Positions 1-64,000 of a stretch of 64,000 nt of DNA are shown here, piece after piece. This DNA is from Actinocatenispora sera (GTDB lineage Bacteria > Actinomycetota > Actinomycetes > Mycobacteriales > Micromonosporaceae), in the NCBI RefSeq assembly GCF_018324685.1, contig NZ_AP023354.1:3658001-3722000 (forward strand), written 5' to 3'. Each line of letters starts with the position of its first letter. Position 1 is the stretch's first letter. The notes below the pieces were generated by a model. The model was not told the origin of the DNA, searched no databases, and was given only the letters and a program-made list of their open reading frames with translations. The translations under genes and the position numbers were made by a program.

Positions 1-103
1 CCGTCGAAACCGGCATCCCTGTCACCGCCGGTGGGTCGCGGCGCGCGCTCCGGTGCCTGGGGAACGGAGCGGTTCGCGGTCGGCGTCGAGCCAGAACCGG
101 ACC

Positions 104-1075
104 TCAGGCCCAGCCCCGACGGACCACCTCCATGCCGGCCTGGAACCGGGTTTCCGCGCCCACCTCCGCCATCATCCGGTGAATGTGGCGATGAACGGTA
201 CGGGGACTCCAGCCGAGGGCCCGCGCGATGGTCTCGTCGGTGGCGCCGCCGGAGAGCAGGCCGAGCAACCGGTCGTCGATCGGGCGGTCGGATTCGACCG
301 CCCGGTCCCGGTCCCGGTCGTTCAGCCGGACCGCCCGGTGCCAGAGCGCCTCGAACAGCTCGCTGAACGCGTCGAGCATCGAGGAGGGATGCACGAGGTA
401 CGCGGCTTCGGCCGCATTGCTGCCGGTCGTCACCGGGATGAGTGCGAGCTGGTCGTCGCACAACGCCATCTTCATCGGTACGTGGCGCGAAACCCGCGCC
501 CGCTCGCCGTGCTGGACACGCCGCCGGACGTCCTCGAGGCGGCCGGGGATCTCCAGCGCGCTGGAGTGGTACACGACCCGGTAGACGAGCTTCCGCCGCT
601 CGGACTGGATGTACTGCTCCTCGTTGCCGGCGATCGGATCTTCCAGGTACGGCGGCCGGTCGAACGTCCGGATCTCGTGTCGCGCCGTGCGCTGGAGCCG
701 GACGAAGGCGCTCTGCACGTTGCTGGCGCCGTCGATGATCTCGACGAGGGAGGCAGGGTCGTGTTCCTGGGGCCGCTGCCGGGCATGTTCGGCCGCGAGC
801 TGGTCGGCATGCGTTCGCAGCCGCGACAGTTCCCGCTCCCGCTCGGCGATGAGCGATCCTGCCGCGAGATCCGGGGGGACTGCCACGTACCGCGCCGGCG
901 CACCCGGCAACCGGGTGGCGAGACCGCGCTGGACCAGCCGTCGAAGGACGCGGGCGACCTGCCCCTTCGACACCCCGACGGCCCCGGCCAGCGCCTCCGC
1001 GTCGGCCTGTCCACGATGGACGAGCGCTTCGTAGGCGGTGGCCTCGGTGCCGGACACGCCGACGGCGTCCCACAT
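104..1075 (-). CDS. TrmB/LuxR-type two-HTH transcriptional regulator
   Basis: A 323-residue cytoplasmic DNA-binding regulator. Residues about 5-70 form a TrmB-like winged helix (a GVSKGQVARVLRRL recognition helix). Residues about 110-230 resemble the TrmB sensor/phospholipase-D-like middle domain. The C-terminal 60 residues are a LuxR-type HTH (ATDETIARALGWSPRTVHRH). This TrmB-plus-LuxR layout is common in actinomycetes, often next to secreted proteases or specialised-metabolism genes. It is transcribed divergently from the large S53 peptidase at 1226, so control of that gene is a reasonable inference. The effector is unknown. Coding assignment is firm; the ligand and the regulated target are not. 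Confidence 0.9.
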   Translation of the reverse strand: MWDAVGVSGTEATAYEALVHRGQADAEALAGAVGVSKGQVARVLRRLVQRGLATRLPGAPARYVAVPPDLAAGSLIAERERELSRLRTHADQLAAEHARQRPQEHDPASLVEIIDGASNVQSAFVRLQRTARHEIRTFDRPPYLEDPIAGNEEQYIQSERRKLVYRVVYHSSALEIPGRLEDVRRRVQHGERARVSRHVPMKMALCDDQLALIPVTTGSNAAEAAYLVHPSSMLDAFSELFEALWHRAVRLNDRDRDRAVESDRPIDDRLLGLLSGGATDETIARALGWSPRTVHRHIHRMMAEVGAETRFQAGMEVVRRGWA

Positions 1076-1154
1076 CGCGTACTCCCTCGTCAGGAACCGG
1101 ACAGGTGGCAGGAACTCGCACCTTGAAGCGGTTGTCGCCGCACTCTACCTTCTG

Positions 1155-1166
1155 GCAGGATCCTGC
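1155..1166. promoter_or_regulatory. Palindromic candidate operator
   Basis: GCAGGATCCTGC is a perfect 12-bp palindrome in the 150-bp gap between the divergent regulator and the S53 peptidase gene, about 60 bp upstream of the peptidase ATG. The related half-site CTGCCA follows at about 1170. It could be the binding site of the adjacent TrmB/LuxR regulator. This rests on symmetry and position only. Confidence 0.35.
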
Positions 1167-1225
1167 AATCTGCCAATGCTGTCAGGTATGAGACAGACCG
1201 GTTGACTCGATCGGAGCCCCTCCAG

Positions 1226-4200
1226 ATGCAGGATCCCCCAAGGCGGCGAAAAGTCCTGGCTCGCCGCATCGCCAGATACTCCACGGCTCTGGCCATCGTC
1301 CTGGTCGCCGCGATCGTTCCGGGTTCGCCGGCTGCGGCGCGGCCAGCGACGCCCGCCGCTCCCGCCTCCGGGCAGCCGACGTGGAGCAAGCAGTCGGTTG
1401 CGGCGGGTTGTGCCGCCGACACCGACCCCGATCCCAGCGACGACACGCCGTTCGCCCGGTGCTTCGCGGCGGGTCTGGCCACCTCCGACGGCAAGCTCGT
1501 CGAGCAGACCGACGAGCCCGTACCGGGTGCACTCGGCCCGGCGGACATCCAGAGTGCCTACGGCCTGACCGACACCGGCCAGGGCGGCACCGTCGCGGTG
1601 GTGGACGCGTTCGGCTACCGCGCTGCCGAGTCGGATCTGGCCGTCTTCCGCGCCCACTACGGGCTCCCGCCGTGCACGACGGAGAACGGCTGCTTCACCA
1701 AGCTGGATCAGCGGGGCGGCGACGACTATCCGAAGGTCGAAGACCCGGGCTGGTCGATCGAGACGGCCCTCGACCTGGACGCGGTCTCCGCGGCCTGTCC
1801 CTCCTGCGACATCCTCCTCGTGCAGGCCGATGACAACGGCTTCCCCAATCTCGGGCAGGCGGTCGACACGGCGGCAGCCCGGCACCCGGCGGCGATCTCG
1901 AACTCGTACGGCGTCGACGGCGAGATCCCGTACGAGGCCGCCTACTACGACCAGTACTACGACCACCCCGGCATCGCGGTGACGGTGTCGACCGGCGACA
2001 CCGGGGGCGTGCAGAGCTACCCGGCCACCTCTCCCGACGTCGTCGCCGTGGGCGGCACGACCCTCACCCGGGATCCCTCGACCGCTCGCGGCTGGACGGA
2101 GACCGCCTGGGCCGGTGGCGGCAGCGGATGCTCGCGGTACGAAGCGGCGCCGGACTTCCAGCAGCCCGACGTGACCGGATGCGCGGGCAAGCGCGCGACC
2201 GCGGACGTCGCGGCCGACGCGGACAGCGCGACCGGCCTCGCGGTCTACAACACGCTGGGACAGGACGGCTGGTCGCAGTACGGCGGCACCTCGCTGTCCT
2301 CGCCGCTCGTCGCGGCGATGTACGCGCTCGCCGGCCCGGCGATCCCCGGCACCTACCCGGCCAGCTACGTGTACCGCGCGGGCGCGTCACTGTTCGACGT
2401 GACCAAGGGCGCCAACCAGAACTGCGGCACCATCGAGTGCACCGCCGGAGCCGGCTGGGACGGCCCCACCGGGGTCGGCACGCCGAACGGCCTGTCGGCA
2501 CTCACGCTGGGGCCCGCGGCCGCGGTCGCCGGCACCGTCACTGCCGGTCGCAAGCCGCTCGCCGGCGCGCGGGTGACCCTGACGGCCTCGAGCGGGTACC
2601 GCTTTCACGGTGTCACCGACGCGCACGGCCGGTACCACGTCCCGGTCGCCGCGGGCACCTACCAGCTGACGGTCTCGGAGTTCGGGTACGGCTCGGCGGG
2701 GGTCGACAAGCTGTCCGTGGCCGCGGGGAAGACCGTCACGCGCGGATTCGCCCTCGACCGGCTCGCAAACCGGCGGGTCAGCGGGGTGGTGCGCGACGGG
2801 TCCGGTCAGCGATGGCCGATCTACGCGAAGATCACCATCGACGGCGACCCGAACGGCGCGGTCTACACCGATCCGGTCACCGGCCGGTACAGCGTCGAGC
2901 TGCCGGTCGGCTCGCGGTACTCGCTCGGCGTCGAGCCGGTCGACATGCCGGGCTACCAGACCCGGCGGACGACGGTCGACCTGCGTACCGGGCACGGCCG
3001 GGTCACCCACGACATCGGGCTGGCGGTCGACGCCACCACCTGCACGGCACCGGGCTACGCGTACACCTACGACGGGGTCGCCGCCGACTTCGAGGGCTGG
3101 TCGGGCGCCGCGGACGGCTGGCAGGTGACCGACGAGGCCGGGACCGGGAAGACCTGGGTCTTCGACGATCCGGGGGGCAAGGGCAACCGCACCGGCGGTG
3201 GCGGTCAGTTCGCCATCGTCGACAACTGGGTCAACTCCACCACGCACGACAGCAGCCTGGTCTCCCCGGCGCTCGACTTCTCCGATCAGACCAGCCCCGA
3301 GATCGGCTTCGACACCTATTACTACGACTACGGATTCGGCAACCAGGACGGTGACGTCGACCTGAGCCTGGATGGCGGTTCCACCTGGACGAACGTCTGG
3401 CACGCCCCGGACACGATGGTGCAGGGCCCGGTTCGGATCCCCGTACCGCAGGCCGCCGGGAAGCCCGACGTCCGGTTCCGCTTCCGGTTCACCGGATCCT
3501 TCGACAACTACTGGGAGTTGGACGACGTCTTCGCCGGCTCGCGATCCTGCGATGCGACCAAGGGCGGGCTCGTCGTGGGGACGGTGCACGACGACAACAC
3601 CGGAGCGCCGCTGACCGGTGCCGAGGTGACGGCACCGGGCGGTGTCGCCACCGTGACCCAGCCGACGGTGGGCGATGCGGCGGTGGACGACGGCTTCTAC
3701 TGGTTGTACGTGCCGGGCACCGGCACGACGCGGATCACCGCTGCCGGTCGGCACTACGTCGACAGCGCCGCGTCGGTGCGTACGGCCGCCCATCGCGTCG
3801 TGCGGCAGGACTGGCGGTTGCGTGCCGGTCGCGTGCAAGCCACGCCCGGCGCCATCGACGTCACCGCGTCCGCCGATCGCGGCGGGCAGCGTGGCAACAC
3901 CCGTACCCTGCGGCTGCGCAACACCGGTCGGGCGCCTGCCACGGTGCGCATCGTCGAGCAGGACCGCGGCTTCACGTCGCCCGACGGGAAACGCCGGGCC
4001 GCGTCGCCGGGAGCGCCGGCGCAGCGCGTCAAGGTCGACGCGAATCCGTTCGCGTTCGGCCCATCCGGCCACGTCGGCGGCCATGACCTTCCCCCGCGGG
4101 AGGCGGCGGTCGATCCCGCCTGGGACGATCTGCCCACCTTGCCGAGGCCGATCCAGGACAGCGTGGTCGCGACCGAGGACGGGATCGTCTACTCGGTGGG

Positions 4201-5203
4201 CGGGCTCGACGACTCGGGCATCACGCGCGAGGCCTACGCCTACGACTCCGCGGTCGGGAAGTGGCAGGCCATCGCGCCGCTGCCGGCGGCCCGGGAGAAC
4301 GCCGTGGGCGGGTTCGTCAACGGCAGGCTGTACGTCGCCGGCGGCTGGGACGGGCAGGGCAACCCGTCGGCGAGCACGTTCGTGTACGACCCGGCAACCG
4401 ACCACTGGTCGACGGCGCCGGACCTGCCGGCGCCCAAGACGGCTGCGGCTGGTGCGGTGTCGGGCGGGCGGCTCTACGTGGTCGCCGGCTGCACCACGGT
4501 GACCTGTGACAGCGCGTCGTCGGTCTACGCCTACGACCCGCACACCGCCACGTGGTCCCGGTCGGCGAGCTATCCGGAGGATGAGGTACTGCTCGCGTGT
4601 GCGGCGTCGGGCGAGGGCCTGGTGTGCGCGGGCGGGCGCAATCCCGCGCCGTTCTCGGAGGAGATCGCGTCCACGGCCTACCGGTACGATGCCGGATCCG
4701 ACGCCTGGACCCAGATCGCCAGCATGCCCTACGGCGTCTGGGGTGCGTCCTACGCCGGGTCGGGCGGCAAGCTGCAGCTGGTCGGTGGCATCGCCACCTA
4801 CGACCACAACACCGGTGCCTCCTACACCAGCACCAACCAGGCGATCGAGTTCGATCCCGAGACCGGCGCCTGGTCTGCGCTGCCGAACGCGCGGTACGCG
4901 GTGTTCCGCGGCGGCGCGGCATGCGGCCTGACCGCGGTCGGTGGCTCGATCGGCTCGTTCACGCCGGTGCCGTACGCCGAGCGCCTGCCGGGGCAGGGCG
5001 ACTGCGTCACGGGCTCCGACGTCGGCTGGCTGTCGACCAACCACAGCGAGGTGACGATCCCGGCCGGCCGGACGGTGACGGTACAGGTGGTGGTCGACAC
5101 ATCCGCCACCTCGTCGCGCGGGACCTACTCGGCCCGGCTGGCCTTCGTGACCGACACCCCGTACGACCTGCCGCCGGTGGACGTCACCCTCAGCAGGAAG
5201 TGA
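1226..5203 (+). CDS. Secreted S53 (sedolisin-like) serine-carboxyl peptidase with Kelch C-terminal region
   Basis: About 1325 residues, secreted. The ATG at 1226 follows GGAG by about 9 nt, which favours it over the upstream TTG at 1202. A basic n-region and hydrophobic stretch (residues 5-35) ending in AAA form the signal peptide. The S53 catalytic domain spans residues about 110-420: the Glu/Asp pair lies in SIETALDLD (near residue 180) and the Ser in GGTSLSSP (near residue 354). Then come a carboxypeptidase-regulatory-like domain (435-605), an immune-inhibitor-A/MAM-like jelly roll (620-775), a second regulatory-like domain (780-870) and five or so Kelch repeats (970-1255). No long S53 pro-domain is visible. 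It probably degrades extracellular protein at acid pH. The peptidase call is strong; the roles of the appended domains are inferred. Confidence 0.92.
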   Translation: MQDPPRRRKVLARRIARYSTALAIVLVAAIVPGSPAAARPATPAAPASGQPTWSKQSVAAGCAADTDPDPSDDTPFARCFAAGLATSDGKLVEQTDEPVPGALGPADIQSAYGLTDTGQGGTVAVVDAFGYRAAESDLAVFRAHYGLPPCTTENGCFTKLDQRGGDDYPKVEDPGWSIETALDLDAVSAACPSCDILLVQADDNGFPNLGQAVDTAAARHPAAISNSYGVDGEIPYEAAYYDQYYDHPGIAVTVSTGDTGGVQSYPATSPDVVAVGGTTLTRDPSTARGWTETAWAGGGSGCSRYEAAPDFQQPDVTGCAGKRATADVAADADSATGLAVYNTLGQDGWSQYGGTSLSSPLVAAMYALAGPAIPGTYPASYVYRAGASLFDVTKGANQNCGTIECTAGAGWDGPTGVGTPNGLSALTLGPAAAVAGTVTAGRKPLAGARVTLTASSGYRFHGVTDAHGRYHVPVAAGTYQLTVSEFGYGSAGVDKLSVAAGKTVTRGFALDRLANRRVSGVVRDGSGQRWPIYAKITIDGDPNGAVYTDPVTGRYSVELPVGSRYSLGVEPVDMPGYQTRRTTVDLRTGHGRVTHDIGLAVDATTCTAPGYAYTYDGVAADFEGWSGAADGWQVTDEAGTGKTWVFDDPGGKGNRTGGGGQFAIVDNWVNSTTHDSSLVSPALDFSDQTSPEIGFDTYYYDYGFGNQDGDVDLSLDGGSTWTNVWHAPDTMVQGPVRIPVPQAAGKPDVRFRFRFTGSFDNYWELDDVFAGSRSCDATKGGLVVGTVHDDNTGAPLTGAEVTAPGGVATVTQPTVGDAAVDDGFYWLYVPGTGTTRITAAGRHYVDSAASVRTAAHRVVRQDWRLRAGRVQATPGAIDVTASADRGGQRGNTRTLRLRNTGRAPATVRIVEQDRGFTSPDGKRRAASPGAPAQRVKVDANPFAFGPSGHVGGHDLPPREAAVDPAWDDLPTLPRPIQDSVVATEDGIVYSVGGLDDSGITREAYAYDSAVGKWQAIAPLPAARENAVGGFVNGRLYVAGGWDGQGNPSASTFVYDPATDHWSTAPDLPAPKTAAAGAVSGGRLYVVAGCTTVTCDSASSVYAYDPHTATWSRSASYPEDEVLLACAASGEGLVCAGGRNPAPFSEEIASTAYRYDAGSDAWTQIASMPYGVWGASYAGSGGKLQLVGGIATYDHNTGASYTSTNQAIEFDPETGAWSALPNARYAVFRGGAACGLTAVGGSIGSFTPVPYAERLPGQGDCVTGSDVGWLSTNHSEVTIPAGRTVTVQVVVDTSATSSRGTYSARLAFVTDTPYDLPPVDVTLSRK

Positions 5204-5228
5204 GGGTCCGTCCGATCGGCTGACGAGT

Positions 5229-5263
5229 CCGGGCCGGCACGGGAGTCGTCCGTGCCGGCCCGG
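5229..5263. terminator. Bidirectional hairpin terminator
   Basis: CCGGGCCGGCACGG and CCGTGCCGGCCCGG form a perfect 14-bp stem with a 7-nt loop. The hairpin sits exactly between the convergent ends of the S53 peptidase (+) and the secreted protein at 5280 (-), with no U tract, as is common in high-GC actinomycetes. Confidence 0.8.
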
Positions 5264-5279
5264 CGCTGTCACCAGGCGG

Positions 5280-6248
5280 TCAGCAGAGGATCTTGTGGTT
5301 GCTGGTGGCGTACGCGAGCTCCTTGTTGCCCGCGCCGTCGTACCACTGGATCGTCAGCTTGCCGCCGTACGGCGAGACGATGGCCGTCGACTGCCCGGCC
5401 TTGACCGTGTGCGGCCACCCGAACCAGGTCGTCTTGCCGTCGTAGGTGACACCGGCGTGGAACGTCCGGTCCCGGCCGCCCGACACGTTGGTCACCTGCC
5501 ACACGTTGTGCTTGTCGGTGCTGGACACCCGGCACAGGTTCGCCGGCTTGAGCACGCTCGGCTGGAATGCCGGCGGCGCCGCCTGCGAGGTGAAGTGGTC
5601 GGTGACGTCCTGGGTGTCGGTGACGATGTGGACGTCGTCGACCGACGCCTTCACCGCCTGCGGCGCCGGGTACGTGCCGAGCTCGACACCGTAGTAGCCG
5701 ACGGTGAAGCCCTTCAGATCGGCGGATCCCCAGCCGGCCAGGGTGCGCCGGTCGGAGACCTTGTACGCGGCATCCGGGTTCTTCGTCCACCACCAGCCAC
5801 CGCTGGTCTGCGAGGTGTCGAACCGGGTGCCGTCGATATCGCTGCCACCCTGGGCCGGGTCGTACACCAGGGTGCCGTCCCAGTCGCCGGCGGTGTCGTA
5901 CACCCCGAGCTGCAGCGTCGGCAGCAGCGCCGCGTTCGCCGGACGGGCCGCCAGCTGGATGGTCGTGTACCCGAACGACGCCACGTTGGCCAGCGGCGTC
6001 CGGGCGGCCAGCGGCCGCAGATAGCCCGCCTGGTCGCCCGGCGCCGAGACCGCCAGCGTGACCCCGCGCCGGCTCAACGTCGCGGTCGAGAAGTCGCCGT
6101 TCATCGTGTTGCCGGGGATGAACAGCTTCTTGTCGACGGTACGAACCGTGTTGTCCTGCGGAGTCGGTGCGGCGTTCGCGGCGCCCGCGGCGAGCAGGCC
6201 ACCGGCGACGGTCGCGACCGCGGCCATCGCCAGAAACTTCCTGTGCAT
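5280..6248 (-). CDS. Secreted protein of unknown function
   Basis: A 322-residue secreted protein. The chosen start (MHRKFLAM) is the second of two close ATGs because AAGGGA lies 8 nt upstream of it. The signal peptide is residues 1-26, ending ANA. The mature protein is rich in Trp, Tyr, Gly and Asp and looks like an all-beta fold (for example GGWWWTKNPDAAYKVSD). A C-terminal segment with two Cys could form a disulfide between CRVSS and the final ILC. I recognise no catalytic motif. It ends at the shared hairpin with the S53 peptidase. A carbohydrate-binding or surface role is possible but unsupported. Confidence 0.85.
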   Translation of the reverse strand: MHRKFLAMAAVATVAGGLLAAGAANAAPTPQDNTVRTVDKKLFIPGNTMNGDFSTATLSRRGVTLAVSAPGDQAGYLRPLAARTPLANVASFGYTTIQLAARPANAALLPTLQLGVYDTAGDWDGTLVYDPAQGGSDIDGTRFDTSQTSGGWWWTKNPDAAYKVSDRRTLAGWGSADLKGFTVGYYGVELGTYPAPQAVKASVDDVHIVTDTQDVTDHFTSQAAPPAFQPSVLKPANLCRVSSTDKHNVWQVTNVSGGRDRTFHAGVTYDGKTTWFGWPHTVKAGQSTAIVSPYGGKLTIQWYDGAGNKELAYATSNHKILC

Positions 6249-6517
6249 GTACCACATCCCTTGCTTCCCGAGTCGCCCGATGCGACTCCGCCGGCGGCTC
6301 GGGGTCGCCGAGCCGCCGGCAGCACGTACCGAGCGAGCCCGCGCCGCGGCACGAAAGGGCCGGCGGGAGCGCGGGCAGCTTGGTCTTCGCCACCCGCATT
6401 CGGTTCGCTACCCAGTGCGGCCGAATCCGCCGGTTCGGTCAGCCGGGATCGGCCGTTCGGTGGGCACCGCGCCGTACCGGCCGCAAACCGCACCGAACCC
6501 GCCGGTACCAGGCGGCA

Positions 6518-6813
6518 GCCGGGCAGTTCGTGCGCGCGCCGGTACTGGACGGCGCCGGTACGCGGCTGCACGCCGCGGCGACGCAGCGCGGCGGCCAGGC
6601 CGGCGTAGTGCTCGCTGCGCAGCATCCAGCCGTGGTAGAGCGCGGGACCGCTGCCGTCGGCCCGGGCGATCCCCGGTTCGGCCGAGCCGGCGGCCAGCGC
6701 GTCGTGGTCGACCAGGGACACCTCGATCCCGGCGGGACGGGCGGCGTCGGCCTCGGCGGCGACGTGCTCGTCGACCCGGCGGGGTGCAGCACGTCGGACG
6801 GCATCAGCAGCAT
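6518..6813 (-). pseudogene. ATP-grasp protein, frameshifted N-terminal fragment
   Basis: Reading from 6813, the frame begins MLLMPSDVLHP. It continues in a second frame as RVDEHVAAEADAARPAGIEV, then ALYHGWMLRSEHYAGLAAAL and QYRRAHELPG. This matches the N-terminus of actinobacterial ATP-grasp domain proteins, as recalled from family knowledge. One C missing from the run at 6781-6784 would restore the first join. After HELPG (near 6518) homology stops, so about two thirds of the gene, including the ATP-binding core, is absent. It is a remnant and not functional. It lies in a non-coding stretch between the secreted protein and the next hypothetical gene. Confidence 0.6.
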
Positions 6814-6898
6814 TCCGCCATCGTTGCGGCCGACGGTCGCCGGTCAGCCGGCCGTCGCAGTTCGGCCGAGGCCAGGGGCCCGCAGCGGGGGCGCGGGC

Positions 6899-7225
6899 TC
6901 AACCGTCGCAGCAGAACGGGCCGTCGCAGGGGCGGCCGTGCTCGCTGCCGTACGCGGTGAACCGGCGTACCGGTGCCAGGACCGCGGCGGCGGTGTCGTC
7001 CGGCAGCGTCGGCGCCGACCGGTCCAGCGGCCGGCCCCAGCCGGTCGGGACGTCGTCCAGGTCGAACCGGGCCACCCCGGCCACGAACAGTGTCCACAGT
7101 GGATGGTCGGGGAAGCCGTTGATCCGCAGTACCCACCAGCGGTCGTCGAACCGCGCGGCGACCGGGAACCGCCCGTCGCCGGTGAACCGCCACCGCGGTC
7201 GTTGCGCCAGCTCGGGATGCGTCAC
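6899..7225 (-). CDS. Hypothetical protein
   Basis: A small protein of about 108 residues with conserved-looking aromatic and acidic content (RWWVLRINGFPDHPLWTLFV) and a C-terminal CDGPFCCDG with three Cys that could bind metal. The start is uncertain: a GTG at 7225 begins VTHPELAQ, and an ATG at 7282 would add 19 residues of low-complexity sequence. Neither has a strong ribosome-binding site. I recognise no family. G/C use at third positions supports coding. Confidence 0.65.
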   Translation of the reverse strand: MTHPELAQRPRWRFTGDGRFPVAARFDDRWWVLRINGFPDHPLWTLFVAGVARFDLDDVPTGWGRPLDRSAPTLPDDTAAAVLAPVRRFTAYGSEHGRPCDGPFCCDG

Positions 7226-7390
7226 GCCACCAGTGTGCACGACCGCCGGCCCCGCCGCCCGGGTCGCGCGGGCGATCGGCACCGCCGATCCGGCCGCGCG
7301 GTCACTGCTACCGGCCGGGCAGTTCCGGTACCCGGGGTGCGGTCTGCGGCGCCGAGTGGCGGCCTGGCCAGGTCAGCACGATCATCACCG

Positions 7391-7554
7391 GTGGGCCCGG
7401 GCGGCCGGTTGTCGGTCGGCGGCGGGCGGTGGCCCGGACGGCCCGTTTCTGGTCGGCGGCGGGCCTGCCGTGGGCCCGGGCGGCCGGTTGTCGGTTGGCG
7501 GTGCGCCGGCGGTAGGTCCGGGCGGCGCGTGGCTAGTCGGCGGTGCGCCGGCGG
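7391..7554. repeat. Four degenerate tandem repeats of about 41 bp at a gene 3' end
   Basis: Four imperfect units start near 7391, 7429, 7470 and 7512. Each carries variants of GGGCCCGGGCGGCCGGTT followed by GGTCGGCGGCG. The last unit contains the stop codon of the marR-type gene (7533), so the array looks like repeated duplication of that gene's 3' end. No coding role is seen in the extra copies. Confidence 0.6.
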
Positions 7555-8021
7555 CGGATGGTGGCCGACCGGGGTGGCTGCGCCCGCATGTGGTCGCGGG
7601 CCCGGGTCATGATCTCGGCCAGGGCGTGCAGGTCGCGGTCGGACATGGCGTCGAACATCAGGTCGCGAACCACCTCGATGTGGCCGGGCATCAACCGCTG
7701 GATGAGTGCGAGGCCGGCGTCGGTGATGGTCACCATGGTGGCGCGCTGGTCGTCCGGGCAACCGGTGCGGGTGATGAGCCCGGCCTGCTCGAGGAGTTTC
7801 GCCTGATGGGTGAGGCCGCTGCGGCTGTACACGACGCCGTCGGCGAGCTCGGTCATGGTCAGCTGCCTGGCCTGGGCGAGCCGGGCGAGCAGCTGGAACT
7901 GCACGTAGCTGATGCCCCCGTCGGCGCGCAGCTGTCGCTCGACGGCGTGCTGGAGCAGGGTCACCGACTCCATCAGCGCGAAGTAGGTGCGCAGCTGCTC
8001 GGGGTTCAGGGCTTTCGCCAT
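7533..8021 (-). CDS. MarR family transcriptional repressor
   Basis: A 162-residue winged-helix dimeric repressor of the MarR family, which usually releases DNA on binding a phenolic or oxidant ligand. The HTH is at residues about 55-80 (LTMTELADGVVYSRSGLTHQ), and the wing carries CPDDQRATMVTITDAG. It is transcribed divergently from the quinone oxidoreductase at 8152. The 130-bp gap contains three copies of a 20-bp palindrome (8035-8134) that overlap both promoters, which fits autorepression and repression of the reductase. The C-terminus ends in a basic tail that overlaps the 41-bp repeat array. Confidence 0.93.
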   Translation of the reverse strand: MAKALNPEQLRTYFALMESVTLLQHAVERQLRADGGISYVQFQLLARLAQARQLTMTELADGVVYSRSGLTHQAKLLEQAGLITRTGCPDDQRATMVTITDAGLALIQRLMPGHIEVVRDLMFDAMSDRDLHALAEIMTRARDHMRAQPPRSATIRRRRTAD

Positions 8022-8034
8022 GTCGCCAGTCTAG

Positions 8035-8134
8035 TTGTTTCGAATTCGAAGCAGTGTGACGACCCTCACCCGGTGCTGGTATTGCTTCGACTTCGAAGCA
8101 GTGTCATGGTGGGACCACTTCGAAGTCGAAGCAA
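8035..8134. promoter_or_regulatory. Three MarR-type operators
   Basis: The 20-mer TTGCTTCGACTTCGAAGCAG occurs at 8082-8101. A one-to-two-base variant (TTGTTTCGAATTCGAAGCAG) occurs at 8035-8054, and a near-copy in reverse orientation at 8115-8134. The palindromic core is GCTTCGAnTTCGAAGC. The three sites fill the gap between the marR-type gene and the oxidoreductase, the last ending 17 bp before the latter's ATG. Repression by the adjacent MarR protein is strongly implied. Confidence 0.8.
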
Positions 8135-8151
8135 CTACTCCAGGGGGAGCC

Positions 8152-9080
8152 ATGAAGGCAGTACGTTTCCACCGGTACGGCGACACCGACGTCCTGGCCT
8201 ACGAGGACGCGCCACGCCCGGCACCCGCAGCCGGGCAGGTGCTCGTGCGCGTCGCCGGCAGCGCGTTCAACCCGATCGACGCGTCGATCCGGGCGGGCAA
8301 CCTCGCCGAGGTGTTCCCGGTCCGGTTCCCGCACGTGCCCGGCGTCGAGGTCGCCGGCACGGTCGCCGAACTCGGCCCCGACGTGACCGGCTGGCAGCCC
8401 GGCGACGCCGTCCTCGCCTACCTGCCGATGACCGACGACGGCGCCGCCGCCGAGTACGTGCTCGCGCCGGCGGAGACGCTCGCCGCGGCGCCGCGGACCG
8501 TACCGCTGGCCGACGCCGCCGCGCTGCCCGCCGTCGGGCTGACCGCCTGGCAGGCGCTGACCGAGGTTGCGGAGCTCACCGCGGGGCAGCGGATCCTCGT
8601 CAACGGGGCGGGCGGCGCGGTCGGCGGGTACGCGGTGCAGCTGGCGAAGCAGCTCGGCGCCGAGGTCACCGCGACCGCCGCCGCCCGCAGCGCCGACCGG
8701 CTCCGGTCGTTCGGCGCCGACCGGATCATCGACCACATCGAGGATCCGGCCGCCGTGCCCGGCGCGCCGTTCGACGTGCTGCTCAACCTGGTACCCACCA
8801 CGCCGGAGCGCAACGCCGCGCTCGTCGGCCTGGTCGCCGACGGGGAGTGCTGGTCAGCGCGACGACGCCGGCGCAGCCGGACCCGGCCCGCGGCGTGCGT
8901 GCCGCTCAGGTGTTCTCCCGCAGCGACGCCGCGCAGCTCGCGGACCTCGTCGGCCGGGTGGACGCCGGTACCCTGCGCATCGACGTGGCCGAGCGCCGGC
9001 CGCTGGCCGACACGGCGGCGGTGCACGCCGACTACGCCGCGGGTCGGCTGCCGGGCCGGACCGTCCTGATCCCGGCCTGA
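8152..9080 (+). pseudogene. NADPH:quinone reductase-like zinc-less MDR oxidoreductase, frameshifted
   Basis: The ATG at 8152 follows AGGGGGAG. The N-terminal GroES-like domain and Rossmann motif (NGAGGAVGGYAVQLAKQLGA) identify an NADPH-dependent quinone/alkene reductase of the medium-chain dehydrogenase family. No structural or catalytic zinc cysteines are present. The frame is broken at the G run 8842-8845: up to LVGLVADG it is in one frame, then GVLVSATTPAQPDPARGV continues in another to the natural end GRTVLIPA. One added G gives a normal product of about 309 residues. The gene is therefore nearly intact and the shift may be a sequence error. Control by the divergent MarR is likely, pointing to quinone or electrophile stress. 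Confidence 0.85.
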
Positions 9081-9088
9081 CCGGCCAC

Positions 9089-9126
9089 CGGATCCCGCAC
9101 CTCGGTAGCCGGCGGTGCGGGATCCG
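9089..9126. terminator. Hairpin terminator between convergent genes
   Basis: CGGATCCCGCAC (9089-9100) pairs perfectly with GTGCGGGATCCG (9115-9126) across a 14-nt loop, just after the oxidoreductase stop and before the end of the secreted protein on the other strand. Confidence 0.75.
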
Positions 9127-9208
9127 CTGCGGGGCAAGGGATGTCACCGAAACCCGGGCGGCACGGCCGCCGCGCCGGTAGCCCGGCGCCGGCCCGACGC
9201 CTGTGACG

Positions 9209-10525
9209 TCAGGGATTCGGGATGATCTTGAAAACGACGCGGGCGCCGGTCGAGGTGTTGGTCCGCTCGTTGATGCCCCACAGTTCGCCGGTCTGCGGCC
9301 AGTACGACAGGTTCTGGGTCAGCGGCGGGCCCTGGGTGAGCACGTGCGGCGGCTGACCCGGCAGCGCCCGGTGAAGGCAGACCCAGTCGTTCGGATCGGT
9401 ACCGGCCGGCGGCGTGCCGGGGCAGTCGCCGGTGAGGTAGAACGCGGTGCCGTCCGTCGCGGCGCCCTGCAGGTGCCATACGGGCGAGGAGTAGGCCTCG
9501 CTCGCGTGCACCACACCGGTCTCCGGCAGCCCGGTGGACGAGTCGGTGAGGGGCCAGCGGATCACCCGCGCACCGGCCGGCGAGCTGCCGTCGGTCGGGG
9601 CGAAGTACTCCGCGGTGACGAACGAGGTCCGGTCCGGCGCCAGGCTGATCGAGTTCAGGCACGGCTTCGTACCGGTCTTCGAGTTGCACGAGACCCAGCC
9701 GCCGTCGGCGCCCCACACCGTGCGGTACTCGGCGATCATCGGCAGCGCCCAGGCGTGCCACCGGGCGTGCGCGCCGTCGGCGTACAGGCCGATGTTGCCG
9801 GCGTTGCCACCGCTGGTGACCGTCTGCCAGATGTGGTCGAGGCTGAACACCTGCAGCCGGGTGCCGGTGGCGAGAAACAGCCGGTTCCCGTACCACAGCA
9901 GGCCGTCGGCGTGCACGTTCTGCACGGTGCGGAAGTTCGGCGCCCCGGTCGAGTCCAGGTACGGCTCGATCAGCAGCAGGTGGTGGTAGGGCACGCCGGC
10001 GGACGGCTTGGTGTAGTCGGCGATGCTGACCCGAGCGAGCGCGTCGGCCGGTGCGTGCCAGCTCGCCGCGAGCAGCCGTTTGCCGTCCACGTACCCGGTC
10101 GCCGAGGCGTCGCCGGAGCCGGTGATGCCCTGCGGTACCCACTGGTCGGTGGTGTCGTCGTCGTGGTCCCAGCAGAAGCCGGACGGCGAGTACGTCGAGG
10201 ACAGGTGGGTCGGGTGGCACAGCGGCCAGGTGCCGGTGCGCACCACCCCGGCGGACAGCACGCCGGACAGCGTCGCCCGGTGGATCCGGGAATCCGATTC
10301 CAGCCGGGACACCAGGCCCTGGTAGGTGGCCGCGGTGCCGGTCGGATCGAGGGTGAAGCCGGAGGCGTCGATCGGCGTGAACGCCGCCGCCTGCGGCGAC
10401 ACGATGCGGTCCGGTGACGCCCCCGCGGTGGCGGGGAGGCTGCCGCCGGCGAGCAACGCGGCGGGGAGGCTGCCGCCCGCGAGCAACGCGGCGGCGATGA
10501 CGACTGCGGTCCGGATCCAGCGCAT
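9209..10525 (-). CDS. Secreted protein, probable beta-propeller, unknown function
   Basis: A 438-residue secreted protein. The ATG at 10525 follows AGGGG by 6 nt. The signal peptide contains an in-frame duplication of LLAGGSLPA. The mature part has evenly spaced WYGNRLFLATG, LQVFSLDHIW, SNCKTG-like and TGELWGINERTN segments resembling blades of a propeller, and several Cys (CHPTH, CWDHDDD, CNSKTGTKPC, CPGTPP) that could form disulfides. I see no catalytic motif. Similar actinomycete proteins are annotated only as hypothetical, from memory. It ends at the hairpin shared with the oxidoreductase. Confidence 0.85.
   Translation of the reverse strand: MRWIRTAVVIAAALLAGGSLPAALLAGGSLPATAGASPDRIVSPQAAAFTPIDASGFTLDPTGTAATYQGLVSRLESDSRIHRATLSGVLSAGVVRTGTWPLCHPTHLSSTYSPSGFCWDHDDDTTDQWVPQGITGSGDASATGYVDGKRLLAASWHAPADALARVSIADYTKPSAGVPYHHLLLIEPYLDSTGAPNFRTVQNVHADGLLWYGNRLFLATGTRLQVFSLDHIWQTVTSGGNAGNIGLYADGAHARWHAWALPMIAEYRTVWGADGGWVSCNSKTGTKPCLNSISLAPDRTSFVTAEYFAPTDGSSPAGARVIRWPLTDSSTGLPETGVVHASEAYSSPVWHLQGAATDGTAFYLTGDCPGTPPAGTDPNDWVCLHRALPGQPPHVLTQGPPLTQNLSYWPQTGELWGINERTNTSTGARVVFKIIPNP
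10441..10500. repeat. 30-bp tandem duplication inside a signal-peptide region
   Basis: Two 30-bp units (10441-10470 and 10471-10500) differ by about two bases and duplicate ten codons of the signal peptide of the secreted protein at 9209. The repeat lengthens the hydrophobic h-region but keeps the frame. Confidence 0.75.
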
Positions 10526-10810
10526 GGCAACCCCTTCGCCCGGCCTGACTCGCACCGTACCGGGGCCGTCCCGGTCGACACCATGCACGAACCGGTCGCG
10601 TTCGGCCGGTCGCCGTCCGGCCGGCAGCGGCGGTGGCAGATCGCGGCAGAGCCGGGCAAACCACAACGAGACGGCGTGACATTCTTCTCTGCCCGCGGGA
10701 TCGCGCGCGGTTGGGCGGATCCGGAGAATGAGGCGCATGCCGATTCCCCTTGCCGCGGTCGATGCGGCGTGCCCGCTCGACCGCGCCGCGTCGACGCCGC
10801 GGTCCGGCCG

Positions 10811-12133
10811 GTGAGCCCGGCACCGCCGTCCCCGCCGCCCCCCGGTACGGGTCCCGGCCGGCTCGGCTGGCTGCTGCTCGGCGCGGTGGTGCTGGTGGCG
10901 ATGCTCGCCGTCGCCGCGTCCACCACCTCGGTACTGGCGCCGCTGCGGCACGGCCGCCCCGATCGGCTGGCCATCCTGGTGACCGCCGGCATCGTGGCCG
11001 GCGCGGGCGTCGTCGCGACGGTACTGGTGATCGTGGTGCTGCGGTTGGTGTTGCGGGGCCGGCCCGGTGACCGCGGGCTGCGGCACACGCTGCGCATCGC
11101 GGTACCGGCCGCGGTCGTCGCGCTGGCGCTGCTGGCCCTGGCCGGCATCGCCCGCACCGGGCTGCCGCCGGCGACGGCGACGCGGCCGACCCCGGCGCCG
11201 AGCGCGCCACCGACCTCGACGGCAGCGACCGGCGTCGGCGGTACCGCCGGCGGCACGCTCGCGCATCCGGCCGGTACCGCGCGGGTCGGCGACTTCGACC
11301 ACGACGGCAAGCCCGACATCGGCGTCGACACCGACGGCGACGGCACCATCGACGGCATCTTCGTTCGGCAGCAGGACGCGACCTCGCAACTCGGCCCGAG
11401 CCGGCTCTACGTGGTGCGCCGCGACGGCCGCTGGGTTGGCGCGATCGACACCGACGGCGACGGCACGATCGACGGCTACGTCACGCTCGACGACGGCGGC
11501 GGTGCCGGGATGTCGCACGGCGACGTCGACCGGTACCTGAACAGCCTGCCCACCTCGCCGTCCGCGCCGCCGCTCGATCCGACGCCGGCCGAGGTGACCC
11601 CGGCGGCGACCGGTACGCCGCACCCCGGCGCGCTTGCCGGGCTGAACCTCGCCGCGCTGGGCTGGATCCTGATCGCGCTGGTCGGCGCCGTGGTTCTGGC
11701 CGCCGTGGTGGCGGTCGCGGTCGTCGTCGGCCGCAGCGCGGGCCGGCGGCAGCGCACCGCCCCGGCCGCGGCGCCGGACGGGTTCGCGCAGGCCCGGGAG
11801 GCGATGGCGGCGACCGTGGTGGGCAGTATCGACGCGATGCTCGCCGACCCGGATCCGCGTACCGCCGTCATCGGCGCGTACGCGCGGCTGCTGGAAGGGC
11901 TCGCCGCCTGCGGCCTGGCCCGCTACGAGCACGAGGCGCCGATGGAGCACCTGCACCGGGTACTGCTCGGCCTGCGGGTACGGCCGGAGCCGCTGCACGC
12001 GCTCACCGAGCTGTTCGAGCGGGCCCGGTTCTCGCCGCACCCGCTCACCGCCGCCGACCGGGACGCGGCGCTCGCCGCGCTGCGCCAGGCCGCGGCCGAC
12101 CTGGCCGCGATGGCACCGACCGGGGCGGTGTGA
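10811..12133 (+). CDS. DUF4129-type membrane protein with DxDxDG calcium-loop repeats
   Basis: About 440 residues. The start is taken as GTG 10811; there is no clear Shine-Dalgarno and upstream starts cannot be excluded. Three membrane segments (residues about 18-40, 55-80 and 95-115) are followed by an external region with EF-hand-like loops (DFDHDGKPDIG and two DTDGDGTIDG) near residues 160-175 and 212-222. A fourth helix (about 280-305) precedes a cytoplasmic C-terminal domain resembling DUF4129 (TAVIGAYARLLEGLAACG, then EHLHRVL). It heads an operon with a small membrane protein, a MoxR ATPase and a DUF58 protein, a set linked in actinobacteria to cell-surface or transglutaminase-like systems. 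The calcium loops are an unusual addition to this family. Confidence 0.8.
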   Translation: MSPAPPSPPPPGTGPGRLGWLLLGAVVLVAMLAVAASTTSVLAPLRHGRPDRLAILVTAGIVAGAGVVATVLVIVVLRLVLRGRPGDRGLRHTLRIAVPAAVVALALLALAGIARTGLPPATATRPTPAPSAPPTSTAATGVGGTAGGTLAHPAGTARVGDFDHDGKPDIGVDTDGDGTIDGIFVRQQDATSQLGPSRLYVVRRDGRWVGAIDTDGDGTIDGYVTLDDGGGAGMSHGDVDRYLNSLPTSPSAPPLDPTPAEVTPAATGTPHPGALAGLNLAALGWILIALVGAVVLAAVVAVAVVVGRSAGRRQRTAPAAAPDGFAQAREAMAATVVGSIDAMLADPDPRTAVIGAYARLLEGLAACGLARYEHEAPMEHLHRVLLGLRVRPEPLHALTELFERARFSPHPLTAADRDAALAALRQAAADLAAMAPTGAV

Positions 12134-12678
12134 TGGCCGGGCCGCCCGCGACCGGGAACCTGTTGCTGCGCCGGGGAGTCACCCTCGCCGTGCTGGCGAG
12201 CGTGGCCGCGGTGCTGCTCGCGCTGGCCTGGCCGGCCGCCGCCGAGACCGTGCTGCGGGTGCTGCTGGTGCTGCTCGCCGCCGGCGCGGCCGGCTGGCTG
12301 CTCACCCGGGTCGCCTGGCCGGCCGGCTCGGACCTGTCCGCCTCGCCGCTGCGGACCGTCGACGGCGACACCGACGGCCGCCAGGTCCCGACCGGCCTGC
12401 GCGATCTCACCGACGACCTGGCGGCCACGTTCCGGACCACGCCGAACGGCCCGATCCCGTTCGCCGCGCGCGGCACGCTGCACGACGAGCTGCGCCGCCG
12501 GCTGGCCGACAGTCACGGCCTCGACCCGCGGGTACCCGAGCACGTCCCGCGGATCCAGTCGCTGATCTCGCCGCCGTCGTGGGCGCTGCTGCAGTCGCGA
12601 CACCCCGGCCAGCTCACCGACACACCCGTACACCTGCAGTACCTGAGCATGATCCTCGACGATGTGGAGCGACTGTGA
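12133..12678 (+). CDS. Small membrane protein of the MoxR/DUF58 operon
   Basis: A 181-residue protein starting at the ATG in TGATG, overlapping the previous stop. Two adjacent hydrophobic helices (residues about 12-50) precede a soluble C-terminal half of about 130 residues with helical repeats ([37 protein letters not shown]). I recognise no named domain. Proteins of this size occupy the same slot between the DUF4129 and MoxR genes in related actinomycetes. A structural or adaptor role is inferred from position only. Confidence 0.8.
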
Positions 12679-13664
12679 CCGAGCAACCTTCGATCGGCGG
12701 CGAGGCGGCGGGACCGGGGGTCGCCGGTACGGCCGCCGCGGCCAAGCGGATCCTCGCCGAGGTGGAGCGCGCCGTCGTCGGCAAGCGGCACGTGCTGGAA
12801 CTGGTACTCGCCGGGCTGCTCGCCGACGGGCACGTGCTGCTCGACGACCTGCCCGGGGTGGCGAAGACGCTGCTGGCACGGTCGTTCGCGACCGTCGCCG
12901 GGTTGGAGTTCCGCCGGCTGCAGCTGACCCCGGACGTGCTGCCCGCCGACATCACCGGCACGATGGTGCTCGACCTCGCCACCACCACGCCGGTGTTCCG
13001 GCCCGGCCCGGTGTTCGCCCAGCTGGTACTCGCCGACGAGATCAACCGGGCGCCGGCCAAGACGCAGGCCGCGCTGCTGGAGGCGATGCAGGAGCGGCAG
13101 GTGACGATGGACGGCAGCACGCACCCGCTGCCGCGGCCGTTCCTGACCATCGCCACCCAGAACCCGATCGAGTCGGAGGGCACCTACCCGCTGCCGGAGG
13201 CGCAGCTGGACCGCTTCCTGCTGCGCACCGGCGTCGGCTACCCCACCCCCGACGACGAGCTGGAACTGCTGGCCCAGCGGCTCACCCGGGGCCACGACGA
13301 CGTGGTGTTGAGCCCGGTGGTCACCGCCGAGCAGTTCCGCGCCATGCAGGCCAGCCTGGAGCAGGTGCACGTGGACCGCAGCATCGCGCAGTACGCGGTC
13401 GCACTGGTCACCGCGACCCGCGCGGACAAGCAGCTGGAGGTCGGGTCCAGCCCGCGCGGTTCGCTGGCGCTGATCAAGCTGTCCCGGGCGATCGCGGTGC
13501 TCGCCGGCCGTGACTTCACCACCCCGGACGACATGCGCGCGATCGCGGTACCGGCGTTGGCGCACCGGGTGGTGCTGCGCTCCGAGGCGTGGGCCCGCCG
13601 GGTCTCCTCCGACGACGTGGTACGCCAGATCGTCGACCGAGTCCCGGCGCCGAACTGGCGATGA
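12675..13664 (+). CDS. MoxR family AAA+ ATPase
   Basis: A 329-residue AAA+ chaperone-like ATPase. It starts at a GTG overlapping the previous stop (GTGA). The Walker A-like loop is DDLPGVAKT, Walker B is [13 protein letters not shown], sensor-1 is in [22 protein letters not shown], and the lid domain follows from about residue 230. MoxR proteins assemble or mature partner complexes, usually with a VWA or DUF58 partner. Here the DUF58 partner overlaps by four bases downstream. No VWA protein is encoded in the operon. Confidence 0.95.
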
Positions 13665-14956
13665 GCGCACCCACCGGGCAGCCCACGCTGCTGCCGCCGC
13701 GCCGCGACGGCCGGCTCCTGCCGTACCTGGCGATCGTGATCGGCGCGCTGGTCGTCGCGGTGCTGGCCGGCCAGCCGGCGGTGGTCGCGTTCGCCGTGCC
13801 GTTCCTGCTGGCCCTCGGCGTCGGTCTGGTCCGCACCGGCACGCTGGCGGTCACCGCGACCCTCACCGTGGACACCAGCCAGTTGCTGGAGGGCGACCTG
13901 GTCCGCGGCGAGATCGCGCTCGACTGGACCGGTCCGCTGGACCTCGAGGTGCTGATCCGGACCCCGCGCGGGCTGGTCGGCGTGCCGCCGTACCCGACCA
14001 GGTGGGCGATCCCGGCCGCCACCGGCCCGCTCCGGCTGCCGGTGGTGCTGCGCGCCGCGCACTGGGGCCGGCACCTGGCCGGCGAGGTGTGGGTACGGGC
14101 CCGGGCACCGCGCGGCCTGCTGGTGTGGCAGGGCCGGGTCGCGACCGGCCCGTCGCTGCGGGTGCTGCCGCAGGTGGAGCGGCTGAACCGGCTGCTCGAC
14201 CCGGCCGAGTCGCGCACCGTGGCCGGCGTGCACCAGGCGCGCCGGATCGGCGAGGGCTACGAGTTCGCCGAACTGCGCCCGTACGAGCCGGGCGACCGGC
14301 TGCGCGACCTGAACTGGGGTGCCACCGCACGCCACGGCCGCCCGTACGTCAACCGGCACCATCCGGAGCTGTCCGGCGAGGTCGTCGTCGTGCTCGACAC
14401 CTACACCGACGGCACCACCGAGGTACTCGCCCGCGCCGCCCGGGCGGCCTGGGCGATCGTCTCGGTACACCTGCAGGCCGGCGACCGGGTCGGGCTGATC
14501 GGGCTCGGCGGCGGCTGGCGCACGCTGCACCCGGCCGGCGGCGAGCGCGCGAAGTACCAGCTGCTGGAGACGTTGCTGGAGATGGGAGCCGACGCGGTGG
14601 ACACCACCAGCCACAACTGGGTCTCGCACCGGCTGCCGGTACCGGAGTCCGCGCTGGTGATCGCGCTGACCTCGCTGTACCAGCGCAGCGTGGTCCGGTT
14701 CTGCCAGGACTGGCGGGCCAAGGGACGCGCGGTCGCGGTCGCGGTGCTGGACGCCGGCGACGCGCTGCCGGCGCCGGCGTCGGCCACCGAGGTGATCGCC
14801 CGGCGGCTGTGGCGGCTGGAGATCGACCGGCGCCGGGCCATGCTGGCCGGCGTCGGCATCCCGGTGGTCACCGTCGGCCCCGGCGGGCTGGCCCGCTCCG
14901 TGGTCGGTGGGCTGCGCCGCCTCGGCCAGGCCCGCACCGTACGGGCAGCCCGGTGA
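13661..14956 (+). CDS. DUF58 domain protein
   Basis: A 431-residue protein starting at an ATG overlapping the MoxR stop (ATGA). Two membrane helices lie at residues about 15-50. The DUF58 signature is GYEFAELRPYEPGDRLRDLN followed by WGATARHGRPYVNRHHPE (near residues 200-235). A VWA-like Rossmann region follows, with VVVLDTYTDG as the metal-site-like motif. DUF58 proteins work with MoxR ATPases in envelope-associated complexes. The substrate in this cluster is unknown. Confidence 0.93.
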   Translation: MSAPTGQPTLLPPRRDGRLLPYLAIVIGALVVAVLAGQPAVVAFAVPFLLALGVGLVRTGTLAVTATLTVDTSQLLEGDLVRGEIALDWTGPLDLEVLIRTPRGLVGVPPYPTRWAIPAATGPLRLPVVLRAAHWGRHLAGEVWVRARAPRGLLVWQGRVATGPSLRVLPQVERLNRLLDPAESRTVAGVHQARRIGEGYEFAELRPYEPGDRLRDLNWGATARHGRPYVNRHHPELSGEVVVVLDTYTDGTTEVLARAARAAWAIVSVHLQAGDRVGLIGLGGGWRTLHPAGGERAKYQLLETLLEMGADAVDTTSHNWVSHRLPVPESALVIALTSLYQRSVVRFCQDWRAKGRAVAVAVLDAGDALPAPASATEVIARRLWRLEIDRRRAMLAGVGIPVVTVGPGGLARSVVGGLRRLGQARTVRAAR

Positions 14957-15456
14957 CCGGGCTGCGGCTGGGTCTCGCCGCCGGCTCGCTGACCGGCGTG
15001 GTCGCCGCGAACGCGGTGGCGCTCGCGCTCGGGCCGGCGCGCGGGCGTCCGCTGTTCGCGATCTGCGCGGTGCTGGCGCTGGGCGCGGCGGTCTTCGCGG
15101 TGCTGGTGCGCCACGACAGGTTCGGCCTGGCGCTGCTGGCGAGCGTGCCCCCGGTGCTCGGGTTGCTCGGTACCGATCGGACCTGGCTGCTCGGCCCGCT
15201 CGGGGTGCTGCTGTTCGCCGCCGCCGAGCTGTGCGCCTGGAGCTGGGAGCAGCGCGGCGCCGGCACCGACCCGGCGCTGCCGGCCCGCCGGGTGCTGCGC
15301 TCCGCCGTACTGTGCGGGGTCGGGCTCGCCGCGTCGCTGCTGTGCTACGCCGTCGGTGCGGCGCATCCGCTCGCCGGTACCGCCGCCGTGTTCGCCGCCG
15401 CGCTCGGCACCGCCGCCATCGCCTGGGTACTGGCCCGCACCGTCACCCGCCGCTGA
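14953..15456 (+). CDS. Integral membrane protein, last gene of the MoxR operon
   Basis: A 167-residue protein whose GTG start overlaps the DUF58 stop. Five hydrophobic segments can be seen (residues about 3-25, 32-50, 55-90, 112-132 and 138-160) with short Arg-rich loops. No catalytic motif is present. Translational coupling to the DUF58 gene implies it acts in the same membrane complex. Confidence 0.85.
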   Translation: MTGLRLGLAAGSLTGVVAANAVALALGPARGRPLFAICAVLALGAAVFAVLVRHDRFGLALLASVPPVLGLLGTDRTWLLGPLGVLLFAAAELCAWSWEQRGAGTDPALPARRVLRSAVLCGVGLAASLLCYAVGAAHPLAGTAAVFAAALGTAAIAWVLARTVTRR

Positions 15457-15577
15457 CGGCCCCGGCAGCCTCGGCGACGCCACCGACGCTCCGACCGGCC
15501 ACGCCGCGCCACGCGCCCGTTGACCGACCCGAATCCCGCCGGGTCAGGCGGTGGGACCTCGAGCGCCTCGAAGCCGG

Positions 15578-16045
15578 TCAGCGCGGACGGCTCGATGTGT
15601 ACCCGGACGCTTCGGTCAGCGGCTTCCGGGGGTAGGCGTGAAGCACGAGGGATGTGGTGACCGGGCCGTGACGGGCAAGCGCGTCGACGACCTCTTCGAG
15701 CCGTCCCGCCTGCGGGCAGTAGACGTCGAACAGGAGGCAGTCTTCCCCGGTGACTCGGAGAATGGCGGCGATCTCGGGTGTGCGGGAGGCGAGCCCCAGG
15801 GCGCGTGACAGCTGGGCGTGGGTGGTGCGTAGCCGGACCACCGCGTGAATGTTGAGCCCGAGGGCTGCTGGATCGACCACGGCTCGGTAACCGGTGATGA
15901 CGCCGTTCTTCTCCAACCGCTGGATGCGCGCGCTGGCCGCGGGCTGCGAGAGTCCGACGCGGCGCCCCACCTCCGCGCCGGTCAGCCGGCCGTCGGTCTG
16001 GAGCAGGGTGAGGATGTCTCGGTCTATCCGGTCGAGTGATTCCAT
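15578..16045 (-). CDS. Lrp/AsnC family transcriptional regulator
   Basis: A 155-residue regulator from ATG 16045 (MESLDRIDRD). The N-terminal AsnC HTH includes LTGAEVGRRVGLSQPAAS and the C-terminal RAM domain senses small molecules, usually amino acids (GEDCLLFDVYCPQAGRLEEV). A further ATG lies 30 nt upstream. It is divergent from the RBBP9-type hydrolase at 16150, a plausible target. The 3' end is convergent with the MoxR operon. Confidence 0.93.
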   Translation of the reverse strand: MESLDRIDRDILTLLQTDGRLTGAEVGRRVGLSQPAASARIQRLEKNGVITGYRAVVDPAALGLNIHAVVRLRTTHAQLSRALGLASRTPEIAAILRVTGEDCLLFDVYCPQAGRLEEVVDALARHGPVTTSLVLHAYPRKPLTEASGYTSSRPR

Positions 16046-16149
16046 TGTCGTGCGCACCGTTTCCGTTGAGATCACTTGCGTCTCTGCCGCTGCCCTGATG
16101 CGTCCAACAGAATCTGCGTCAGGGCTCCCAGGATCGCAGGGAGCGACGA

Positions 16150-16725
16150 GTGAAACGGTGGTGGGCAGTGGTCGCGTACGTCATCATCCCGGGCATCGAC
16201 GGCTCGGACGAGGCGCACTGGCAGAGCCTGTGGCAGCGGCAGTGGGGCAGCTCCGCGGTGCGGATCTCCCCTGCCTCGTGGTCCGCCCCCGACCTGGACG
16301 ACTGGGTCGACGCCGTCCAGGAGGCGTACGACGACGCCGCCCGGCAGGACAGTGACATTGTGTTGGTGGCACACAGCCTGGGCTGCTGGGCGGCGGCCAG
16401 CTGGCTGGGTAGGTACCCGTCCAACCCGGCAGGCGGGGCGTTCCTGGTGGCACCGCCGGACCCGCACGGGCCGGCGTTCCCGCGCCGGGCAGCCGCGACG
16501 TTCACCGAGCTGTCGGCACAACCGTTGCCGTGCCCGGCGCTGGTGGTGGGCAGCACCACCGACCCGTACTGCACCGCCGAGGCAGCCGCCGAGTTCGCGA
16601 CGCGGTGGGCGGCGCGCTGGCACCTGGCGGGCGCGTACGGACACCTCAACTCCGCCAGCGAGCTGGGCGCGTGGCAGCAAGGCTGGGAACTTCTGGACTC
16701 GCTGACCCGGCAGTGGTGCGCGTAG
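16150..16725 (+). CDS. RBBP9/YdeN family alpha/beta hydrolase
   Basis: A 191-residue serine hydrolase. The GTG at 16150 follows GGGAG by about 7 nt; a second GTG at 16168 would start closer to the family's usual N-terminus. The nucleophile Ser is in VAHSLGC, the acid probably Asp in STTDPYC, and the His in YGHLNSAS. The N-terminal motif VIIPGIDGSDEAHWQSLW is typical of the family. These are small cytosolic esterase-like proteins of mostly unknown substrate. Regulation by the divergent Lrp protein is possible. Confidence 0.9.
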   Translation: MKRWWAVVAYVIIPGIDGSDEAHWQSLWQRQWGSSAVRISPASWSAPDLDDWVDAVQEAYDDAARQDSDIVLVAHSLGCWAAASWLGRYPSNPAGGAFLVAPPDPHGPAFPRRAAATFTELSAQPLPCPALVVGSTTDPYCTAEAAAEFATRWAARWHLAGAYGHLNSASELGAWQQGWELLDSLTRQWCA

Positions 16726-16831
16726 CCCACCCGTGGGCCGGAAACGGCGGGACACCGGCCATCGGCGGGAGGCGGGCCACGGGCTGCCGGCCGGGAACCG
16801 AGGAAGGACAACCGGCCGGCAGCGGCCGAGC

Positions 16832-16852
16832 GCGTCCCGGGGGACGGGACGC
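16832..16852. terminator. Possible short hairpin between convergent genes
   Basis: GCGTCCC and GGGACGC form a 7-bp GC stem with a 7-nt loop in the 196-bp gap between the hydrolase (+) and the methyltransferase (-). It is short, so only a weak terminator call. Confidence 0.35.
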
Positions 16853-16921
16853 AACCCGTGCAACGCACGAAACACCAGGTCGTCACGCGCCCGGGCGAGG
16901 GTGTGACGCAGTACGCAGGGG

Positions 16922-17512
16922 TCAGCGGCGGCGGGCGACGAGTACCGCGTCCCTGACATGTGCGGTACCGGGCGGTGCGGCGGAGACCCGCGGCCGGATC
17001 TCGTCGACCAGTACCGTCCAGTCGCCGTCCAGGACGGCGGCGATCTCGTCGGGTCGGTAGAAGTCGGCGGGGTCGGGACCGCCGTGGTGCTGCGCCGGCA
17101 GGTCTGCCAGGTCGTGCCCGGCGACCAGCAGCGTGCCGCCGGGTGCGACGGCGGCCAGCAGCCGGTGCAGCGCCGCGTGGTCGGCCTGCCGGGGCAGCGG
17201 GAAGTACTGCGCGGACACCAGCTGGTAGCTGCCCGGCGGCGCGGTGCCGGCGAGGTCGAGCCGGGTGAAGGTGACGGCCGACCCGCCGGTGCCGGCGGCG
17301 GCCCGGTCCAGCGCGACCTGGGAGATGTCGATCGCGGTGACCTGCCAGCCGCGCTGCGCGAGCCACCGCGCGTCGGCGCCCTCGCCGCACCCCACGTCGA
17401 GCGCCCGGCCGGGCGGCAGCGCCGACGCCTCCTCGACGAGCACCCCGTTGGGCCGCCCGCTCCACAGCTGGCCGCGCTCGCGGTACCGCCCGTCCCAGTA
17501 CTCGCGGTCCAT
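16922..17512 (-). CDS. Class I SAM-dependent methyltransferase
   Basis: About 196 residues from the ATG at 17512 (MDREYW), which has GGAG 5 nt upstream; an ATG at 17542 adds ten residues with no clear ribosome-binding site. Motif I is ALDVGCGEGADARWLAQRG, followed by VTAIDISQVALDRA, then motif IV-like LVSAQYFPLPRQ and GGTLLVAGHDL. The layout resembles the thiopurine/tellurite-type methyltransferase-like family. The substrate cannot be read from the sequence. It stands alone. Confidence 0.92.
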   Translation of the reverse strand: MDREYWDGRYRERGQLWSGRPNGVLVEEASALPPGRALDVGCGEGADARWLAQRGWQVTAIDISQVALDRAAAGTGGSAVTFTRLDLAGTAPPGSYQLVSAQYFPLPRQADHAALHRLLAAVAPGGTLLVAGHDLADLPAQHHGGPDPADFYRPDEIAAVLDGDWTVLVDEIRPRVSAAPPGTAHVRDAVLVARRR

Positions 17513-17662
17513 CGTCACTCCGGTCGCGTTCTGCTCGGTCATGACCGCAGCGTGCCGACGGCCGATCCGGGTGACAACTTTCCTTGCCGGGATGGCAAAT
17601 CCGGGGTGCCGTCGATGCGGGTCGGCGACGCTCGGCCGCCGACCCGTTGCGTGGCGGTCCGG

Positions 17663-18124
17663 TCAGCCGACGGCGCGCTCGATCAGCTCGACGACGCGCT
17701 TCTCGCCCTCGGGCGTGAGTGCGGTGATGGCGAACGTGGTGGGCCACATCGACCCGTCGTCCAGCATCGCCTTGTCGTTGAAGCCCAGCGTGGCGTACCG
17801 CGCCTTGAACTTCGCCGCCGGCTGGAAGAAGCACAGCACCGCGCCGTCCCGGGCGTACGCCGGCATCCCGTACCAGGTCTTGGGTTCCAGGTCGGGGGCG
17901 GTCGCGGTGATCAGGGCGTGCAACCGCTCGGCGATCTGCCGGTCCGATCCGGTCATTTCGGCGATCTTGGCGAGCAGGTCGGCCTCGCCGTCCGCCCTCG
18001 ACTTGCTCTGCTTCAGCTCCCGGCTGCGTTCGCGCATCGCGGCGCGTTCCTCGGCGGTGAACCGGGGCGCGGTCTTGGCGGCCGCCTTCCCGGTAGCGGC
18101 CTTTGCGGGCTTCTTGTCCGCCAT
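17663..18124 (-). CDS. DUF1801 family protein with Lys/Ala-rich N-terminus
   Basis: A 153-residue protein from ATG 18124 with GGAGG 9 nt upstream. The first 20 residues are Lys/Ala rich (KKPAKAATGKAAAKTAPR), and a charged helix follows. Residues about 55-150 match the DUF1801/YdhG fold (GMPAYARDGAVLCFFQPAAK, then ATLGFNDKAML and FAITALTP). Function is unknown; some family members are called iron-chaperone-like (frataxin fold). The basic tail could contact nucleic acid, which is inference. Confidence 0.85.
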   Translation of the reverse strand: MADKKPAKAATGKAAAKTAPRFTAEERAAMRERSRELKQSKSRADGEADLLAKIAEMTGSDRQIAERLHALITATAPDLEPKTWYGMPAYARDGAVLCFFQPAAKFKARYATLGFNDKAMLDDGSMWPTTFAITALTPEGEKRVVELIERAVG

Positions 18125-18288
18125 GATGCGGTACCTCCGGATGTCGACGCCGCCACGCTCGTACCGGTGCGGCGAGGTTTGCGCGAGCCGGTCATCGCGG
18201 TACCGCCGAGGTCGGGGCACCGCCGATGCCCGTCACGATCACGCTAACCAGGCCCGCGATGCCGCCGCTTCTCGATTCCTGACCAGGT

Positions 18289-18891
18289 CTAGCCGTTCAC
18301 GCCGGTGAGGGAGAAGAACTCCTGCCGGGACCGCGGGTCGGCCCGCAGCGTGCCGAGCAGGGTGGAGGTGACGGTGGTACTGCCGGTCGCCTGCACGCCG
18401 CGCAGCGTCATGCAGGTGTGCTCGGCATCGATGACGACGCCGACACCCTTGGGGTGCAGCTGCTCGTCCAGCCAGTCGGCGATCTGCTTGGTCAGCCGCT
18501 CCTGCACCTGGGGCCGGCAGGCGAAGTGCTCCACGATGCGGGCCAGCTTGGACAGCCCGAGGATCCGGCTGCCCGGGAGGTATCCCACGTGCGCGACGCC
18601 GACGAACGGCAGCAGGTGATGCTCGCACACCGACCGGATCGGGATGGAACGGGCGAGCACCAGCTCGTCATAGCCCTCGTCGTTGGGGAACGTGGTCAGA
18701 TCGAAAGGGCGGGGGGTGAACAGTTCGGCATAGGCGCGGGCCATTCGGCCGGGGGTGTCCTGCAGGCTCTCCGCGTCCAGGTCGACGCCCAGCGCCGCGA
18801 TGAAGTCCGCTGCGGCTTGCTCGGCCGCGGCGAGATCCATGCCCGCCTCCGGCTGCTTGACGACCCGCAGTGCGCCGCTCGTGGTGGTCAT
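18289..18891 (-). CDS. folE: GTP cyclohydrolase I
   Basis: 200 residues from ATG 18891 with GAGAGGAG upstream. The enzyme converts GTP to 7,8-dihydroneopterin triphosphate, the first step of tetrahydrofolate and pterin synthesis. The zinc ligands appear in SVCEHHLLPF and EHTCMTLRGV. The motif RMARAYAELF and the QVQERLTKQIADWL helix are also present. It stands alone without other folate genes and faces a Cys-containing HTH regulator at 19012. It could be a second, regulated copy supplying a pterin or deazapurine pathway; the window cannot decide that. Confidence 0.96.
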   Translation of the reverse strand: MTTTSGALRVVKQPEAGMDLAAAEQAAADFIAALGVDLDAESLQDTPGRMARAYAELFTPRPFDLTTFPNDEGYDELVLARSIPIRSVCEHHLLPFVGVAHVGYLPGSRILGLSKLARIVEHFACRPQVQERLTKQIADWLDEQLHPKGVGVVIDAEHTCMTLRGVQATGSTTVTSTLLGTLRADPRSRQEFFSLTGVNG

Positions 18892-19011
18892 CGGACTCCT
18901 CTCCATTTCGCTAACAAGTGTTGGTCATATTTGGCGCCGTGGTCAAGAGTGAGTGGCAGATCTATCGGGCGACGGGTTTTCGGACACGCTCATCGGAGTT
19001 ACGGTGAGACG

Positions 19012-19707
19012 GTGAGCACAGATCCGGCGGTCCGGGCCGTCGCCGCGCTCGACGACGAACAGCGCGCCCGCATCTACGCCTTCGTCCGCGCCGAGCACCG
19101 ACCGGTGACCCGGGAACAGGCGGGTGCCGCCGTCGGCATCTCCCGCAAGCTGGCCGCGTTCCACCTGGACAAACTGGTCGCGACCGGCCTGCTGCGGGTG
19201 CGCGACCAGGAGGCCGCCGGCGAGCCGCGGGTCGGCCGCCGCCCGAAGGTGTACGAGCCGACCGACGTCGAGGTGCGGATCAACATCCCGGCCCGGCAGC
19301 ACGACCTGCTCGCCACGATCCTGCTCGACACCGTACTGGCGGGAGACGCCCCCGGTGGCGCCGTCGAGGCCGCGACCCGGGTCGCGCACCGGCGCGGCGT
19401 CGAACTGGGCGCGGCGGTACGGGCCGAGCGGCGTCCCGGCCGGCTCGGTGCCGAGCGGGCCCTGCACCTCGCCGCGCAGCTGCTCGCCCGCTACGGGTAC
19501 GAACCGGTCCGGCCGACACCGACCTGCCTGCGGCTGCGCAACTGCCCGTTCCATCCGCTGACCGACCGGGCGCCGGAGCTGGTGTGCGCGATCAACCACG
19601 CGTTCATCGCCGGCATCCTCGACGGCGTCGAGGCGGACAGCCTCACCGCGACGCTGACCCCGCCGGCCGACGGCGGCTGCTGCGTCCAACTCACCCCGCG
19701 CCGCTGA
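19012..19707 (+). CDS. ArsR/SufR-like HTH regulator with C-terminal cysteines
   Basis: 231 residues from GTG 19012. The N-terminal winged helix (VTREQAGAAVGISRKLAAFH, then LDKLVATGLLRV) is ArsR/MarR-like, and GRRPKVYEPT is the wing. The C-terminal half holds four to five Cys (TCLRLRNCPFH, ELVCAIN, GGCCVQL) spaced like the ligands of SufR-type iron-sulfur or metal-sensing regulators. It is divergent from folE, and AACAAGTGTT at 18913-18922 lies between them. Sensing of a metal or Fe-S cluster is inferred from the Cys pattern only. Confidence 0.85.
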   Translation: MSTDPAVRAVAALDDEQRARIYAFVRAEHRPVTREQAGAAVGISRKLAAFHLDKLVATGLLRVRDQEAAGEPRVGRRPKVYEPTDVEVRINIPARQHDLLATILLDTVLAGDAPGGAVEAATRVAHRRGVELGAAVRAERRPGRLGAERALHLAAQLLARYGYEPVRPTPTCLRLRNCPFHPLTDRAPELVCAINHAFIAGILDGVEADSLTATLTPPADGGCCVQLTPRR

Positions 19708-19753
19708 CCCTCACCGCCCGACGTTTCCGGCCGCGCCGCTGACCCTCACCGCC
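19696..19753. repeat. 35-bp tandem duplication of a gene 3' end
   Basis: A 23-bp block beginning CCGCGCCGCTGACCC occurs at 19696-19718, where it contains the stop codon of the HTH regulator, and again at 19731-19753, a period of 35 bp. It looks like a duplicated gene terminus. Confidence 0.65.
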
Positions 19754-19847
19754 GGGACGCGTCGGGCCGGGTCGCTCGACCACCCGCCCCGACGCGGCCG
19801 GGCGTCGCTGGACCGGCCAGCCCCCACATCCGGCCGCCCGGATCGAG

Positions 19848-19868
19848 GACCGTCCGGCGTGGACGGTC
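19848..19868. terminator. Hairpin between convergent genes
   Basis: GACCGTCC and GGACGGTC pair perfectly around a 5-nt loop, between the end of the HTH regulator and the end of the ADP-ribosylglycohydrolase gene. Confidence 0.6.
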
Positions 19869-19891
19869 GCGGCGCGGGGGCGGGCCGAGGT

Positions 19892-20905
19892 TCAGGCGTC
19901 CCAGGCCGCGCCGAGGGCAAGCAGCCGCTCGCGGTACTCGATCGCCGCGGCCCACTCGGCCGGCCAACCGTCGGCGCCGCGGTACGCGCCGGCGAAGGCG
20001 CCGGCCAGTGCGGCGATCGAGTCGGAGTCGCCGGAGGAGTATGCCGCGCGCCGGACCACCGCGGGCGGATCGTCGGCGAGCAGGAGGAAGCAGTACAGCG
20101 CGGTGGCGAGCGCCTCCTCGGCGATCCAGCCGGCACCGGTGGCCAGGCACGGGTCGGCATCCGGATCGGGGGAGGCGAGCGCCGCGTCGAGCCGGTCCAG
20201 CGCGGCCAGGCACTCGTCGAAGCCGCGGGCGACGAACGACGCTGGATCCGGGTCGTGGCCGTGCTCGGCGAGATCGCCCAGCCAGTCGGCCCGGTAGGTC
20301 GACCGGTTCGTCCCCGCGTACTCACGCAGCCGGCTCACCAGCTCGCCCGGCTCGGTGCCCTGCGCGAGCAGCCAGATCGCCTGCATGGTCAGATCGCTCG
20401 CGGCGAGCGCCGTCGGGTGCCCGTGGGTGAGCGCGGACTGCAACTGGGCGGCGCCGGACCGCTGCACCGGATCGAGCCCGGGTACCAGCGCGACCGGTGC
20501 GACCCGCATGTTGGCGCCGCACCCCTTCGAGCCGAGCTGGCTCGCCGCCTGCCAGCGACCGCCGCGGCTGAGGTTCTCGCAGGCGCGCAGGCAGGTCGCG
20601 CCGGGCGCGCGGTTGTTGTCCGGGGACGCCCACCACTCGAGGAAGTGCGCGCGGGTTGGCGGTTCCATCCGCGCCGCCGTCAGCGGCCCCGCCGCGGTCG
20701 CCTCGCGCAGCGCCTCGCCCAGCGCGAGCGTCATCTGCGTGTCGTCGCTGACGACCGCGACCCCGCCGGAGAGCGCCAGCGCCATCTCGCGCCACGGCCC
20801 GCACTTCGCGGCGATCCGGGCGACGTCGTCGAACTCGGTCGGGAACCCCATCGCGTCGCCGATCGCCAGGCCCAGCAGTACCCCCGTCGCCGCCCGTTTC
20901 GCCAT
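19892..20905 (-). CDS. ADP-ribosylglycohydrolase family protein (DraG-like)
   Basis: 337 residues from ATG 20905 (MAKRAATGVLLGLAIGDAMG). The dinuclear-metal motifs of the family are visible: GDAMGFPTEF near the N-terminus, SDDTQMTLALGEAL, and SSGDSDSIAALAGAFAGA near the C-terminus. These enzymes remove ADP-ribose from proteins or related substrates, and the fold is all-helical. No ADP-ribosyltransferase gene lies nearby, so its target is not shown. It may be housekeeping. Confidence 0.93.
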   Translation of the reverse strand: MAKRAATGVLLGLAIGDAMGFPTEFDDVARIAAKCGPWREMALALSGGVAVVSDDTQMTLALGEALREATAAGPLTAARMEPPTRAHFLEWWASPDNNRAPGATCLRACENLSRGGRWQAASQLGSKGCGANMRVAPVALVPGLDPVQRSGAAQLQSALTHGHPTALAASDLTMQAIWLLAQGTEPGELVSRLREYAGTNRSTYRADWLGDLAEHGHDPDPASFVARGFDECLAALDRLDAALASPDPDADPCLATGAGWIAEEALATALYCFLLLADDPPAVVRRAAYSSGDSDSIAALAGAFAGAYRGADGWPAEWAAAIEYRERLLALGAAWDA

Positions 20906-20955
20906 CGACCCTCGCTCCCCACGCTCCGTACCGCCGGAGGCGAAGCCTAACCGGA

Positions 20956-21177
20956 TCACGCCGTCGCAGCGACCAGGGCGGTGGCGAAGGTCGCGGTGAT
21001 GCCGGTCCACAGCACGGCGAAACCGAGGTGCCCGGCGGTACGCAGTCGCGAACCGCGCCAGATCGACGGAGTGAACGCGGCGAACTGGCAGAGCCAGCGG
21101 GAGCCCCAGAACACGCACTCACCGGCCAGGATCGCGGCCGCCAGCTGCCCGCCGGCGAGCAGGTCGCCGGCGCCGCG
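20956..21177 (-). pseudogene. C-terminal remnant of a small membrane protein
   Basis: A minus-strand frame opens after a stop at 21178-21180 and reads GDLLAGGQLAAAILAGECVF, then SRWLCQFAAFTPSIWRGS and a final helix LGFAVLWTGITATFATALV, ending at TGA 20956-20958. Codon choice and the hydrophobic pattern look real, but there is no start codon and no ribosome-binding site. It is probably the 3' third of a decayed membrane-protein gene. Confidence 0.45.
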
Positions 21178-21191
21178 TTACGCGGATGCGG

Positions 21192-21947
21192 TCAGGCGTC
21201 GCGCAGCCGGAACAGCAGGGCGCCGGTGAGCAGGGCGGCGGCGGCCCAGCCGATCAGTACGGCAAGGCCCGGCCACGGGCCGATGGGCAGGTCGGCCGTG
21301 CCGGCGGTGACCTGCACGGCGAGCCCGGCGCTCATCGGCGCGACCTGCACCAGGTGCCGTTGCCAGTCCGGATCGTCGACCGCGCCGGCGACCACCGGCA
21401 GCAGGTACAGCACGCCCAGCACGACGCCGATCGCCGCCGCCGAGTGGCGCACCGCAACGGCGACGCCGAGGGCGAGCAGCCCGACCAGTACCAGGTAGAG
21501 CACCGTACCGCCGGCCGCGCGGAGCACCGTGGCGCTGCCCGGCAGTGGGCCGCCGGGCAGCAGCGCCTGGCCGAGCAGCAGCGAGAGAACCACCGCGACG
21601 GTACCGGCCACCGCCACGAGCGCGCTGAGTACGGTGGCCTTGGCCGCCAGTACCGCGCCGCGCCGGGGCGCCGCGGCCAGCGTGACCTGGATGGTGCCGG
21701 TGCCGTACTCGGTGCCGACCAGCAGCACCGCGAGCACCACGACCGCGATCTGGCCCAGCTGCACCCCGGTCAGGCTGGTCCGCACCGGATCGCCGGTGCA
21801 CCCGGTGGCCGGGCAGTGCGTCGCGGCCGCGACCGCACCGCCCAGCGCGACCGTGGTCAGCACCGTGCCGGCCACCAGAGCTCCGGTGCTCGCCACGGTG
21901 CGGGCCTTCGTCCACTCCGCCCGCAGCAGCCGCCACCACCCGGTCAT
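21192..21947 (-). CDS. ABC-2 type transporter permease
   Basis: 251 residues from ATG 21947, overlapping the preceding permease stop by four bases. It has six hydrophobic segments and the ABC-2 N-terminal signature (LLRAEWTKARTV). Two Cys lie in the first external loop (CPATGCTGD). The motif GTEYGTGTIQVTLAAAPRR is the coupling-helix region typical of this family. It is the third gene of an exporter operon with the ATPase at 23515 and the larger permease at 21944. Confidence 0.92.
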   Translation of the reverse strand: MTGWWRLLRAEWTKARTVASTGALVAGTVLTTVALGGAVAAATHCPATGCTGDPVRTSLTGVQLGQIAVVVLAVLLVGTEYGTGTIQVTLAAAPRRGAVLAAKATVLSALVAVAGTVAVVLSLLLGQALLPGGPLPGSATVLRAAGGTVLYLVLVGLLALGVAVAVRHSAAAIGVVLGVLYLLPVVAGAVDDPDWQRHLVQVAPMSAGLAVQVTAGTADLPIGPWPGLAVLIGWAAAALLTGALLFRLRDA

Positions 21948-23518
21948 GCGTCCCGCCGGCGCAGCAGCAGCCCGGCCGCGGTGAGCGCGACCACCGTCCA
22001 CCCGCACAGCACCGCGAAGCCCAGCCACGGCGCGAGCGGGTAGTAGCCGTCGAACGGCGTGTACGAGGTGTCCACCTGCGGATAGGCCAGCATCGTCTGC
22101 TGCACCGCGAAGCCGGCCGCCGGGCTGACCCGCAGCAGCCACTCGGCCGCCGGCGCCGGCAGCACCGGCAGCACCGCGGCCAGCAGGTACGGCAGGACCA
22201 GCCCGGCCAGGACGGCGACGATCGCGCCGACCGCGTGCCGCACGATCGCGGCGACCGCGAGCGCCAGGACGGCTGCGACCGCGAGCAGCGCCGCGGTGCC
22301 GACCACGACCCGCGCCTCGGTCGCGGCGGGTACCGCGGCGACCACGTTGCCGTTGGCGCGCAACAGCCTCGTCCCGAGTGCCACGGCCGCGAGCGAGGTG
22401 GCGAGGCCGACCACGAACACCACACCGCCGACCACCACCGCCTTGGCCGCGAGCACCCGGCCGCGCCGCGGGCTGGCGAGCAGGGTCAGCCGGATCGTCC
22501 CGCGCCGGTACTCGGCGCCGATCGACGAGCTGGCCACCACCGCGATGGCGACCAGGCCGGCGAAGGTACCGAGCAGGGTGCGCTCGATCGGCGTGATCGA
22601 GGCGATCGAGCTGACCGCCGGCGCAATGTCCCCCGAGCCGCGCACCCGCAGCGTGCCGCCGGTGTCGTGGTACCCGCCGGCGGCCGTGCGCAGCGGCCCG
22701 CTGTCCCCGATCCGGGTACCGGTCCAGGACGCGCCGGCCGCCCCACCGGTCGCCCGCACCCGGTCGAACGTGGCGGTGGCGACGGTGGGCTCCGGGTGCA
22801 CCGTCGACTGGGTCATCGAGTCGGTGCGCCCGAGGTCGAGCGGGGTCGCGGCGAACACGCCGACCTGCGCGGTCCGGGGCAGCCCGGCCAGCCGGGCGGT
22901 GCCGACCGTGGTCCAGTGGTGGCCGTCGGGCGACACCGAGCCGGTCACCCCGTCACCTGCCCGGGTCAGTCGCAGCCAGCGCGGCCGGCCGGGCGACACC
23001 GCGCCGGGTGGGCCGGCGACGTCGTGTTCGAAGTCGTACTGCAGCCGGGCGCCGTGGCCGGGTGTGACCAGCACCGCGGCGTAGCCTGCGCCGGGCCGGA
23101 CGCCGTTCTTGACCATGATCCCGGCCTTCGCCCACGGCAGGGTCGCGTCCAGCGCGGTCAGCCGTACGGTGAGGCTTCCGTCGCCGGTCATCGGCCGGTG
23201 CACGAAATAGAACCGGTCGGTGACGTTGCGGCCGTCCGGCCCGATCGTGGCCGTGCAGGCCACCTCCCGGCCGTGCGCATCCTGCCGGCTGCACACCGAG
23301 GCGCCGCAGATCAGCAGCCCGATCGCGGCGGTGAGCAGCGCCGCCACGGCCAGCCCGACCAGCCAGGCGGGCACGCTGCGCAGCTTGGTCCACTCGGCCC
23401 ACACCAGTCGCCCGAAGCCCGGCCGGCGCACCCGGTCCCGCCCCGCCGCCGTTCCTCCCGCGCCGTCCCGCCCCGCGGGGCCCGCCGCACGGCTCTCCTG
23501 CTCGGCCCGCGCGCTCAT
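21944..23518 (-). CDS. ABC-2 type permease with large extracellular domain
   Basis: 524 residues from ATG 23518, overlapping the ATPase stop (ATGA). After a charged N-terminus, WAEWTKLRSVPAW leads into helix 1 (about residues 45-70). Residues about 75-300 form an extracellular beta-rich domain resembling LamG/DUF1349 (AGIMVKNGVRPGAGYAAVL, then RLTRAGDGVTGSVSPDGHHW). The remaining five helices with GAEYRRGTIRLTLLASPRR complete the ABC-2 fold. The domain inserted between helices 1 and 2 may bind the transported or sensed molecule. It acts with the second permease and the ATPase. Confidence 0.92.
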   Translation of the reverse strand: MSARAEQESRAAGPAGRDGAGGTAAGRDRVRRPGFGRLVWAEWTKLRSVPAWLVGLAVAALLTAAIGLLICGASVCSRQDAHGREVACTATIGPDGRNVTDRFYFVHRPMTGDGSLTVRLTALDATLPWAKAGIMVKNGVRPGAGYAAVLVTPGHGARLQYDFEHDVAGPPGAVSPGRPRWLRLTRAGDGVTGSVSPDGHHWTTVGTARLAGLPRTAQVGVFAATPLDLGRTDSMTQSTVHPEPTVATATFDRVRATGGAAGASWTGTRIGDSGPLRTAAGGYHDTGGTLRVRGSGDIAPAVSSIASITPIERTLLGTFAGLVAIAVVASSSIGAEYRRGTIRLTLLASPRRGRVLAAKAVVVGGVVFVVGLATSLAAVALGTRLLRANGNVVAAVPAATEARVVVGTAALLAVAAVLALAVAAIVRHAVGAIVAVLAGLVLPYLLAAVLPVLPAPAAEWLLRVSPAAGFAVQQTMLAYPQVDTSYTPFDGYYPLAPWLGFAVLCGWTVVALTAAGLLLRRRDA

Positions 23519-24477
23519 CGCCGCACCTCGCCCGGTCGGGCGGTCGCGTCCGTGGCCGGCCCGGCGGCGCCGCGGTACTGGGTGGCCTCGCGGGTCAGCC
23601 GCAGGTACGCGTCCTCCAGCGTGGCGCGGTGCGGCGCGAGCTGGCTCACCGGTACCGCGGCGGCGGCGAGCAGCGCGCTCACCCGCTCGGCGGCCAGCCC
23701 CGTGACGACCAGTGCGTCCGGGCCGGCCACGGCCACGTCGCCGCCGGCGCCGGTGAGCGCGGCGGCGGCCCGGTCGATCGCCGGCGTGCGCAGCACGACC
23801 CGGTCGCCGGACTCGGCCGCCACCAGCCCGGCGACCGGGGCGTCGGCGAGGACACGGCCGCGGCCGACCACGACCACGTGCTCCGCGGTGCCCTCCAGCT
23901 CACCCATCAGGTGGCTGGACACCAGCACCGTCCGGCCCTGCCCGGCCATGGCGCGCAGGAAGCCGCGCAACCAGACGATGCCCTCCGGGTCCATCCCGTT
24001 GAACGGCTCGTCGAGCAGCAGCGCCGGCGGGTCGCCCAGCAGCGCCGCGGCGATGCCGAGCCGCTGCCGCATACCCAGCGAGTACCCGCCGGCCCGGCGC
24101 CGGGCCGCGGACCGCAGCCCGACCAGGTCGAGTACCGCGTCGACGCGGCTGGCCGGTAGCCCGGCGCAGCGGGCCAGCCAGAGCAGGTGGTTGCGGCCGC
24201 TGCGGGCCGGGTGCAGCGCGCCGGCGTCCAGCAGCGCGCCGAGCCGGCGCAGCGGATCGCGCAGGCTCCGGTACGGCCGGTCGCCCACCGTGGCTTCCCC
24301 GGCGCTCACCCGGTCCAGGCCGAGGATCACCCGCATCGTGGTGGACTTGCCGGCGCCGTTGGGGCCGACGAAGCCGGTCACCCGGCCCGGTTGCGCGCTG
24401 AACGACATCCCGTCCAGCGCGACGACCGACCCGTACCGCTTGCGCAGCCCGGTGACGGTGATGGCGGTCTGTTGCAT
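23515..24477 (-). CDS. ABC transporter ATP-binding protein (drug/peptide exporter type)
   Basis: 320 residues from ATG 24477. Walker A is GPNGAGKST, the signature region YSLGMRQRLGIAAALLGDP, Walker B ALLLDEPFNGMD, and the H-loop SSHLMGE. A C-terminal extension of about 100 residues is typical of ABC-2 antibiotic and lantibiotic exporters. It is the first gene of a three-gene overlapping operon and is divergent from a two-component system 130 bp away. This arrangement often means that the sensor kinase controls the exporter. Confidence 0.95.
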   Translation of the reverse strand: MQQTAITVTGLRKRYGSVVALDGMSFSAQPGRVTGFVGPNGAGKSTTMRVILGLDRVSAGEATVGDRPYRSLRDPLRRLGALLDAGALHPARSGRNHLLWLARCAGLPASRVDAVLDLVGLRSAARRRAGGYSLGMRQRLGIAAALLGDPPALLLDEPFNGMDPEGIVWLRGFLRAMAGQGRTVLVSSHLMGELEGTAEHVVVVGRGRVLADAPVAGLVAAESGDRVVLRTPAIDRAAAALTGAGGDVAVAGPDALVVTGLAAERVSALLAAAAVPVSQLAPHRATLEDAYLRLTREATQYRGAAGPATDATARPGEVRR

Positions 24478-24604
24478 CGTGCCCCTCCGCTCGTGGTGTC
24501 TGGGAGAGAGGTGTACCCGGCGGTACGTGTCAGCCCGGTGTCACCGCCGCGACACCGGCGGCCTGGCAGGCTGGCGGTGGTCGGCGCGAGGAGGGCGGGG
24601 CGAG

Positions 24605-25259
24605 ATGCGGGTGCTGGTCGTCGAGGACTTCGCGGTGCTGGCCCGGGCGGTCGGGGCGGGGCTGCGCCGGGCGGGGCTGGCGGTCGACGTCGTTCTGGAC
24701 GGTGCCGACGCGCTGGAACACCTGGCGGTCACCGGCTACGACGTGGTCGTCCTGGACCGCGACCTGCCTGGCGTGCCCGGCGACGAAGTGTGCCGGCAGA
24801 TCATGGCCGGCGACGCCGGTACCCGGGTGCTGATGCTGACGGCCGCCGGTTCGGTCGCCGACCGGATCGAGGGGCTCGACCTCGGCGCCGACGACTACCT
24901 GCCGAAGCCGTTCGACCTGGGCGAGCTGGTGGCCCGGGTGCGCGCCCTCGGCCGCCGCCGCGCTGCCCCCGGTACTGGAGCGCGACGGCATCCGGCTGGA
25001 CCCGAGCCGGCGCACCGCCACCCGGGCCGGCCGCCCGCTCGCGCTGACCCCGAAGGAGTTCGGCGTACTGGAGTGCCTGCTCGCCGCCGACGGCCGGCTG
25101 ATGTCCACCGAGCAACTGCTGGAGTCGGTCTGGGACTCCGCGGCGGATCCGTTCACCACCACGGTGAAGACCACGATCCGCCGGCTGCGGGCCAAGCTCG
25201 GCGAGCCGCCCGCGATTCACACCGTTCGCGAGGGCGGCTACCGGGTGGGCCAGCCGTGA
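24605..25259 (+). pseudogene. OmpR-family response regulator, frameshifted
   Basis: ATG 24605 starts a receiver domain (VLVVEDFAVLARAV) with phospho-acceptor Asp51 in VVVLDRDLPG and the conserved Lys in YLPKPFDLGELVARVRALG. The frame then changes inside the GCCGCCGCCGCG stretch near 24950-24965. The winged-helix output domain is in another frame (LALTPKEFGVLECLLAADG, FTTTVKTTIRRLRAKLGE, TVREGGYRVGQP) and ends at TGA 25257-25259, overlapping the kinase GTG. The net shift equals one extra or two missing bases. Both halves look under selection, so a sequence error is possible. Confidence 0.85.
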
Positions 25260-26335
25260 CGACCCGGGCCCGGCGCAGCGTGCGAACCCGGCTCACGCTG
25301 CTCTACGCGGTACCGTTCTTCGCCGTCGGTGCGATCCTGCTGCTGGTGCCGACGATCTCGGTCGACGACACCGAGCCGGCCGGGGCCGGCAGCGGTCGCC
25401 CCGGCGTCGGCGTCGGCGTGCACCTGGTCTGGGTGGTGGTCGGCCTACCGCTGGTGGCGCTGATCGCGCTGCTGCTCGGCTGGTTCGTCGCCGGCCGGTA
25501 CCTGCGGCCGCTGCACGCGATCACCGCCACCGCCCGGGAGATCTCGGCCAGCAGCCTGGACCGCAGGCTGGCGCTACCCGGCCGGGACGAGTTCGGCGAG
25601 CTCGCGGCGACCCTGGACGAGCTGTACGGACGGCTGCGCGCGTCGTTCGAATCGCAGCGGCACTTCGTCGCGAACGCCTCGCACGAGCTGCGTACCCCGC
25701 TGTCGGCCGAGCGCGCGCTGCTGCAACTGGCCCTCGACGACCCCGACGCCACCGTCGAGACGCTGCGCGAGACCTGCCGGGAGCTGCTGGAGCTCAACGT
25801 GGCGCAGGAGCACCTGGTCGACGCGCTGCTCACGCTGGCGACCGGCGAGCAGGGCGTGGCGCGGGCCGAACCGGTCGACCTGGCCGACGTCGCCGCGCGG
25901 GTGGTGTCCGCCGCAGCCGGTGACGCCGGTACCCGGAGGATCGTCCTGTGTACCGATCTCGACGGCGCGCCGGCCCGGGGCGACCGCGCGCTGCTCGCCA
26001 GCCTGGTGACCAACCTGGTCGACAACGCGCTGCGGTACAACCGAACCGGCGGCCGGGTCGAGGTCGGGACCTGCCTCGACGGAGCCGGCCGGGCCCGCCT
26101 GCGGGTGGCCAACACCGGACCGGCGGTCCCGCCGGACGAACTGCCACGGCTGTTCCGGCCGTTCCAGCGGCTCGACGGCAACCGGGTGCGGCGCGGCGGG
26201 CACGGTCTGGGCCTCGCCATCGTCCGGGCCGTCACCGACGCGCACGGTGGGGAACTGGCCCCTGCCGCCCGCCCGGACGGCGGGCTCACCATCACGATCG
26301 CGTTCCCCGCCCCGCCGAGGTCCACCGCACCGTGA
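25256..26335 (+). CDS. Sensor histidine kinase
   Basis: 359 residues from a GTG overlapping the regulator stop (GTGA). Two membrane helices (about 17-37 and 60-85) bound a short external loop of about 25 residues, followed by HAMP (YLRPLHAITATAREIS). The H-box is NASHELRTPLSAER, the N-box TNLVDNALRYN and the G-box GHGLGLAIVRAVTDAHGG. The tiny external loop suggests sensing at the membrane or through a partner, as in kinases paired with ABC exporters. Such an exporter operon is divergent here. Confidence 0.95.
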   Translation: MTTRARRSVRTRLTLLYAVPFFAVGAILLLVPTISVDDTEPAGAGSGRPGVGVGVHLVWVVVGLPLVALIALLLGWFVAGRYLRPLHAITATAREISASSLDRRLALPGRDEFGELAATLDELYGRLRASFESQRHFVANASHELRTPLSAERALLQLALDDPDATVETLRETCRELLELNVAQEHLVDALLTLATGEQGVARAEPVDLADVAARVVSAAAGDAGTRRIVLCTDLDGAPARGDRALLASLVTNLVDNALRYNRTGGRVEVGTCLDGAGRARLRVANTGPAVPPDELPRLFRPFQRLDGNRVRRGGHGLGLAIVRAVTDAHGGELAPAARPDGGLTITIAFPAPPRSTAP

Positions 26336-26431
26336 CCGTCGGTACGACGGAATCCGGGCCGGTCTGTGGTGATCGGACCCCGCTGCCGCCGCGGACCCGG
26401 AACCCGCATGGCCGTACCCGGCACCGACGGG

Positions 26432-26722
26432 TCAGGTCGTGCTGGGGCGGGGGAGGCGGGCGCGGGGCATGTCGACCCGGGTACGGGTCAGCGGGGTGCC
26501 CTCGGCCCGGAGCAGGGCCGGCGCGGTACCGCCGTGGCAGGTTGCCGGGGTGCCGTCGGCGTGCACGACGCGCCACCAGGGCACCGCGTCGTCGAGCAGG
26601 GTCATGGCCCGGCCCACCTGGCGCGGCCCGGCGCCGATGCGGGCGGCGATGTCGCCGTACGACATGACCCGGCCGGGCGGGATGGCGGCCACCACCGCGC
26701 GTACCTCGTCGACGATGCTCAT
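26432..26722 (-). CDS. Alkyltransferase-like protein (MGMT fold without the active Cys)
   Basis: 96 residues from ATG 26722, overlapping the DUF488 stop (ATGA). The MGMT C-terminal DNA-binding fold is present (IPPGRVMSYGDIAARIGAG, RQVGRAM). Where O6-alkylguanine transferases have PCHR, this has PWWRVV, so the methyl-accepting Cys is replaced by Trp. Such ATL proteins bind O6-alkylguanine and hand the lesion to nucleotide excision repair. The short length matches ATL proteins. Confidence 0.92.
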   Translation of the reverse strand: MSIVDEVRAVVAAIPPGRVMSYGDIAARIGAGPRQVGRAMTLLDDAVPWWRVVHADGTPATCHGGTAPALLRAEGTPLTRTRVDMPRARLPRPSTT

Positions 26723-27267
26723 CGCGGGTAGCTGATCCGTCCATTGTGGACGCGTGCCTTCTCGTCCAGGGGCGCGATGCGCGTCGTGGTCGGCGACAGG
26801 ATGTGCCGGACCTCGACGCCGGAGGCGATCAGCGCGTCGGTGATCAGCCGGCGGTGGCAGCGCCACGGCACCGCCTCGCTGCACATGATCGCCGGCTGTC
26901 CGTGCCGGGCCAGCTCGCGCAGTTCGGCCAGCCCGGCGGCGAACTCGTCGCCGGCCATGTAGTCGGCGTAGTCGCGGAACGCCTTGACCCGCCAGGCGCC
27001 GTTCTCGGTCGGGGTACCGGCCGGGGTGTAGCGCCGGCCACCCAGCTTCGGCAGCCAGCGGTAGCCGATGTCGGGCGGCAGCTGCGCGGCGATCGCATCC
27101 CGGTTCCACTGCGGGAACTTCCGCGACGACGGGTACGACCGCACGTCCACCAGGTCGGTGATCTCGTTGCTCCGCAGCATGGCGAGCACCTCGTCGAACC
27201 CGCGGGTCGAGTGCCCGATGGTGTGTACCGGGTTCGGTGGTGCGCCGGTGCTTCGATCGGCCGTCAC
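26719..27267 (-). CDS. DUF488 family protein
   Basis: 182 residues from GTG 27267 with GAGGA upstream. The family N-terminal signature is HTIGHSTRGFDEVLAMLR, with DVRSYPSSRKFPQWN next and CSEAVPWRCHRRLITDAL near the C-terminus. Function is unknown; the fold is proposed to be nuclease- or rhodanese-like. It is translationally coupled to the alkyltransferase-like gene. This suggests a shared role in DNA damage, which is inference. Confidence 0.9.
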   Translation of the reverse strand: MTADRSTGAPPNPVHTIGHSTRGFDEVLAMLRSNEITDLVDVRSYPSSRKFPQWNRDAIAAQLPPDIGYRWLPKLGGRRYTPAGTPTENGAWRVKAFRDYADYMAGDEFAAGLAELRELARHGQPAIMCSEAVPWRCHRRLITDALIASGVEVRHILSPTTTRIAPLDEKARVHNGRISYPR

Positions 27268-27587
27268 GGGATCCTCGTCGGCGCCGCGAACCGCTCGCTC
27301 ATCGCACGCTCCCTTCCTCGTGCCCGCCCGCCTCCAGCATGACCGCTCGGCGTCCGGTCGGCACACCTCGCGTTCCGGTGCCCCCGCGGCCGGACGTGGA
27401 TGGTGCCAGAACGCCGGAATCGGCCGGACTCGACCCGTACGCGAGGTAGTTTGGCCTGTGTTGCCCCGGGTTTTGCCGGGCCGGCGCGCGCGGCACTTCG
27501 GGCCGGGCATGGTTCGCCCGAATCCGGGTACCGCTCGCAGGGGACGGCGCCCACCGGGGCGCGCGGCGACGACGTACGGGGGACTCC
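27268..27587. other. 320-bp divergent intergenic region
   Basis: This lies between the DUF488 gene (-) and the repeat-peptide gene (+) and must carry both promoters. I find no convincing -35/-10 pair, palindrome or RNA. Short open frames cross it, but none shows a domain or ribosome-binding site. Confidence 0.5.
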
Positions 27588-28049
27588 ATGGCACTCGACG
27601 ACGATGACATGAACACGACGGCAGCTGGCGGCGGCGAGGGCCCGGCGGACTCCGGTGCGGGTGGTGGTACGCCGGGCATGCATGACGGTGGCGCGGACGG
27701 TGGCGCCGATTCCGGTGCGGAGGGTCCGGCGGACTCGGGCGCGGGTGGCGGTACGCCCGGCATGCACGACGGCGGCGCCGATTCGGGTGCGGAAGGTCCG
27801 GCGGATTCCGGGGCCGGTGGTGGTACGCCGGGGATGCACGACGGTGGCGCGGACGGCGGCGCCGATTCCGGTGCGCAGGGTCCGGCGGATTCCGGCGCCG
27901 GTGGCGGTACCCCGGGGATGCACGACGGCGGCGCGGACGGCGGGGCCGATTCCGGTGCCGAGGGTCCGGCGGATTCCGGGGCCGGTGGTGGTACGCCGGG
28001 CATGCACGACGGTGGCGCGGACGGCGGGGCCGACTCCGGTGCCCGCTGA
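27588..28049 (+). CDS. Gly/Asp/Ala-rich tandem-repeat peptide, candidate multi-core precursor
   Basis: 153 residues from ATG 27588 with GGGGGA upstream. A 16-residue acidic head (MALDDDDMNTTAAGGG) is followed by five repeats, starting at 27636, 27720, 27792, 27876 and 27960, and a final Arg. Each repeat has the order GPADSGAGGG, TPGMHDGG, ADGGADSGA. Repeat 2 lacks four residues and repeat 4 starts with Gln in place of Glu. There is no Cys, no signal peptide and no membrane segment. Each repeat has exactly one Met and one His. The JmjC oxygenase gene overlaps its 3' end. A multi-core post-translationally modified peptide is the simplest hypothesis; a structural linker or acidic binding protein is the alternative. 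No known family is recognised. Confidence 0.85.
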   Translation: MALDDDDMNTTAAGGGEGPADSGAGGGTPGMHDGGADGGADSGAEGPADSGAGGGTPGMHDGGADSGAEGPADSGAGGGTPGMHDGGADGGADSGAQGPADSGAGGGTPGMHDGGADGGADSGAEGPADSGAGGGTPGMHDGGADGGADSGAR

Positions 28050-29319
28050 GCCGACCGGCTCGATCGGCGGTGTCGGGCGGTCCACGGCGGACCGTCCGGC
28101 CCGGCCCACCGGCCCGCTCGCCCGGCTGGTCGGCACCGACGTCGACGCGTTCGCCGGCTCGTACTGGTCGCGCCGGCCGCTGCTGGTCCGCGGCGCCGAC
28201 CCGGACGCCTTCCGCGACCTGCTCGATCTCGACGGCGTCGACGAACTGCTGTCGTACCGCGGCCTGCGGACCCCGTTCCTGCGGGTGGCACGGGAGGGCT
28301 CGGTGGTCGACTCCGCCTCGTTCACCGGTCCCGGCGGGGTCGGTGCGGAGATCGGCGACCAGGTGCGCGACGACCGGGTCGCCGCGCTGTTCGCCGACGG
28401 CTGCACGCTGGTGTTGCAGGCGCTGCACCGCACCTGGGCGCCGATCGTGGACTTCGGTACCGCGCTGGCCGCCGAACTCGGCCATCCGGTACAGGCCAAC
28501 GCCTACGTGACGCCTCCGTCGTCGCGGGGCTTCGCCGCGCACTACGACGTGCACGATGTGTTCGTGCTGCAACTGGCCGGCCGCAAGCACTGGCGGGTGC
28601 ACCCGCCGGTACACGTCGACCCGCTGCGCGACCAGCCGTGGAACGATCATGCCGCCGCGGTGGCCGACCGGGCCGCCAACGGCGTACCGGAGATCGACAC
28701 GGTGCTCGCGCCCGGCGACGCGATGTACCTGCCCCGCGGCTGGCTGCACGCGGCCACCGCGCTCGGCGACGTGTCCGCGCACCTGACCGTCGGGGTGCAC
28801 GTACTGACCCGGTTCGCACTGCTGGAGGCGCTGGTCGCGAGCGTCGCGCAGGAGCCGGACCTGCGCCGCTCGCTGCCGCTCGGCATCGACGCGACCGACC
28901 CCGCCCAACTCGCCCCGCACCTCGCCGCGGTCCGGATCGCGCTGGCGAAGGCGGTACCGGACGTGCCGGCGGAGGCGGTGGCCCGCCGGGTGCGCGCCCG
29001 GGTCTGGTCCGCCGGTCGGCCGGAACCGGTGCGCCCGGTGGCCGCCGCGCAGTTCGCCGCGAACCTGTCGCCCGGCGATGCGGTACGGCGGCGGGCCGGG
29101 CTGCCGCACCGGCTGGTCGAGGGCGACGAGCACGCGGTACTGGAGCTGGCGGACCGGCAGATCCGGCTGCCGGCGTCGACGACCCCGGCGCTGCGGGTGC
29201 TGCTCGCCGGCGGTACCGCCCGGATCGGTGCGCTGCCGGAGCTGACCGAGGCGGACCAGCTGGTACTGGTGCGCAGGTTGTTGCGGGAGGGCGTGCTGGT
29301 GCCGTCGACCGGGTCGTGA
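28039..29319 (+). CDS. JmjC-domain (cupin-4/ROXA-like) 2-oxoglutarate oxygenase
   Basis: 426 residues from GTG 28039, overlapping the repeat-peptide gene by 11 bp. The JmjC core has the iron ligands His168 and Asp170 (AHYDVHDVF) and His237 (RGWLHAA), and the 2-oxoglutarate-binding Lys is likely in GRKHWRV. A helical dimerisation region and a C-terminal winged-helix-like domain (residues about 340-426) match the bacterial ROXA/YcfD ribosomal-protein hydroxylase group. Such enzymes hydroxylate protein Arg or His side chains. The neighbouring peptide offers His and Asp in every repeat, so it is the obvious candidate substrate, but a ribosomal-protein substrate is not excluded. Confidence 0.92.
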   Translation: MPAEPTGSIGGVGRSTADRPARPTGPLARLVGTDVDAFAGSYWSRRPLLVRGADPDAFRDLLDLDGVDELLSYRGLRTPFLRVAREGSVVDSASFTGPGGVGAEIGDQVRDDRVAALFADGCTLVLQALHRTWAPIVDFGTALAAELGHPVQANAYVTPPSSRGFAAHYDVHDVFVLQLAGRKHWRVHPPVHVDPLRDQPWNDHAAAVADRAANGVPEIDTVLAPGDAMYLPRGWLHAATALGDVSAHLTVGVHVLTRFALLEALVASVAQEPDLRRSLPLGIDATDPAQLAPHLAAVRIALAKAVPDVPAEAVARRVRARVWSAGRPEPVRPVAAAQFAANLSPGDAVRRRAGLPHRLVEGDEHAVLELADRQIRLPASTTPALRVLLAGGTARIGALPELTEADQLVLVRRLLREGVLVPSTGS

Positions 29320-29320
29320 C

Positions 29321-30214
29321 GTGCGCACCTGGCCGCGCTGCTCGTTTCTTTCCGAGGCGGCCGGTGATCCGCGGGAAGGGACCGCGCCGCCGGCGGACCG
29401 CTGGCTGCTGATCGAACATCCCGGACCGTGGGGCCGCAACGCGCTCACCCAGTCCGGTCTGGGCGCCGGCACCGTGAGCGCGCTGAGCGGCTGGGCCGGC
29501 GCGCAGGGGGCCCGGGTGACGCTGATCCGCCGGCCGGGTCGGCGGGTTCGGTCGGGAGCGGCCCGCCGCTGGTTCCGGGTCGACTCGCGGCCGGGCCACG
29601 AGGAGATCCGGGCCGGCTCGTTCGGTACCGACGCCGACCTGGTCGCCGCGCTCGCCGCGCCCGGCGAGCGCGTCGCCGGCCCGCTGCAGCTGGTCTGCGC
29701 GCACGGCCGGCACGACCCCTGCTGCGCCGTGCGCGGGCGGGTGCTGGCCGCGGCGCTCGCCGCCGCCGACCCAGCCGGTACCTGGGAGTGCAGCCACGTC
29801 GGCGGGTGCCGCTTCGCGCCGGTACTGGTGCTGCTGCCGCACGGCTACACTCTCGGCGGTGTCCCGCCCCCCGACGCGGTGCGCATCGTGCGGGACTACC
29901 GCGCCGGCACGCTCGACCCGCACTGGTTACGCGGCCGTACCTCGCTGCCGCCGGCGGCGCAGGCCGCCCAGCACCATGCCCGGGCCGCCACCGGGGCCAC
30001 CGGGGTGGACGCGGTGCGGGTGGTCGCGGTCGAGCAGGTCGGGGAGGCGGGCTGGCGGGTCACGCTGGCCGACCCGGACTGCACGGTGCTGCTGCGCGAG
30101 CGGCACGTGGCCGCCGGCCGCCCGCTGACCTGCGCGGCCACCACCAACGGCTGGCTGCGCCGGTTCGACCTGCTGGACCTGCGCACCGACCGCACCGCCC
30201 CGCACCCGCCCTGA
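29321..30214 (+). CDS. Sucrase/ferredoxin-like [2Fe-2S] protein
   Basis: 297 residues from GTG 29321, one base after the JmjC stop. Residues about 115-200 contain the thioredoxin-like ferredoxin motifs CAHGRHDPCCAVRGR and WECSHVGGCRFAP, whose Cys likely bind a [2Fe-2S] cluster. The family is called sucrase/ferredoxin-like, although sucrase activity is doubtful. As the third gene of the repeat-peptide unit it may deliver electrons or iron to the oxygenase, or be a separate redox protein. The operon is supported by spacing. Confidence 0.9.
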   Translation: MRTWPRCSFLSEAAGDPREGTAPPADRWLLIEHPGPWGRNALTQSGLGAGTVSALSGWAGAQGARVTLIRRPGRRVRSGAARRWFRVDSRPGHEEIRAGSFGTDADLVAALAAPGERVAGPLQLVCAHGRHDPCCAVRGRVLAAALAAADPAGTWECSHVGGCRFAPVLVLLPHGYTLGGVPPPDAVRIVRDYRAGTLDPHWLRGRTSLPPAAQAAQHHARAATGATGVDAVRVVAVEQVGEAGWRVTLADPDCTVLLRERHVAAGRPLTCAATTNGWLRRFDLLDLRTDRTAPHPP

Positions 30215-30430
30215 GCCGACCGGCGTCCGGGCCGCGGACTACCGCCGGCCGACCCGGTGGCACATGGACCGGGGCGTCACCGGAGCGGCCGGTCGCCGGG
30301 TACCAGCGCGGTTGTCCCGGCAGACCCGAGTTGGACGATCGGTTCGGTTCGGGGCCGGGCGCGCACTAGTCTCGAGGCGTGCGGCGGTGCTGTCGGCGGC
30401 ACCGGCGACCGTGCGGCGCCAGGGAGAGCG

Positions 30431-30532
30431 ATGAGCGACGAGCCCGAACCGATCAGCGCCAGCGAGCGGGAGGCGCTGCAGCGCGAGCCGACCGACCTGC
30501 ACGCGCAGCGTGCCGAGCCGGCGGCCGGCTGA
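30431..30532 (+). CDS. Small acidic protein, 33 residues
   Basis: A short ORF with AGGGAG upstream of its ATG. It is rich in Glu, Asp and Arg (SEREALQREPTDLHAQR) with one predicted amphipathic helix. It lies 28 bp before the CBS-domain gene. No family is recognised, and its reality rests on the ribosome-binding site and composition. Confidence 0.4.
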   Translation: MSDEPEPISASEREALQREPTDLHAQRAEPAAG

Positions 30533-30559
30533 CCGGCGGTACCGGTGCGGGAGGTGCGG

Positions 30560-31009
30560 ATGCCCGGAGACGTGACCACGACGCAGCGGGTCGCGCAGGC
30601 GATGGTCACCGCGCCGAGCACGCACGGCACCGCCACCACGGTGGCGCAGCTGCGCCGGTACTTCGCCGACGACCACGTGCACCTGGCGCTGATCGTCGCG
30701 GCGGACGGCCGGCTGGTCAGCACGGTGGAACGCGCCGACCTGCCCGCGGCGCTGCCCGACGCCACCGTGGCCCGGTCGGTCGGGACGCTCGCCGGCCGTA
30801 CCGTCGGCCCGGACGATCCGGTGGAGCGGGCGGCGGCGATCCTGGCGCGCCAGCAGCGCCGCCGGTTGGCCGTCGTGGACGGCTCCGGGCGGTTGCTCGG
30901 GCTGCTGTGCCTCAAGCGCAGCCGTACCGGCTTCTGCTCGGACGCCGACATCCGCGCCCGTGCCGCGGACCGCCACGGCTGCGACCCCGGGCCGGACCCG
31001 CCGTCGTAA
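30560..31009 (+). CDS. CBS-domain protein
   Basis: 149 residues from ATG 30560 with GGGAGG 7 nt upstream. Two CBS motifs span residues about 8-65 (VTAPSTHGTATTVAQLRRYF, DDHVHLALIVAADGRLVSTV) and 70-125 (GRTVGPDDPVERAAAILARQ, RRRLAVVDGSGRLLGLLCLK), followed by a short tail ending CDPGPDPPS. CBS pairs bind adenosyl nucleotides. With no catalytic domain it is likely a small sensor or regulator. Confidence 0.88.
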   Translation: MPGDVTTTQRVAQAMVTAPSTHGTATTVAQLRRYFADDHVHLALIVAADGRLVSTVERADLPAALPDATVARSVGTLAGRTVGPDDPVERAAAILARQQRRRLAVVDGSGRLLGLLCLKRSRTGFCSDADIRARAADRHGCDPGPDPPS

Positions 31010-31066
31010 CCGCACCGGGCCGGCCGGCGCACGGGATGCGGGCGTGCCACCCCGGCGCGAGGATCG

Positions 31067-31106
31067 CGCGCCACCGCGCCACCGCGCCACCGCGCCACCG
31101 CGCCAC
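31067..31106. repeat. Five perfect tandem 8-bp repeats
   Basis: CGCGCCAC is repeated five times without change in the 363-bp gap 31010-31372 between the CBS protein and the GH3 gene. It is a simple-sequence repeat with potential to vary in number. No gene is seen in that gap. Confidence 0.8.
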
Positions 31107-31182
31107 CGGTACCCGGCATTCCGGCAACGGACGCGCGGTCGCCGGGGCCGTGCGGTGCGGATGTTAGGGGCAAAACAACCGT

Positions 31183-31222
31183 CATCGGATCCTGAACACC
31201 AAGCCGGGCAAGCGATCCGATG
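31183..31222. promoter_or_regulatory. Inverted repeat upstream of the GH3 gene
   Basis: CATCGGATC (31183-31191) and GATCCGATG (31214-31222) are a perfect 9-bp inverted repeat with 22 bp between, about 150 bp before the GH3 start. It could be an operator pair or a stem-loop in the leader. Nothing links it to a known regulator. Confidence 0.4.
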
Positions 31223-31372
31223 CCCGGGATCGCGCGCCGTTCGGAGTCTTGACGGCCGCAACGGCCGATGCCAGGGTGAGCACGAACCGAACCGGGCCCC
31301 CACATTCCGGCCGGCACCACGTCGCGGCCGCGGCCCGCTCCGAGTGATCCGGTACGACGCGAGGAGGACGGC

Positions 31373-32605
31373 ATGGCGATCGGTGGCGGCCCGGGCGAGA
31401 CGACGCCGGGCAACGGTGCGGCACCCGGTATCGAGCATCGGGACGGCGGCGAACGCGGAATCGGCAGGCAGGGGGTCACCCGGCGCAGCGCCCTCGTCGG
31501 CGGTGCCGCCCTCGTCGCCGGCGCGGGGCTGCTGGGCGCGGCCCCCGCGTACGCCGACGACCCGGCCGACGCGACCCGCTCCGGCTCGCACGATCTGTCG
31601 CCCCGGCAGCAGGCCGGCCAGCGGGTGATCTGGTCGTACCCGGGGCTCACGCCGCCGCAGGAGCTGTTCGACGCGATCCGGGCCGGGCTGGTCGGCGGCG
31701 TCATCTTCTTCGGTGAGAACATCGACCGGAACGACCGCAGCCAGATCCAGGGCGTGACCAGCGCGCTGGCCCAGGCACAGGTCGACAGCGGCATCCGGTA
31801 CCCGATGCTGATCATGACCGACCAGGAGGGCGGCATCGTCCAGCGGCTGCCCGGTGCGCCCGGCATCTCCGAGAAGCAGATCGGTGAGTCGGCCGACCCG
31901 GTGGCCACCGCGACCTCGGCGGGCACCGGCGCGGCGGAGAATCTGCTGGACGCCGGGATGAACTGCAACCTCGCCCCGGTACTGGACGTCTACCGCGAGG
32001 CGGGGAACTTCGACGACCGGTTCGGCCGCTCGTACAGCATGGATCCGGCCGTCTGCGGCGCCTGCGGTGCCGCGTCGATCGTCGCCCAGCAGCGGCTCGG
32101 CGTGGTCACCACGGCCAAGCACTTCCCCGGCCTCGGCGCCGCGACCAGGGACGCGAACACCGACCTCGGCCCGGTCACGCTGAACCTGTCCCGGTCCGAC
32201 CTGCGCAGCATCGACGAGCTGCCGTTCCAGTACGCCATCGGCGCCCAGGTGGACATGGTCATGACGTCCTGGGCGACCTACCCGGCGCTGGACCCGGACC
32301 TGCCGTCCGGCCTGTCGCCCAGCATCGTGCAGGGCGAGCTGCGGCACCGGCTGAAGTTCCGCGGCGTCACCATCACCGACGCGATCGAGGCCGGCGCGCT
32401 GGACGCGTTCGGCGGTACCGGGGAGCGCGCGGTGCTCGCCGCGGCCGCCGGCATGGACATCCTGCTGTGCTCCGCCCGCGACGTCAGCCAGGGCCAGGAC
32501 GCGGTGGACGCGCTGCACGAGGCGATCGCGAGTCGCCGGCTCAACCGCGGCCAGGCCAACCAGGCGCTGGAGCGGGTCATCGGCCTGCGCCGCCGCCTGC
32601 ACTGA
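31373..32605 (+). CDS. Tat-exported GH3 beta-N-acetylhexosaminidase-like protein
   Basis: 410 residues from ATG 31373 with GAGGAGG upstream. A twin-arginine signal (VTRRSALVGGAALVAG) is followed by AYADD. Family 3 motifs are present: MTDQEGGIVQRL, the KHFPGLG substrate-binding loop and ITDAIEAGALDAFGG, which holds the nucleophile Asp. This matches single-domain NagZ-type enzymes that release N-acetylglucosamine from wall fragments or chitin. The usual His/Asp acid-base dyad region (KHFPGLGAATRDANTDLG) is shifted from the standard form, so activity is likely but unproven. Confidence 0.92.
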   Translation: MAIGGGPGETTPGNGAAPGIEHRDGGERGIGRQGVTRRSALVGGAALVAGAGLLGAAPAYADDPADATRSGSHDLSPRQQAGQRVIWSYPGLTPPQELFDAIRAGLVGGVIFFGENIDRNDRSQIQGVTSALAQAQVDSGIRYPMLIMTDQEGGIVQRLPGAPGISEKQIGESADPVATATSAGTGAAENLLDAGMNCNLAPVLDVYREAGNFDDRFGRSYSMDPAVCGACGAASIVAQQRLGVVTTAKHFPGLGAATRDANTDLGPVTLNLSRSDLRSIDELPFQYAIGAQVDMVMTSWATYPALDPDLPSGLSPSIVQGELRHRLKFRGVTITDAIEAGALDAFGGTGERAVLAAAAGMDILLCSARDVSQGQDAVDALHEAIASRRLNRGQANQALERVIGLRRRLH

Positions 32606-32678
32606 TCCACCGCTCCGCCGCTGACCGTCACGATCGCCGACTGTCCGGCGTGCGTCGGGCGGGCCGGCGGGGCCACCG

Positions 32679-32763
32679 GTCAGGCGGGCTCGGGTCGACG
32701 GGGCCGTCGGGTCAGGCGGGCTCGGGTCGGCGCGGCCGTCGGGTCAGGCGGGTTCGGGCCGGC
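32679..32763. repeat. 32-bp tandem repeat at the fbiD 3' end
   Basis: About two and a half units with a period of 32 bp share GGTCAGGCGGGCTCGGGTCG (near 32679, 32711 and 32743, the last with two changes). The last unit contains the fbiD stop codon, so the array is a duplicated gene terminus. The rest of the 32606-32743 gap is empty. Confidence 0.65.
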
Positions 32764-33379
32764 CGGTGAGCCGGCGGGTGGCCGGGCCGAGCCCGAGTCC
32801 GGCCGCGACGGCGAGGTCGTCGCCGGTGTCCACGTCGCAGCGCAACGACGGTGACCCGGCGCCGATGCGTACCGCGCCGGTGGCCGCGTGCGCGGCCGCG
32901 GAGCCGACGCCGAAGTGCGGGTCGAGCGGCTGTCCGGGCGCGGCGAGCAGCAGGGTGGTACCGACGCCGGGCCGGTCGGCGCAGAACGCGCGCCGGCCGT
33001 CCGCCTCGGCGATCGCCGCCGCCAGCTCGGCCGGGCGCAGTGCGGGCAGGTCGGCCTGCAGCGCCCCGACCGTACCGGCCGGGCTGCGCAGCCGCTCGGC
33101 GCCGAACGCCAGCGCCGCGTTGAGCCCCGGCAGCCCGCGCTCGTCGACGCACTCGACTCCCGTACCCGACAGCGCGTCCGGCACCCGCTTGTCCTCGCAG
33201 ATCACCAGGATCCGGTGCACCCCGGCGGCCCGCGCGGCCGCGGTCACGGTGTCCAGCAGCAGCGCGAGGACCAGGCCGGGATGCTCGTCGCTTCCGACCA
33301 CCCCGCGCAGCCGGGTCTTGGCCGCGTCCAGCCGCTTGATCGGGACGACCAGATCAACGCCGTGTGCCGCAGGACTCAT
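32744..33379 (-). CDS. fbiD: Phosphoenolpyruvate/2-phospho-L-lactate guanylyltransferase (F420 biosynthesis)
   Basis: 211 residues from ATG 33379. CofC/FbiD motifs are visible: VDLVVPIKRLDAAKTRLRG (nucleotide binding), QADLPALRPAELAAAI (metal Asp) and DRPGVGTTLLLAAPG, with the family end SLRCDVDTGDDLAVAAGLG. It activates PEP or phospholactate with GTP for coenzyme F420 synthesis. The fbiA/fbiB/fbiC genes are not in the window. The HAD phosphatase gene lies 50 bp upstream on the same strand. Confidence 0.93.
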   Translation of the reverse strand: MSPAAHGVDLVVPIKRLDAAKTRLRGVVGSDEHPGLVLALLLDTVTAAARAAGVHRILVICEDKRVPDALSGTGVECVDERGLPGLNAALAFGAERLRSPAGTVGALQADLPALRPAELAAAIAEADGRRAFCADRPGVGTTLLLAAPGQPLDPHFGVGSAAAHAATGAVRIGAGSPSLRCDVDTGDDLAVAAGLGLGPATRRLTGRPEPA

Positions 33380-33428
33380 CGATCTCCTTCACCTGGCCCC
33401 GGGGGAGCGTGCCACCGGGCGACCGCGG

Positions 33429-34142
33429 CTACCGCGGGACGAGCGCGAGCACCTCCCGCAGCCGGTGGACGTGCTCGTGGTCGCCCGGGTCGTCGCAGTC
33501 GTCGTACGGATCGTAGTGGACCGCCCGGATGCCGGCCGCCTGTGCGCCCCGCACGTCGGCCGGCACGGTGTCCCCGACGTGTACCGCGTGCGCGGCGTCG
33601 ACGCCGACCCGCTCCAGCGCGGCGCGAAACAGCCGCGGGTCCGGCTTGTCGAAGCCGACGATCGCGCTGTCGAGCACCGCGTCGACCGGTACACCAGGGC
33701 CGTCGCCCTCCTGGCACATCCGGGCGTCGAGCAGCATCTGCGCGATTCTGCCGTCGGCCTGGGAGACCACCGCGACGCGCAGGCCGGCCTCGGTCGCCGC
33801 GGCGAGCGCCTGCCTCGACGCCGGATCCGGCGCGTGCCACATGTTGCGGGTGCGGGAGATCGCCAGGTACTCCTCGGCGCAGGTGCGCCACCGCTGCTCG
33901 GGCACGCCCGCGTACCGGGGGAGCAGTTCGTAGTAGTCGCGCGGCTCGCCACGGCTCGGGAACGCCGCGTTGTAGGCGGCGAAGTGCACCCGGAGGAACT
34001 TCTCGGGGGTGTCGACGCCGCCGTGGCGGGCGATCACCGGGGTCAGGAGCTCGGCGTTGGGGAGCAGCAGCACCCCACCCACGTCGACGAGCAGGGCCCG
34101 GCGCACGGCGCTCGGTGCTGGGCGATGGTGCTGGTGGTTCAT
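33429..34142 (-). CDS. HAD superfamily (subfamily IA) hydrolase
   Basis: 237 residues from ATG 34142. Motif I is LLVDVGGVLLL, in which the second Asp of the usual DxDG is Gly, as in many DVGGV-type members. Motif II is AVVSQADG and motifs III/IV lie in FDKPDPRLFRAALERVG, then VHVGDTVPADVRGA. A helical cap spans residues about 30-100. It is probably a phosphatase of unknown small substrate. The missing acid-base Asp may lower activity. It sits upstream of fbiD. Confidence 0.88.
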   Translation of the reverse strand: MNHQHHRPAPSAVRRALLVDVGGVLLLPNAELLTPVIARHGGVDTPEKFLRVHFAAYNAAFPSRGEPRDYYELLPRYAGVPEQRWRTCAEEYLAISRTRNMWHAPDPASRQALAAATEAGLRVAVVSQADGRIAQMLLDARMCQEGDGPGVPVDAVLDSAIVGFDKPDPRLFRAALERVGVDAAHAVHVGDTVPADVRGAQAAGIRAVHYDPYDDCDDPGDHEHVHRLREVLALVPR

Positions 34143-34201
34143 GGGCGGTCATCCGATCTTCATTGAAAAATTGCCAGAGTTTTAGCTAGGTTTTGAAAGT
34201 A

Positions 34202-34230
34202 TTGACGACCGCGGCCCGGCGTGCAACGAT
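34202..34230 (+). promoter_or_regulatory. Candidate promoter of the alpha-galactosidase gene
   Basis: TTGACG (34202-34207) and CAACGAT (34224-34230) are 16 bp apart, 30 bp before the GH27 start. The 60 bp upstream are unusually AT-rich (TTGAAAAATTGCC, then GTTTTAGCTAGGTTTTGAAAG). Such GAAAG-rich blocks often precede sugar-controlled genes, and the RpiR-type regulator at 37223 could bind here. This is inference from position and composition. Confidence 0.45.
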
Positions 34231-34259
34231 CGGCCGCAGCCGCTGCCGAGGGGGTTGGC

Positions 34260-37108
34260 ATGTCCTGGAGAAGGTCACCGACGATCTCTCGCCGTCGAGC
34301 ACTGCCGAAACGCTCCGCCCTGGGCCTGATCATGGCGGTGCTGCTGGCGGGCAGCCTGGCCACGGCCCCCGCACAGGCGTCCCCCGGGAGGTCCGGCTCG
34401 CCGGGCTGGGGCAGCCCGGCCGACAGCTGGCTTCCCCAGCCCAACGAGACCCCGCCGGACAACGGTCTGGCGCTGACCCCGCCGATGATCTTCAACGCGT
34501 GGATGACCAAGGGCTGCAACATCTCCCAGCAGACGTTCGTCGACGCCGCGAACACGCTGGTCGACTCGGGCCTGGCCGCCGCGGGCTACGACTACGTCGC
34601 CATCGACGACTGCTGGTCGGCCGCCGAACGCGACGCCGACGGCAACCTCGTGGCAGACCCCGCCAAGTTCCCCAACGGAATGCGGTGGCTCGGTGACTAC
34701 CTCCACGCGCGCGGACTCAAGTTCGGGATCTACGAGGACGCCGGCACCACCACGTGCGCCGGCTATCCCGGCAGCTGGGGCCACTTCCAGCAGGATGCCG
34801 ACACCTTCGCGTCGTGGGGTGTCGACCTGTTGAAGTTCGACGGATGCAACCTGCCGTCGATCGCCGGCCAGACCGCCGACCAGGTGCTCGAGACGGCCTA
34901 CACGCGGATGGCGGAGGCGCTGCGGGCGAGCGGTCGCCCGATCGCCTACTTCGAGTCCGCCCCCTGGTACGCCCACGATCTTCCCGCCGCGCTGGAGTGG
35001 GCGAGCCGGATCGGCAACCTCTGGTACAACCCGGCCAACGGAAGCGTCGAGTCGGCGCGGTACGCCGGACCAGGGCACTGGAACTTCGCCACGACCCTGG
35101 CACCGCAGCTCTCGTCTAGCCTCGCCGAGAAGCGGGCAGCGGTCAGCATGGCGGCCGAACTCGCGTCCCCGCTGGTCTTCAGCGCCGACATGGCGACGTT
35201 GACGGCCGCCCAGGCCAAGGTCCTCGCCAACCCCGCGGTGATCGGTGTCGATCAGGACCCGTACGGCGCGCAGGGCACCTCGGTCGGCCACCAGGGCGAC
35301 GTGCAGGTGCGGTCCAAGCCGCTCGCCAACGGCGACATCAGCGTCCTGTTCTCCAACAACGGCGACACCAGCGAGCGGGCCAGCCTGACCGCGGCGCAGG
35401 CGGGCTTCTCCATCGACGCCCCCGCCTACTCGCTCGACAACCTGTGGACGGGCACGAAGACCCAGTCGGCCGGTACCATCTCGGCCGACGTGCCGCCGCA
35501 CGGCGTCGTGATGTACCGGGTGACGCCGCTGCGCAAGGCGGCACCCACCGCGGCGCCCGCCACCGACCTCGCGGTGCGCGGTTCCGGATTCAGCACCGGA
35601 AGCACCGGACCGGTCACCGTGACCGTCACCAACGACGGCGTCCAGTCGCTCAAGCACGTCACGCTGTCGGTGACGCTGCCCTCCGGTGGCACGGTCACCC
35701 CCACCTCACCGGTGGCCGTACCGGAGATCGCGCCGGGAGCCTCGTGGCGGGCCACGTTCACGGTCACCGTCGCTGCTGCCCCGCGGGCGGCGAGGTCGAG
35801 ATCGACGCAACCGCGGTCTACCGGGTCCCGCCGACACCGTCCGCGCCGTCCGGGCCGAAGCGGCGATCGCACGGGGCGGGGTTCTCGCCCTCGCTGACCC
35901 CGTACGCGCACCTGTCCGACGGGTTCGACAACGTCGGCATCACCTCCGACTCCGACACGGTCCCGGCGGGGTTGGACGGTGGCTTCGACGGCAGCGGCGG
36001 CACCTACAGCCAGGAGTCGTTGGACGCCGCGACCGGGTTGAACGGCGCGGTGCTGTCCGACGGCGCCTCGCCCGGTGCCACCATCGACTACCAGGGCACG
36101 CGGTTCACCATGCCCGACGTGCCGGCGAGCAGGAAGGACAACCTCGCCTCGGCCGGTCAGATCATCTCGCTCCACGGCACCGGGGAGGCGGTCGCGCTCC
36201 TCGCGGCCGGCGCGGGCGCGGCCTCGGGCACCATCACGATCAACTACACCGACGGCAGCTCGTCGGCCGCGACCATCTCCGTGCCGAGCTGGTACTACAG
36301 CGGCCAGGCCACCGGGAGCGCGGTACCGGTGGTGCAGACGCTGGGCCGCAACGCCGGCAAGGGCCACGTCCACCCGAACTACAGCTTCGATCTGTACGAG
36401 GTGACGGCGCCGATCGCCCAGGGTAGGACGGTCGCGTCCGTCGTGCTGCCCGACAACCGGAAGCTGCACGTGTTCGACCTCGCGCTTGCCGCCCGGGCGC
36501 CGGTGAAGCCGGTCTTCGCCAGTGTCGAACAGGCCTACGACAACATCGCGATCACCGACGAGGCGGCCCCGAACCCACCCGCGCTCAACGGCGGCTTCGA
36601 CGGCGGGGGAAGCACCTTCTCCCAGCAGGCGCTGAACGCGGCCACCGGCCTTGACGGGGCCACCCTCTCCGACGGCGCGTCACCGGGCGCCACGATCACG
36701 TACGGCGGGACGGCGCTGACGATGCCCGACGTGCCGGCGGGCGAGGTGGACAACGTCGTGGCGGCCGGCCAGACGATCAAGATCTCCGGTACGGGATCGG
36801 CCGTGGCCCTGCTCGCCTCCGGCGCCGGAGCCGCGACCGGAACGGTCACCGTGACCTACACCGACGAGACGACGTCGTCGACGCAGGTGTCCGTGCCGAG
36901 TTGGTACTTCCACGGGCAGGCGACCGGCGACGCCGTGCCGGTCGTGCAGACCTTCGGCCGGAACAAGAGCACCGGCCTGGTGAACACCGCCTACACCTAC
37001 GATCTGTACCTGCTCAGCGTGCCCGTGCCGGCGGGCAGGACGGTCGATTCGGTGACGCTGCCGGACAACGGCCAGCTCCACGTGTTCGCCATGACGGTGA
37101 CGCCGTAG
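34260..37108 (+). pseudogene. Secreted GH27 alpha-galactosidase with NEW3 and two C-terminal beta domains, frameshifted
   Basis: ATG 34260 begins a long signal peptide ending AQA. The GH27 barrel (residues about 65-330) has LTPPMIFNAWMTKGCNI, DDCWSAAERDADGNLVADP and the nucleophile Asp in LLKFDGCNLPS. An NPCBM-associated NEW3 domain follows (VTVTNDGVQSLKHVTLSVTL). Translation breaks at the C run 35779-35782. One extra C continues GGEVEIDATAVYRV and two homologous domains of about 170 residues (each with SDGASPGATI and VPSWYY or VPSWYF) to the stop at 37108. The whole product would be about 949 residues. Without correction it ends at 35897 and keeps the catalytic part. The substrate is likely a plant galactoside. 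Confidence 0.85.
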
Positions 37109-37222
37109 TGGCTCCCTGCGCGGGCCGCCGCACCGGTCGGGCACAGTAGAGGTCTCGGACCCTCGCCGGGCCGCGGTGGATGCCACGGCCCGGCGGTCCG
37201 GACCGTCGCGATCGGGGGGAAC

Positions 37223-39115
37223 ATGATGCAGGACGGCTCCACGCCGGGGGCCGAGGTGCCGACGGTGCTCGAACGGATCGCGGCGGCACGACCCACGTTC
37301 TCGGCCGGCCTGATCCGGGTGGCCGACGCGATCTCGCGCAGCCCCGAACTGACGGCGAACATCGGGATCGTCGAGCTTGCCCAGGCGGCGGGCACCTCGG
37401 TGGGTACCGTGACCCGGTTCTGCCGGGTGATCGGCCTCGACGGGTACACCGCGCTGCGGCTGGCACTCGCCACCGAGCTCGGGCAGGCGGCAGCCGATCT
37501 GGACGCCGATCCCACCGGAGAGATCGAGCCGTCCGCGAGCGCCCGGGACACCGTCAAGCTGATCGCCGCGTCCAGCGTCAACGCCATCCGCCGTACCGCC
37601 ACGCTGCTGGACACCGAGGCGCTGAACCGGCTCGCGGTCGCCGTCGACGAGGCCCGGCAGGTGCAGATCTTCGCCTTCGGTGGCAGCGCGCAGATCGCGC
37701 GCTATCTCGCCGACCAGCTCGTCGGCATCGGCGTCGTCACGCTCACCTCGCCCGACGTGACCACCGCGGCCGCGCACGCGGTCACCCTCGGGCCCGGCGA
37801 TGTGGCGATCGCGATCAGCCACTCGGGTACCGCGCAGCACGCCCTCGACCTGCTGTCGGTGGCCCGCGAGCGCGGCGCGTTCACCGCCGGGATCACCAGC
37901 AGCATGCACGCACCGCTGGTCACCGAGGCCGATCTGACCCTGGTCACCACGGCGCGCAGCACGACCGCGCGCTACCGCGGCACGGCCGGCCGGCACGCGC
38001 AGCTGTTCGTCACCGACGCGCTCTACGTACGGGTTTCGCAGCGGCGCGCGGGCCAGGCGAACCGGCTGCTGACGCTCGCCGGGCAGGCGACCGCGCCGTA
38101 CCAGACCCGCGGTGAGCACCGGGCGGCCCGCACCGATCCGGCGCCGGGTGCCTTGACCCCGGCGGTCGCCACCGATGCGGCGCAGCGTGCCTCGACGCCG
38201 GCGGTCGTCAACGATCCGGCGCCGGGTGCCTCGATGCTGCCGGGCGCCTCGACGCCGGTGGTGGTCACCGAGCAGGCGAGCGGAGGCATCCTGGTACTGG
38301 ACACCGACCAGGACTGGGCGACGGAGTCGGCGGTGCGCTGGTCCTGGCGGCCGGAGGTCGAGGCCGACGACCCGGACCGGCCGTGGCGATGCCCGACCGA
38401 CGCGCGGCTGCGGCGCGACGCGTCGGGGCAGCAGTACCTGCTCGTCGCCGATTCCTACGGGCTTCTGGCCATGGTGCGCTACCCGGAGGGCGGCGCGGCG
38501 GCCTGGTCGGTGCACGCCGGCGCGGCGGCGAACCCGCACGGTATCGAGCTGCTGCCGGGCGGCAACATCGCCGCCGCGGCGAGTACCGGCGGCTGGGTCC
38601 GGATCTACCCGGCGAGCCAGCCGGACGCGACCGGGTACGCCGAGGATCGGTTGCCCGGCGCGCACGAGGTGCTGTGGCGCGCCGATGATGGTGGCCTGTG
38701 GGCGATCGGTGACACCCTGCTCGTCCGGTACGAGGTGGGTGGGCCAGCCGCGGCCCCGACGCTGCGGCGCGCGGCCAGCCACGACCTGCCGACCGCGGGC
38801 GGCCACGACCTGCAGCCGGACGCCGGCGAACCCGGACTGCTGTGGGTGACCACGCGCCACGGGGTGTACCGGTTCGACACCGTCGCCGGGGAGTTCGTGG
38901 CCGGGGCACCCGCGTGGGATCGACCGGACGTCAAGAGCGTCGGTACCGACCGGCGGTCCGGTGCGGTGCTGCAGACGACGCCCCAGCCGGACGAGGAGTG
39001 CGGCTGGGGCACCGACCGGGTCGACTTCTTCGTCGGCGAGGAACCCCGGGTGTCGAAGACGCTGCCCGGCGCGCGGATCTACCGGGCCCGCTGGTTCGCC
39101 ACCGACAGCAACTGA
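37223..39115 (+). CDS. RpiR/MurR-type regulator fused to a DUF6528-like beta-propeller
   Basis: 630 residues from ATG 37223 with GGGGGA upstream. Residues 1-80 are the RpiR HTH (LAQAAGTSVGTVTRFCRVIG) and 115-255 a SIS sugar-phosphate-binding domain (QIFAFGGSAQIARYLADQLV, IAISHSGTAQHALDL). A linker of about 60 residues with repeated APG.. A/S TP motifs follows. Residues 350-630 resemble DUF6528 (GILVLDTDQDWA, NPHGIELLPGGNIAAAAST, VLWRADDGGLWAIG), a propeller normally found as a separate, often secreted protein. No membrane segment separates the parts. It probably controls the neighbouring alpha-galactosidase. The fusion is unusual and the open frame is continuous. Confidence 0.85.
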   Translation: MMQDGSTPGAEVPTVLERIAAARPTFSAGLIRVADAISRSPELTANIGIVELAQAAGTSVGTVTRFCRVIGLDGYTALRLALATELGQAAADLDADPTGEIEPSASARDTVKLIAASSVNAIRRTATLLDTEALNRLAVAVDEARQVQIFAFGGSAQIARYLADQLVGIGVVTLTSPDVTTAAAHAVTLGPGDVAIAISHSGTAQHALDLLSVARERGAFTAGITSSMHAPLVTEADLTLVTTARSTTARYRGTAGRHAQLFVTDALYVRVSQRRAGQANRLLTLAGQATAPYQTRGEHRAARTDPAPGALTPAVATDAAQRASTPAVVNDPAPGASMLPGASTPVVVTEQASGGILVLDTDQDWATESAVRWSWRPEVEADDPDRPWRCPTDARLRRDASGQQYLLVADSYGLLAMVRYPEGGAAAWSVHAGAAANPHGIELLPGGNIAAAASTGGWVRIYPASQPDATGYAEDRLPGAHEVLWRADDGGLWAIGDTLLVRYEVGGPAAAPTLRRAASHDLPTAGGHDLQPDAGEPGLLWVTTRHGVYRFDTVAGEFVAGAPAWDRPDVKSVGTDRRSGAVLQTTPQPDEECGWGTDRVDFFVGEEPRVSKTLPGARIYRARWFATDSN

Positions 39116-39184
39116 CCTGCCTCGACGCGGTCGCCATCCACGCCGGGTACGCCGGCGGTCCCGACGCCGGCTCGGGGGCGCTGG

Positions 39185-40138
39185 TCATCGGCCCGCCAGT
39201 CGAGATGTGTCGACGCAGGACGGGCGATCACGGACGGGCGCGTGCCGGAGCCGTGCGGGCGGTGGCTGCGCGCAGTGCCCACCGGCGGCAGGATGCGATC
39301 GTGCGGACCACCGGTGGCGGAGGCGATCGGCGGCCAGGGCGGCGAGCAGCAGGGCGCTGGCGACGGCGAGGATGGCGAAGCTGGGCGGCAGTACCGGCAG
39401 CAGGGAGGAGACGGTGAGGCCGAGCCACACCGACCCGACCGCGAGCGCACCCGACAGCGGCATCGCCCGGTACGGGTTGCCGACGAGCCGGGCGGCGGCC
39501 CCGGCCGGCGCCGCGACCAGCCCCAGGATCAGCAGCGACCCGACGACCTGGGTGGCCTCGGCGGCGGCGACGGCCGTCAGGGCGAGGAACCCGAACCCCA
39601 GCAGCCGTACCGGCACGCCGCGCACCGCGGCGACGGTCTCGTCGAGGCTGGCGAAGATCAGCGGACGGGCCACGAGCGCGAGCAGCAGGCAGACGCCGAG
39701 GCCGATCGCGGCCGCGGTGATCGCCCGGCCGTGGCCGATCCCGAACACCGACCCGAACAGTACGGTCACCGACGCCGCACCGTTGCCGGCGCTGCGGCGA
39801 GTCGTGTAGACGGTCAACAGCAGCACGCCCAACCCGAGTACCCAGGCGAAGGCGCCGCCGATGGCCACGTCGTCGGGTTTGCCGCGGCGGCCGGCGGCGG
39901 CCATCCCGACCGCGACCAGTACGGTCGTCGCGAACAGCCCGGCCCGCAGGTCCAGGCCGAGGGCGAGGGCCGCGAGGGCGCCGGTGAACGAGACGTGGCT
40001 CAGCGCGTCCGCGGTGAACACCTGGGCGCGCAGCACGAGCAGGTAGCCGACCAGCCCGGCGGCGAGAGCGACGAACGTACCGGCGAGGAATGCCTCCCGC
40101 AGGTAGTCGTGCGAGAACACGGCCGCGAGCGCGCTCAC
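39185..40138 (-). CDS. Metal (zinc) ABC transporter permease, second subunit
   Basis: 317 residues from GTG 40138. It has eight or nine hydrophobic helices and ZnuB/AztB-type signatures (VFTADALSHVSFTGALAALA, GSVFGIGHGRAITA, EATQVVGSLLILGLVAAPAGAA, avoiding a full run). The hydrophilic tail after about residue 265 is longer than usual and ends in His and Cys (HPAAGGHCAQPPPARLRH). It is the last gene of the zinc operon and its 3' end is convergent with the RpiR fusion. Confidence 0.9.
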   Translation of the reverse strand: MSALAAVFSHDYLREAFLAGTFVALAAGLVGYLLVLRAQVFTADALSHVSFTGALAALALGLDLRAGLFATTVLVAVGMAAAGRRGKPDDVAIGGAFAWVLGLGVLLLTVYTTRRSAGNGAASVTVLFGSVFGIGHGRAITAAAIGLGVCLLLALVARPLIFASLDETVAAVRGVPVRLLGFGFLALTAVAAAEATQVVGSLLILGLVAAPAGAAARLVGNPYRAMPLSGALAVGSVWLGLTVSSLLPVLPPSFAILAVASALLLAALAADRLRHRWSARSHPAAGGHCAQPPPARLRHAPVRDRPSCVDTSRLAGR

Positions 40139-40196
40139 CGGGCGACCCTCCGGAAGCGGTGCGGCTCGGCCTGCGCGAGCATGGCCGCAAACGAAG

Positions 40197-41123
40197 TCAC
40201 TGGGCGATCCTCTCGGAGCCGGGCAGGCCGTCGCGCGGGAACGTCCGCACCGGGCGACCTCTGCGGTGCCGGCGGTCGAGCCCGGCGCGAATACCCGCGG
40301 CGGCCACGAAACCGGCGAAGGCGATGCTGGTCAGCCAGAACCCGAGCGGGCACGGCGAGTAGTAGGTGGCGGTCAGGGCGCTCCACACGGCGACGAGACC
40401 GAACAGGACGGACAGGGCGAGGCCGCGGGCCGGGCGAGCGGTGATGCGCTGTGCGGTCGCCGCCGGTAGCACCAGCAACGCGAACACCAGCAGCGCGCCG
40501 GTGATGGAGGCGACCGCGGCGACGGTGGCGCCCAGTACCAGCAGGAAACCGAGGTCGAGCGCGCGTACCGGCACGCCGGCGGCCCGGGCGGTCTCGGGGT
40601 CGGTGGAGGCGAACAGCAGCGGCCGTCCGGCCACCGCGAGCAGCGCCAGCACCGGCACCGCCAGTACGGCAAGGACGGTGACCTGGCCGCCGGTGATGCC
40701 CAGGAAGCTGCCGAACAGCAGGGCGTTGGTGCCGTTGAGGAATCCCCGGTACAGCGCGACGAACACGAACCCGCAGGCCAGCAGGAAGCCCTGGATCGTA
40801 CCGACGAGCGCGGACTCGTGGCCGTGCCGTCCGACGCCGCGCCCGCCGAGCAGCGCGATGACGGCGGCGGCGGCGAGGCAGAACGCGAAGTACCCGGTGA
40901 GCGCGCCGACGCCGAGCAGGGTGGCGCCGGCCGCGCCAGGGAACCCCACCGCGGACAGCGTGTGCGCGACGAACGTCTGCCGGCGCAGCACGACCAGCCA
41001 GCCGGTCAGTGCGCTGAGCACGGCCACGATGGTGCCCGCGCGGAACGCGGTGACCATGAACGGCTGCGACCACATCTGCACCACGTCGGCGACCAGGTCG
41101 ACCGAGAAGCGGACGTCGTTCAT
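40197..41123 (-). CDS. Metal (zinc) ABC transporter permease, first subunit
   Basis: 308 residues from ATG 41123, one base after the ATPase stop codon. The ABC-3 family fold has about eight helices (VVLRRQTFVAHTLSAVGFPG, GSFLGITGGQVTVLAVLAV, SITGALLVFALLVLPAATAQ). It probably pairs with the second permease to form a heterodimeric channel for Zn2+. The C-terminal basic tail (RRHRRGRPVRTFPRDG) is cytoplasmic. Confidence 0.93.
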   Translation of the reverse strand: MNDVRFSVDLVADVVQMWSQPFMVTAFRAGTIVAVLSALTGWLVVLRRQTFVAHTLSAVGFPGAAGATLLGVGALTGYFAFCLAAAAVIALLGGRGVGRHGHESALVGTIQGFLLACGFVFVALYRGFLNGTNALLFGSFLGITGGQVTVLAVLAVPVLALLAVAGRPLLFASTDPETARAAGVPVRALDLGFLLVLGATVAAVASITGALLVFALLVLPAATAQRITARPARGLALSVLFGLVAVWSALTATYYSPCPLGFWLTSIAFAGFVAAAGIRAGLDRRHRRGRPVRTFPRDGLPGSERIAQ

Positions 41124-41124
41124 G

Positions 41125-41961
41125 TCAGCCGCCCACCGGCTGGTGGTCGTGGCCGACGGGGGAGTCGGGCACCCCGACGACGACGATCCGACCGCCGGTG
41201 GTGCGCAGCACCTCGACCGGCGTGCCGTACAGCGCGGTCAGCGACTCGCTGCGCAGCACCCGTTCCGGCGCGCCGACGACCGATCCGGCCGGACCGAGGT
41301 ACACCACACGGTCCAGGTGCGCCACGATCGGGTTCACGTCGTGCGCCACCATCACCACCGCGACGCCCTGGTCGCGGCTGATCCGGCCGACCAGCGCCGC
41401 GACCGCCGCCTGGTTGGGCAGATCCAGGCTGTCCAGCGGCTCGTCCAGCAGCAGGATCCGGGGACGGTGGGCCAGCGCCTGCGCGATCAGGATCCGTTGC
41501 TGCTCGCCACCGGAGAGCGCGCCGACCGGGCGGTGCGCGTACCGGCCGGCCCCGACCAGCTCGACGAGCTCGGCGACGCGCTGCTTCCGCTGCCGGGCCG
41601 GGCGACCGGGCAGCGGCAGGCCCCACCGGTGCCCGTCGACGCCCAGCCGGATCAGGTCCACCCCGCGGATCCGGGTACCCGCGTCGAAGCTGCGACGCTG
41701 CGGCAGGTAACCGATCGCCCGGCGGGCCCGGGCCGGTGACGTGGCCAGTACCCGGATCTGCCCGGCTGCCAACGGTTGCAGCCCGAGCATCGCCTTGAGC
41801 AGCGTCGACTTGCCCACCCCGTTCGGGCCCAGGATGGCGACGAACTCGCCCGCCGCCACGTCGACCCGGACGTCGTGCCAGACCCGACGCCCCGCCAGCT
41901 CGACCGCCGCGTCCCGTACCTCGATCACCGGTCCGGGGTGGGCGGCCGGGTCGGCGCTCAC
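41125..41961 (-). CDS. Metal (zinc) ABC transporter ATP-binding protein
   Basis: 278 residues from a GTG overlapping the binding-protein stop (GTGA). Walker A is LGPNGVGKSTLLKAML, the signature ALSGGEQQRILIAQAL, Walker B ILLLDEPLDSLD and the H-loop VMVAHDVNP. The Q-loop YLPQRRSFD is typical of the zinc/manganese group. The C-terminus ends in a His-containing tail (DSPVGHDHQPVGG). It energises the two permeases of this operon. Confidence 0.95.
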   Translation of the reverse strand: MSADPAAHPGPVIEVRDAAVELAGRRVWHDVRVDVAAGEFVAILGPNGVGKSTLLKAMLGLQPLAAGQIRVLATSPARARRAIGYLPQRRSFDAGTRIRGVDLIRLGVDGHRWGLPLPGRPARQRKQRVAELVELVGAGRYAHRPVGALSGGEQQRILIAQALAHRPRILLLDEPLDSLDLPNQAAVAALVGRISRDQGVAVVMVAHDVNPIVAHLDRVVYLGPAGSVVGAPERVLRSESLTALYGTPVEVLRTTGGRIVVVGVPDSPVGHDHQPVGG

Positions 41962-42908
41962 TTGCCGGTTCCCTGGTGCAGGGCGGAGATCAGCGACCTG
42001 AGCTGTGCCACCTGCCACTGCTGGAACGAGGCGCCGGCCGGGGTGAGCGTCTCGGTGACGGTCGCGACGGGGATGCCGTGCGCCCGGGCCGTCGTCACCT
42101 GCGCCCGCACGTCCGGCGTGGCGTTCTGCGAGTTGTACACGTACACCTTGATCTGCCGGCGGGCGATCTGCCGGTCGATGACCTGCTTGTCCGCGGCGGT
42201 TGGGTCGGTGCCCTCGCTGATCGCGTTCAGGAACGATGCGGGCGTCCGCAGATCCAGCCCGGTCGCGTCGGCCAGCGGCGCGAAGATCGACTCCGACGCG
42301 CCGACCGGGGTGCCGGCGTACGTCGACTTGATCCGGTCGACCAGGGCGAAGTACTGCTTGAGGTTCGTGTCGACGACCTTGTCGTGTTGCTTGCCGTAGA
42401 AGCTCGCGTGCTGCGGATCGATCTTCTGGTAGTCGGCGGTGATGCGGTCGAGCACGGTGCGCACGTCGCTCGGCGAGTACCACCGGTGCGGGTTGCCGCC
42501 CGGCGCGACGCCAACCAGCTCGCCGACGGTGAGTACGGTGCGGTGCTCGTTCGGGTTGGCGGACACCAGCTTGCCGGCCCACGCGTCGTACCCGACCCCG
42601 TTGACGATGGCGAGCTGGGCGCCCGCCACGGCCCGGCCGTCGGCCGCGGTGGGCTCGTAGTCGTGCGGGTCGGCGCCGGGGCTGTCGATGACGCTTCGCA
42701 CGGTGACGTGGCTGCCGCCCAGCTGGCCGGCGAGGCTGCCCCAGAAGTTCTCGGCCGCGACCACCCGGATGCGGTCGGCGGATCCGCCCGTACCGGAGGG
42801 CGGGGCGGCGGTGGAACAGCCGGCGGCGAGGGTGGCGAGCGCGACGCCGGCCAGTGCCAGTGCCATCGAGCGGGCGCGGTGGCGGCGGGATCGTTGCTGA
42901 TGGTTCAC
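41958..42908 (-). CDS. Zinc ABC transporter substrate-binding lipoprotein
   Basis: 316 residues from GTG 42908 with GGAG 6 nt upstream. A lipoprotein signal ends at LAAGCS. The ZnuA-like (cluster A-I) fold shows metal ligands in GADPHDYEPTAAD, GNPHRWYSP and GASESIFAPLADATGLDL. No long His-rich loop is present, as in many actinobacterial members. It captures Zn2+ (or Mn2+) at the cell surface. A Zur box lies 40 bp upstream, so the operon 42908-39185 should be induced by zinc starvation. Confidence 0.94.
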   Translation of the reverse strand: MNHQQRSRRHRARSMALALAGVALATLAAGCSTAAPPSGTGGSADRIRVVAAENFWGSLAGQLGGSHVTVRSVIDSPGADPHDYEPTAADGRAVAGAQLAIVNGVGYDAWAGKLVSANPNEHRTVLTVGELVGVAPGGNPHRWYSPSDVRTVLDRITADYQKIDPQHASFYGKQHDKVVDTNLKQYFALVDRIKSTYAGTPVGASESIFAPLADATGLDLRTPASFLNAISEGTDPTAADKQVIDRQIARRQIKVYVYNSQNATPDVRAQVTTARAHGIPVATVTETLTPAGASFQQWQVAQLRSLISALHQGTGK

Positions 42909-42947
42909 CGAAGCTCCTTCGTACCGTGAGGTCGCCCTGGATGCTAA

Positions 42948-42962
42948 TGACAACGATTTTCA
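42948..42962. promoter_or_regulatory. Zur box
   Basis: TGACAACGATTTTCA matches the actinobacterial Zur consensus TGRNAAYNRTTNYCA at every defined position and lies 40 bp upstream of the zinc-binding lipoprotein GTG. Zn-loaded Zur is expected to repress the operon here. Confidence 0.8.
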
Positions 42963-43001
42963 ATAACAAATGGACGCATGCCGATATGGCGATGACTGCA
43001 C

Positions 43002-43116
43002 GGTTCCAGGCCCACGCCGCCAGGAGGCGGGGTCCAGGCCCACGCCGCCGGGAGGCACGCGAGCTGGGCTGATCGCGAGGGCTACGCGAGCGGTCCAGGC
43101 CCACGCCGCCGGGAGA
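43002..43116. repeat. Three copies of a 25-bp direct repeat
   Basis: The block GGTCCAGGCCCACGCCGCCG plus GGAG occurs at 43031-43055 and 43092-43116, and with two changes at 43002-43027. It lies in the non-coding gap 42963-43134 at the start of the accessory region. The spacing is uneven (29 and 61 bp), which does not fit CRISPR. Confidence 0.7.
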
Positions 43117-43134
43117 CACCCCAGGACGGCCTAG

Positions 43135-43857
43135 ATTTCGGGGACGCCTCCCGCACCCGACGCCGGTACGGTCGCCCGCGCATTCCGGCTGGCCGCACCC
43201 ACAGCGCCCCTGGTTCCGGTCCGGTACGCCCGCAGCGAGACCGGGCGGCTCGACACCGAACGCGGCCGGTACCTGGTGAAACGGCTGGCCATCGACGGGT
43301 GGCGGGAGCTGCTGACCCGGGCGATGGACCTGGAGCGACGCGCCGCGAGGGCCGGTCTGCCCGTCGCGGTACCGGTCGAGCCAGCCGAGGCCGCGTTCGG
43401 GCTCGGCGCCGATCTCGGCGACGGTGACGGGGTGATCCGCGTGCACGAGTGGCTGGACGCCGTGCCCGACGGCACCGCGACCCCGCAGTGGTGGGGCGGG
43501 ATGCGCGCGGCGCTGCACACGCTCGCGCCCGCCGCCGAAGCGGTCGACGCCGCCCGGCACCTCTGGTACGGCGTCAACCCGCCCGAGGCGTGGGAGCGGT
43601 GGCGCGCGGCCGGTACCGCCCAGCGACTGGCCTGGGCCGCGCCGCTGCGACGCCACCGCCGCCTGGTCGACGAGCTGACCCGGCGCATCGACGCCGCGTA
43701 CCGGAGCATCGGCGACCACGTCCGCACCCACCGCGAATCTGGTGCCGCACAACGTACTGGTGACCCGGGACCACGGCGCCGTCCTGATCGACCGGGACAC
43801 GGCCGGCCCCGACGGCGCCCCCTGGAAGCGGCCGCCGCCTGCTGGGACGCGGCCCGC
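43135..43857 (+). pseudogene. Phosphotransferase (APH-like kinase) remnant
   Basis: An open frame without a start codon reads VARAFRLAAPTAPLVPVRYA, then RYLVKRLAIDGWRELLTRAM and IRVHEWLDAVPDG, an APH/choline-kinase-like N-lobe. The catalytic loop LVPHNVLVTRDHGAVLIDRD is found in a second frame after about 43735, and the next segment (LEAAAACWDAARHTIG) returns to the first frame. The expected HxDLxxxN is degenerate. At least two shifts and no start codon show a dead gene. Its 3' end runs into the HTH remnant on the other strand. Confidence 0.6.
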
Positions 43858-44120
43858 CACACGATCGGGCGGCCGTGGCGGGGCAGGTGGTCGACCAGTC
43901 GTTGGTCGCCTTCGCGGAGGAGCCCGGACTGGAGCAGGTCGTTCCGGTGGCGTTGGACGGTGCGTTCCGAGCAGTTGGCGTACCGGGCGATGGTGGCCGG
44001 CTTCGCGTAGGAGACGGTGCCGTCGGCGTGGGCGTGGTTCGCGTAGCCGAGAAGGATCTGCTTGCGGGTGGGGTGTCCGACGTCGAGCGACAGGGCGTAC
44101 GACATCGCCTCTATGCTCAT
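43857..44120 (-). pseudogene. HTH replication/ICE-type protein, N-terminal fragment
   Basis: From ATG 44120 the frame reads MSIEAMSYALSLDVGHPTRK, QILLGYANHAHADGTVSYAK and PATIARYANCSERTVQRHR. This is the N-terminal HTH of proteins carried by actinomycete integrative elements, as recalled from family knowledge. After about residue 88 the sequence becomes low-quality and overlaps the phosphotransferase remnant, so the gene is truncated. It is next to the tRNA fragment, as expected for the end of an integrated element. Confidence 0.55.
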
Positions 44121-44245
44121 CGGGCCCCGCCCTGGGCCGGGCGAACAGCGCCAAGATCGTTCGCACGGATTTCGTACGAACGCTGCGAACCAGTGGGATC
44201 CACCGGCCCACCAGTGGGACTGGCCTGGGAAAACACCTGGTGGTG

Positions 44246-44303
44246 CGGAGGGCGTGGGATTCGAACCCACGGAGACGGGGATACCGCCTCAGCAGTTTCA
44301 AGA
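44246..44303 (-). tRNA. tRNA-Ser(UGA) 3' fragment, probable attachment-site remnant
   Basis: On the minus strand the sequence runs from the anticodon loop CTTGAAA through a long serine-type variable arm (TGAGGCGGTATCCCCGTCTC), the T-arm GTGGGTTCGAATCCCAC and the acceptor strand GCCCTCC with discriminator G. The 5' half (acceptor, D-arm, anticodon 5' strand) is missing, as the bases upstream (TATCGCT) do not pair. CCA is not encoded. Integrases of actinomycete elements commonly leave exactly such a 3' tRNA copy as attL or attR. Confidence 0.7.
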
Positions 44304-44631
44304 GCGATACACCCACCACGATGACCTTTAACAACACCATCGAAGGTCAGAACTTCACCGCGTATCCGCCGCGGTCAGGCGAAGTTGGCGGCGCATGGCC
44401 GTTTCCCCGCGCCTCCGGATCTCCCTGTCGTCCCCAGTTGATGAGGTTTGGTGCCAAGAGGTCCACAGAATGTCGACAGCAGGCGTAGCGCCAGGACGCT
44501 GGCAGCTCACGAGCCGGCGCCCTGCGCCGGCCCTCGTCAGATGTCAAGAGCTGAGAGCGTACTGGGTCTCATTGTGCAAACTGTCCAGTACACGACTCTT
44601 CGGTCATCGAGGTCTTCGATAATTTTCGCAC
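44304..44631. other. Intergenic region after the tRNA fragment
   Basis: 328 bp between the tRNA fragment and the DUF4231 gene. The last 60 bp are AT-richer (TCGATAATTTTCGCAC) and probably hold the promoter of that gene. No other feature is seen. Confidence 0.4.
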
Positions 44632-45522
44632 ATGAACCAGGACGAAAGTGCATCAAGCGTGGGCGAGCAGCCAAGGCCCAGGATGCGTGGGCGGCAAGCC
44701 GAGTGGCAGAACATCATCGACCATGACGACCGCCCATGGCATCCAGACCACATCAGAAGCAGGATATTGGACGCTGAAGAACAGCAGGCACTACAAAGGA
44801 TCTGGCGTAGAGTCGGGTTGATCTGGGCGATCTTCGGAAACGTTATCCTGGTCGCCGCTACGGTTGTGGTGAGCCTTCTTGAAGGCGACGCTATCGAACG
44901 CCTCCGCATTTATGCGTACGTACTAACCATCCTCTCATTGGCCGGATCGCCGTTCCTGATCTACTACCAGTACAAGAGATCCAGAAACGTCCGCCTCTTC
45001 ATTAAAAAGCTGAACCTGGTGCTCAGGAAAAACAAGCATCTGTCTGGCGATGAGGAGGAAACACAGTCAGATCCCGTACTAGCACATCAAAAGCAGTATC
45101 GTGATGAGATGCCAGACATCATCGCCGATTTCCGAGAGGGCGCCAACAAGTATCGGTCGGTTCATAACCGCTGGCAAAGCGTGATCATTATTGGTTCTGT
45201 CCTGACCTCTGCAATCACAACAGCCTCGGTCAGCTTCGGCTACGTCCGCTGGGTTGCCGTGGTCGTCAGCTTCATCGTGGGGTTGGCTGCCGGGTTCACT
45301 GGGTACTTTAAGTACCGGGAACGAAGCTTCAATCTTCAGTGGACATCAGACGCAATCGAGCGTGAGTACCAGTCCGTTGAGTTGCGGGTCGGAAAATACG
45401 CCAATCGCTCCGAGCCCGAGGCATTCGCTTTGTTTGCCTCCGTTGTTGAGCAGCTGCGCGATGAGCAGGCCAAGCGGCAACAGCAGCTTGACCAGCACGT
45501 TGAGATTAAGCGCGAGCAGTAA
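44632..45522 (+). CDS. DUF4231 (SLATT-like) membrane protein
   Basis: 296 residues from ATG 44632. Two pairs of helices are visible: residues about 62-85 (LIWAIFGNVILVAATVVVSL) with 95-112, and 187-210 with 213-235 (AVVVSFIVGLAAGFTGYF). A charged segment follows helix pair one and a coiled-coil-like tail (EQLRDEQAKRQQQLDQHVE) ends the protein. The family belongs to the SLATT group of two-helix membrane effectors associated with nucleotide-signal and NTPase defence systems. Codon use is clearly more AT-tolerant than in neighbouring genes, a sign of transfer. No cyclase lies beside it, so a defence role is inference. Confidence 0.85.
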   Translation: MNQDESASSVGEQPRPRMRGRQAEWQNIIDHDDRPWHPDHIRSRILDAEEQQALQRIWRRVGLIWAIFGNVILVAATVVVSLLEGDAIERLRIYAYVLTILSLAGSPFLIYYQYKRSRNVRLFIKKLNLVLRKNKHLSGDEEETQSDPVLAHQKQYRDEMPDIIADFREGANKYRSVHNRWQSVIIIGSVLTSAITTASVSFGYVRWVAVVVSFIVGLAAGFTGYFKYRERSFNLQWTSDAIEREYQSVELRVGKYANRSEPEAFALFASVVEQLRDEQAKRQQQLDQHVEIKREQ

Positions 45523-45724
45523 CGCCCCCCATTGCTCGCCTGATGCCACAGCCTCATGAATCGCGACAATGCGGCGGTCAGCTCAATCTCGCCCATGTCT
45601 TCGTCACCGCCGAGGTCGCGAATTAGGTGACACTGTAACGGAGGTTGGGCGAAGCCCCCGACGTGTCCCGACCGGCCGCTGGTCTTGTGAACCGCGAGGC
45701 TGAGGACCAAGTTCTCCGTACCCG

Positions 45725-46137
45725 GAAACTGGTGTGGTGGTGAGCGTTTTGAGCAGTACGACTGAGCCGTCCTGGCGCTCGTGCAGTTCGAGTACCGCGG
45801 CCACGGTGCGGCCGATCGGCAGGTCAGAGCCGTTGAGGGTGACAAGGGAGCGGCGCTTGCCGTCGGCGTCGTGGGTGCGGATGTTGGCGCGGCGTCCTCG
45901 GAAGGCGCCGCAGTCGGAGACCGAGGAGATCTCCCGGCGGCCAGACCTTCAGGTCGTAGGTGAGCTGGGCGGAGAAGCCCATGTCCCCGGCCGGCAGCAG
46001 CACCACCCAGCAGGCGAGCTCGAGGGCGGCCAGCCAGGCTTCGGCGTGTTCGACCATCGCCGCCAGCGCGCCTGGGAGTCCTCGGGCTGGCACAGCCGCA
46101 CCATCTTGACCTTGGCGAGCTGGTGCAGCGGGATCAG
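45725..46137 (-). pseudogene. Seryl-tRNA synthetase C-terminal remnant
   Basis: Three frames carry consecutive SerRS motifs: [20 protein letters not shown], then [20 protein letters not shown] followed by [20 protein letters not shown], then [19 protein letters not shown] and [20 protein letters not shown]. These cover class II motifs 2-3 and the end of the catalytic core. There are at least two frameshifts, and the N-terminal coiled-coil arm and motif 1 are missing. It is a dead second copy. It may have been an extra synthetase acquired with the element or for antibiotic resistance. Confidence 0.75.
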
Positions 46138-46412
46138 CCCGCTGAATCAGATGCCAGGGTCTGTAGAGCGAGGGCGAGAGTGATCTCGTCGGCGGGCCCG
46201 GCTGGCTGGTCGGGTAATTCTGATCGTCTCTTTCGGCGAGGTAGGCCAGCCGTGCGGACAATGTGACGCTCCGGAGTCCGTTATTAAGATCCGGGCGTGG
46301 TCGATCGAGCTCGTGGCCCATGTGCGATGCCACGGTCCAGGTTTGACCAAGTCAGCCGGTGAAATTGCCTGACCGGGCCGGCATTCGTTCCGCCTCGTCC
46401 TGGGAGGTTGAC

Positions 46413-48772
46413 GTGAGCTTCTACGTGCGAAAGAGCCTTCGTGCCGGGCCGTTTCGCTTCAACCTCTCGCGTTCGGGTATCGGTGTCAGTGCAGGTCTTC
46501 CGGGCTTTCGGGTAGGTAGCGGGCCGCGGGGAAACTATGTTCGCGTCGACGTAGCCGGGGTCCATTACCAGACCTCATTCAGCACGAAGCGGCGTGGGCG
46601 GAGCGGCTCCACGCCGCGGGTATCGCCCGCGGCACCGTCGCCCGTGCCAAGCGACGTGATCATGCTCGAAACGACCGGCACCGATGCCACGAGGTTGGAG
46701 CCGACTGGCCCCGGGGATCTGGTGGAACAGCTTAACCAGGCTGGGCGCAGGCACCTGTGGTGGCCGTGGGTGGCTGCGGCGGTCGTCATCGTTGCTGCGG
46801 TGTCGGGTGTCGGCGGGCTTGTTGTGCTGCCCCTCGGTGCGGTGGGCGTCGTGTGGTTGGCGCTCTGGGAACGGGCGCGTCGCACCGCAGTTGCCTTCTA
46901 CGACGTGACCGGGCCGGCAGCGACGTGGTTCCAGGGGCTCGTCGACGGGTATCCACCGCTGGTCGGGATGGCCGGGGCTTGGCGGATCCAGGCTTCCGGC
47001 ACAGTGACGGGTACATATCAGTACAAGATCAACAGCGGTGCCAGCAATGTCGTGAGGCGGGTAGCCGCCTCTTTCACGCTGGCGCCGCGCACCACCTTGG
47101 TCACGAACATCGCGGTGCCTTCTGTGCGGTGCGGTCGAGACGCGCTGTTGTTTCTTCCCGATCGGGTCCTGGTTTGTTCGGGGCGATCCTGGAGCGATGT
47201 GGCGTACGGCGAGCTGCGTGTGTCGATGAACCCGACACGCTTCATCGAGAGTGGCGGCGTACCGCGTGACGGCACCCGGGTCGGCTCGACCTGGCGGTAC
47301 GTGAACGTCAAGGGTGGCCCGGATCGTCGCTACAAGAACAATCGACAGCTTCCGGTCATGCTCTACGGCACGCTGGAGTTCTGGTCGACGACCGGCCTGC
47401 GATGGATCATCGATTGCTCGCGGGTCGACGCGGCGAGGTGGCTGTCGTCGGTCGTTGCAGTTGCCGGGCCTGCCGTTCCTCCGGCGCCGCCCGCCTCGCC
47501 GGCTTCTCGCCCTGCGCCGGGGCTCCAACCGCGACCACCGATCCGGCCGCGACCATCGGTCTCCGTCTTGACGCCGTCCGTCGCGCCGCCGGCGCCACCG
47601 CGGATCCCTGTGCAGCCGTCCAGCGAGGTGCACGAGCGGACGCGATTCGCCAGGCCTGGTAAGTCCGGCATCCTCTTTGCCTACGGCGATCTGGATCACG
47701 CCGACGGGCTGGTCAGAGTCGGCGGTCCGTACGCCGTCATCGATCTGGAAACAACCGGCCTGTCCGCTGCGCGAGGGGATCGAGTTGTCGAGCTTGCGAT
47801 CGCTCGCGTCGATGCCTCTGGTCGGATCGAGGACGAGTACGCCACCCTGATCAACCCGGATGGGCGTGACACTGGTCCTGTCTTCATCCACGGCATCAGC
47901 AATGATCAGGTCCGGGATGCGCCGCGCTTCCGTGAGGTCGTGGACGAGGTGCTGAACCGGCTCGACGGGTGCGTTGTCGTGGCCCACAACGCGGCGTTCG
48001 AGGAAGGATTCCTGGCCGCCGAACTGCGCCGGACGGGCATCACCGTCGGGCCGCTTCCTGCCTTGTGCACGCTGTGGCTTGCCCAACAGACGCTAACTGC
48101 CCCCAACTTCAAGCTTGCCACCCTTGCGCGGCACGCCGGTGTGGCGATGCCCGATGCACACGCGGCGCTCGGGATGTCCGCACGGTGGCAGCTCTGTTGC
48201 CGCTGATGCTGGGGCGGATAACGCGGCCACTCGCGTACCCCTGCCCGCCGTTGGTGCCCGCCGCCCATGCAGACGTTCCCGTCTCGGTCGCGAGCCTCCG
48301 TACCCGCGCAGTCAACCTGCGTCATGGTGGTGACGGCTGGATGGCCAGCATCCTGGCTCGGCTACCGATGAGCGCCGCCGATGCAGGCGATGCGGACACT
48401 GAGGCGTATCTGTCTGCGTTGTCAACCGCGCTGGACGACGGTCGGATCGTCGGTGATGAAGCCCGTGCTCTGGCTGACCTTGCCGGTGCGGCGGGACTCG
48501 GTGCTTCGCAGCTCGCAGAGCTCAACCAGCGATTCCTCGAATCGTTGCGCGAGGCCGCGTTCGAAGATGGCATCTTGGCTGCGGCGGAGCTGAAACAGCT
48601 ACGGACTGCGGCCAGAGCGCTCGCCGTCCCCGACTACTTCGACGATCTGAGATCCGACCCCCCACCCAACTCGGTCGAGCCGACAGCCAAGAGAGCAGCC
48701 CGACCACGCCGATGCGGGTACTGCCGAGGCGCTGGCCACTACCGTTCCACCTGTCCTCAGTTGAAGGCTTAG
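46413..48772 (+). pseudogene. DUF4236 / DEDDh exonuclease / TerB-like / zinc-knuckle protein, frameshifted
   Basis: GTG 46413 has GGGAGG 6 nt upstream. The order is DUF4236 (residues 1-65, FYVRKSLRAGPFRFNLSRSG), two helices (about 115-155), a PH-like central part (200-330), a Pro-rich linker and a DEDDh 3'-5' exonuclease (445-595: VIDLETTGLS, VVAHNAAFEEGF, DAHAALG). The frame breaks at the G run 48171-48173. With one G added it continues DVRTVAALLPLMLG, a TerB-like helical region (ALDDGRIVGDEARALADLAG) and a CX2CX4HX4C zinc knuckle (CGYCRGAGHYRSTC), ending at 48772. About 786 residues in all. The fusion suggests membrane-tethered RNA or DNA processing, possibly defensive. Confidence 0.8.
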
Positions 48773-48866
48773 GACCGGTATTGGGGAGAAATTTCGGTCG
48801 CGGGTTGCGCCTTCTGGCCAGAACACGGTGACCGGCACATCGCGCTAGCGGGCCCGTGCGACAACG

Positions 48867-48989
48867 TCAGCGGTGCGGCCGTAGCCGCGGGCTTGGCTGG
48901 CCGTCCCAGACTGCCCACAGCTCGTCGATGCGGCCGTCGTCGCGCCGCAATGGCCCGTACCAAAGTGCAGGGGTCCGCGACTCCGGCAT
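48867..48989 (-). CDS. Small hypothetical protein, 40 residues
   Basis: ATG 48989 to TGA 48867-48869. The product PALWYGPLRRDDGRIDELWA, then VWDGQPSPRLRPHR, has a protein-like pattern and good third-position GC. CAGGG directly abuts the ATG, which is too close for an ideal ribosome-binding site. It could be the tail of a lost larger gene. Confidence 0.4.
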   Translation of the reverse strand: MPESRTPALWYGPLRRDDGRIDELWAVWDGQPSPRLRPHR

Positions 48990-49192
48990 CCCTGGGCACG
49001 CGTGGTTCTGCGGGGACAGCGGCGGCGTGGAGCGGTGTGAGCGCGGGCTCGAAGGGACCCGGTGCGCACGTATGCGGCGCGTCCCCGTCGTTCGACCGGG
49101 CCGGAGGTGAGCGTCGCGACGATCTGGTCGTTGCGGGTTGCCGGCGGTTGATGTCGGACTCGTGTACAGCGTGCGCTGCGTATCGTGGTGGT

Positions 49193-49957
49193 GTGTTCGT
49201 CGATGGTGCGTACGTGTCGAGCGGCGCGGTCGGCTCGGCGCAGCGGTCGCGGTGGCCGTGGTCGGTGCCGGCGGTGGCGCAGCTGCTCGATGATGGGCCG
49301 CTGCGGTTCACCGCGCCGGTGACGTTTCTGGTGGGCGACAACGGTTCGGGCAAGTCGACGCTGGTGGAGGCGATCGCCGAGGGGTTCGGGCTGGATTCTT
49401 ACGGTGGGAAGGCTGGCCGGAAGTATTCGCCGCATGCCAAGTCGACGCGTACTCCGCTGGGTGAGGTGCTGCGGCTGGATCTGGCCCCGCCGGGCTCGCG
49501 CATGGTGCAGGGTCCGCGGTTGCAGAAGAAGGGGTTCTTCCTGCGGGCGGAGACCGCGTTCCAGCTCACCGAGCGGCTCGGTGGCCGGGCCGGGTACTGG
49601 GATGAGGACACCACGGCCATGTCGCACGGTGAAGGCTTTCTGACCATGTTCCGGACGATGATGGCGGAGCCGGGCTTCTACGTGATGGATGAGCCGGAGT
49701 CGGCGTTGTCGTTCGCGGCGAGCTTGCAGCTGGTGGCGCTGATGCACGAGCTGGGCGAGTCGGGCGCGCAGGTGGTGTGCGCGACGCACTCGCCGATCCT
49801 GGCCTCCACGCCCGGGGCGGACATCGTCGAGGTTGGTGAGTGGGGGTTTCGCCGGTCGTCGTGGTCGGAGCTGGAATTGGTGGACAACTGGCGACGGTAC
49901 CTGGACAGGCCGCAGGCGTACCTGCGGCACCTGATCGGGGAGCAGGCGCAGACGTGA
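49193..49957 (+). CDS. AAA ATPase (ABC/RecF-like, single-domain)
   Basis: About 254 residues from GTG 49193; an in-frame ATG at 49151 is possible and neither has a clear ribosome-binding site. Walker A is VGDNGSGKSTLVEAIAEGFG, the signature-like MSHGEGFLTMF, Walker B FYVMDEPESALS, and the switch His is in CATHSPILAS. This is the predicted ATP-binding/OLD-like family of stand-alone ATPases found in many bacteria with unknown targets. It overlaps the phosphotransferase gene by GTGA, so the two are co-expressed. Confidence 0.9.
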   Translation: MFVDGAYVSSGAVGSAQRSRWPWSVPAVAQLLDDGPLRFTAPVTFLVGDNGSGKSTLVEAIAEGFGLDSYGGKAGRKYSPHAKSTRTPLGEVLRLDLAPPGSRMVQGPRLQKKGFFLRAETAFQLTERLGGRAGYWDEDTTAMSHGEGFLTMFRTMMAEPGFYVMDEPESALSFAASLQLVALMHELGESGAQVVCATHSPILASTPGADIVEVGEWGFRRSSWSELELVDNWRRYLDRPQAYLRHLIGEQAQT

Positions 49958-50796
49958 GCCGGCCGGTGCTGGCCGTCGAGGCATCCGACGAGGTGTTCAC
50001 CGCGTGGATGCGCACCAACCTCGACCAGGCGGCCAAGCGGTTCGGGCTGCGGCTGGCCGGCGCGCCGGTGCTGGGTTGGCGGCTGCGGTCGATCGGCGCA
50101 CGCGCTGACGGTCCCGACGGGCCGCGGTGGCTGCGGGTGGTGTCGGAGTATCCGGAGTACGCCGGCGGCGATGCCCTGACCGGCAACGCGGACGCCAGCG
50201 CACTGCCGTTGCCGGAGATCCCCCGGGTGGTGGAGGTGTGGCAGTGGCAGGCCGAAGGGCGGGTGCAGCGAGCCGAGGCATCGACGCTGCTGCCCGGCGC
50301 GGTCGTGTCAACGACCGACGTACTCGCCGACGACCCCGGCCTATCGGAGGACTGGTGGACGACGATGCGGAGCCGGCTCGATGCGCTCCGGGCCACGCCG
50401 ACGACGCGGGTGCACCAGGGCGCCGAGGCGGTGGCTGCCCGGACGGAGTCGATGCTCGGTGCCGCGGTGCGGGTCCAGCGGTGGGAGACGGTGCACGGGG
50501 ATCTGCACTGGGGCAACCTGATGCGCCCGTTCGGGATTCTGGACTGGGAGTTGTGGGGCCGCGGCCCGGCCGGCACCGACGCCGCGACGCTGCTGCTGTG
50601 TGCGCTGCCGGTACCGGCGGTCGCCGAGCGGGTCGCCGAGCTGTTCGCTGACGTGCTCGACACCGATGACGGTCGGGTGGCGCAGATGGCCGTCGCCGCC
50701 CGGATGTTGGCTCGCATCGCGGGCGGCGACTATCCGCAGCTGGCCGAGCCGGTGCGGCATCACCTGGCCCGGCTCGGGGTCCGCGGCTACCGGTAG
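49954..50796 (+). CDS. APH/choline-kinase family phosphotransferase
   Basis: 280 residues from a GTG overlapping the ATPase stop. The catalytic loop is HGDLHWGNLM and the metal site GILDWELWG; the N-lobe is WLRVVSEYPEYAGGDA. It is a protein-kinase-like small-molecule kinase; aminoglycosides, thiamine-like molecules or homoserine are possible substrates, but none is shown. Its 3' end overlaps the convergent radical SAM gene by 10 bp. Confidence 0.85.
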   Translation: MSRPVLAVEASDEVFTAWMRTNLDQAAKRFGLRLAGAPVLGWRLRSIGARADGPDGPRWLRVVSEYPEYAGGDALTGNADASALPLPEIPRVVEVWQWQAEGRVQRAEASTLLPGAVVSTTDVLADDPGLSEDWWTTMRSRLDALRATPTTRVHQGAEAVAARTESMLGAAVRVQRWETVHGDLHWGNLMRPFGILDWELWGRGPAGTDAATLLLCALPVPAVAERVAELFADVLDTDDGRVAQMAVAARMLARIAGGDYPQLAEPVRHHLARLGVRGYR

Positions 50797-51668
50797 ATCG
50801 GCGTGCAGCCCCCGGCCGGCCGGCAGGTACCGGTCGGGTTGCAGGCCGGGCTACACGACGGCCCGCACTGTGGGTTGCACATGTTGGGCACGCACGGTGT
50901 CTGCCGGCTGCCGAACCGCTCGGCCAGCTCTCCCCGAACCTCAGCAGCGCCCGGGCCGGTCAGGATGTCGGCCAGCGGCGCGGTACGTACGTTGCCGACC
51001 GGTAGCCAGCGGGAGAACACGCACGGCCACACCTCACCGGACGGGGAGACCGCGAGCACGCCGGACGCGCAGTGCCCGCACAGCTGGTCGACGCTGGGCG
51101 CCTGGTCGCGGATGCCACGGCCGACCTGCCGTAGCCGGTCGTACCCGACCTCGGCGACCCCGAGCGAACGCAGCTCGGCGACCGCCTGCTCGGTGCGCTG
51201 CGCGTCGTCCAGGTCGACCACCCCGACGCGCAGCGGGATCGAACGGCGCACGGCTTCGGCGATGTTCGCGCGAGTACGCGCGTGCGACCCGGCCGTACCG
51301 GTGATCACCGCGTGCTGCTCGGGCCGGTCGGAGTAGTACGAGCACGCCAGCGACACACCGGGCGCGGCGAACGCCTCCCACAGCCGCGGCGTGACGTGGA
51401 CCAGGTTGGTGTACACCTCGACGCTGACGCCGACGTTCAGGGCATGCTTGATCAGGGCAGGTAGCTCGGGGTGCAGGGTCGGCTCGCCGCCGATGAACTG
51501 GACGGTGCCGACGCCGAGTGCGGCGGCCTGGTCGATGACGCGCCGCCAGTCGGCGGCGGTCATGGTGCCGTGGTCACCGGACGGGCCGGAGTCGGCATAG
51601 CAGTGGGCGCACGACAGCTGGCAGCGGCCGGTGATCTCCAGCCACATGAACGACAGATCGGTTGACAT
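50787..51668 (-). CDS. Radical SAM/SPASM-like protein with Cys-rich tail
   Basis: 293 residues from ATG 51668 with GGAGG upstream. Cys16, Cys20 and Cys23 (GRCQLSCAHC) bind the catalytic [4Fe-4S]; GGEPTLHPELP is the SAM-binding turn. The C-terminal part (LCGHCASGVLAVSPSGEVWP, CVFSRWLPVGNV) is SPASM-like. A final tail of eight Cys in 30 residues (CVPNMCNPQC, CSPAC, TGTCRPAGGC) may bind an auxiliary cluster. Such enzymes modify peptides. Small ORFs upstream on the same strand (51685-52410) are possible partners or substrates. Confidence 0.9.
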   Translation of the reverse strand: MSTDLSFMWLEITGRCQLSCAHCYADSGPSGDHGTMTAADWRRVIDQAAALGVGTVQFIGGEPTLHPELPALIKHALNVGVSVEVYTNLVHVTPRLWEAFAAPGVSLACSYYSDRPEQHAVITGTAGSHARTRANIAEAVRRSIPLRVGVVDLDDAQRTEQAVAELRSLGVAEVGYDRLRQVGRGIRDQAPSVDQLCGHCASGVLAVSPSGEVWPCVFSRWLPVGNVRTAPLADILTGPGAAEVRGELAERFGSRQTPCVPNMCNPQCGPSCSPACNPTGTCRPAGGCTPIYR

Positions 51669-51684
51669 GGGGTACCTCCTTCGT

Positions 51685-51978
51685 TCACGGTGTTGCGGGT
51701 CGGCCGGCGCCGGGCGCCGGAAGGCTGTCCACCCTTCTGCTGCACGGAGTGGCGTGTTCGCTGCGCCGGACGACGATCCGGTCGATCCAGACCATCGCCC
51801 TGCCAGGGCGCCCGTCTGGCCACCGGCCGACCAGGTACGCCCAGCCGTCGGTGTCGCACGGCTCGGTCCAGGCCACCGTCAAGACACCCTCGGCGACCGT
51901 CGTCGGCGCTACCGAGCGGGTGATGTGTACCTGGTCGCCGGGCCGCGGCAGCACGCCCAGCGCGTACACGGCGCTCAC
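51685..51978 (-). CDS. Small hypothetical protein before the radical SAM gene
   Basis: 97 residues from GTG 51978, which overlaps the stop of the ORF at 51975 (GTGA). It looks beta-rich (GDQVHITRSVAPTTVAEGVL, TVAWTEPCDTDGWAYLVGRW) with two Cys. It ends 17 bp before the radical SAM ATG. No family is recognised; it resembles a small binding or recognition protein by composition only. Confidence 0.65.
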   Translation of the reverse strand: MSAVYALGVLPRPGDQVHITRSVAPTTVAEGVLTVAWTEPCDTDGWAYLVGRWPDGRPGRAMVWIDRIVVRRSEHATPCSRRVDSLPAPGAGRPATP

Positions 51979-52169
51979 GACTCACCACGCCGCAAGCCGG
52001 GTCCGGCGGCAGCCGGGCCGGGGTGGCCGGTACTGCGGCAGGGTGTTGGCCTCCAGCCCGCGGCGCCGATCGGTACGGGACGAACCGAGCCGCCGGTGCG
52101 CCGGCGTAGCCGCGGCAGATGCTCCAGGGCCAGACTCTCGCGACGCAGGCTCACCAACGACAAGGGCAC
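51975..52169 (-). CDS. Possible small coupled ORF
   Basis: 64 residues if started at GTG 52169 (VPLSLVSLRRESLALEHLPR, then Gly/Pro-rich to the end). The frame stays open further upstream. Support is the GTGA overlap with the next gene and high third-position GC. It could be a shadow frame. Confidence 0.35.
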   Translation of the reverse strand: MPLSLVSLRRESLALEHLPRLRRRTGGSVRPVPIGAAGWRPTPCRSTGHPGPAAAGPGLRRGES

Positions 52170-52227
52170 TGCCTGCTCGTCCCGCGCCGGGTGGGGCGCT
52201 CCGTCGGGAGGCCACCGACCAGTCCCA

Positions 52228-52410
52228 TCACAGGATGTGCAGGTCCGGCGCGGTGCTGTGCTCCCGCGACAGGCGCTCAGCCAGCTGATCGGCGAGCGTG
52301 TCCGGATGTCCCCGGACCTTGCGTGACACGATCGTGAGGTCGGTCGGCTCCGGGATACCGGACTCGACGACCACGCAACTGCCAAGCACCTCGTTCTGCG
52401 AACGGATCAT
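52228..52410 (-). CDS. Small hypothetical protein, 60 residues
   Basis: ATG 52410 with GAGGCGGGA upstream. The product (MIRSQNEVLGSCVVVESGIP, EPTDLTIVSRKVRG, ending STAPDLHIL) has one Cys and a balanced composition. It heads the run of small genes leading to the radical SAM protein. A role as leader-containing substrate is possible but no core motif stands out. The 240 bp upstream (52411-52650) are non-coding. Confidence 0.55.
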   Translation of the reverse strand: MIRSQNEVLGSCVVVESGIPEPTDLTIVSRKVRGHPDTLADQLAERLSREHSTAPDLHIL

Positions 52411-52650
52411 GGTCCCGCCTCATCTCGTCGGCTGACACTGGATCCATTGACCCATCGGGAATCCGAGCCACGCCAGACGACCGATGCGGACGACCCGGCT
52501 GTCCGCATCCCGGTGCGCGACGAATGCGGCCGGGCCGGGAATTGAAGGCGCAGAGGCGAAGCCGCCATCGACGGAGGAGGCGGTGGCACGGTCCGGGGCA
52601 TTCGGCGACCGTCAACGAGACGGCAAGCTAGGCCCGGTCCTGCGCTCCAT

Positions 52651-53388
52651 CTACCGGCGCAGGGCCAGGTCGAGCGCGTCGCGGTGACGAGTGGTGTGGT
52701 CGTATTGGCGCTTGGTCCAGGCGATCATGCGCTCGGCTTGTTCGTGGTCGTCCGTGGTGGCGGCCCGCTGACACCAGAAGTCGATGTTGCGCAGTTGACT
52801 GGCCAGCATCGCGTCAACGAGCCCGCAGCGGCGGGTGTCCGCGTCCAAGTGGTAGGTGTCGGCGAGCAGACGCACCTGGCGTGCCTGGACCGGAACGGGC
52901 GGTGCCGTGTGCTTGGCAGTCCAGCACCACAGCCAGGCCATGTAGCCGAGGTCGTCCAGGGGATCGCCAGGCGCGGCAGTGTCGAAGTCGATGAACGCGA
53001 CCGGCCGCTCATTGCGGAAGACCACGTTGTTGGGCCCGGGATCATGGTGACAGACGACCTGCCGCGGCCCGGTCAAATGACAGCCGCGGGTCGCGTCATG
53101 TAAGCGGCGGAGTAACGCGCCTGCATCGTTGATCTGAGCATCGGTGAACGTCTGCAGGCGGGCGGGTACCTTGCCGGGTAGGTAGGTCAGCACGTCGCGC
53201 CCGTACGAGTCGACGCCGAGGTATCGAGGTGCTCCGGTGAATTGCTGCCGCTCCAAGTGAACCAACAACTCGGCGACCAAGTCCGAGGTCGGGAGTCTGG
53301 GACGACGAACCGTGTCGCCGACTCGCACCACCCCGGGAGTAATCCTTCCGCCGGTGAGAAGCACCTCGCTGTCGGCATCGTCAGCCAT
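52651..53388 (-). CDS. APH family phosphotransferase
   Basis: 245 residues from ATG 53388 with GGGAGG 8 nt upstream. The catalytic loop is VCHHDPGPNNVVF (HxD-x3-N type) and the metal site VAFIDFDTAAPGDP; the N-lobe is VRRPRLPTSDLVAELLVHLE. It is typical of the short actinomycete phosphotransferases often listed as TIGR-less aminoglycoside kinases. The substrate is unknown. A second phosphotransferase lies 110 bp upstream on the same strand. Confidence 0.88.
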   Translation of the reverse strand: MADDADSEVLLTGGRITPGVVRVGDTVRRPRLPTSDLVAELLVHLERQQFTGAPRYLGVDSYGRDVLTYLPGKVPARLQTFTDAQINDAGALLRRLHDATRGCHLTGPRQVVCHHDPGPNNVVFRNERPVAFIDFDTAAPGDPLDDLGYMAWLWCWTAKHTAPPVPVQARQVRLLADTYHLDADTRRCGLVDAMLASQLRNIDFWCQRAATTDDHEQAERMIAWTKRQYDHTTRHRDALDLALRR

Positions 53389-53497
53389 CGAGATTGCCTC
53401 CCTGATTACCCGGCCGCGGCGGCGATGCGAGCCGTGGCTGCCTGAGCGCGGCAGATGACATTGCGCCGCGCGGTGGAACGCTTCGCCGGCTTGGCGG

Positions 53498-54432
53498 CTA
53501 CGTCGTGCTTGCACCGGGCTGGAAGGCGGTCCAGCTGGTGGGGTCGCCGGCGCGGATGGCGTCGAAACGCTGGCGCAGCACGCGGTGATGGCGGTTGCTG
53601 GTGGCGCCGCGGCGTAGGGGGCCGGTGAGTTGGACCAGGTCGCGCATGTGGAGCAGGGACGCGAAGCCGGGCCAGCGCGACAGGTCGTAGCCGTACTCGG
53701 CGGCGAAAGCGGCAGACCAGGAGGCGCCTCGTCCGTAGCGGGTCGCGGCGTGCCAGGTGGGGATCAGGTCGATTTCCCGCGGCCCCAGGCCAGCCAGTCC
53801 CAGTCGCCCAACAGGTAGCCGTCGGCGCCGCGTAGCAGGTTGCCGGCCCAGGCGTCGCCGTGAATCAGCCCCCGATTAAGCTGGTAGTCCAGGCTGAGAC
53901 ATTCGTCGCGGACGCGCTTGACCTCGTCGAGAAGCCAGCGCCGTTCTTCGGAGGTCAGCGGGGTTTTGACGGTCGTGTCGTGGAGCGCGGTGTCCAGTGA
54001 TTCGAGAGGTACCCACGCCTCCAGCGTCGCCGGCGGCGCCTGGTCGAGGTGGTGCAGTCGGCGCAGCAGCCGGGCCAGGTCTGTCGCGGTGGGATTCGGG
54101 GCCGGGTCGGGCTGCGGGTAGTACTGCCAGAAGGTGACCGTGGCGGTCTTGGTTTCGACGGGTTCGATGTCTGCCGGCCTGGTGGCCGGGAATTGATGCT
54201 CGGTCACCAGCCAGCGGGTGATGGCTTGGGTGGTGCGAAGCCGATCACCGACATCGTCGCCGGGAGTCAGCCGCGCGACGATGTCGGCGCCTGGCAGGTG
54301 GAACACAGCGTTGCTGGAATGATGGAGCAGACGCGCGCCGTCGGCTGAGACACCACGTAGGGCGCATGCACCGCGCAGCGTCTCGGTGAGATCGACGGCG
54401 GCCGGCGTGGCGGTCAGGTCAGGATGCGGCAC
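53498..54432 (-). pseudogene. APH family phosphotransferase, frameshifted near the C-terminus
   Basis: ATG 54432 lies inside the 3' end of the XRE gene (14-bp overlap). The catalytic loop is IHGDAWAGNLLRG and the metal site LLGDWDWLAW. The frame then closes at GRGKST. One C added to the run at 53783-53786 (a G on the coding strand) restores GPREIDLIPTWHAATRYGRG, AAFAAEYGYDLSRWPG and a normal end at 53498, giving about 311 residues. Everything downstream of the shift is clearly homologous coding sequence, so this may be a sequence error. It is co-transcribed with the XRE regulator. Confidence 0.85.
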
Positions 54433-55825
54433 CGAGAACGCTCTCCATCTCGCTGTCCAGTTGCTCGACAGCGGGTCGGGAGCGGTGGGCGCGAAGCTGC
54501 GCTCGAACCGCGTGCAGCATGTTGACCGTTCGCGGGCTCGCGAGCGTCGCAGCCACCGGGACGGCGGTGCGCAGTACCTCGCATGCTTGGTCGATGTCCG
54601 CGGTGTGGTTGCCGGTGCCGCTGCCCGGCAGGTAAGAGGAGGCGAGGGCGGTCGTCGCCAGGGCCAGGCGCCGTTGCATGCCTGCTGACGACGCGAGCAC
54701 GGCGGGTGCGAACCGCTGCACGTCGGCGTGTCGACCCAGCTCGCCCGCGGCGTACATGAACTCCGCCGCGAGTTGTTCGGAGGTGAAGAAGGTGACCCAG
54801 GACGGTTCCTCGTCGGTGGCCGCGGTCAGGGCCCGTTCGGCGCGGCTCATGGCCTGACCGCACGAGCCGCCGTCGCCGAGCAGCGCGTGCGCTCGGGCTT
54901 CCAGGGCGCAGCAGCGCGCCATCGACAGCGACGACCCGCAGTCGCGCGCAGTGCGTTGACCGGCTCGGGCCAGCGCGAGCGCTTCCGGTCCGTCGCCCAT
55001 GTACTGGGCCTGCATGGACATGTCGGCCAGGATGTGTGCGCCGATGCTGCGGTCGCCGCTGTCCTTTGCCAGCCGCAGCGCCTGGACGTAGTAGCGCTGC
55101 GCGAGGCCGGGTCGGCGGCAGTCGAAGGCCATGAACCCGCCGATGTCGCACAGCCGCGCGGTAGCCGCCAACAGCTGTCTGCCGGTGCGTTGGCTGTAGC
55201 TGCCCTTGAGCATCGGCAGCACCGCAGTGCTCAGGTAGTGCGCGAGCGTCGTGCGGGCGTGGCCGCCGCCGAGCTGGTGATCGAGGTTGGCGAAGGTGCC
55301 GCACATCGACCAGACGACGCCCACCTCGGCCGCACCCACCCGCCGGCCATCGGCACGCGTCGGGTTCGGTGCGGCCCAGGCGGCGAGCCAGTCGCGGGCG
55401 GGTGCGGCGAACGCGGCGGCCGACCAGGCCGCGCCGATCACCACCTTGCGCCGTTGCACGTCAGCCCTCCACAGTTGACCAGCGACCTCCACCGTATCGG
55501 CCAGATCGGATGACCACGCAAGGCCAACCTCGGACGGTACGACGGAGACTGCGTTGCGCTCATGCTGGGCGTCGACGCTGGCCCGCGGGTCCAGGCGCTG
55601 CAGCGCACCGCCGGTCTCCAGAATGTCGTCGCACCGGCGCGCCAGGTCCGGTGGCGGTGTGCGTTCGGCCTTCTCGACCTTGCCGATCAGCGAGCCGCTG
55701 TGCAACGTCAAGCGGCCGAGCTGCTGCTGGGACAGCCCGCGCAGTTGTCGCCAGTGCCGCAGCTGCGCGCCGAAGTAGTCCGCCGCCGAACGCGACGGCA
55801 CCAGGTGGCGGGGCGCTTGACCCAT
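54419..55825 (-). CDS. XRE-family regulator with TPR-like C-terminal domain
   Basis: 468 residues from ATG 55825. The N-terminal XRE HTH is LRGLSQQQLGRLTLHSGSLI, then GKVEKAERTP. The remaining 350 residues are helical repeats (LAQRYYVQALRLAKDSGDR, ALARAGQRTARDCGSSLSMA), similar to the many actinomycete XRE-TPR regulators found next to small-protein or bioactive-peptide genes. Its stop overlaps the phosphotransferase start. It likely senses a peptide or partner protein through the repeats, which is inference. Confidence 0.9.
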   Translation of the reverse strand: MGQAPRHLVPSRSAADYFGAQLRHWRQLRGLSQQQLGRLTLHSGSLIGKVEKAERTPPPDLARRCDDILETGGALQRLDPRASVDAQHERNAVSVVPSEVGLAWSSDLADTVEVAGQLWRADVQRRKVVIGAAWSAAAFAAPARDWLAAWAAPNPTRADGRRVGAAEVGVVWSMCGTFANLDHQLGGGHARTTLAHYLSTAVLPMLKGSYSQRTGRQLLAATARLCDIGGFMAFDCRRPGLAQRYYVQALRLAKDSGDRSIGAHILADMSMQAQYMGDGPEALALARAGQRTARDCGSSLSMARCCALEARAHALLGDGGSCGQAMSRAERALTAATDEEPSWVTFFTSEQLAAEFMYAAGELGRHADVQRFAPAVLASSAGMQRRLALATTALASSYLPGSGTGNHTADIDQACEVLRTAVPVAATLASPRTVNMLHAVRAQLRAHRSRPAVEQLDSEMESVLGAAS

Positions 55826-56249
55826 CGGCGCGCTCCTCAGCTCACCCGGCCACGGCGCCGGGCGCGGTCTGACACGACTTCTGCTCCTCGGGTTCGGGTC
55901 GGCTGGTTGAACCTGGACAGACAGCTTTCGAGCTTACCGGTTGCGTACATCTTTCCGAAGCGGACACAGGCCGGGCGATGCGGACAGCGCCGTTGTCCGC
56001 GCCGAGCCCCTCGACCGCCGCGCGGACCTGGGCCATCGTCGAGGCAGGAGCCGCCGAGAGCGTTGCCCGGCAACGCTTCCATGCTCCCCATGGTGCTGGC
56101 CGGTGATGGTCAGCACCTCATGAACTGGCCCGGGGCGGGCGCGGCGAGCCCGGTACCTCCCCGTGACGGGTGATCGAACAACCCGCCCGCCCCGGCGCCG
56201 TCCACGACGACAACCCGCATTGCGGGCCCTTGATCGGAAGGAACTGTCA
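55826..56249. other. 424-bp divergent intergenic region
   Basis: This separates the XRE regulator (-) from the small ORF/GPP34 pair (+). GCGGACA (55980-55986) and TGTCCGC (55994-56000) are a perfect 7-bp inverted repeat with a 7-nt spacer, a possible operator. No gene with a domain is visible. Confidence 0.4.
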
Positions 56250-56384
56250 GTGGCTCCGAAGCACGGAGGGCCCGCCTGTGTGGCTTGCGAGCGTTCGAGC
56301 ATCCCGCGGGCCGCGGGCGTGGTGCTGGAGGGGCGCGGTCCGTTGCTCGTTCGTGGTCCGGGCGAGTCAGGCGGAAAGCGGTGA
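56250..56384 (+). CDS. Small CxxC protein, 44 residues
   Basis: GTG 56250 with AAGGA 9 nt upstream. The product VAPKHGGPACVACERSSIPR, AAGVVLEGRGPLLVRGP has a CxxC pair and a basic end, and its stop overlaps the GPP34 GTG (GTGA). It may be a small zinc-binding protein or the leader of the GPP34 operon. No family is recognised. Confidence 0.5.
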   Translation: MAPKHGGPACVACERSSIPRAAGVVLEGRGPLLVRGPGESGGKR

Positions 56385-57229
56385 GTGAGCTTGAGGCCGC
56401 GTACGAGCGGGAGCGGCGGCTGCTGGATGAGCTGGCGGCCAGCATTGCGTCGTACCGGCTTGGTTCGCGTCGGATCTACGGCCAGTGGGGAGTTGCCGGT
56501 GAGCTGCTGCGGATTCTGACCAACCCGTTCGATGGCCGGCATGAGGCGTGCTCGCAGACGTTGCGGATGGCGCTGGTGGCGGGTGTCTTGGCCGAGCTGG
56601 TGTTGGCCGGCTGGGCGAGCTGTATGGACGCCAGCGCGGCCGATCCGGTTCCGTCTGGGCGCCGCCGGCAACGGCGGGTGCCGGGCGCGGTGTTCGTGGA
56701 CACGCGCCGGGACACCGACAGTGTGTTGGCGGTGTCCCGTAGGCCGGACGCGGCACATCGCTGGGTGGTGGAGTGCGTGCTGAGCCAGCGGCAGCCGCGC
56801 AGTGCCCGGGACTGGATCGTTGAGCTGGCCGAGCATCGCACTCCGAGCCGCACCCGCGGCGATCCGCGGCTGGACTACGCCGTCGAGGATCTGGTCGCCG
56901 ACCGGCTCGTCAGGGCTGGCGTGGCGCGCCGTGAACGCGGTCCCCGCGGCCAGACTCGTCTGCTGCCGGCCGACGGGCACCTGACCGGAGCGCTCAACGC
57001 AACCGTCCGGATCCCGCGCATGATTTCGCATGGCGCCACCCTGTCCACCGAAGATGCCGTGATCGCCGCGCTGATGGACCGGGTCGGGCTCTCGCGTCGG
57101 ATCCGCCGCGACACCACCTACCGCACCGTCAGCCTCGCCTCGACCCTGCCGCTGCTCCCGGCGGACCTGCGGCGACTCGTGCAGCACGCGTACGCGGCGT
57201 TCGCCCGCGACGCCGCTACCGCAATATAG
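56381..57229 (+). CDS. GPP34 (GOLPH3-like) family protein
   Basis: 282 residues from GTG 56381. The GPP34 core has an alternating helix pattern with LRMALVAGVLAELVLAGWAS, DYAVEDLVADRLVRAGV and a C-terminal DLRRLVQHAYAAFARDAA. Eukaryotic members bind phosphatidylinositol-4-phosphate; in actinomycetes they are common soluble or membrane-peripheral proteins of unknown role. The N-terminal 20 residues are a charged helix (LEAAYERERRLLDELAASIA). Confidence 0.82.
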   Translation: MSELEAAYERERRLLDELAASIASYRLGSRRIYGQWGVAGELLRILTNPFDGRHEACSQTLRMALVAGVLAELVLAGWASCMDASAADPVPSGRRRQRRVPGAVFVDTRRDTDSVLAVSRRPDAAHRWVVECVLSQRQPRSARDWIVELAEHRTPSRTRGDPRLDYAVEDLVADRLVRAGVARRERGPRGQTRLLPADGHLTGALNATVRIPRMISHGATLSTEDAVIAALMDRVGLSRRIRRDTTYRTVSLASTLPLLPADLRRLVQHAYAAFARDAATAI

Positions 57230-57279
57230 CCCCTTTCATCCATTCTTGTTCTTGACTGTCTCTTTGTGAAGGAGCGGCA

Positions 57280-58772
57280 ATGGCGCATCCGGCGGTACTG
57301 AGACCCAACCAGCTGTCCACCGTGCACACGACCGTGTTCATCATGAGCAGGCGCCGTTGACGGTGCTGTGCGGCGTGGTCACCACCATGTACGCCGCGAC
57401 GCAGGTCACCGCGGTCCCGTGGGCGTTCGCCGTGGTGGCCGGCGTGATCGGCCTGTTCCTGCCCGGCTATCTGGCGATGAGCAAACGCACCGCCAACCCC
57501 GGCGCCTTCTACTCGATCATCGCCCAAGGACTGTCCCGATCGGTCGCGCTGGCCGCCGGCCCGATCGCCTACCTCGCCTACGTCGCGCTGCAGATCGGCC
57601 TGTACGGGCTGATCGGCCCGTTCGCCTCCGGGGTGCTGTCGGGCTGGACCGGGCTGCACATCACCACCCTGCAGGTGCAACTCCCCGCCTGGGCGCTGGT
57701 ACTGCTCTCCGGGCTGTTCCGGATCAAGATCACTGGCTGGTTCGTCTCGACGTTGATGCTGTGCGAGGTCGCCCTCGTGGTCGTGCTGGACGCCTTCCTC
57801 GCCCCGCACCCGTACCAGGGCGTGCCGCAGTGGGGGACGCTGAATCCGGCGCACCTGCTCGGCGGCACGGCCGGCGGGGTCGCGACCACGGTGTGCATCG
57901 CGTTCCTCGCCTTCGTCGGCGTCGAGCTTGGCGTGGTGATGCAGTCCGAGACCCGCAACCGCAAACGGGCCATCCTGCGCGGCACCGTGACCGCGATGCT
58001 TCTCATCACCGCCCTGTACTCGCTGACGTCCTGGCTGATGGGCTGGGTCGCCGGCGACCACCACCTGGTGCACCGCGCGCAGGTCGAAGCGCAGAACCTG
58101 CTGTTCGACCTCGCCCGCCCCTACGTCGGCCCGGCGGTCATCGACGCCGCGAACGCGCTGTTCGGCACGTCGGTGCTGATCGCGCTGATCACGTTCGCGA
58201 TGACCTGCAACCGGTACGCGTTCTCCCTCGCCCGGGAGGGCTTCTGGTTCCCCGCAGCGGTCGGGCGCCCCAGCATCCGGCAGGGCGTACCGGCCACCGC
58301 GGCGTTCCTGCAGGCCGGGATCGGGCTGGCGGCCATCGGCGTCTGGTACGTGGCCGCCTGGGACCCGCTGGTGACCCTGTTCTACTACGGCGGCACCCTC
58401 GGCGGATTCATGGTCATGGTCCTGTTCGCACTGGTGAGCCTGTCGGTGTTCGTGTACTTCCGCCGCCGCCACCGCGCCGGGGAACGCGATACCGAGTCGC
58501 GCCTGGTTCGCGCGGTGCTGCCGCTGCTTGCGTTCGTACTGCTGGGCGTGATGGTCGTCCTGTCGGTGATCAACTACGACGTCATGCTCGGCGTCGCGCC
58601 GGGCAGCCCGCTGCGCTGGATCCTGCCCGCAATCCCCTTCGCCCTGCTCCTCGCGCTCGGCACACTCGGCCTGGTACTGCGCCGCACCCGGCCGCAGCGA
58701 TGGCGGCGCATCGGACTCGGCACCGACGCCGACCTCGCCGACGACACCCAGACCGAAGGAGCCCTGGCATGA
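57280..58772 (+). pseudogene. APC family amino acid transporter, frameshifted at the N-terminus
   Basis: ATG 57280 has a strong AAGGAG site and begins MAHPAVLRPNQLSTVHTTVF then IMS, as APC permeases do. It then stops at 57358 unless one base is added near 57346, which continues QAPLTVLCGVVTTMYAATQ and the rest in frame. The body has 11-12 helices with ANPGAFYSIIAQGLSRS (unwound helix 1-2 region) and FVGVELGVVMQSETRNRKRA. It probably imports an amino acid or polyamine. Its stop overlaps the GNAT start (ATGA). A start at TTG 57357 would drop the first helix. Confidence 0.85.
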
Positions 58773-59384
58773 CGATCGTGCGCGCCGCCCACGAACCGGA
58801 CCGCGACCGGATCGTCGAGCTGATCGACACCAGCTTCTTCCACCTCGACGCCAACCGCTGGCTCGTCCCGGAAGCGGCGCAGCGGTCGGCGATCATGCGC
58901 GGCTACTTCGCCATCCACGTCGACCACGCCCTGTCCCACGGCGCCGCCGCCCAAGTCGCCCCTCGACGACACATCCAGCGCGATCGTCGGCGTCGCACTC
59001 TGGTACGCCAGCGACGATCCCGGACCAGCCGACTACGACCAGCGCGTCGCCTCGATCGTCGGCGAGCCAAGGCGGCAACGATTCCAGGAGTTCGACGAAC
59101 TGCTGCACCACCACACACCGGCCACCGAACACGACTACCTCGGATTCCTGGCCGTCGCCCCCGAACACCAAGCACGAGGCATCGGCAGCCGCCTCCTGCG
59201 CGAGCACCACCACCGGCTCGACCACCAGGCAAGACCCGCCTACCTGGTCGCCTCCAACCAGCACAGCGCACGCCTCTACGCCCGACACGGCTACCGGCCA
59301 CTGCCCGGCGCGCGCTACGAACTGCGACTCCTGGCGGGCGGATCGATGTACCGCATGTGGCGCACCCCGCCGCCCACCGACTGA
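58769..59384 (+). pseudogene. GNAT family N-acetyltransferase, frameshifted
   Basis: ATG 58769 overlaps the transporter stop. MTIVRAAHEPDRDRIVELID opens the fold. The frame changes at the C run 58959-58962: removing one C yields LDDTSSAIVGVALWYASDD, the acetyl-CoA loop VAPEHQARGIGSRLLREH and YLVASNQHSARLYARHGYRP, ending at TGA 59382-59384. About 204 residues if corrected. The substrate may relate to the transported molecule. The shift could be a sequence error. Confidence 0.82.
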
Positions 59385-59454
59385 TGCTGCACGCGGCACA
59401 TCCGGCCGGCCAGACGGCCGCGTCGCACCATCCCATGGAAGGGTTGGACTGTTC

Positions 59455-59865
59455 ATGCGCACGACGGCACCAGCATCCACCACCGAAGCGGCGTGCGGCC
59501 GGATTGGAGCGCCTGTCGTCTGGTCGCAGCCGTGGGAACGGCTACGGCTGGACGACCGGAGCGGCTACATCGGCATAGCCCGCGCCGCCGACACCGCCCA
59601 ACCCGACCGGTACTGGTGCGGCGACGCCGACCCCGCCGGATTCTGCACCGCCCTACAGTCCTGGTGGCTCGACGAAACCACCAACCCCTCCTGCGTCGCC
59701 GTCTACCCGACATCTACCGCGGTGACCGCAGCATGGCTGACCACCCAACAGGACCGACTGACCGCTGGCCTGCCGACGCACCCGTACAGGATCGAACCAA
59801 TGCCGCTGGGCGCGCTGCGGGACTGGACCACCGTGCCGGCACGCACCCCGTCGCCGCTTGATTGA
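59455..59865 (+). CDS. Hypothetical protein
   Basis: 136 residues from ATG 59455, 70 bp after the GNAT gene, with a weak AAGGG 12 nt upstream. It is acidic with many Trp and three Cys (RYWCGDADPAGFCTALQSWW). I recognise no domain. It may belong to the GPP34-APC-GNAT operon by strand and spacing. The 59866-60075 gap downstream is empty. Confidence 0.65.
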   Translation: MRTTAPASTTEAACGRIGAPVVWSQPWERLRLDDRSGYIGIARAADTAQPDRYWCGDADPAGFCTALQSWWLDETTNPSCVAVYPTSTAVTAAWLTTQQDRLTAGLPTHPYRIEPMPLGALRDWTTVPARTPSPLD

Positions 59866-60075
59866 TGAGGCAGCACGCTGCTTCCCTTACCAGGAGTGTT
59901 TGCTGAGCTGACCGAAGCCGAAGCAGACGTTGCCGATGGGCGTGATGCGGTCCAGGATGCCCCAGCATGCCGGCCCCTTCCCCGCCGCCGAGCAGCGGCT
60001 GCGTCCTCTACGCGACCTGGACGCAGAGGCCAGCTGACATGGCCAGGGGATACGGCGATGGCCGGTGTCCGCTCG

Positions 60076-60993
60076 TCAGTTCTCCGGTGGAGGTTCGGTG
60101 GTGTCCTCGGGGAGGTAGCCGCAGAGCTGTGGTCCGCAGTTGGCCTTGTGATCTCGACCCCAGAGGTATGTGTCACGTTCTGTGGCGCGAGCGCGGTGAA
60201 CGAGTCGCAGTTGTTCCCGTCGCGGCAGGGTTGAGCGCAACGCTGCGAAGGTTGCCGGGAGTACGGCGACCATGGCGCTCACTTGCTCGCCGTCGTACAT
60301 CCGCAACAGTGCGGTGCACTGCCACCAGCGGATCGTGCCACCTTTGCCGTCGGAGCTGCCGGGCCAGTAGTAGTTGGCTGGGTCCGGCACGAGATAGTGG
60401 ATACCATGGGGCTCCAGATGGGCTCGTAGCCATGGTCCGCTTTTACCGAGGCCGAGTCGCAGCCGTCCGGCTTCTGCGTACAGAGCGCAGACCGCGTCGG
60501 TGTCGAGGGCTTTGAGAACGTGCGCTTCCGCGGGCAACGGCTGACGCCCGGCCGGGGCCCGAACTGGCCAGCGCCCCAGCAGAACGGTGATCTGCTGCCA
60601 CAGCGCCATCGGTGACGGGTCTGTGCGGTGCGCCGGCAGTGGCGGTGGCGGTGTCCAGTGGCGCCCGTCTTGCTCGATGTGGCGCAGCATCCAGGCGCGC
60701 CCTTCTGGACCGGTGGTGTGCCAGGTCCAGCCTATCGGCCGCTCGGCCATCGCCTGCTCACGGCTGCCGCCGGGAGCTCCCCGGCGGGACGGCCTCCACG
60801 GGCGCGGCTGGGCGATCCCTGGCAGGTTGTGACACAGATCTGCCAGGAACCTGATGCGCTCCAGGTCTTCCTCGGCGGATGTGTCCTGCGAACTGCGTCG
60901 AGCGTCCCCGGCCAGATACCGAATCTCGGTGAACGCCTTGGCCGCCAGCATCGCGGCTATGTCCCGATCGAGTCGGGTCTCGCGCCGGTTCAT
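60076..60993 (-). CDS. Hypothetical protein
   Basis: 305 residues from ATG 60993, overlapping the serine-recombinase stop (ATGA), which suggests one transcription unit. The sequence is Trp-, Arg- and Pro-rich (GWTWHTTGPEGRAWMLRHIE, WQQITVLLGRWPVRAP) with CGPQLCGYLPEDTT at the end. There are no membrane segments and no recognised domain. It looks like a cargo gene of the mobile region. Confidence 0.65.
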   Translation of the reverse strand: MNRRETRLDRDIAAMLAAKAFTEIRYLAGDARRSSQDTSAEEDLERIRFLADLCHNLPGIAQPRPWRPSRRGAPGGSREQAMAERPIGWTWHTTGPEGRAWMLRHIEQDGRHWTPPPPLPAHRTDPSPMALWQQITVLLGRWPVRAPAGRQPLPAEAHVLKALDTDAVCALYAEAGRLRLGLGKSGPWLRAHLEPHGIHYLVPDPANYYWPGSSDGKGGTIRWWQCTALLRMYDGEQVSAMVAVLPATFAALRSTLPRREQLRLVHRARATERDTYLWGRDHKANCGPQLCGYLPEDTTEPPPEN

Positions 60994-61313
60994 ACCACCT
61001 CACCAACACGGACATCGCCGGCGCGGCCGAGGACGCGGCAGACCGTTGCTCGACCGACGGAGAAGATCTCCATCGGATCGGCGGTGGAGTACTCGCCGCT
61101 GGCGCGCATCCGGATCAGCTCGGCCCGCCGCCGAGCGGTCAACTTGGGTTTCTTATCCTTCAGTTTGCCATTGGAACGCACCGCCACGCCCTCACGGGGG
61201 CGCGCATCTTCAGCAGGTCGGCCTCGAGCTCGGCGAACACAGCCGCATCTTGAAGAACATCTTCGACATCGGGTCGGCCGGGTCGTAAATGCTGCCGCCC
61301 AGCGACGGGTGGA
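60990..61313 (-). pseudogene. Serine recombinase, C-terminal part
   Basis: The minus strand reads SLGGSIYDPADPMSKMFF, then in another frame AVFAELEADLLKMRA, and in the next EGVAVRSNGKLKDKKPKLTA, RRRAELIRMRASGEYSTADP and MEIFSVGRATVCRVLGRAG. These are the end of the catalytic domain, the E-helix and the HTH of a resolvase/invertase. Two frameshifts are present. The N-terminal part is at 63559-63719, beyond the IS256-like element, and about 35 residues between the parts are missing. Confidence 0.75.
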
Positions 61314-61346
61314 GGGACTGTAAGACGTTCGGTGTAACTCCCGATC

Positions 61347-61919
61347 ATGGAAGTGACATCGATGACCGAGATGATGTCTGGTATGGACAACACCGACGAT
61401 CCGACACGGGCGGCTGGCCTGGGCGGGCTGGATGAGCAGCTGATTGATCAGCTGGTCGATCGGGCCAAGGCCGGTGGGCTGCAGCTGACCGGGGAGGGCG
61501 GGCTGCTGGCGGCGCTGACCAAGCGGGTGCTGGAGTCGGCGTTGGAGGGCGAGATTACCGACCATCTGGGCTACCAGGCTCACGATCCGGCTGGTCGAGG
61601 TAGCGGCAACTCCCGCAACGGCGTCCGCAGCAAGACCGTGCTCACCGAGGTCGGTCCGGTCGAGCTGGATGTTCCTCGGGACCGCAATGGCAGTTTCGAG
61701 CCGAGGATCGTGGCGAAGCGACAGAAGCGGCTGTCCGGGGTCGATGAGATGGTGATCTCTCTGGCGGCCAAGGGATTGACTACCGGCGAGGTCCAGGCCC
61801 ATCTGGTCGAGGTATATAGGGCGCAGGTGTCACGGCAGACGATCTCCACGATCACCGACAAGGTGATCGAGGGCATGGTCGAGTGGCAGAACCGGCCGCT
61901 GGATGCGGGGCAGGTTCTA
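61347..61919 (+). pseudogene. IS256 family transposase, N-terminal part
   Basis: ATG 61347. The family N-terminus is visible (LLAALTKRVLESALEGEITD, HLGYQAHDPAGRGSGNSRNG, VPRDRNGSFEPRIVAKRQ), ending at the conserved WQNRPLDA near 61907. The DDE catalytic residues would follow but the gene is interrupted here, first by IS30-like and then by IS5-like sequence. It cannot make active transposase. Confidence 0.88.
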
Positions 61920-62808
61920 AAGGTTGTCCCGTAATCGTTGGTCCGCTCGGTCGTTGACCTTGGTGTGGAGCAGACGATCAGGTCCGATCAGCCGCAGTGG
62001 ATCCCGGTGTTCACCGGCCTGTCAGCCCGGCAGTTCGGCAAGCTGGTGGCCATCGTGGCTGGTCGCGGCGGACAGCAGACCGGCGCTGGCCGCCGGTGGG
62101 GGCTCCCGCTGGCCGACCGGGTGCTGTTGGTGGCCACCTACTACCGCACCAACCTGACCCTGCGGCAGATCGCGCCGCTGTTCGGAGTATCGAAGTCGGC
62201 CGCCGGGCGCATCGTCGATCACCTGGCCCCACACCTGGTACTGGAGCCCCAGAGCCGCCGGCACCGACCCGACACGGTCCTGATCGTGGACGGCACGCTG
62301 GCGCCCACCCACGACCGGAACATGTCGGCCCGGTCGAAGAACTACCGGTACTCCACCAACCTGCAAGTGGCCATCGACGCCAACACCCGCCTGACCGTCG
62401 CGGTCGGAGATCCGTTGCCCGGCAACCGCAACGACTGCCGCGCCTACACCGACTCCGGCGTCGACCAACAGTGCGCCGGCGCGGCGGTAATGGCCGACGG
62501 CGGCTACCAGGGCAACCCGGAGGTAATCATGCCCTACCGCAAGCCGCGCGAGGGTGAACCGCCGCTGCCGCAGTGGAAACAGGACCTCAACACCGTCCAC
62601 CGCCGTATCCGCGCCCGCGTCGAGCACTGCTTCGCCCACATGAAGTCCTGGAAGATCCTCCGCGACTGCCGCCGCAAACAACGAGGCGTCTGGTACGCCG
62701 CCGCCGGTATCGCGTTGATGCGCAACCTGACCATGGTCGTATGACCGGCCCGACGCGGCCGTGAAGTCCTTCCGCGTCAACCCATCAAGATCATTACGGG
62801 ACAACCTT
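61920..62808 (+). mobile_element. IS5-like insertion sequence, 889 bp
   Basis: Perfect terminal inverted repeats AAGGTTGTCCCGTAAT at both ends, flanked by TA on each side (61918-61919 and 62809-62810), the usual target duplication of this group. It carries one complete transposase gene. It is intact and therefore likely the youngest insertion. Confidence 0.88.
61938..62744 (+). CDS. IS5 family transposase
   Basis: 268 residues; the start is probably TTG 61938 or GTG just downstream. The DDE residues are Asp in VLIVDGTLAPTH, Asp in AVMADGGYQGN and Glu in RARVEHCFAHMKSWKIL. The N-terminal HTH (LTLRQIAPLFGVSKSAAGRI) is clear. The frame is unbroken, so the element may still move. Confidence 0.92.
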   Translation: MVRSVVDLGVEQTIRSDQPQWIPVFTGLSARQFGKLVAIVAGRGGQQTGAGRRWGLPLADRVLLVATYYRTNLTLRQIAPLFGVSKSAAGRIVDHLAPHLVLEPQSRRHRPDTVLIVDGTLAPTHDRNMSARSKNYRYSTNLQVAIDANTRLTVAVGDPLPGNRNDCRAYTDSGVDQQCAGAAVMADGGYQGNPEVIMPYRKPREGEPPLPQWKQDLNTVHRRIRARVEHCFAHMKSWKILRDCRRKQRGVWYAAAGIALMRNLTMVV

Positions 62809-62845
62809 TAGCGATCGTTGCGAATCCTGATCGGAAGGACTCGCC

Positions 62846-62963
62846 GTGGCCCGTTACGCGTGGAACAAGGCTTCGCTGCAGACCAAGCGCCGGTTCTTTG
62901 AGTTGATCCGCCAGGGCATCAGTGGCCAGGCCGCCTCGTTCGCGGTCGGCGTGTCGCCGAGCT
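62846..62963 (+). pseudogene. IS30-like transposase, N-terminal fragment
   Basis: GTG 62846 with GGAAGGA upstream. The product begins MARYAWNKASLQTKRRFFEL, then IRQGISGQAASFAVGVSPSC, the HTH start of IS30-type transposases. It is cut after about 40 residues, where the IS256 C-terminal part begins (VADVLMM). It is probably the remains of an element that inserted into IS256 and was then deleted. Confidence 0.65.
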
Positions 62964-63518
62964 GTGGCCGATGTGTTGATGATGGTCTGCGACGGGCTGT
63001 CCGGGCTACCGGAAGCGATCGCCAGTGTGTGGCCAGCCACGGTGACGCAGACCTGCGTGGTGCACCTGCTGCGCAACAGTTTCCGTTACGCCGGCCGGCA
63101 GCACTTCGACGCTATCGCCAAGGCGCTACGGCCGGTCTACACCGCGCCCACCGAGGCCGCCGCGGCCGAGCGGTTCGCCGAGTTCACCGAGGCGTGGGGC
63201 ACCCGATACCCGGCCATCGTCCGGCTCTGGGAACGCGCCTGGGCCGAGTTCGTGCCGTTCCTGGCGTTCGACCCGGAGATCCGGCGGGTGGTCTGCTCGA
63301 CCAACGCGATCGAGTCGGTCAACGCCCGGATCCGTCGCGCTGTGCGGGCCCGCGGGCACTTCCCCAACGAACAGGCCGCGCTCAAGTGTGTCTACATGGC
63401 GGTGATGAGCCTGGACCCGACCGGCATCGGACGCAAACGCTGGATGATGCGGTGGAAGCCCGCACTCAACGCGTTCGACATCGCCTTCGACGGCCGTCTG
63501 GCCGCCGGCAAGAAGTAA
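62964..63518 (+). pseudogene. IS256 family transposase, C-terminal part
   Basis: Reads VADVLMMVCDGLSGLPEAIA, then the family motifs TQTCVVHLLRNSFRYAG and CSTNAIESVNARIRRAVRAR, which contains the catalytic Glu, and ends AGKK at 63518. About 60 residues that normally join it to the N-terminal part, including the first catalytic Asp, are missing. Confidence 0.85.
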
Positions 63519-63558
63519 CCCACCCAACCCTGAGATACACCGAACGTTTGACAGACCC

Positions 63559-63719
63559 GTGTCGCCGGCGGGCACGGCGGCGAGGGTCTGGTCGAGGCTG
63601 ATGCGGGCACGGTTGATACCGGTCAGTCCCTTGTCCAGACAGATCCGCTCAACGGGTATGCCGAGCGCGGTGAGGACTTCGCGCTGGCTGGTGAGATCTT
63701 GCAGGAGAGTCGACCATCG
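63559..63719 (-). pseudogene. Serine recombinase, N-terminal part
   Basis: On the minus strand: RWSTLLQDLTSQREVLTALG, then IPVERICLDKGLTGINRARI, SLDQTLAAVPAGDT, ending exactly at the IS256-like terminal repeat. This is the start of a resolvase catalytic domain. The catalytic Ser motif (YxRVST) is degenerate (YDRWST). It continues the C-terminal part at 60990. Confidence 0.75.
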
Positions 63720-63845
63720 ATCGTAGCCGTCGGCGGCTGCGCCTTGACCACGGCGGCGCGACGGGTGGAGGCGTGGTGCGAGGCCTGCGTCCGACGCTGC
63801 GTCGATGGCTGGCATGACCATTGAGCCGTGTGGCAGGGGGGACGG

Positions 63846-64000
63846 TCATCGCGTTGGTGGACGCCATGCTTGCTGTTCGGGCTCCCAGGTGAGTCCGCTT
63901 GCGGCGCCTTGGAGCGCGGGATCGGCGAAGGCTATGCAGGCGTCGAGGAGGTCCGCGAAGCGCTCGGGTGTGGAGTCTTCGAGGCGTTGTTTTCGCCGCC
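63846..64000 (-). CDS. C-terminal end of a gene running off the window
   Basis: The frame from 64000 to TGA 63846-63848 reads RRKQRLEDSTPERFADLLDA, then CIAFADPALQGAASGLTWEP and EQQAWRPPTR. Composition and helix pattern look coding. The start is outside the window and no family is recognised. An ATG overlaps its stop (ATGA), but the frame that follows looks random. Confidence 0.5.
   Translation of the reverse strand, partial: RRKQRLEDSTPERFADLLDACIAFADPALQGAASGLTWEPEQQAWRPPTR

Follow-up and report, generated by a model that had tools for sequence, protein, structure and literature searches.

JmjC enzymes are already known to act on ribosomal precursors. BipG, BpmG, and the cupin-like PbsQ are JmjC-type Fe/2OG hydroxylases that act on a RiPP precursor, at ornithine (PMC12257519, PMC12707348). 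According to the available portions of these reports, the JmjC protein of the biphenomycin pathway is one tailoring enzyme among an MNIO, an arginase, a B12 radical SAM enzyme, and a protease, and the precursor carries a short aromatic motif. Fusions of an RRE with a JmjC domain (PF08007) were described by Bregman et al. (2025), along with bacterial JmjC homologs that are ~30% identical to the fish and algal proteins and occur in RiPP-like contexts (PMC12710340). This work concerns the same Pfam family as the enzyme analyzed here, and its accessible text describes no precursor, repeat peptide, or class. FIH, the HIF asparaginyl hydroxylase, is also a JmjC protein; its accepted residues in repeat proteins are Asp, Asn, and His, and it hydroxylates Asp in ankyrin repeats, as stated in the accessible text of the source (PMC4543633).

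The locus in Actinocatenispora sera

We analyzed a window of 64,000 nucleotides from Actinocatenispora sera (contig NZ_AP023354.1, forward-strand positions 3,658,001 to 3,722,000), the genome of which is 7.04 Mb in a single contig; coordinates below are those of the window. Three genes follow one another on the + strand. The first is a 153-residue ORF with an ATG start (27588..28049, including the stop codon) that encodes a multi-unit, precursor-like peptide, assigned from the ORF list and from homologous peptides found in the same place elsewhere. By ORF coordinates, its end overlaps the start of the second gene by 11 bp (28039..28049, +), which likely reflects translational coupling. The second gene encodes an NO66-like JmjC (PF08007) Fe(II)/2-oxoglutarate oxygenase (28039..29319, +, with a putative GTG start proposed in the earlier note on this DNA), assigned from Pfam, PDB comparison, alignment, and fold. 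The third, which starts 1 bp past the JmjC stop (29319 to 29321), has a GTG start and encodes a Suc_Fer-like, thioredoxin-like [2Fe-2S] protein (29321..30214, +), assigned from Pfam, alignment, and fold. The layout given in the earlier note, with a five-unit peptide of 153 residues, an 11 bp overlap with the JmjC gene, and a 1 bp gap to the Suc_Fer-like gene, is therefore borne out.

The peptide begins with a leader-like N terminus, MALDDDDMNTTAAGGG (27588..27635, +), in which motif comparison identifies a conserved L-x-[DE]3-[IM]-x-T sequence. Five core units follow (27636..28043, +), delimited by TRF and codon comparison at 27636-27719, 27720-27791, 27792-27875, 27876-27959, and 27960-28043, with lengths of 28, 24, 28, 28, and 28 residues; TRF itself reports a repeat array at 27636-28042 with a period of 84 bases. 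Within the 20 residues common to all five units, 13 of 20 codon columns are variable, and the differences summed over all unit pairs, which are not independent, comprise 66 synonymous and 0 non-synonymous changes. Therefore, the A. sera repeats are held at the protein level. The number of units differs within the genus, with three in a sister genome (G398) and five in A. sera. Pfam recognized the JmjC protein (JmjC_2, E 4e-26) and the third protein (Suc_Fer-like, E 6e-15) and gave no match for the A. sera peptide, for which NCBIfam returned only repeat-region look-alikes far under their cut-offs. Compared with its own genome, the peptide matched itself and a single weak sequence (E 1e-3, 32% identity).

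The structure model of the JmjC protein (pLDDT 93.2) shows the double-stranded beta-helix fold of the ROX group. By sequence and fold, its best relatives in the PDB are NO66, followed by MINA53, YcfD, and YxbC, with FIH farther away; the best Foldseek match is NO66 (4ccn, E 2e-28, 25% identity), compared with E 6e-10 for FIH. We aligned the protein with 60 of 64 relatives (L066, L081, L084, and L095 were dropped). Alignment and fold place the facial triad at H168, D170, and H237 (codons 28540-28542, 28546-28548, and 28747-28749, +) and identify K183, encoded within 28039..29319, as the candidate 2OG ligand. All four residues are conserved in 61/61 rows, leaving the HxD...H triad intact. R82 is present in 61/61 rows and R131 in 60/61, and these arginines could bind an acidic substrate. 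The modeled C terminus consists of four strands, a helix (379-389), a strand, a second helix (404-416), and a final strand, which does not follow the strict bbb-aaa winged-helix order of an RRE.

Conservation of the peptide and JmjC gene pair

A JmjC search of genome contigs gave 15 loci, 12 of them with usable upstream DNA, and a search of 396 Actinomycetota genomes gave 58 with a match at E<=1e-20, of which one (G256) was left out of the locus set. The set comprises 73 loci, A. sera included, with two (L081 and L087) excluded from counts because they lie at contig ends. By visual inspection with manually assigned starts, 61 of the 63 untruncated loci with a JmjC match of E<=1e-36, a cut for close relatives that was set after the list was seen, have a small Asp-rich repeat ORF immediately upstream in the same orientation. 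No upstream peptide was found at the other two (L059 and L095) or at any of the 8 loci with weaker JmjC matches. We also applied an automatic rule that requires a start codon, a DDD[IM]xT-like motif within residues 1 to 28, and at least 12% Asp afterwards. For this rule and for the Suc_Fer tallies below, L095 (E 1e-37), which is included in the 61/63 count, was counted with the outgroup because its long branch in the tree falls outside both JmjC clades. The rule was satisfied at 51/62 loci, compared with 0/9 outgroup JmjC loci and 5/8326 other ORFs in the same DNA; the loci that fail it are L005, L013, L051-L055, L057, L059, L061, and L083. In a reciprocal search of the 396 genomes with the type-A peptide described below, 12 of 12 strong matches (E<=6e-7) adjoin a JmjC gene, and seven weaker matches (E 4e-5 to 3e-4), distributed over six genomes, are not near a JmjC gene by their coordinates. 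Long spurious frames are common in high-GC genomes, which would favor reading the peptide as an annotation artifact or as a low-complexity ORF that neighbors the JmjC gene by chance. That explanation is refuted by the 51/62 versus 5/8326 contrast, the 66:0 ratio of synonymous changes, and the 12/12 reciprocal matches, which leave it with a negligible probability.

The peptides share an N-terminal motif. The expression L-x-[DE]-[DE]-[DE]-[IM]-x-T matches near the N terminus of 54/61 peptides, five more carry near variants, and the motif is absent from those at L052 and L055. The remainder of the sequence differs between loci. Kind A cores (24/61 peptides) follow the pattern EGPADxGA...xDGGAD, kind B cores (35/61) consist of DADGTDGDATD runs with ~32% Asp, the core at L070 is made of SADGTDQGVxGGTxGPRDA repeats, and the core at L093 contains PTEDDENLDAPGEHSQDTGDE in two copies. 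As in RiPP precursors, a conserved leader-like motif (54/61) is combined with cores of different kinds (A, B, C, and D). In a scan of 55 of the 61 peptides, Pfam gave no match and NCBIfam gave only weak resemblances to repeat regions and a single daptide match (E 0.009), so we rejected membership of the peptide in a known family. In a quick tree, which raised long-branch warnings, kinds A and B fall in two JmjC clades with the outgroup JmjC proteins outside, and the peptide kinds track these clades with 2 and 4 label changes, compared with means of 20.6 and 25.2 after shuffling. Two JmjC genes without a peptide nevertheless lie inside the clades, L059 in clade A and L107, on a long branch, in clade B. 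The earlier note had named homologous JmjC genes without a nearby repeat peptide as an argument against its proposal; such genes are confined to the margins of the two clades and beyond (L059 and L095, which pass the E cut, and 8/8 loci with weaker matches). Its view that the peptide and JmjC protein belong together, resembling a precursor and its modifying enzyme, is upheld at 61/63 loci.

The pair is present in 49 of 396 evenly drawn Actinomycetota genomes, and the JmjC gene in 84 of 150 Micromonosporaceae genomes and three of four Actinocatenispora genomes. Type-A peptides were found at 30/30 Micromonosporaceae loci other than A. sera's own that were examined from the 84 genomes with a JmjC match. 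Thus, the RiPP-like arrangement of a small precursor gene beside a modifying-enzyme gene holds at 61/63 loci and at these 30/30. The only widely recurring ORF clusters at the loci are JmjC, Suc_Fer, and frames that overlap them, and clusters confined to Pseudonocardia look like plain synteny. Among clusters within ~5 kb of the 73 loci we found no recurrent protease or transporter, an absence not usually seen with exported RiPPs and one that counts against the RiPP reading, although a general protease would escape such a survey. The lack of a dedicated protease or exporter would also fit a different role for the peptide, that of an acidic inhibitor, scaffold, or metal donor bound to a JmjC enzyme that hydroxylates a ribosomal or other protein. 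PDB titles give ribosomal proteins as the substrates of NO66, MINA53, and YcfD, and a gene found in 84/150 Micromonosporaceae genomes is closer to housekeeping than to natural product biosynthesis. However, a binding partner would have no need for 2-5 repeated units, and a complete swap of the core between clades with retention of the N-terminal motif is typical of a leader and core, which makes this explanation rather improbable. In either case, the peptide is very probably what the JmjC enzyme acts on, or acts with as a dedicated partner.

The Suc_Fer-like gene is associated with the pair less consistently. At 51/62 loci it is encoded in the same orientation as the JmjC gene, with an offset of -14 to +91 nt relative to the JmjC stop; it is missing beside the pair at 11/62, one of which is cut by a contig end. 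In other Micromonosporaceae genera, it is found beside the pair at 0/28 loci (L122 is cut there). At E<=1e-8, no Suc_Fer match was found genome-wide in five pair-bearing genomes (G204, G278, G279, G181, and G178, the last two being 81-83% complete), and an unlinked copy occurs in three genomes without the pair. Because it is absent beside many pairs, without a match in five pair-bearing genomes, and unlinked in three pair-less genomes, the Suc_Fer-like protein is an optional accessory. The suggestion in the earlier note that a ferredoxin-like protein assists the oxygenase is accordingly weakened as far as a needed helper is concerned, given its absence from 11/62 loci and from 28/28 loci of other Micromonosporaceae genera, and the lack of a match at E<=1e-8 in five genomes. 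In the protein itself, a CX8C sequence (C126 and C135 in A. sera) and a first His (H159), encoded within 29321..30214 (+) and located by alignment, are present in 50/50 rows. The second His of the HX3H found in Apd1/Aim32-type proteins is present in 0/50 rows, with Asp at this position in 41/50 and Cys in 9/50 (A. sera included). In the fold comparison, the Aquifex thioredoxin-like ferredoxin gives a weak E value (5e-3), with a TM of 0.68 over the short target.

The A. sera JmjC protein is 67-74% identical to copies from Pseudonocardia and Saccharopolyspora and <=57% identical to those of other Micromonosporaceae genera. This higher identity, together with the presence of a Suc_Fer gene that other Micromonosporaceae genera lack, suggests that the cassette probably entered Actinocatenispora from Pseudonocardiaceae. 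PADLOC gave no match for the three proteins, and a defense system was rejected; a phage or viral origin was likewise rejected, with no relative found in viral contigs or in phages (E<=1e-10). Plasmid relatives amount to 20 records, all below 60% identity and none spanning 80% of the query. The whole-genome collections searched were of Actinomycetota only. Distant JmjC genes from outside the phylum come from Bdellovibrionales (L016), Burkholderiaceae (L017), and two cyanobacterial plasmids, and the upstream stretches inspected at these four showed no Asp-rich repeat ORF.

Candidate modified residues and proposed mechanism

The composition of the cores bears on which residue the enzyme would modify. 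Only Asp, Gly, and Ala are present in 61/61 cores. Thr occurs in 60, Ser and Pro in 57 each, His in 29, Lys in 10, and Cys in none of the 61. The commonest spacing between successive Asp residues is 4 in kind A and 3 or 2 in kind B. The earlier note proposed hydroxylation of both the His and the Asp of the A. sera repeat. His as the common target was rejected, since it is absent from 32/61 cores; over 165 units from 54 type-A peptides, the residue preceding DGGAD is H in 98, Q in 19, R in 18, S in 14, E in 10, V in 4, N in 1, and T in 1, so that 67/165 units have another residue there. The Asp part of the proposal stays plausible. With Asp in 61/61 cores and His in 29/61, Asp rather than His is therefore the likely target. 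The alternative that the peptide is a substrate hydroxylated at His, Pro, Thr, or Ser draws on the closest solved relatives, as NO66 and MINA53 are His hydroxylases and YcfD modifies Arg, none of them Asp. It also draws on the presence of His in 43/54 type-A cores and the near-universal occurrence of Thr, Ser, and Pro, which are possible targets too. However, His is found in only 8/35 type-B cores and is replaced in the type-A units counted above, none of these four residues reaches 61/61, and Asp sets the repeat period. We consider a target other than Asp unlikely.

As judged by sequence comparison, the peptides appear to keep an Asp pattern and an N-terminal address while the rest is free to vary, as would be expected of a leader and core with Asp as the target. 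From the gene order, conservation of the pair, leader-like motif, Asp-rich core, intact catalytic residues, and fold, all of which were observed directly, we infer a RiPP-like, two-gene, multi-core system with leader-guided Asp hydroxylation by the JmjC enzyme, to which we assign a probability of roughly 0.58. In this model, the L-x-[DE]3-[IM]-x-T motif at the N terminus of the peptide would be the site at which the enzyme binds; the enzyme would then move along the disordered acidic repeats and place a hydroxyl group on the beta-carbon of Asp at A-D-G/S and x-D-G sites, many per peptide. The product would be an acidic polymer rich in beta-hydroxy-Asp that probably binds metal ions. Hydroxy-Asp occurs in siderophores. 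The putative metal-binding role, which draws on this precedent and on the acidity of the core, is the weakest step. Where present, the thioredoxin-like [2Fe-2S] protein would probably supply electrons that keep the enzyme iron reduced, or serve a redox metal held by the product. Several observations sit awkwardly with the model: L059 and L107 lack a peptide, the leader motif is missing at L052 and L055, and the order of elements in the C terminus is not that of an RRE.

Hydroxylation could also be an intermediate step on the way to, for example, an aminomalonate or keto residue, a crosslink, or cleavage of the backbone at hydroxylated Asp. Precedents are SmaX, which converts beta-hydroxy-Asp to aminomalonate (as cited in the accessible part of PMC13097080), and ApyHI, which converts Asp to an alpha-keto acid (as cited in the accessible part of PMC13060819). 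However, the solved JmjC_2 relatives are hydroxylases, and SmaX and ApyHI may belong to other families, which makes such further chemistry very improbable. Returning to Asp hydroxylation, the high frequency of the pair argues for a role in ordinary physiology. A broader reading can be offered tentatively and is doubtful as a whole, namely that the pairs form a phylum-wide, undescribed class of ribosomal peptide in which one JmjC enzyme would convert most Asp of a disordered repeat peptide to beta-hydroxy-Asp, giving an encoded, metal-binding poly-hydroxyaspartate that would stay in or on the cell and serve ordinary physiology, with a core free to change given its Asp pattern and N-terminal address. 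If the proposed two-gene system is real, Actinomycetota would be home to a widespread RiPP-like class with a minimal set of components, one peptide and one oxygenase, and bacterial JmjC_2 enzymes would gain a dedicated peptide substrate. Many-fold Asp hydroxylation of disordered repeats would be an added chemistry, and the genes would be an encoded source of beta-hydroxy-Asp polymers.

Comparison with described systems

No description of the peptide or of the peptide/JmjC pair was found in the open-license literature searched, with subscription papers mostly outside its scope, and, as far as that literature goes, the two genes appear to define a modified-peptide class that had not been described. 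NO66, MINA53, and YcfD share with the A. sera JmjC protein its fold, HxD...H triad, and pocket Lys, but their substrates are ribosomal proteins, whereas the A. sera enzyme has a peptide gene directly upstream. FIH is a more distant fold match and targets folded ankyrin repeats and HIF. Multi-core graspetides with a 2OG oxygenase, such as corallotide, likewise combine repeated cores with a 2OG enzyme, and Asp hydroxylation by SmaO provides an example of beta-hydroxy-Asp in a RiPP, according to the available part of the report (PMC13097080). Graspetide clusters as described there carry an ATP-grasp enzyme, however, and none recurs within ~5 kb of the peptide/JmjC loci. The Suc_Fer-like protein has the CX8C and conserved His described for the Apd1/Aim32 thioredoxin-like ferredoxins in the accessible text of PMC8482512, but the place of the fourth ligand in HX3H is occupied by Cys or Asp instead of His.

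The RRE-JmjC proteins of Bregman et al., whose bacterial homologs may include the present family, differ from the A. sera enzyme in that its C-terminal domain lacks the strict bbb-aaa order. The biphenomycin hydroxylases, by their description, resemble it as JmjC-type enzymes that act on a ribosomal precursor. However, no MNIO, arginase, or B12 radical SAM enzyme is among the ORF clusters that recur across the loci. In the A. sera-type system, no enzyme other than the JmjC protein recurs with the peptide, whose core is made of Asp-rich repeats.

Origin of the JmjC and Suc_Fer-like genes

The JmjC gene and the gene for the Suc_Fer-like [2Fe-2S] protein that follows it (together window 28039-30214) look to have been acquired horizontally from Pseudonocardiaceae, because the JmjC has 67-74% identity to the copies in that family and at most 57% to those of other Micromonosporaceae genera. 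Elsewhere in the window, a perfect tandem repeat of the 8-bp unit CGCGCCAC (5.2 copies, 31067-31108) is flanked by an ORF with a CBS domain and an ORF of glycoside hydrolase family 3.

Variation among the upstream peptides

In the peptide at L096 (789-1064), one of the loci with a relative of the window JmjC, TDADG and TDANG alternate among the repeat units, and one Asp place can therefore hold Asn. Such an exchange is as would be expected for an enzyme that accepts both Asp and Asn. Small ORFs also lie upstream of outgroup JmjC genes, those outside the two JmjC clades of the pair, at L103 and L105; both end in GRSDGND and are possibly another precursor family.

Distant JmjC relatives and their small upstream ORFs

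A more distant JmjC is encoded on the Streptomyces clavuligerus plasmid NZ_CP065235.1 (L143, 3308-4703), with 38% identity to the window JmjC over 63% of the query. Immediately 5' of it is an annotated hypothetical protein of 48 residues, sequence MDDKKTSLEPDEIEVI.., with an end rich in Asp-Pro. This arrangement is a relative of the peptide–JmjC pair with a different core kind, and its host is a named organism grown in the laboratory.

A 36% JmjC paralogue occurs at L138 (1751-3067), preceded by a long frame that by eye appears similar to SagB-type nitroreductase. The paralogue at L140, also of 36% identity, has few close relatives: with a cut-off of E<=1e-60, they turned up in 3 of the 396 genomes searched. 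Upstream of it, a small reverse-strand ORF (2747-2962) contains LRLEDVEVV and, towards its end, many HxD and DPSDP stretches; it is similar to the 48-residue S. clavuligerus protein.
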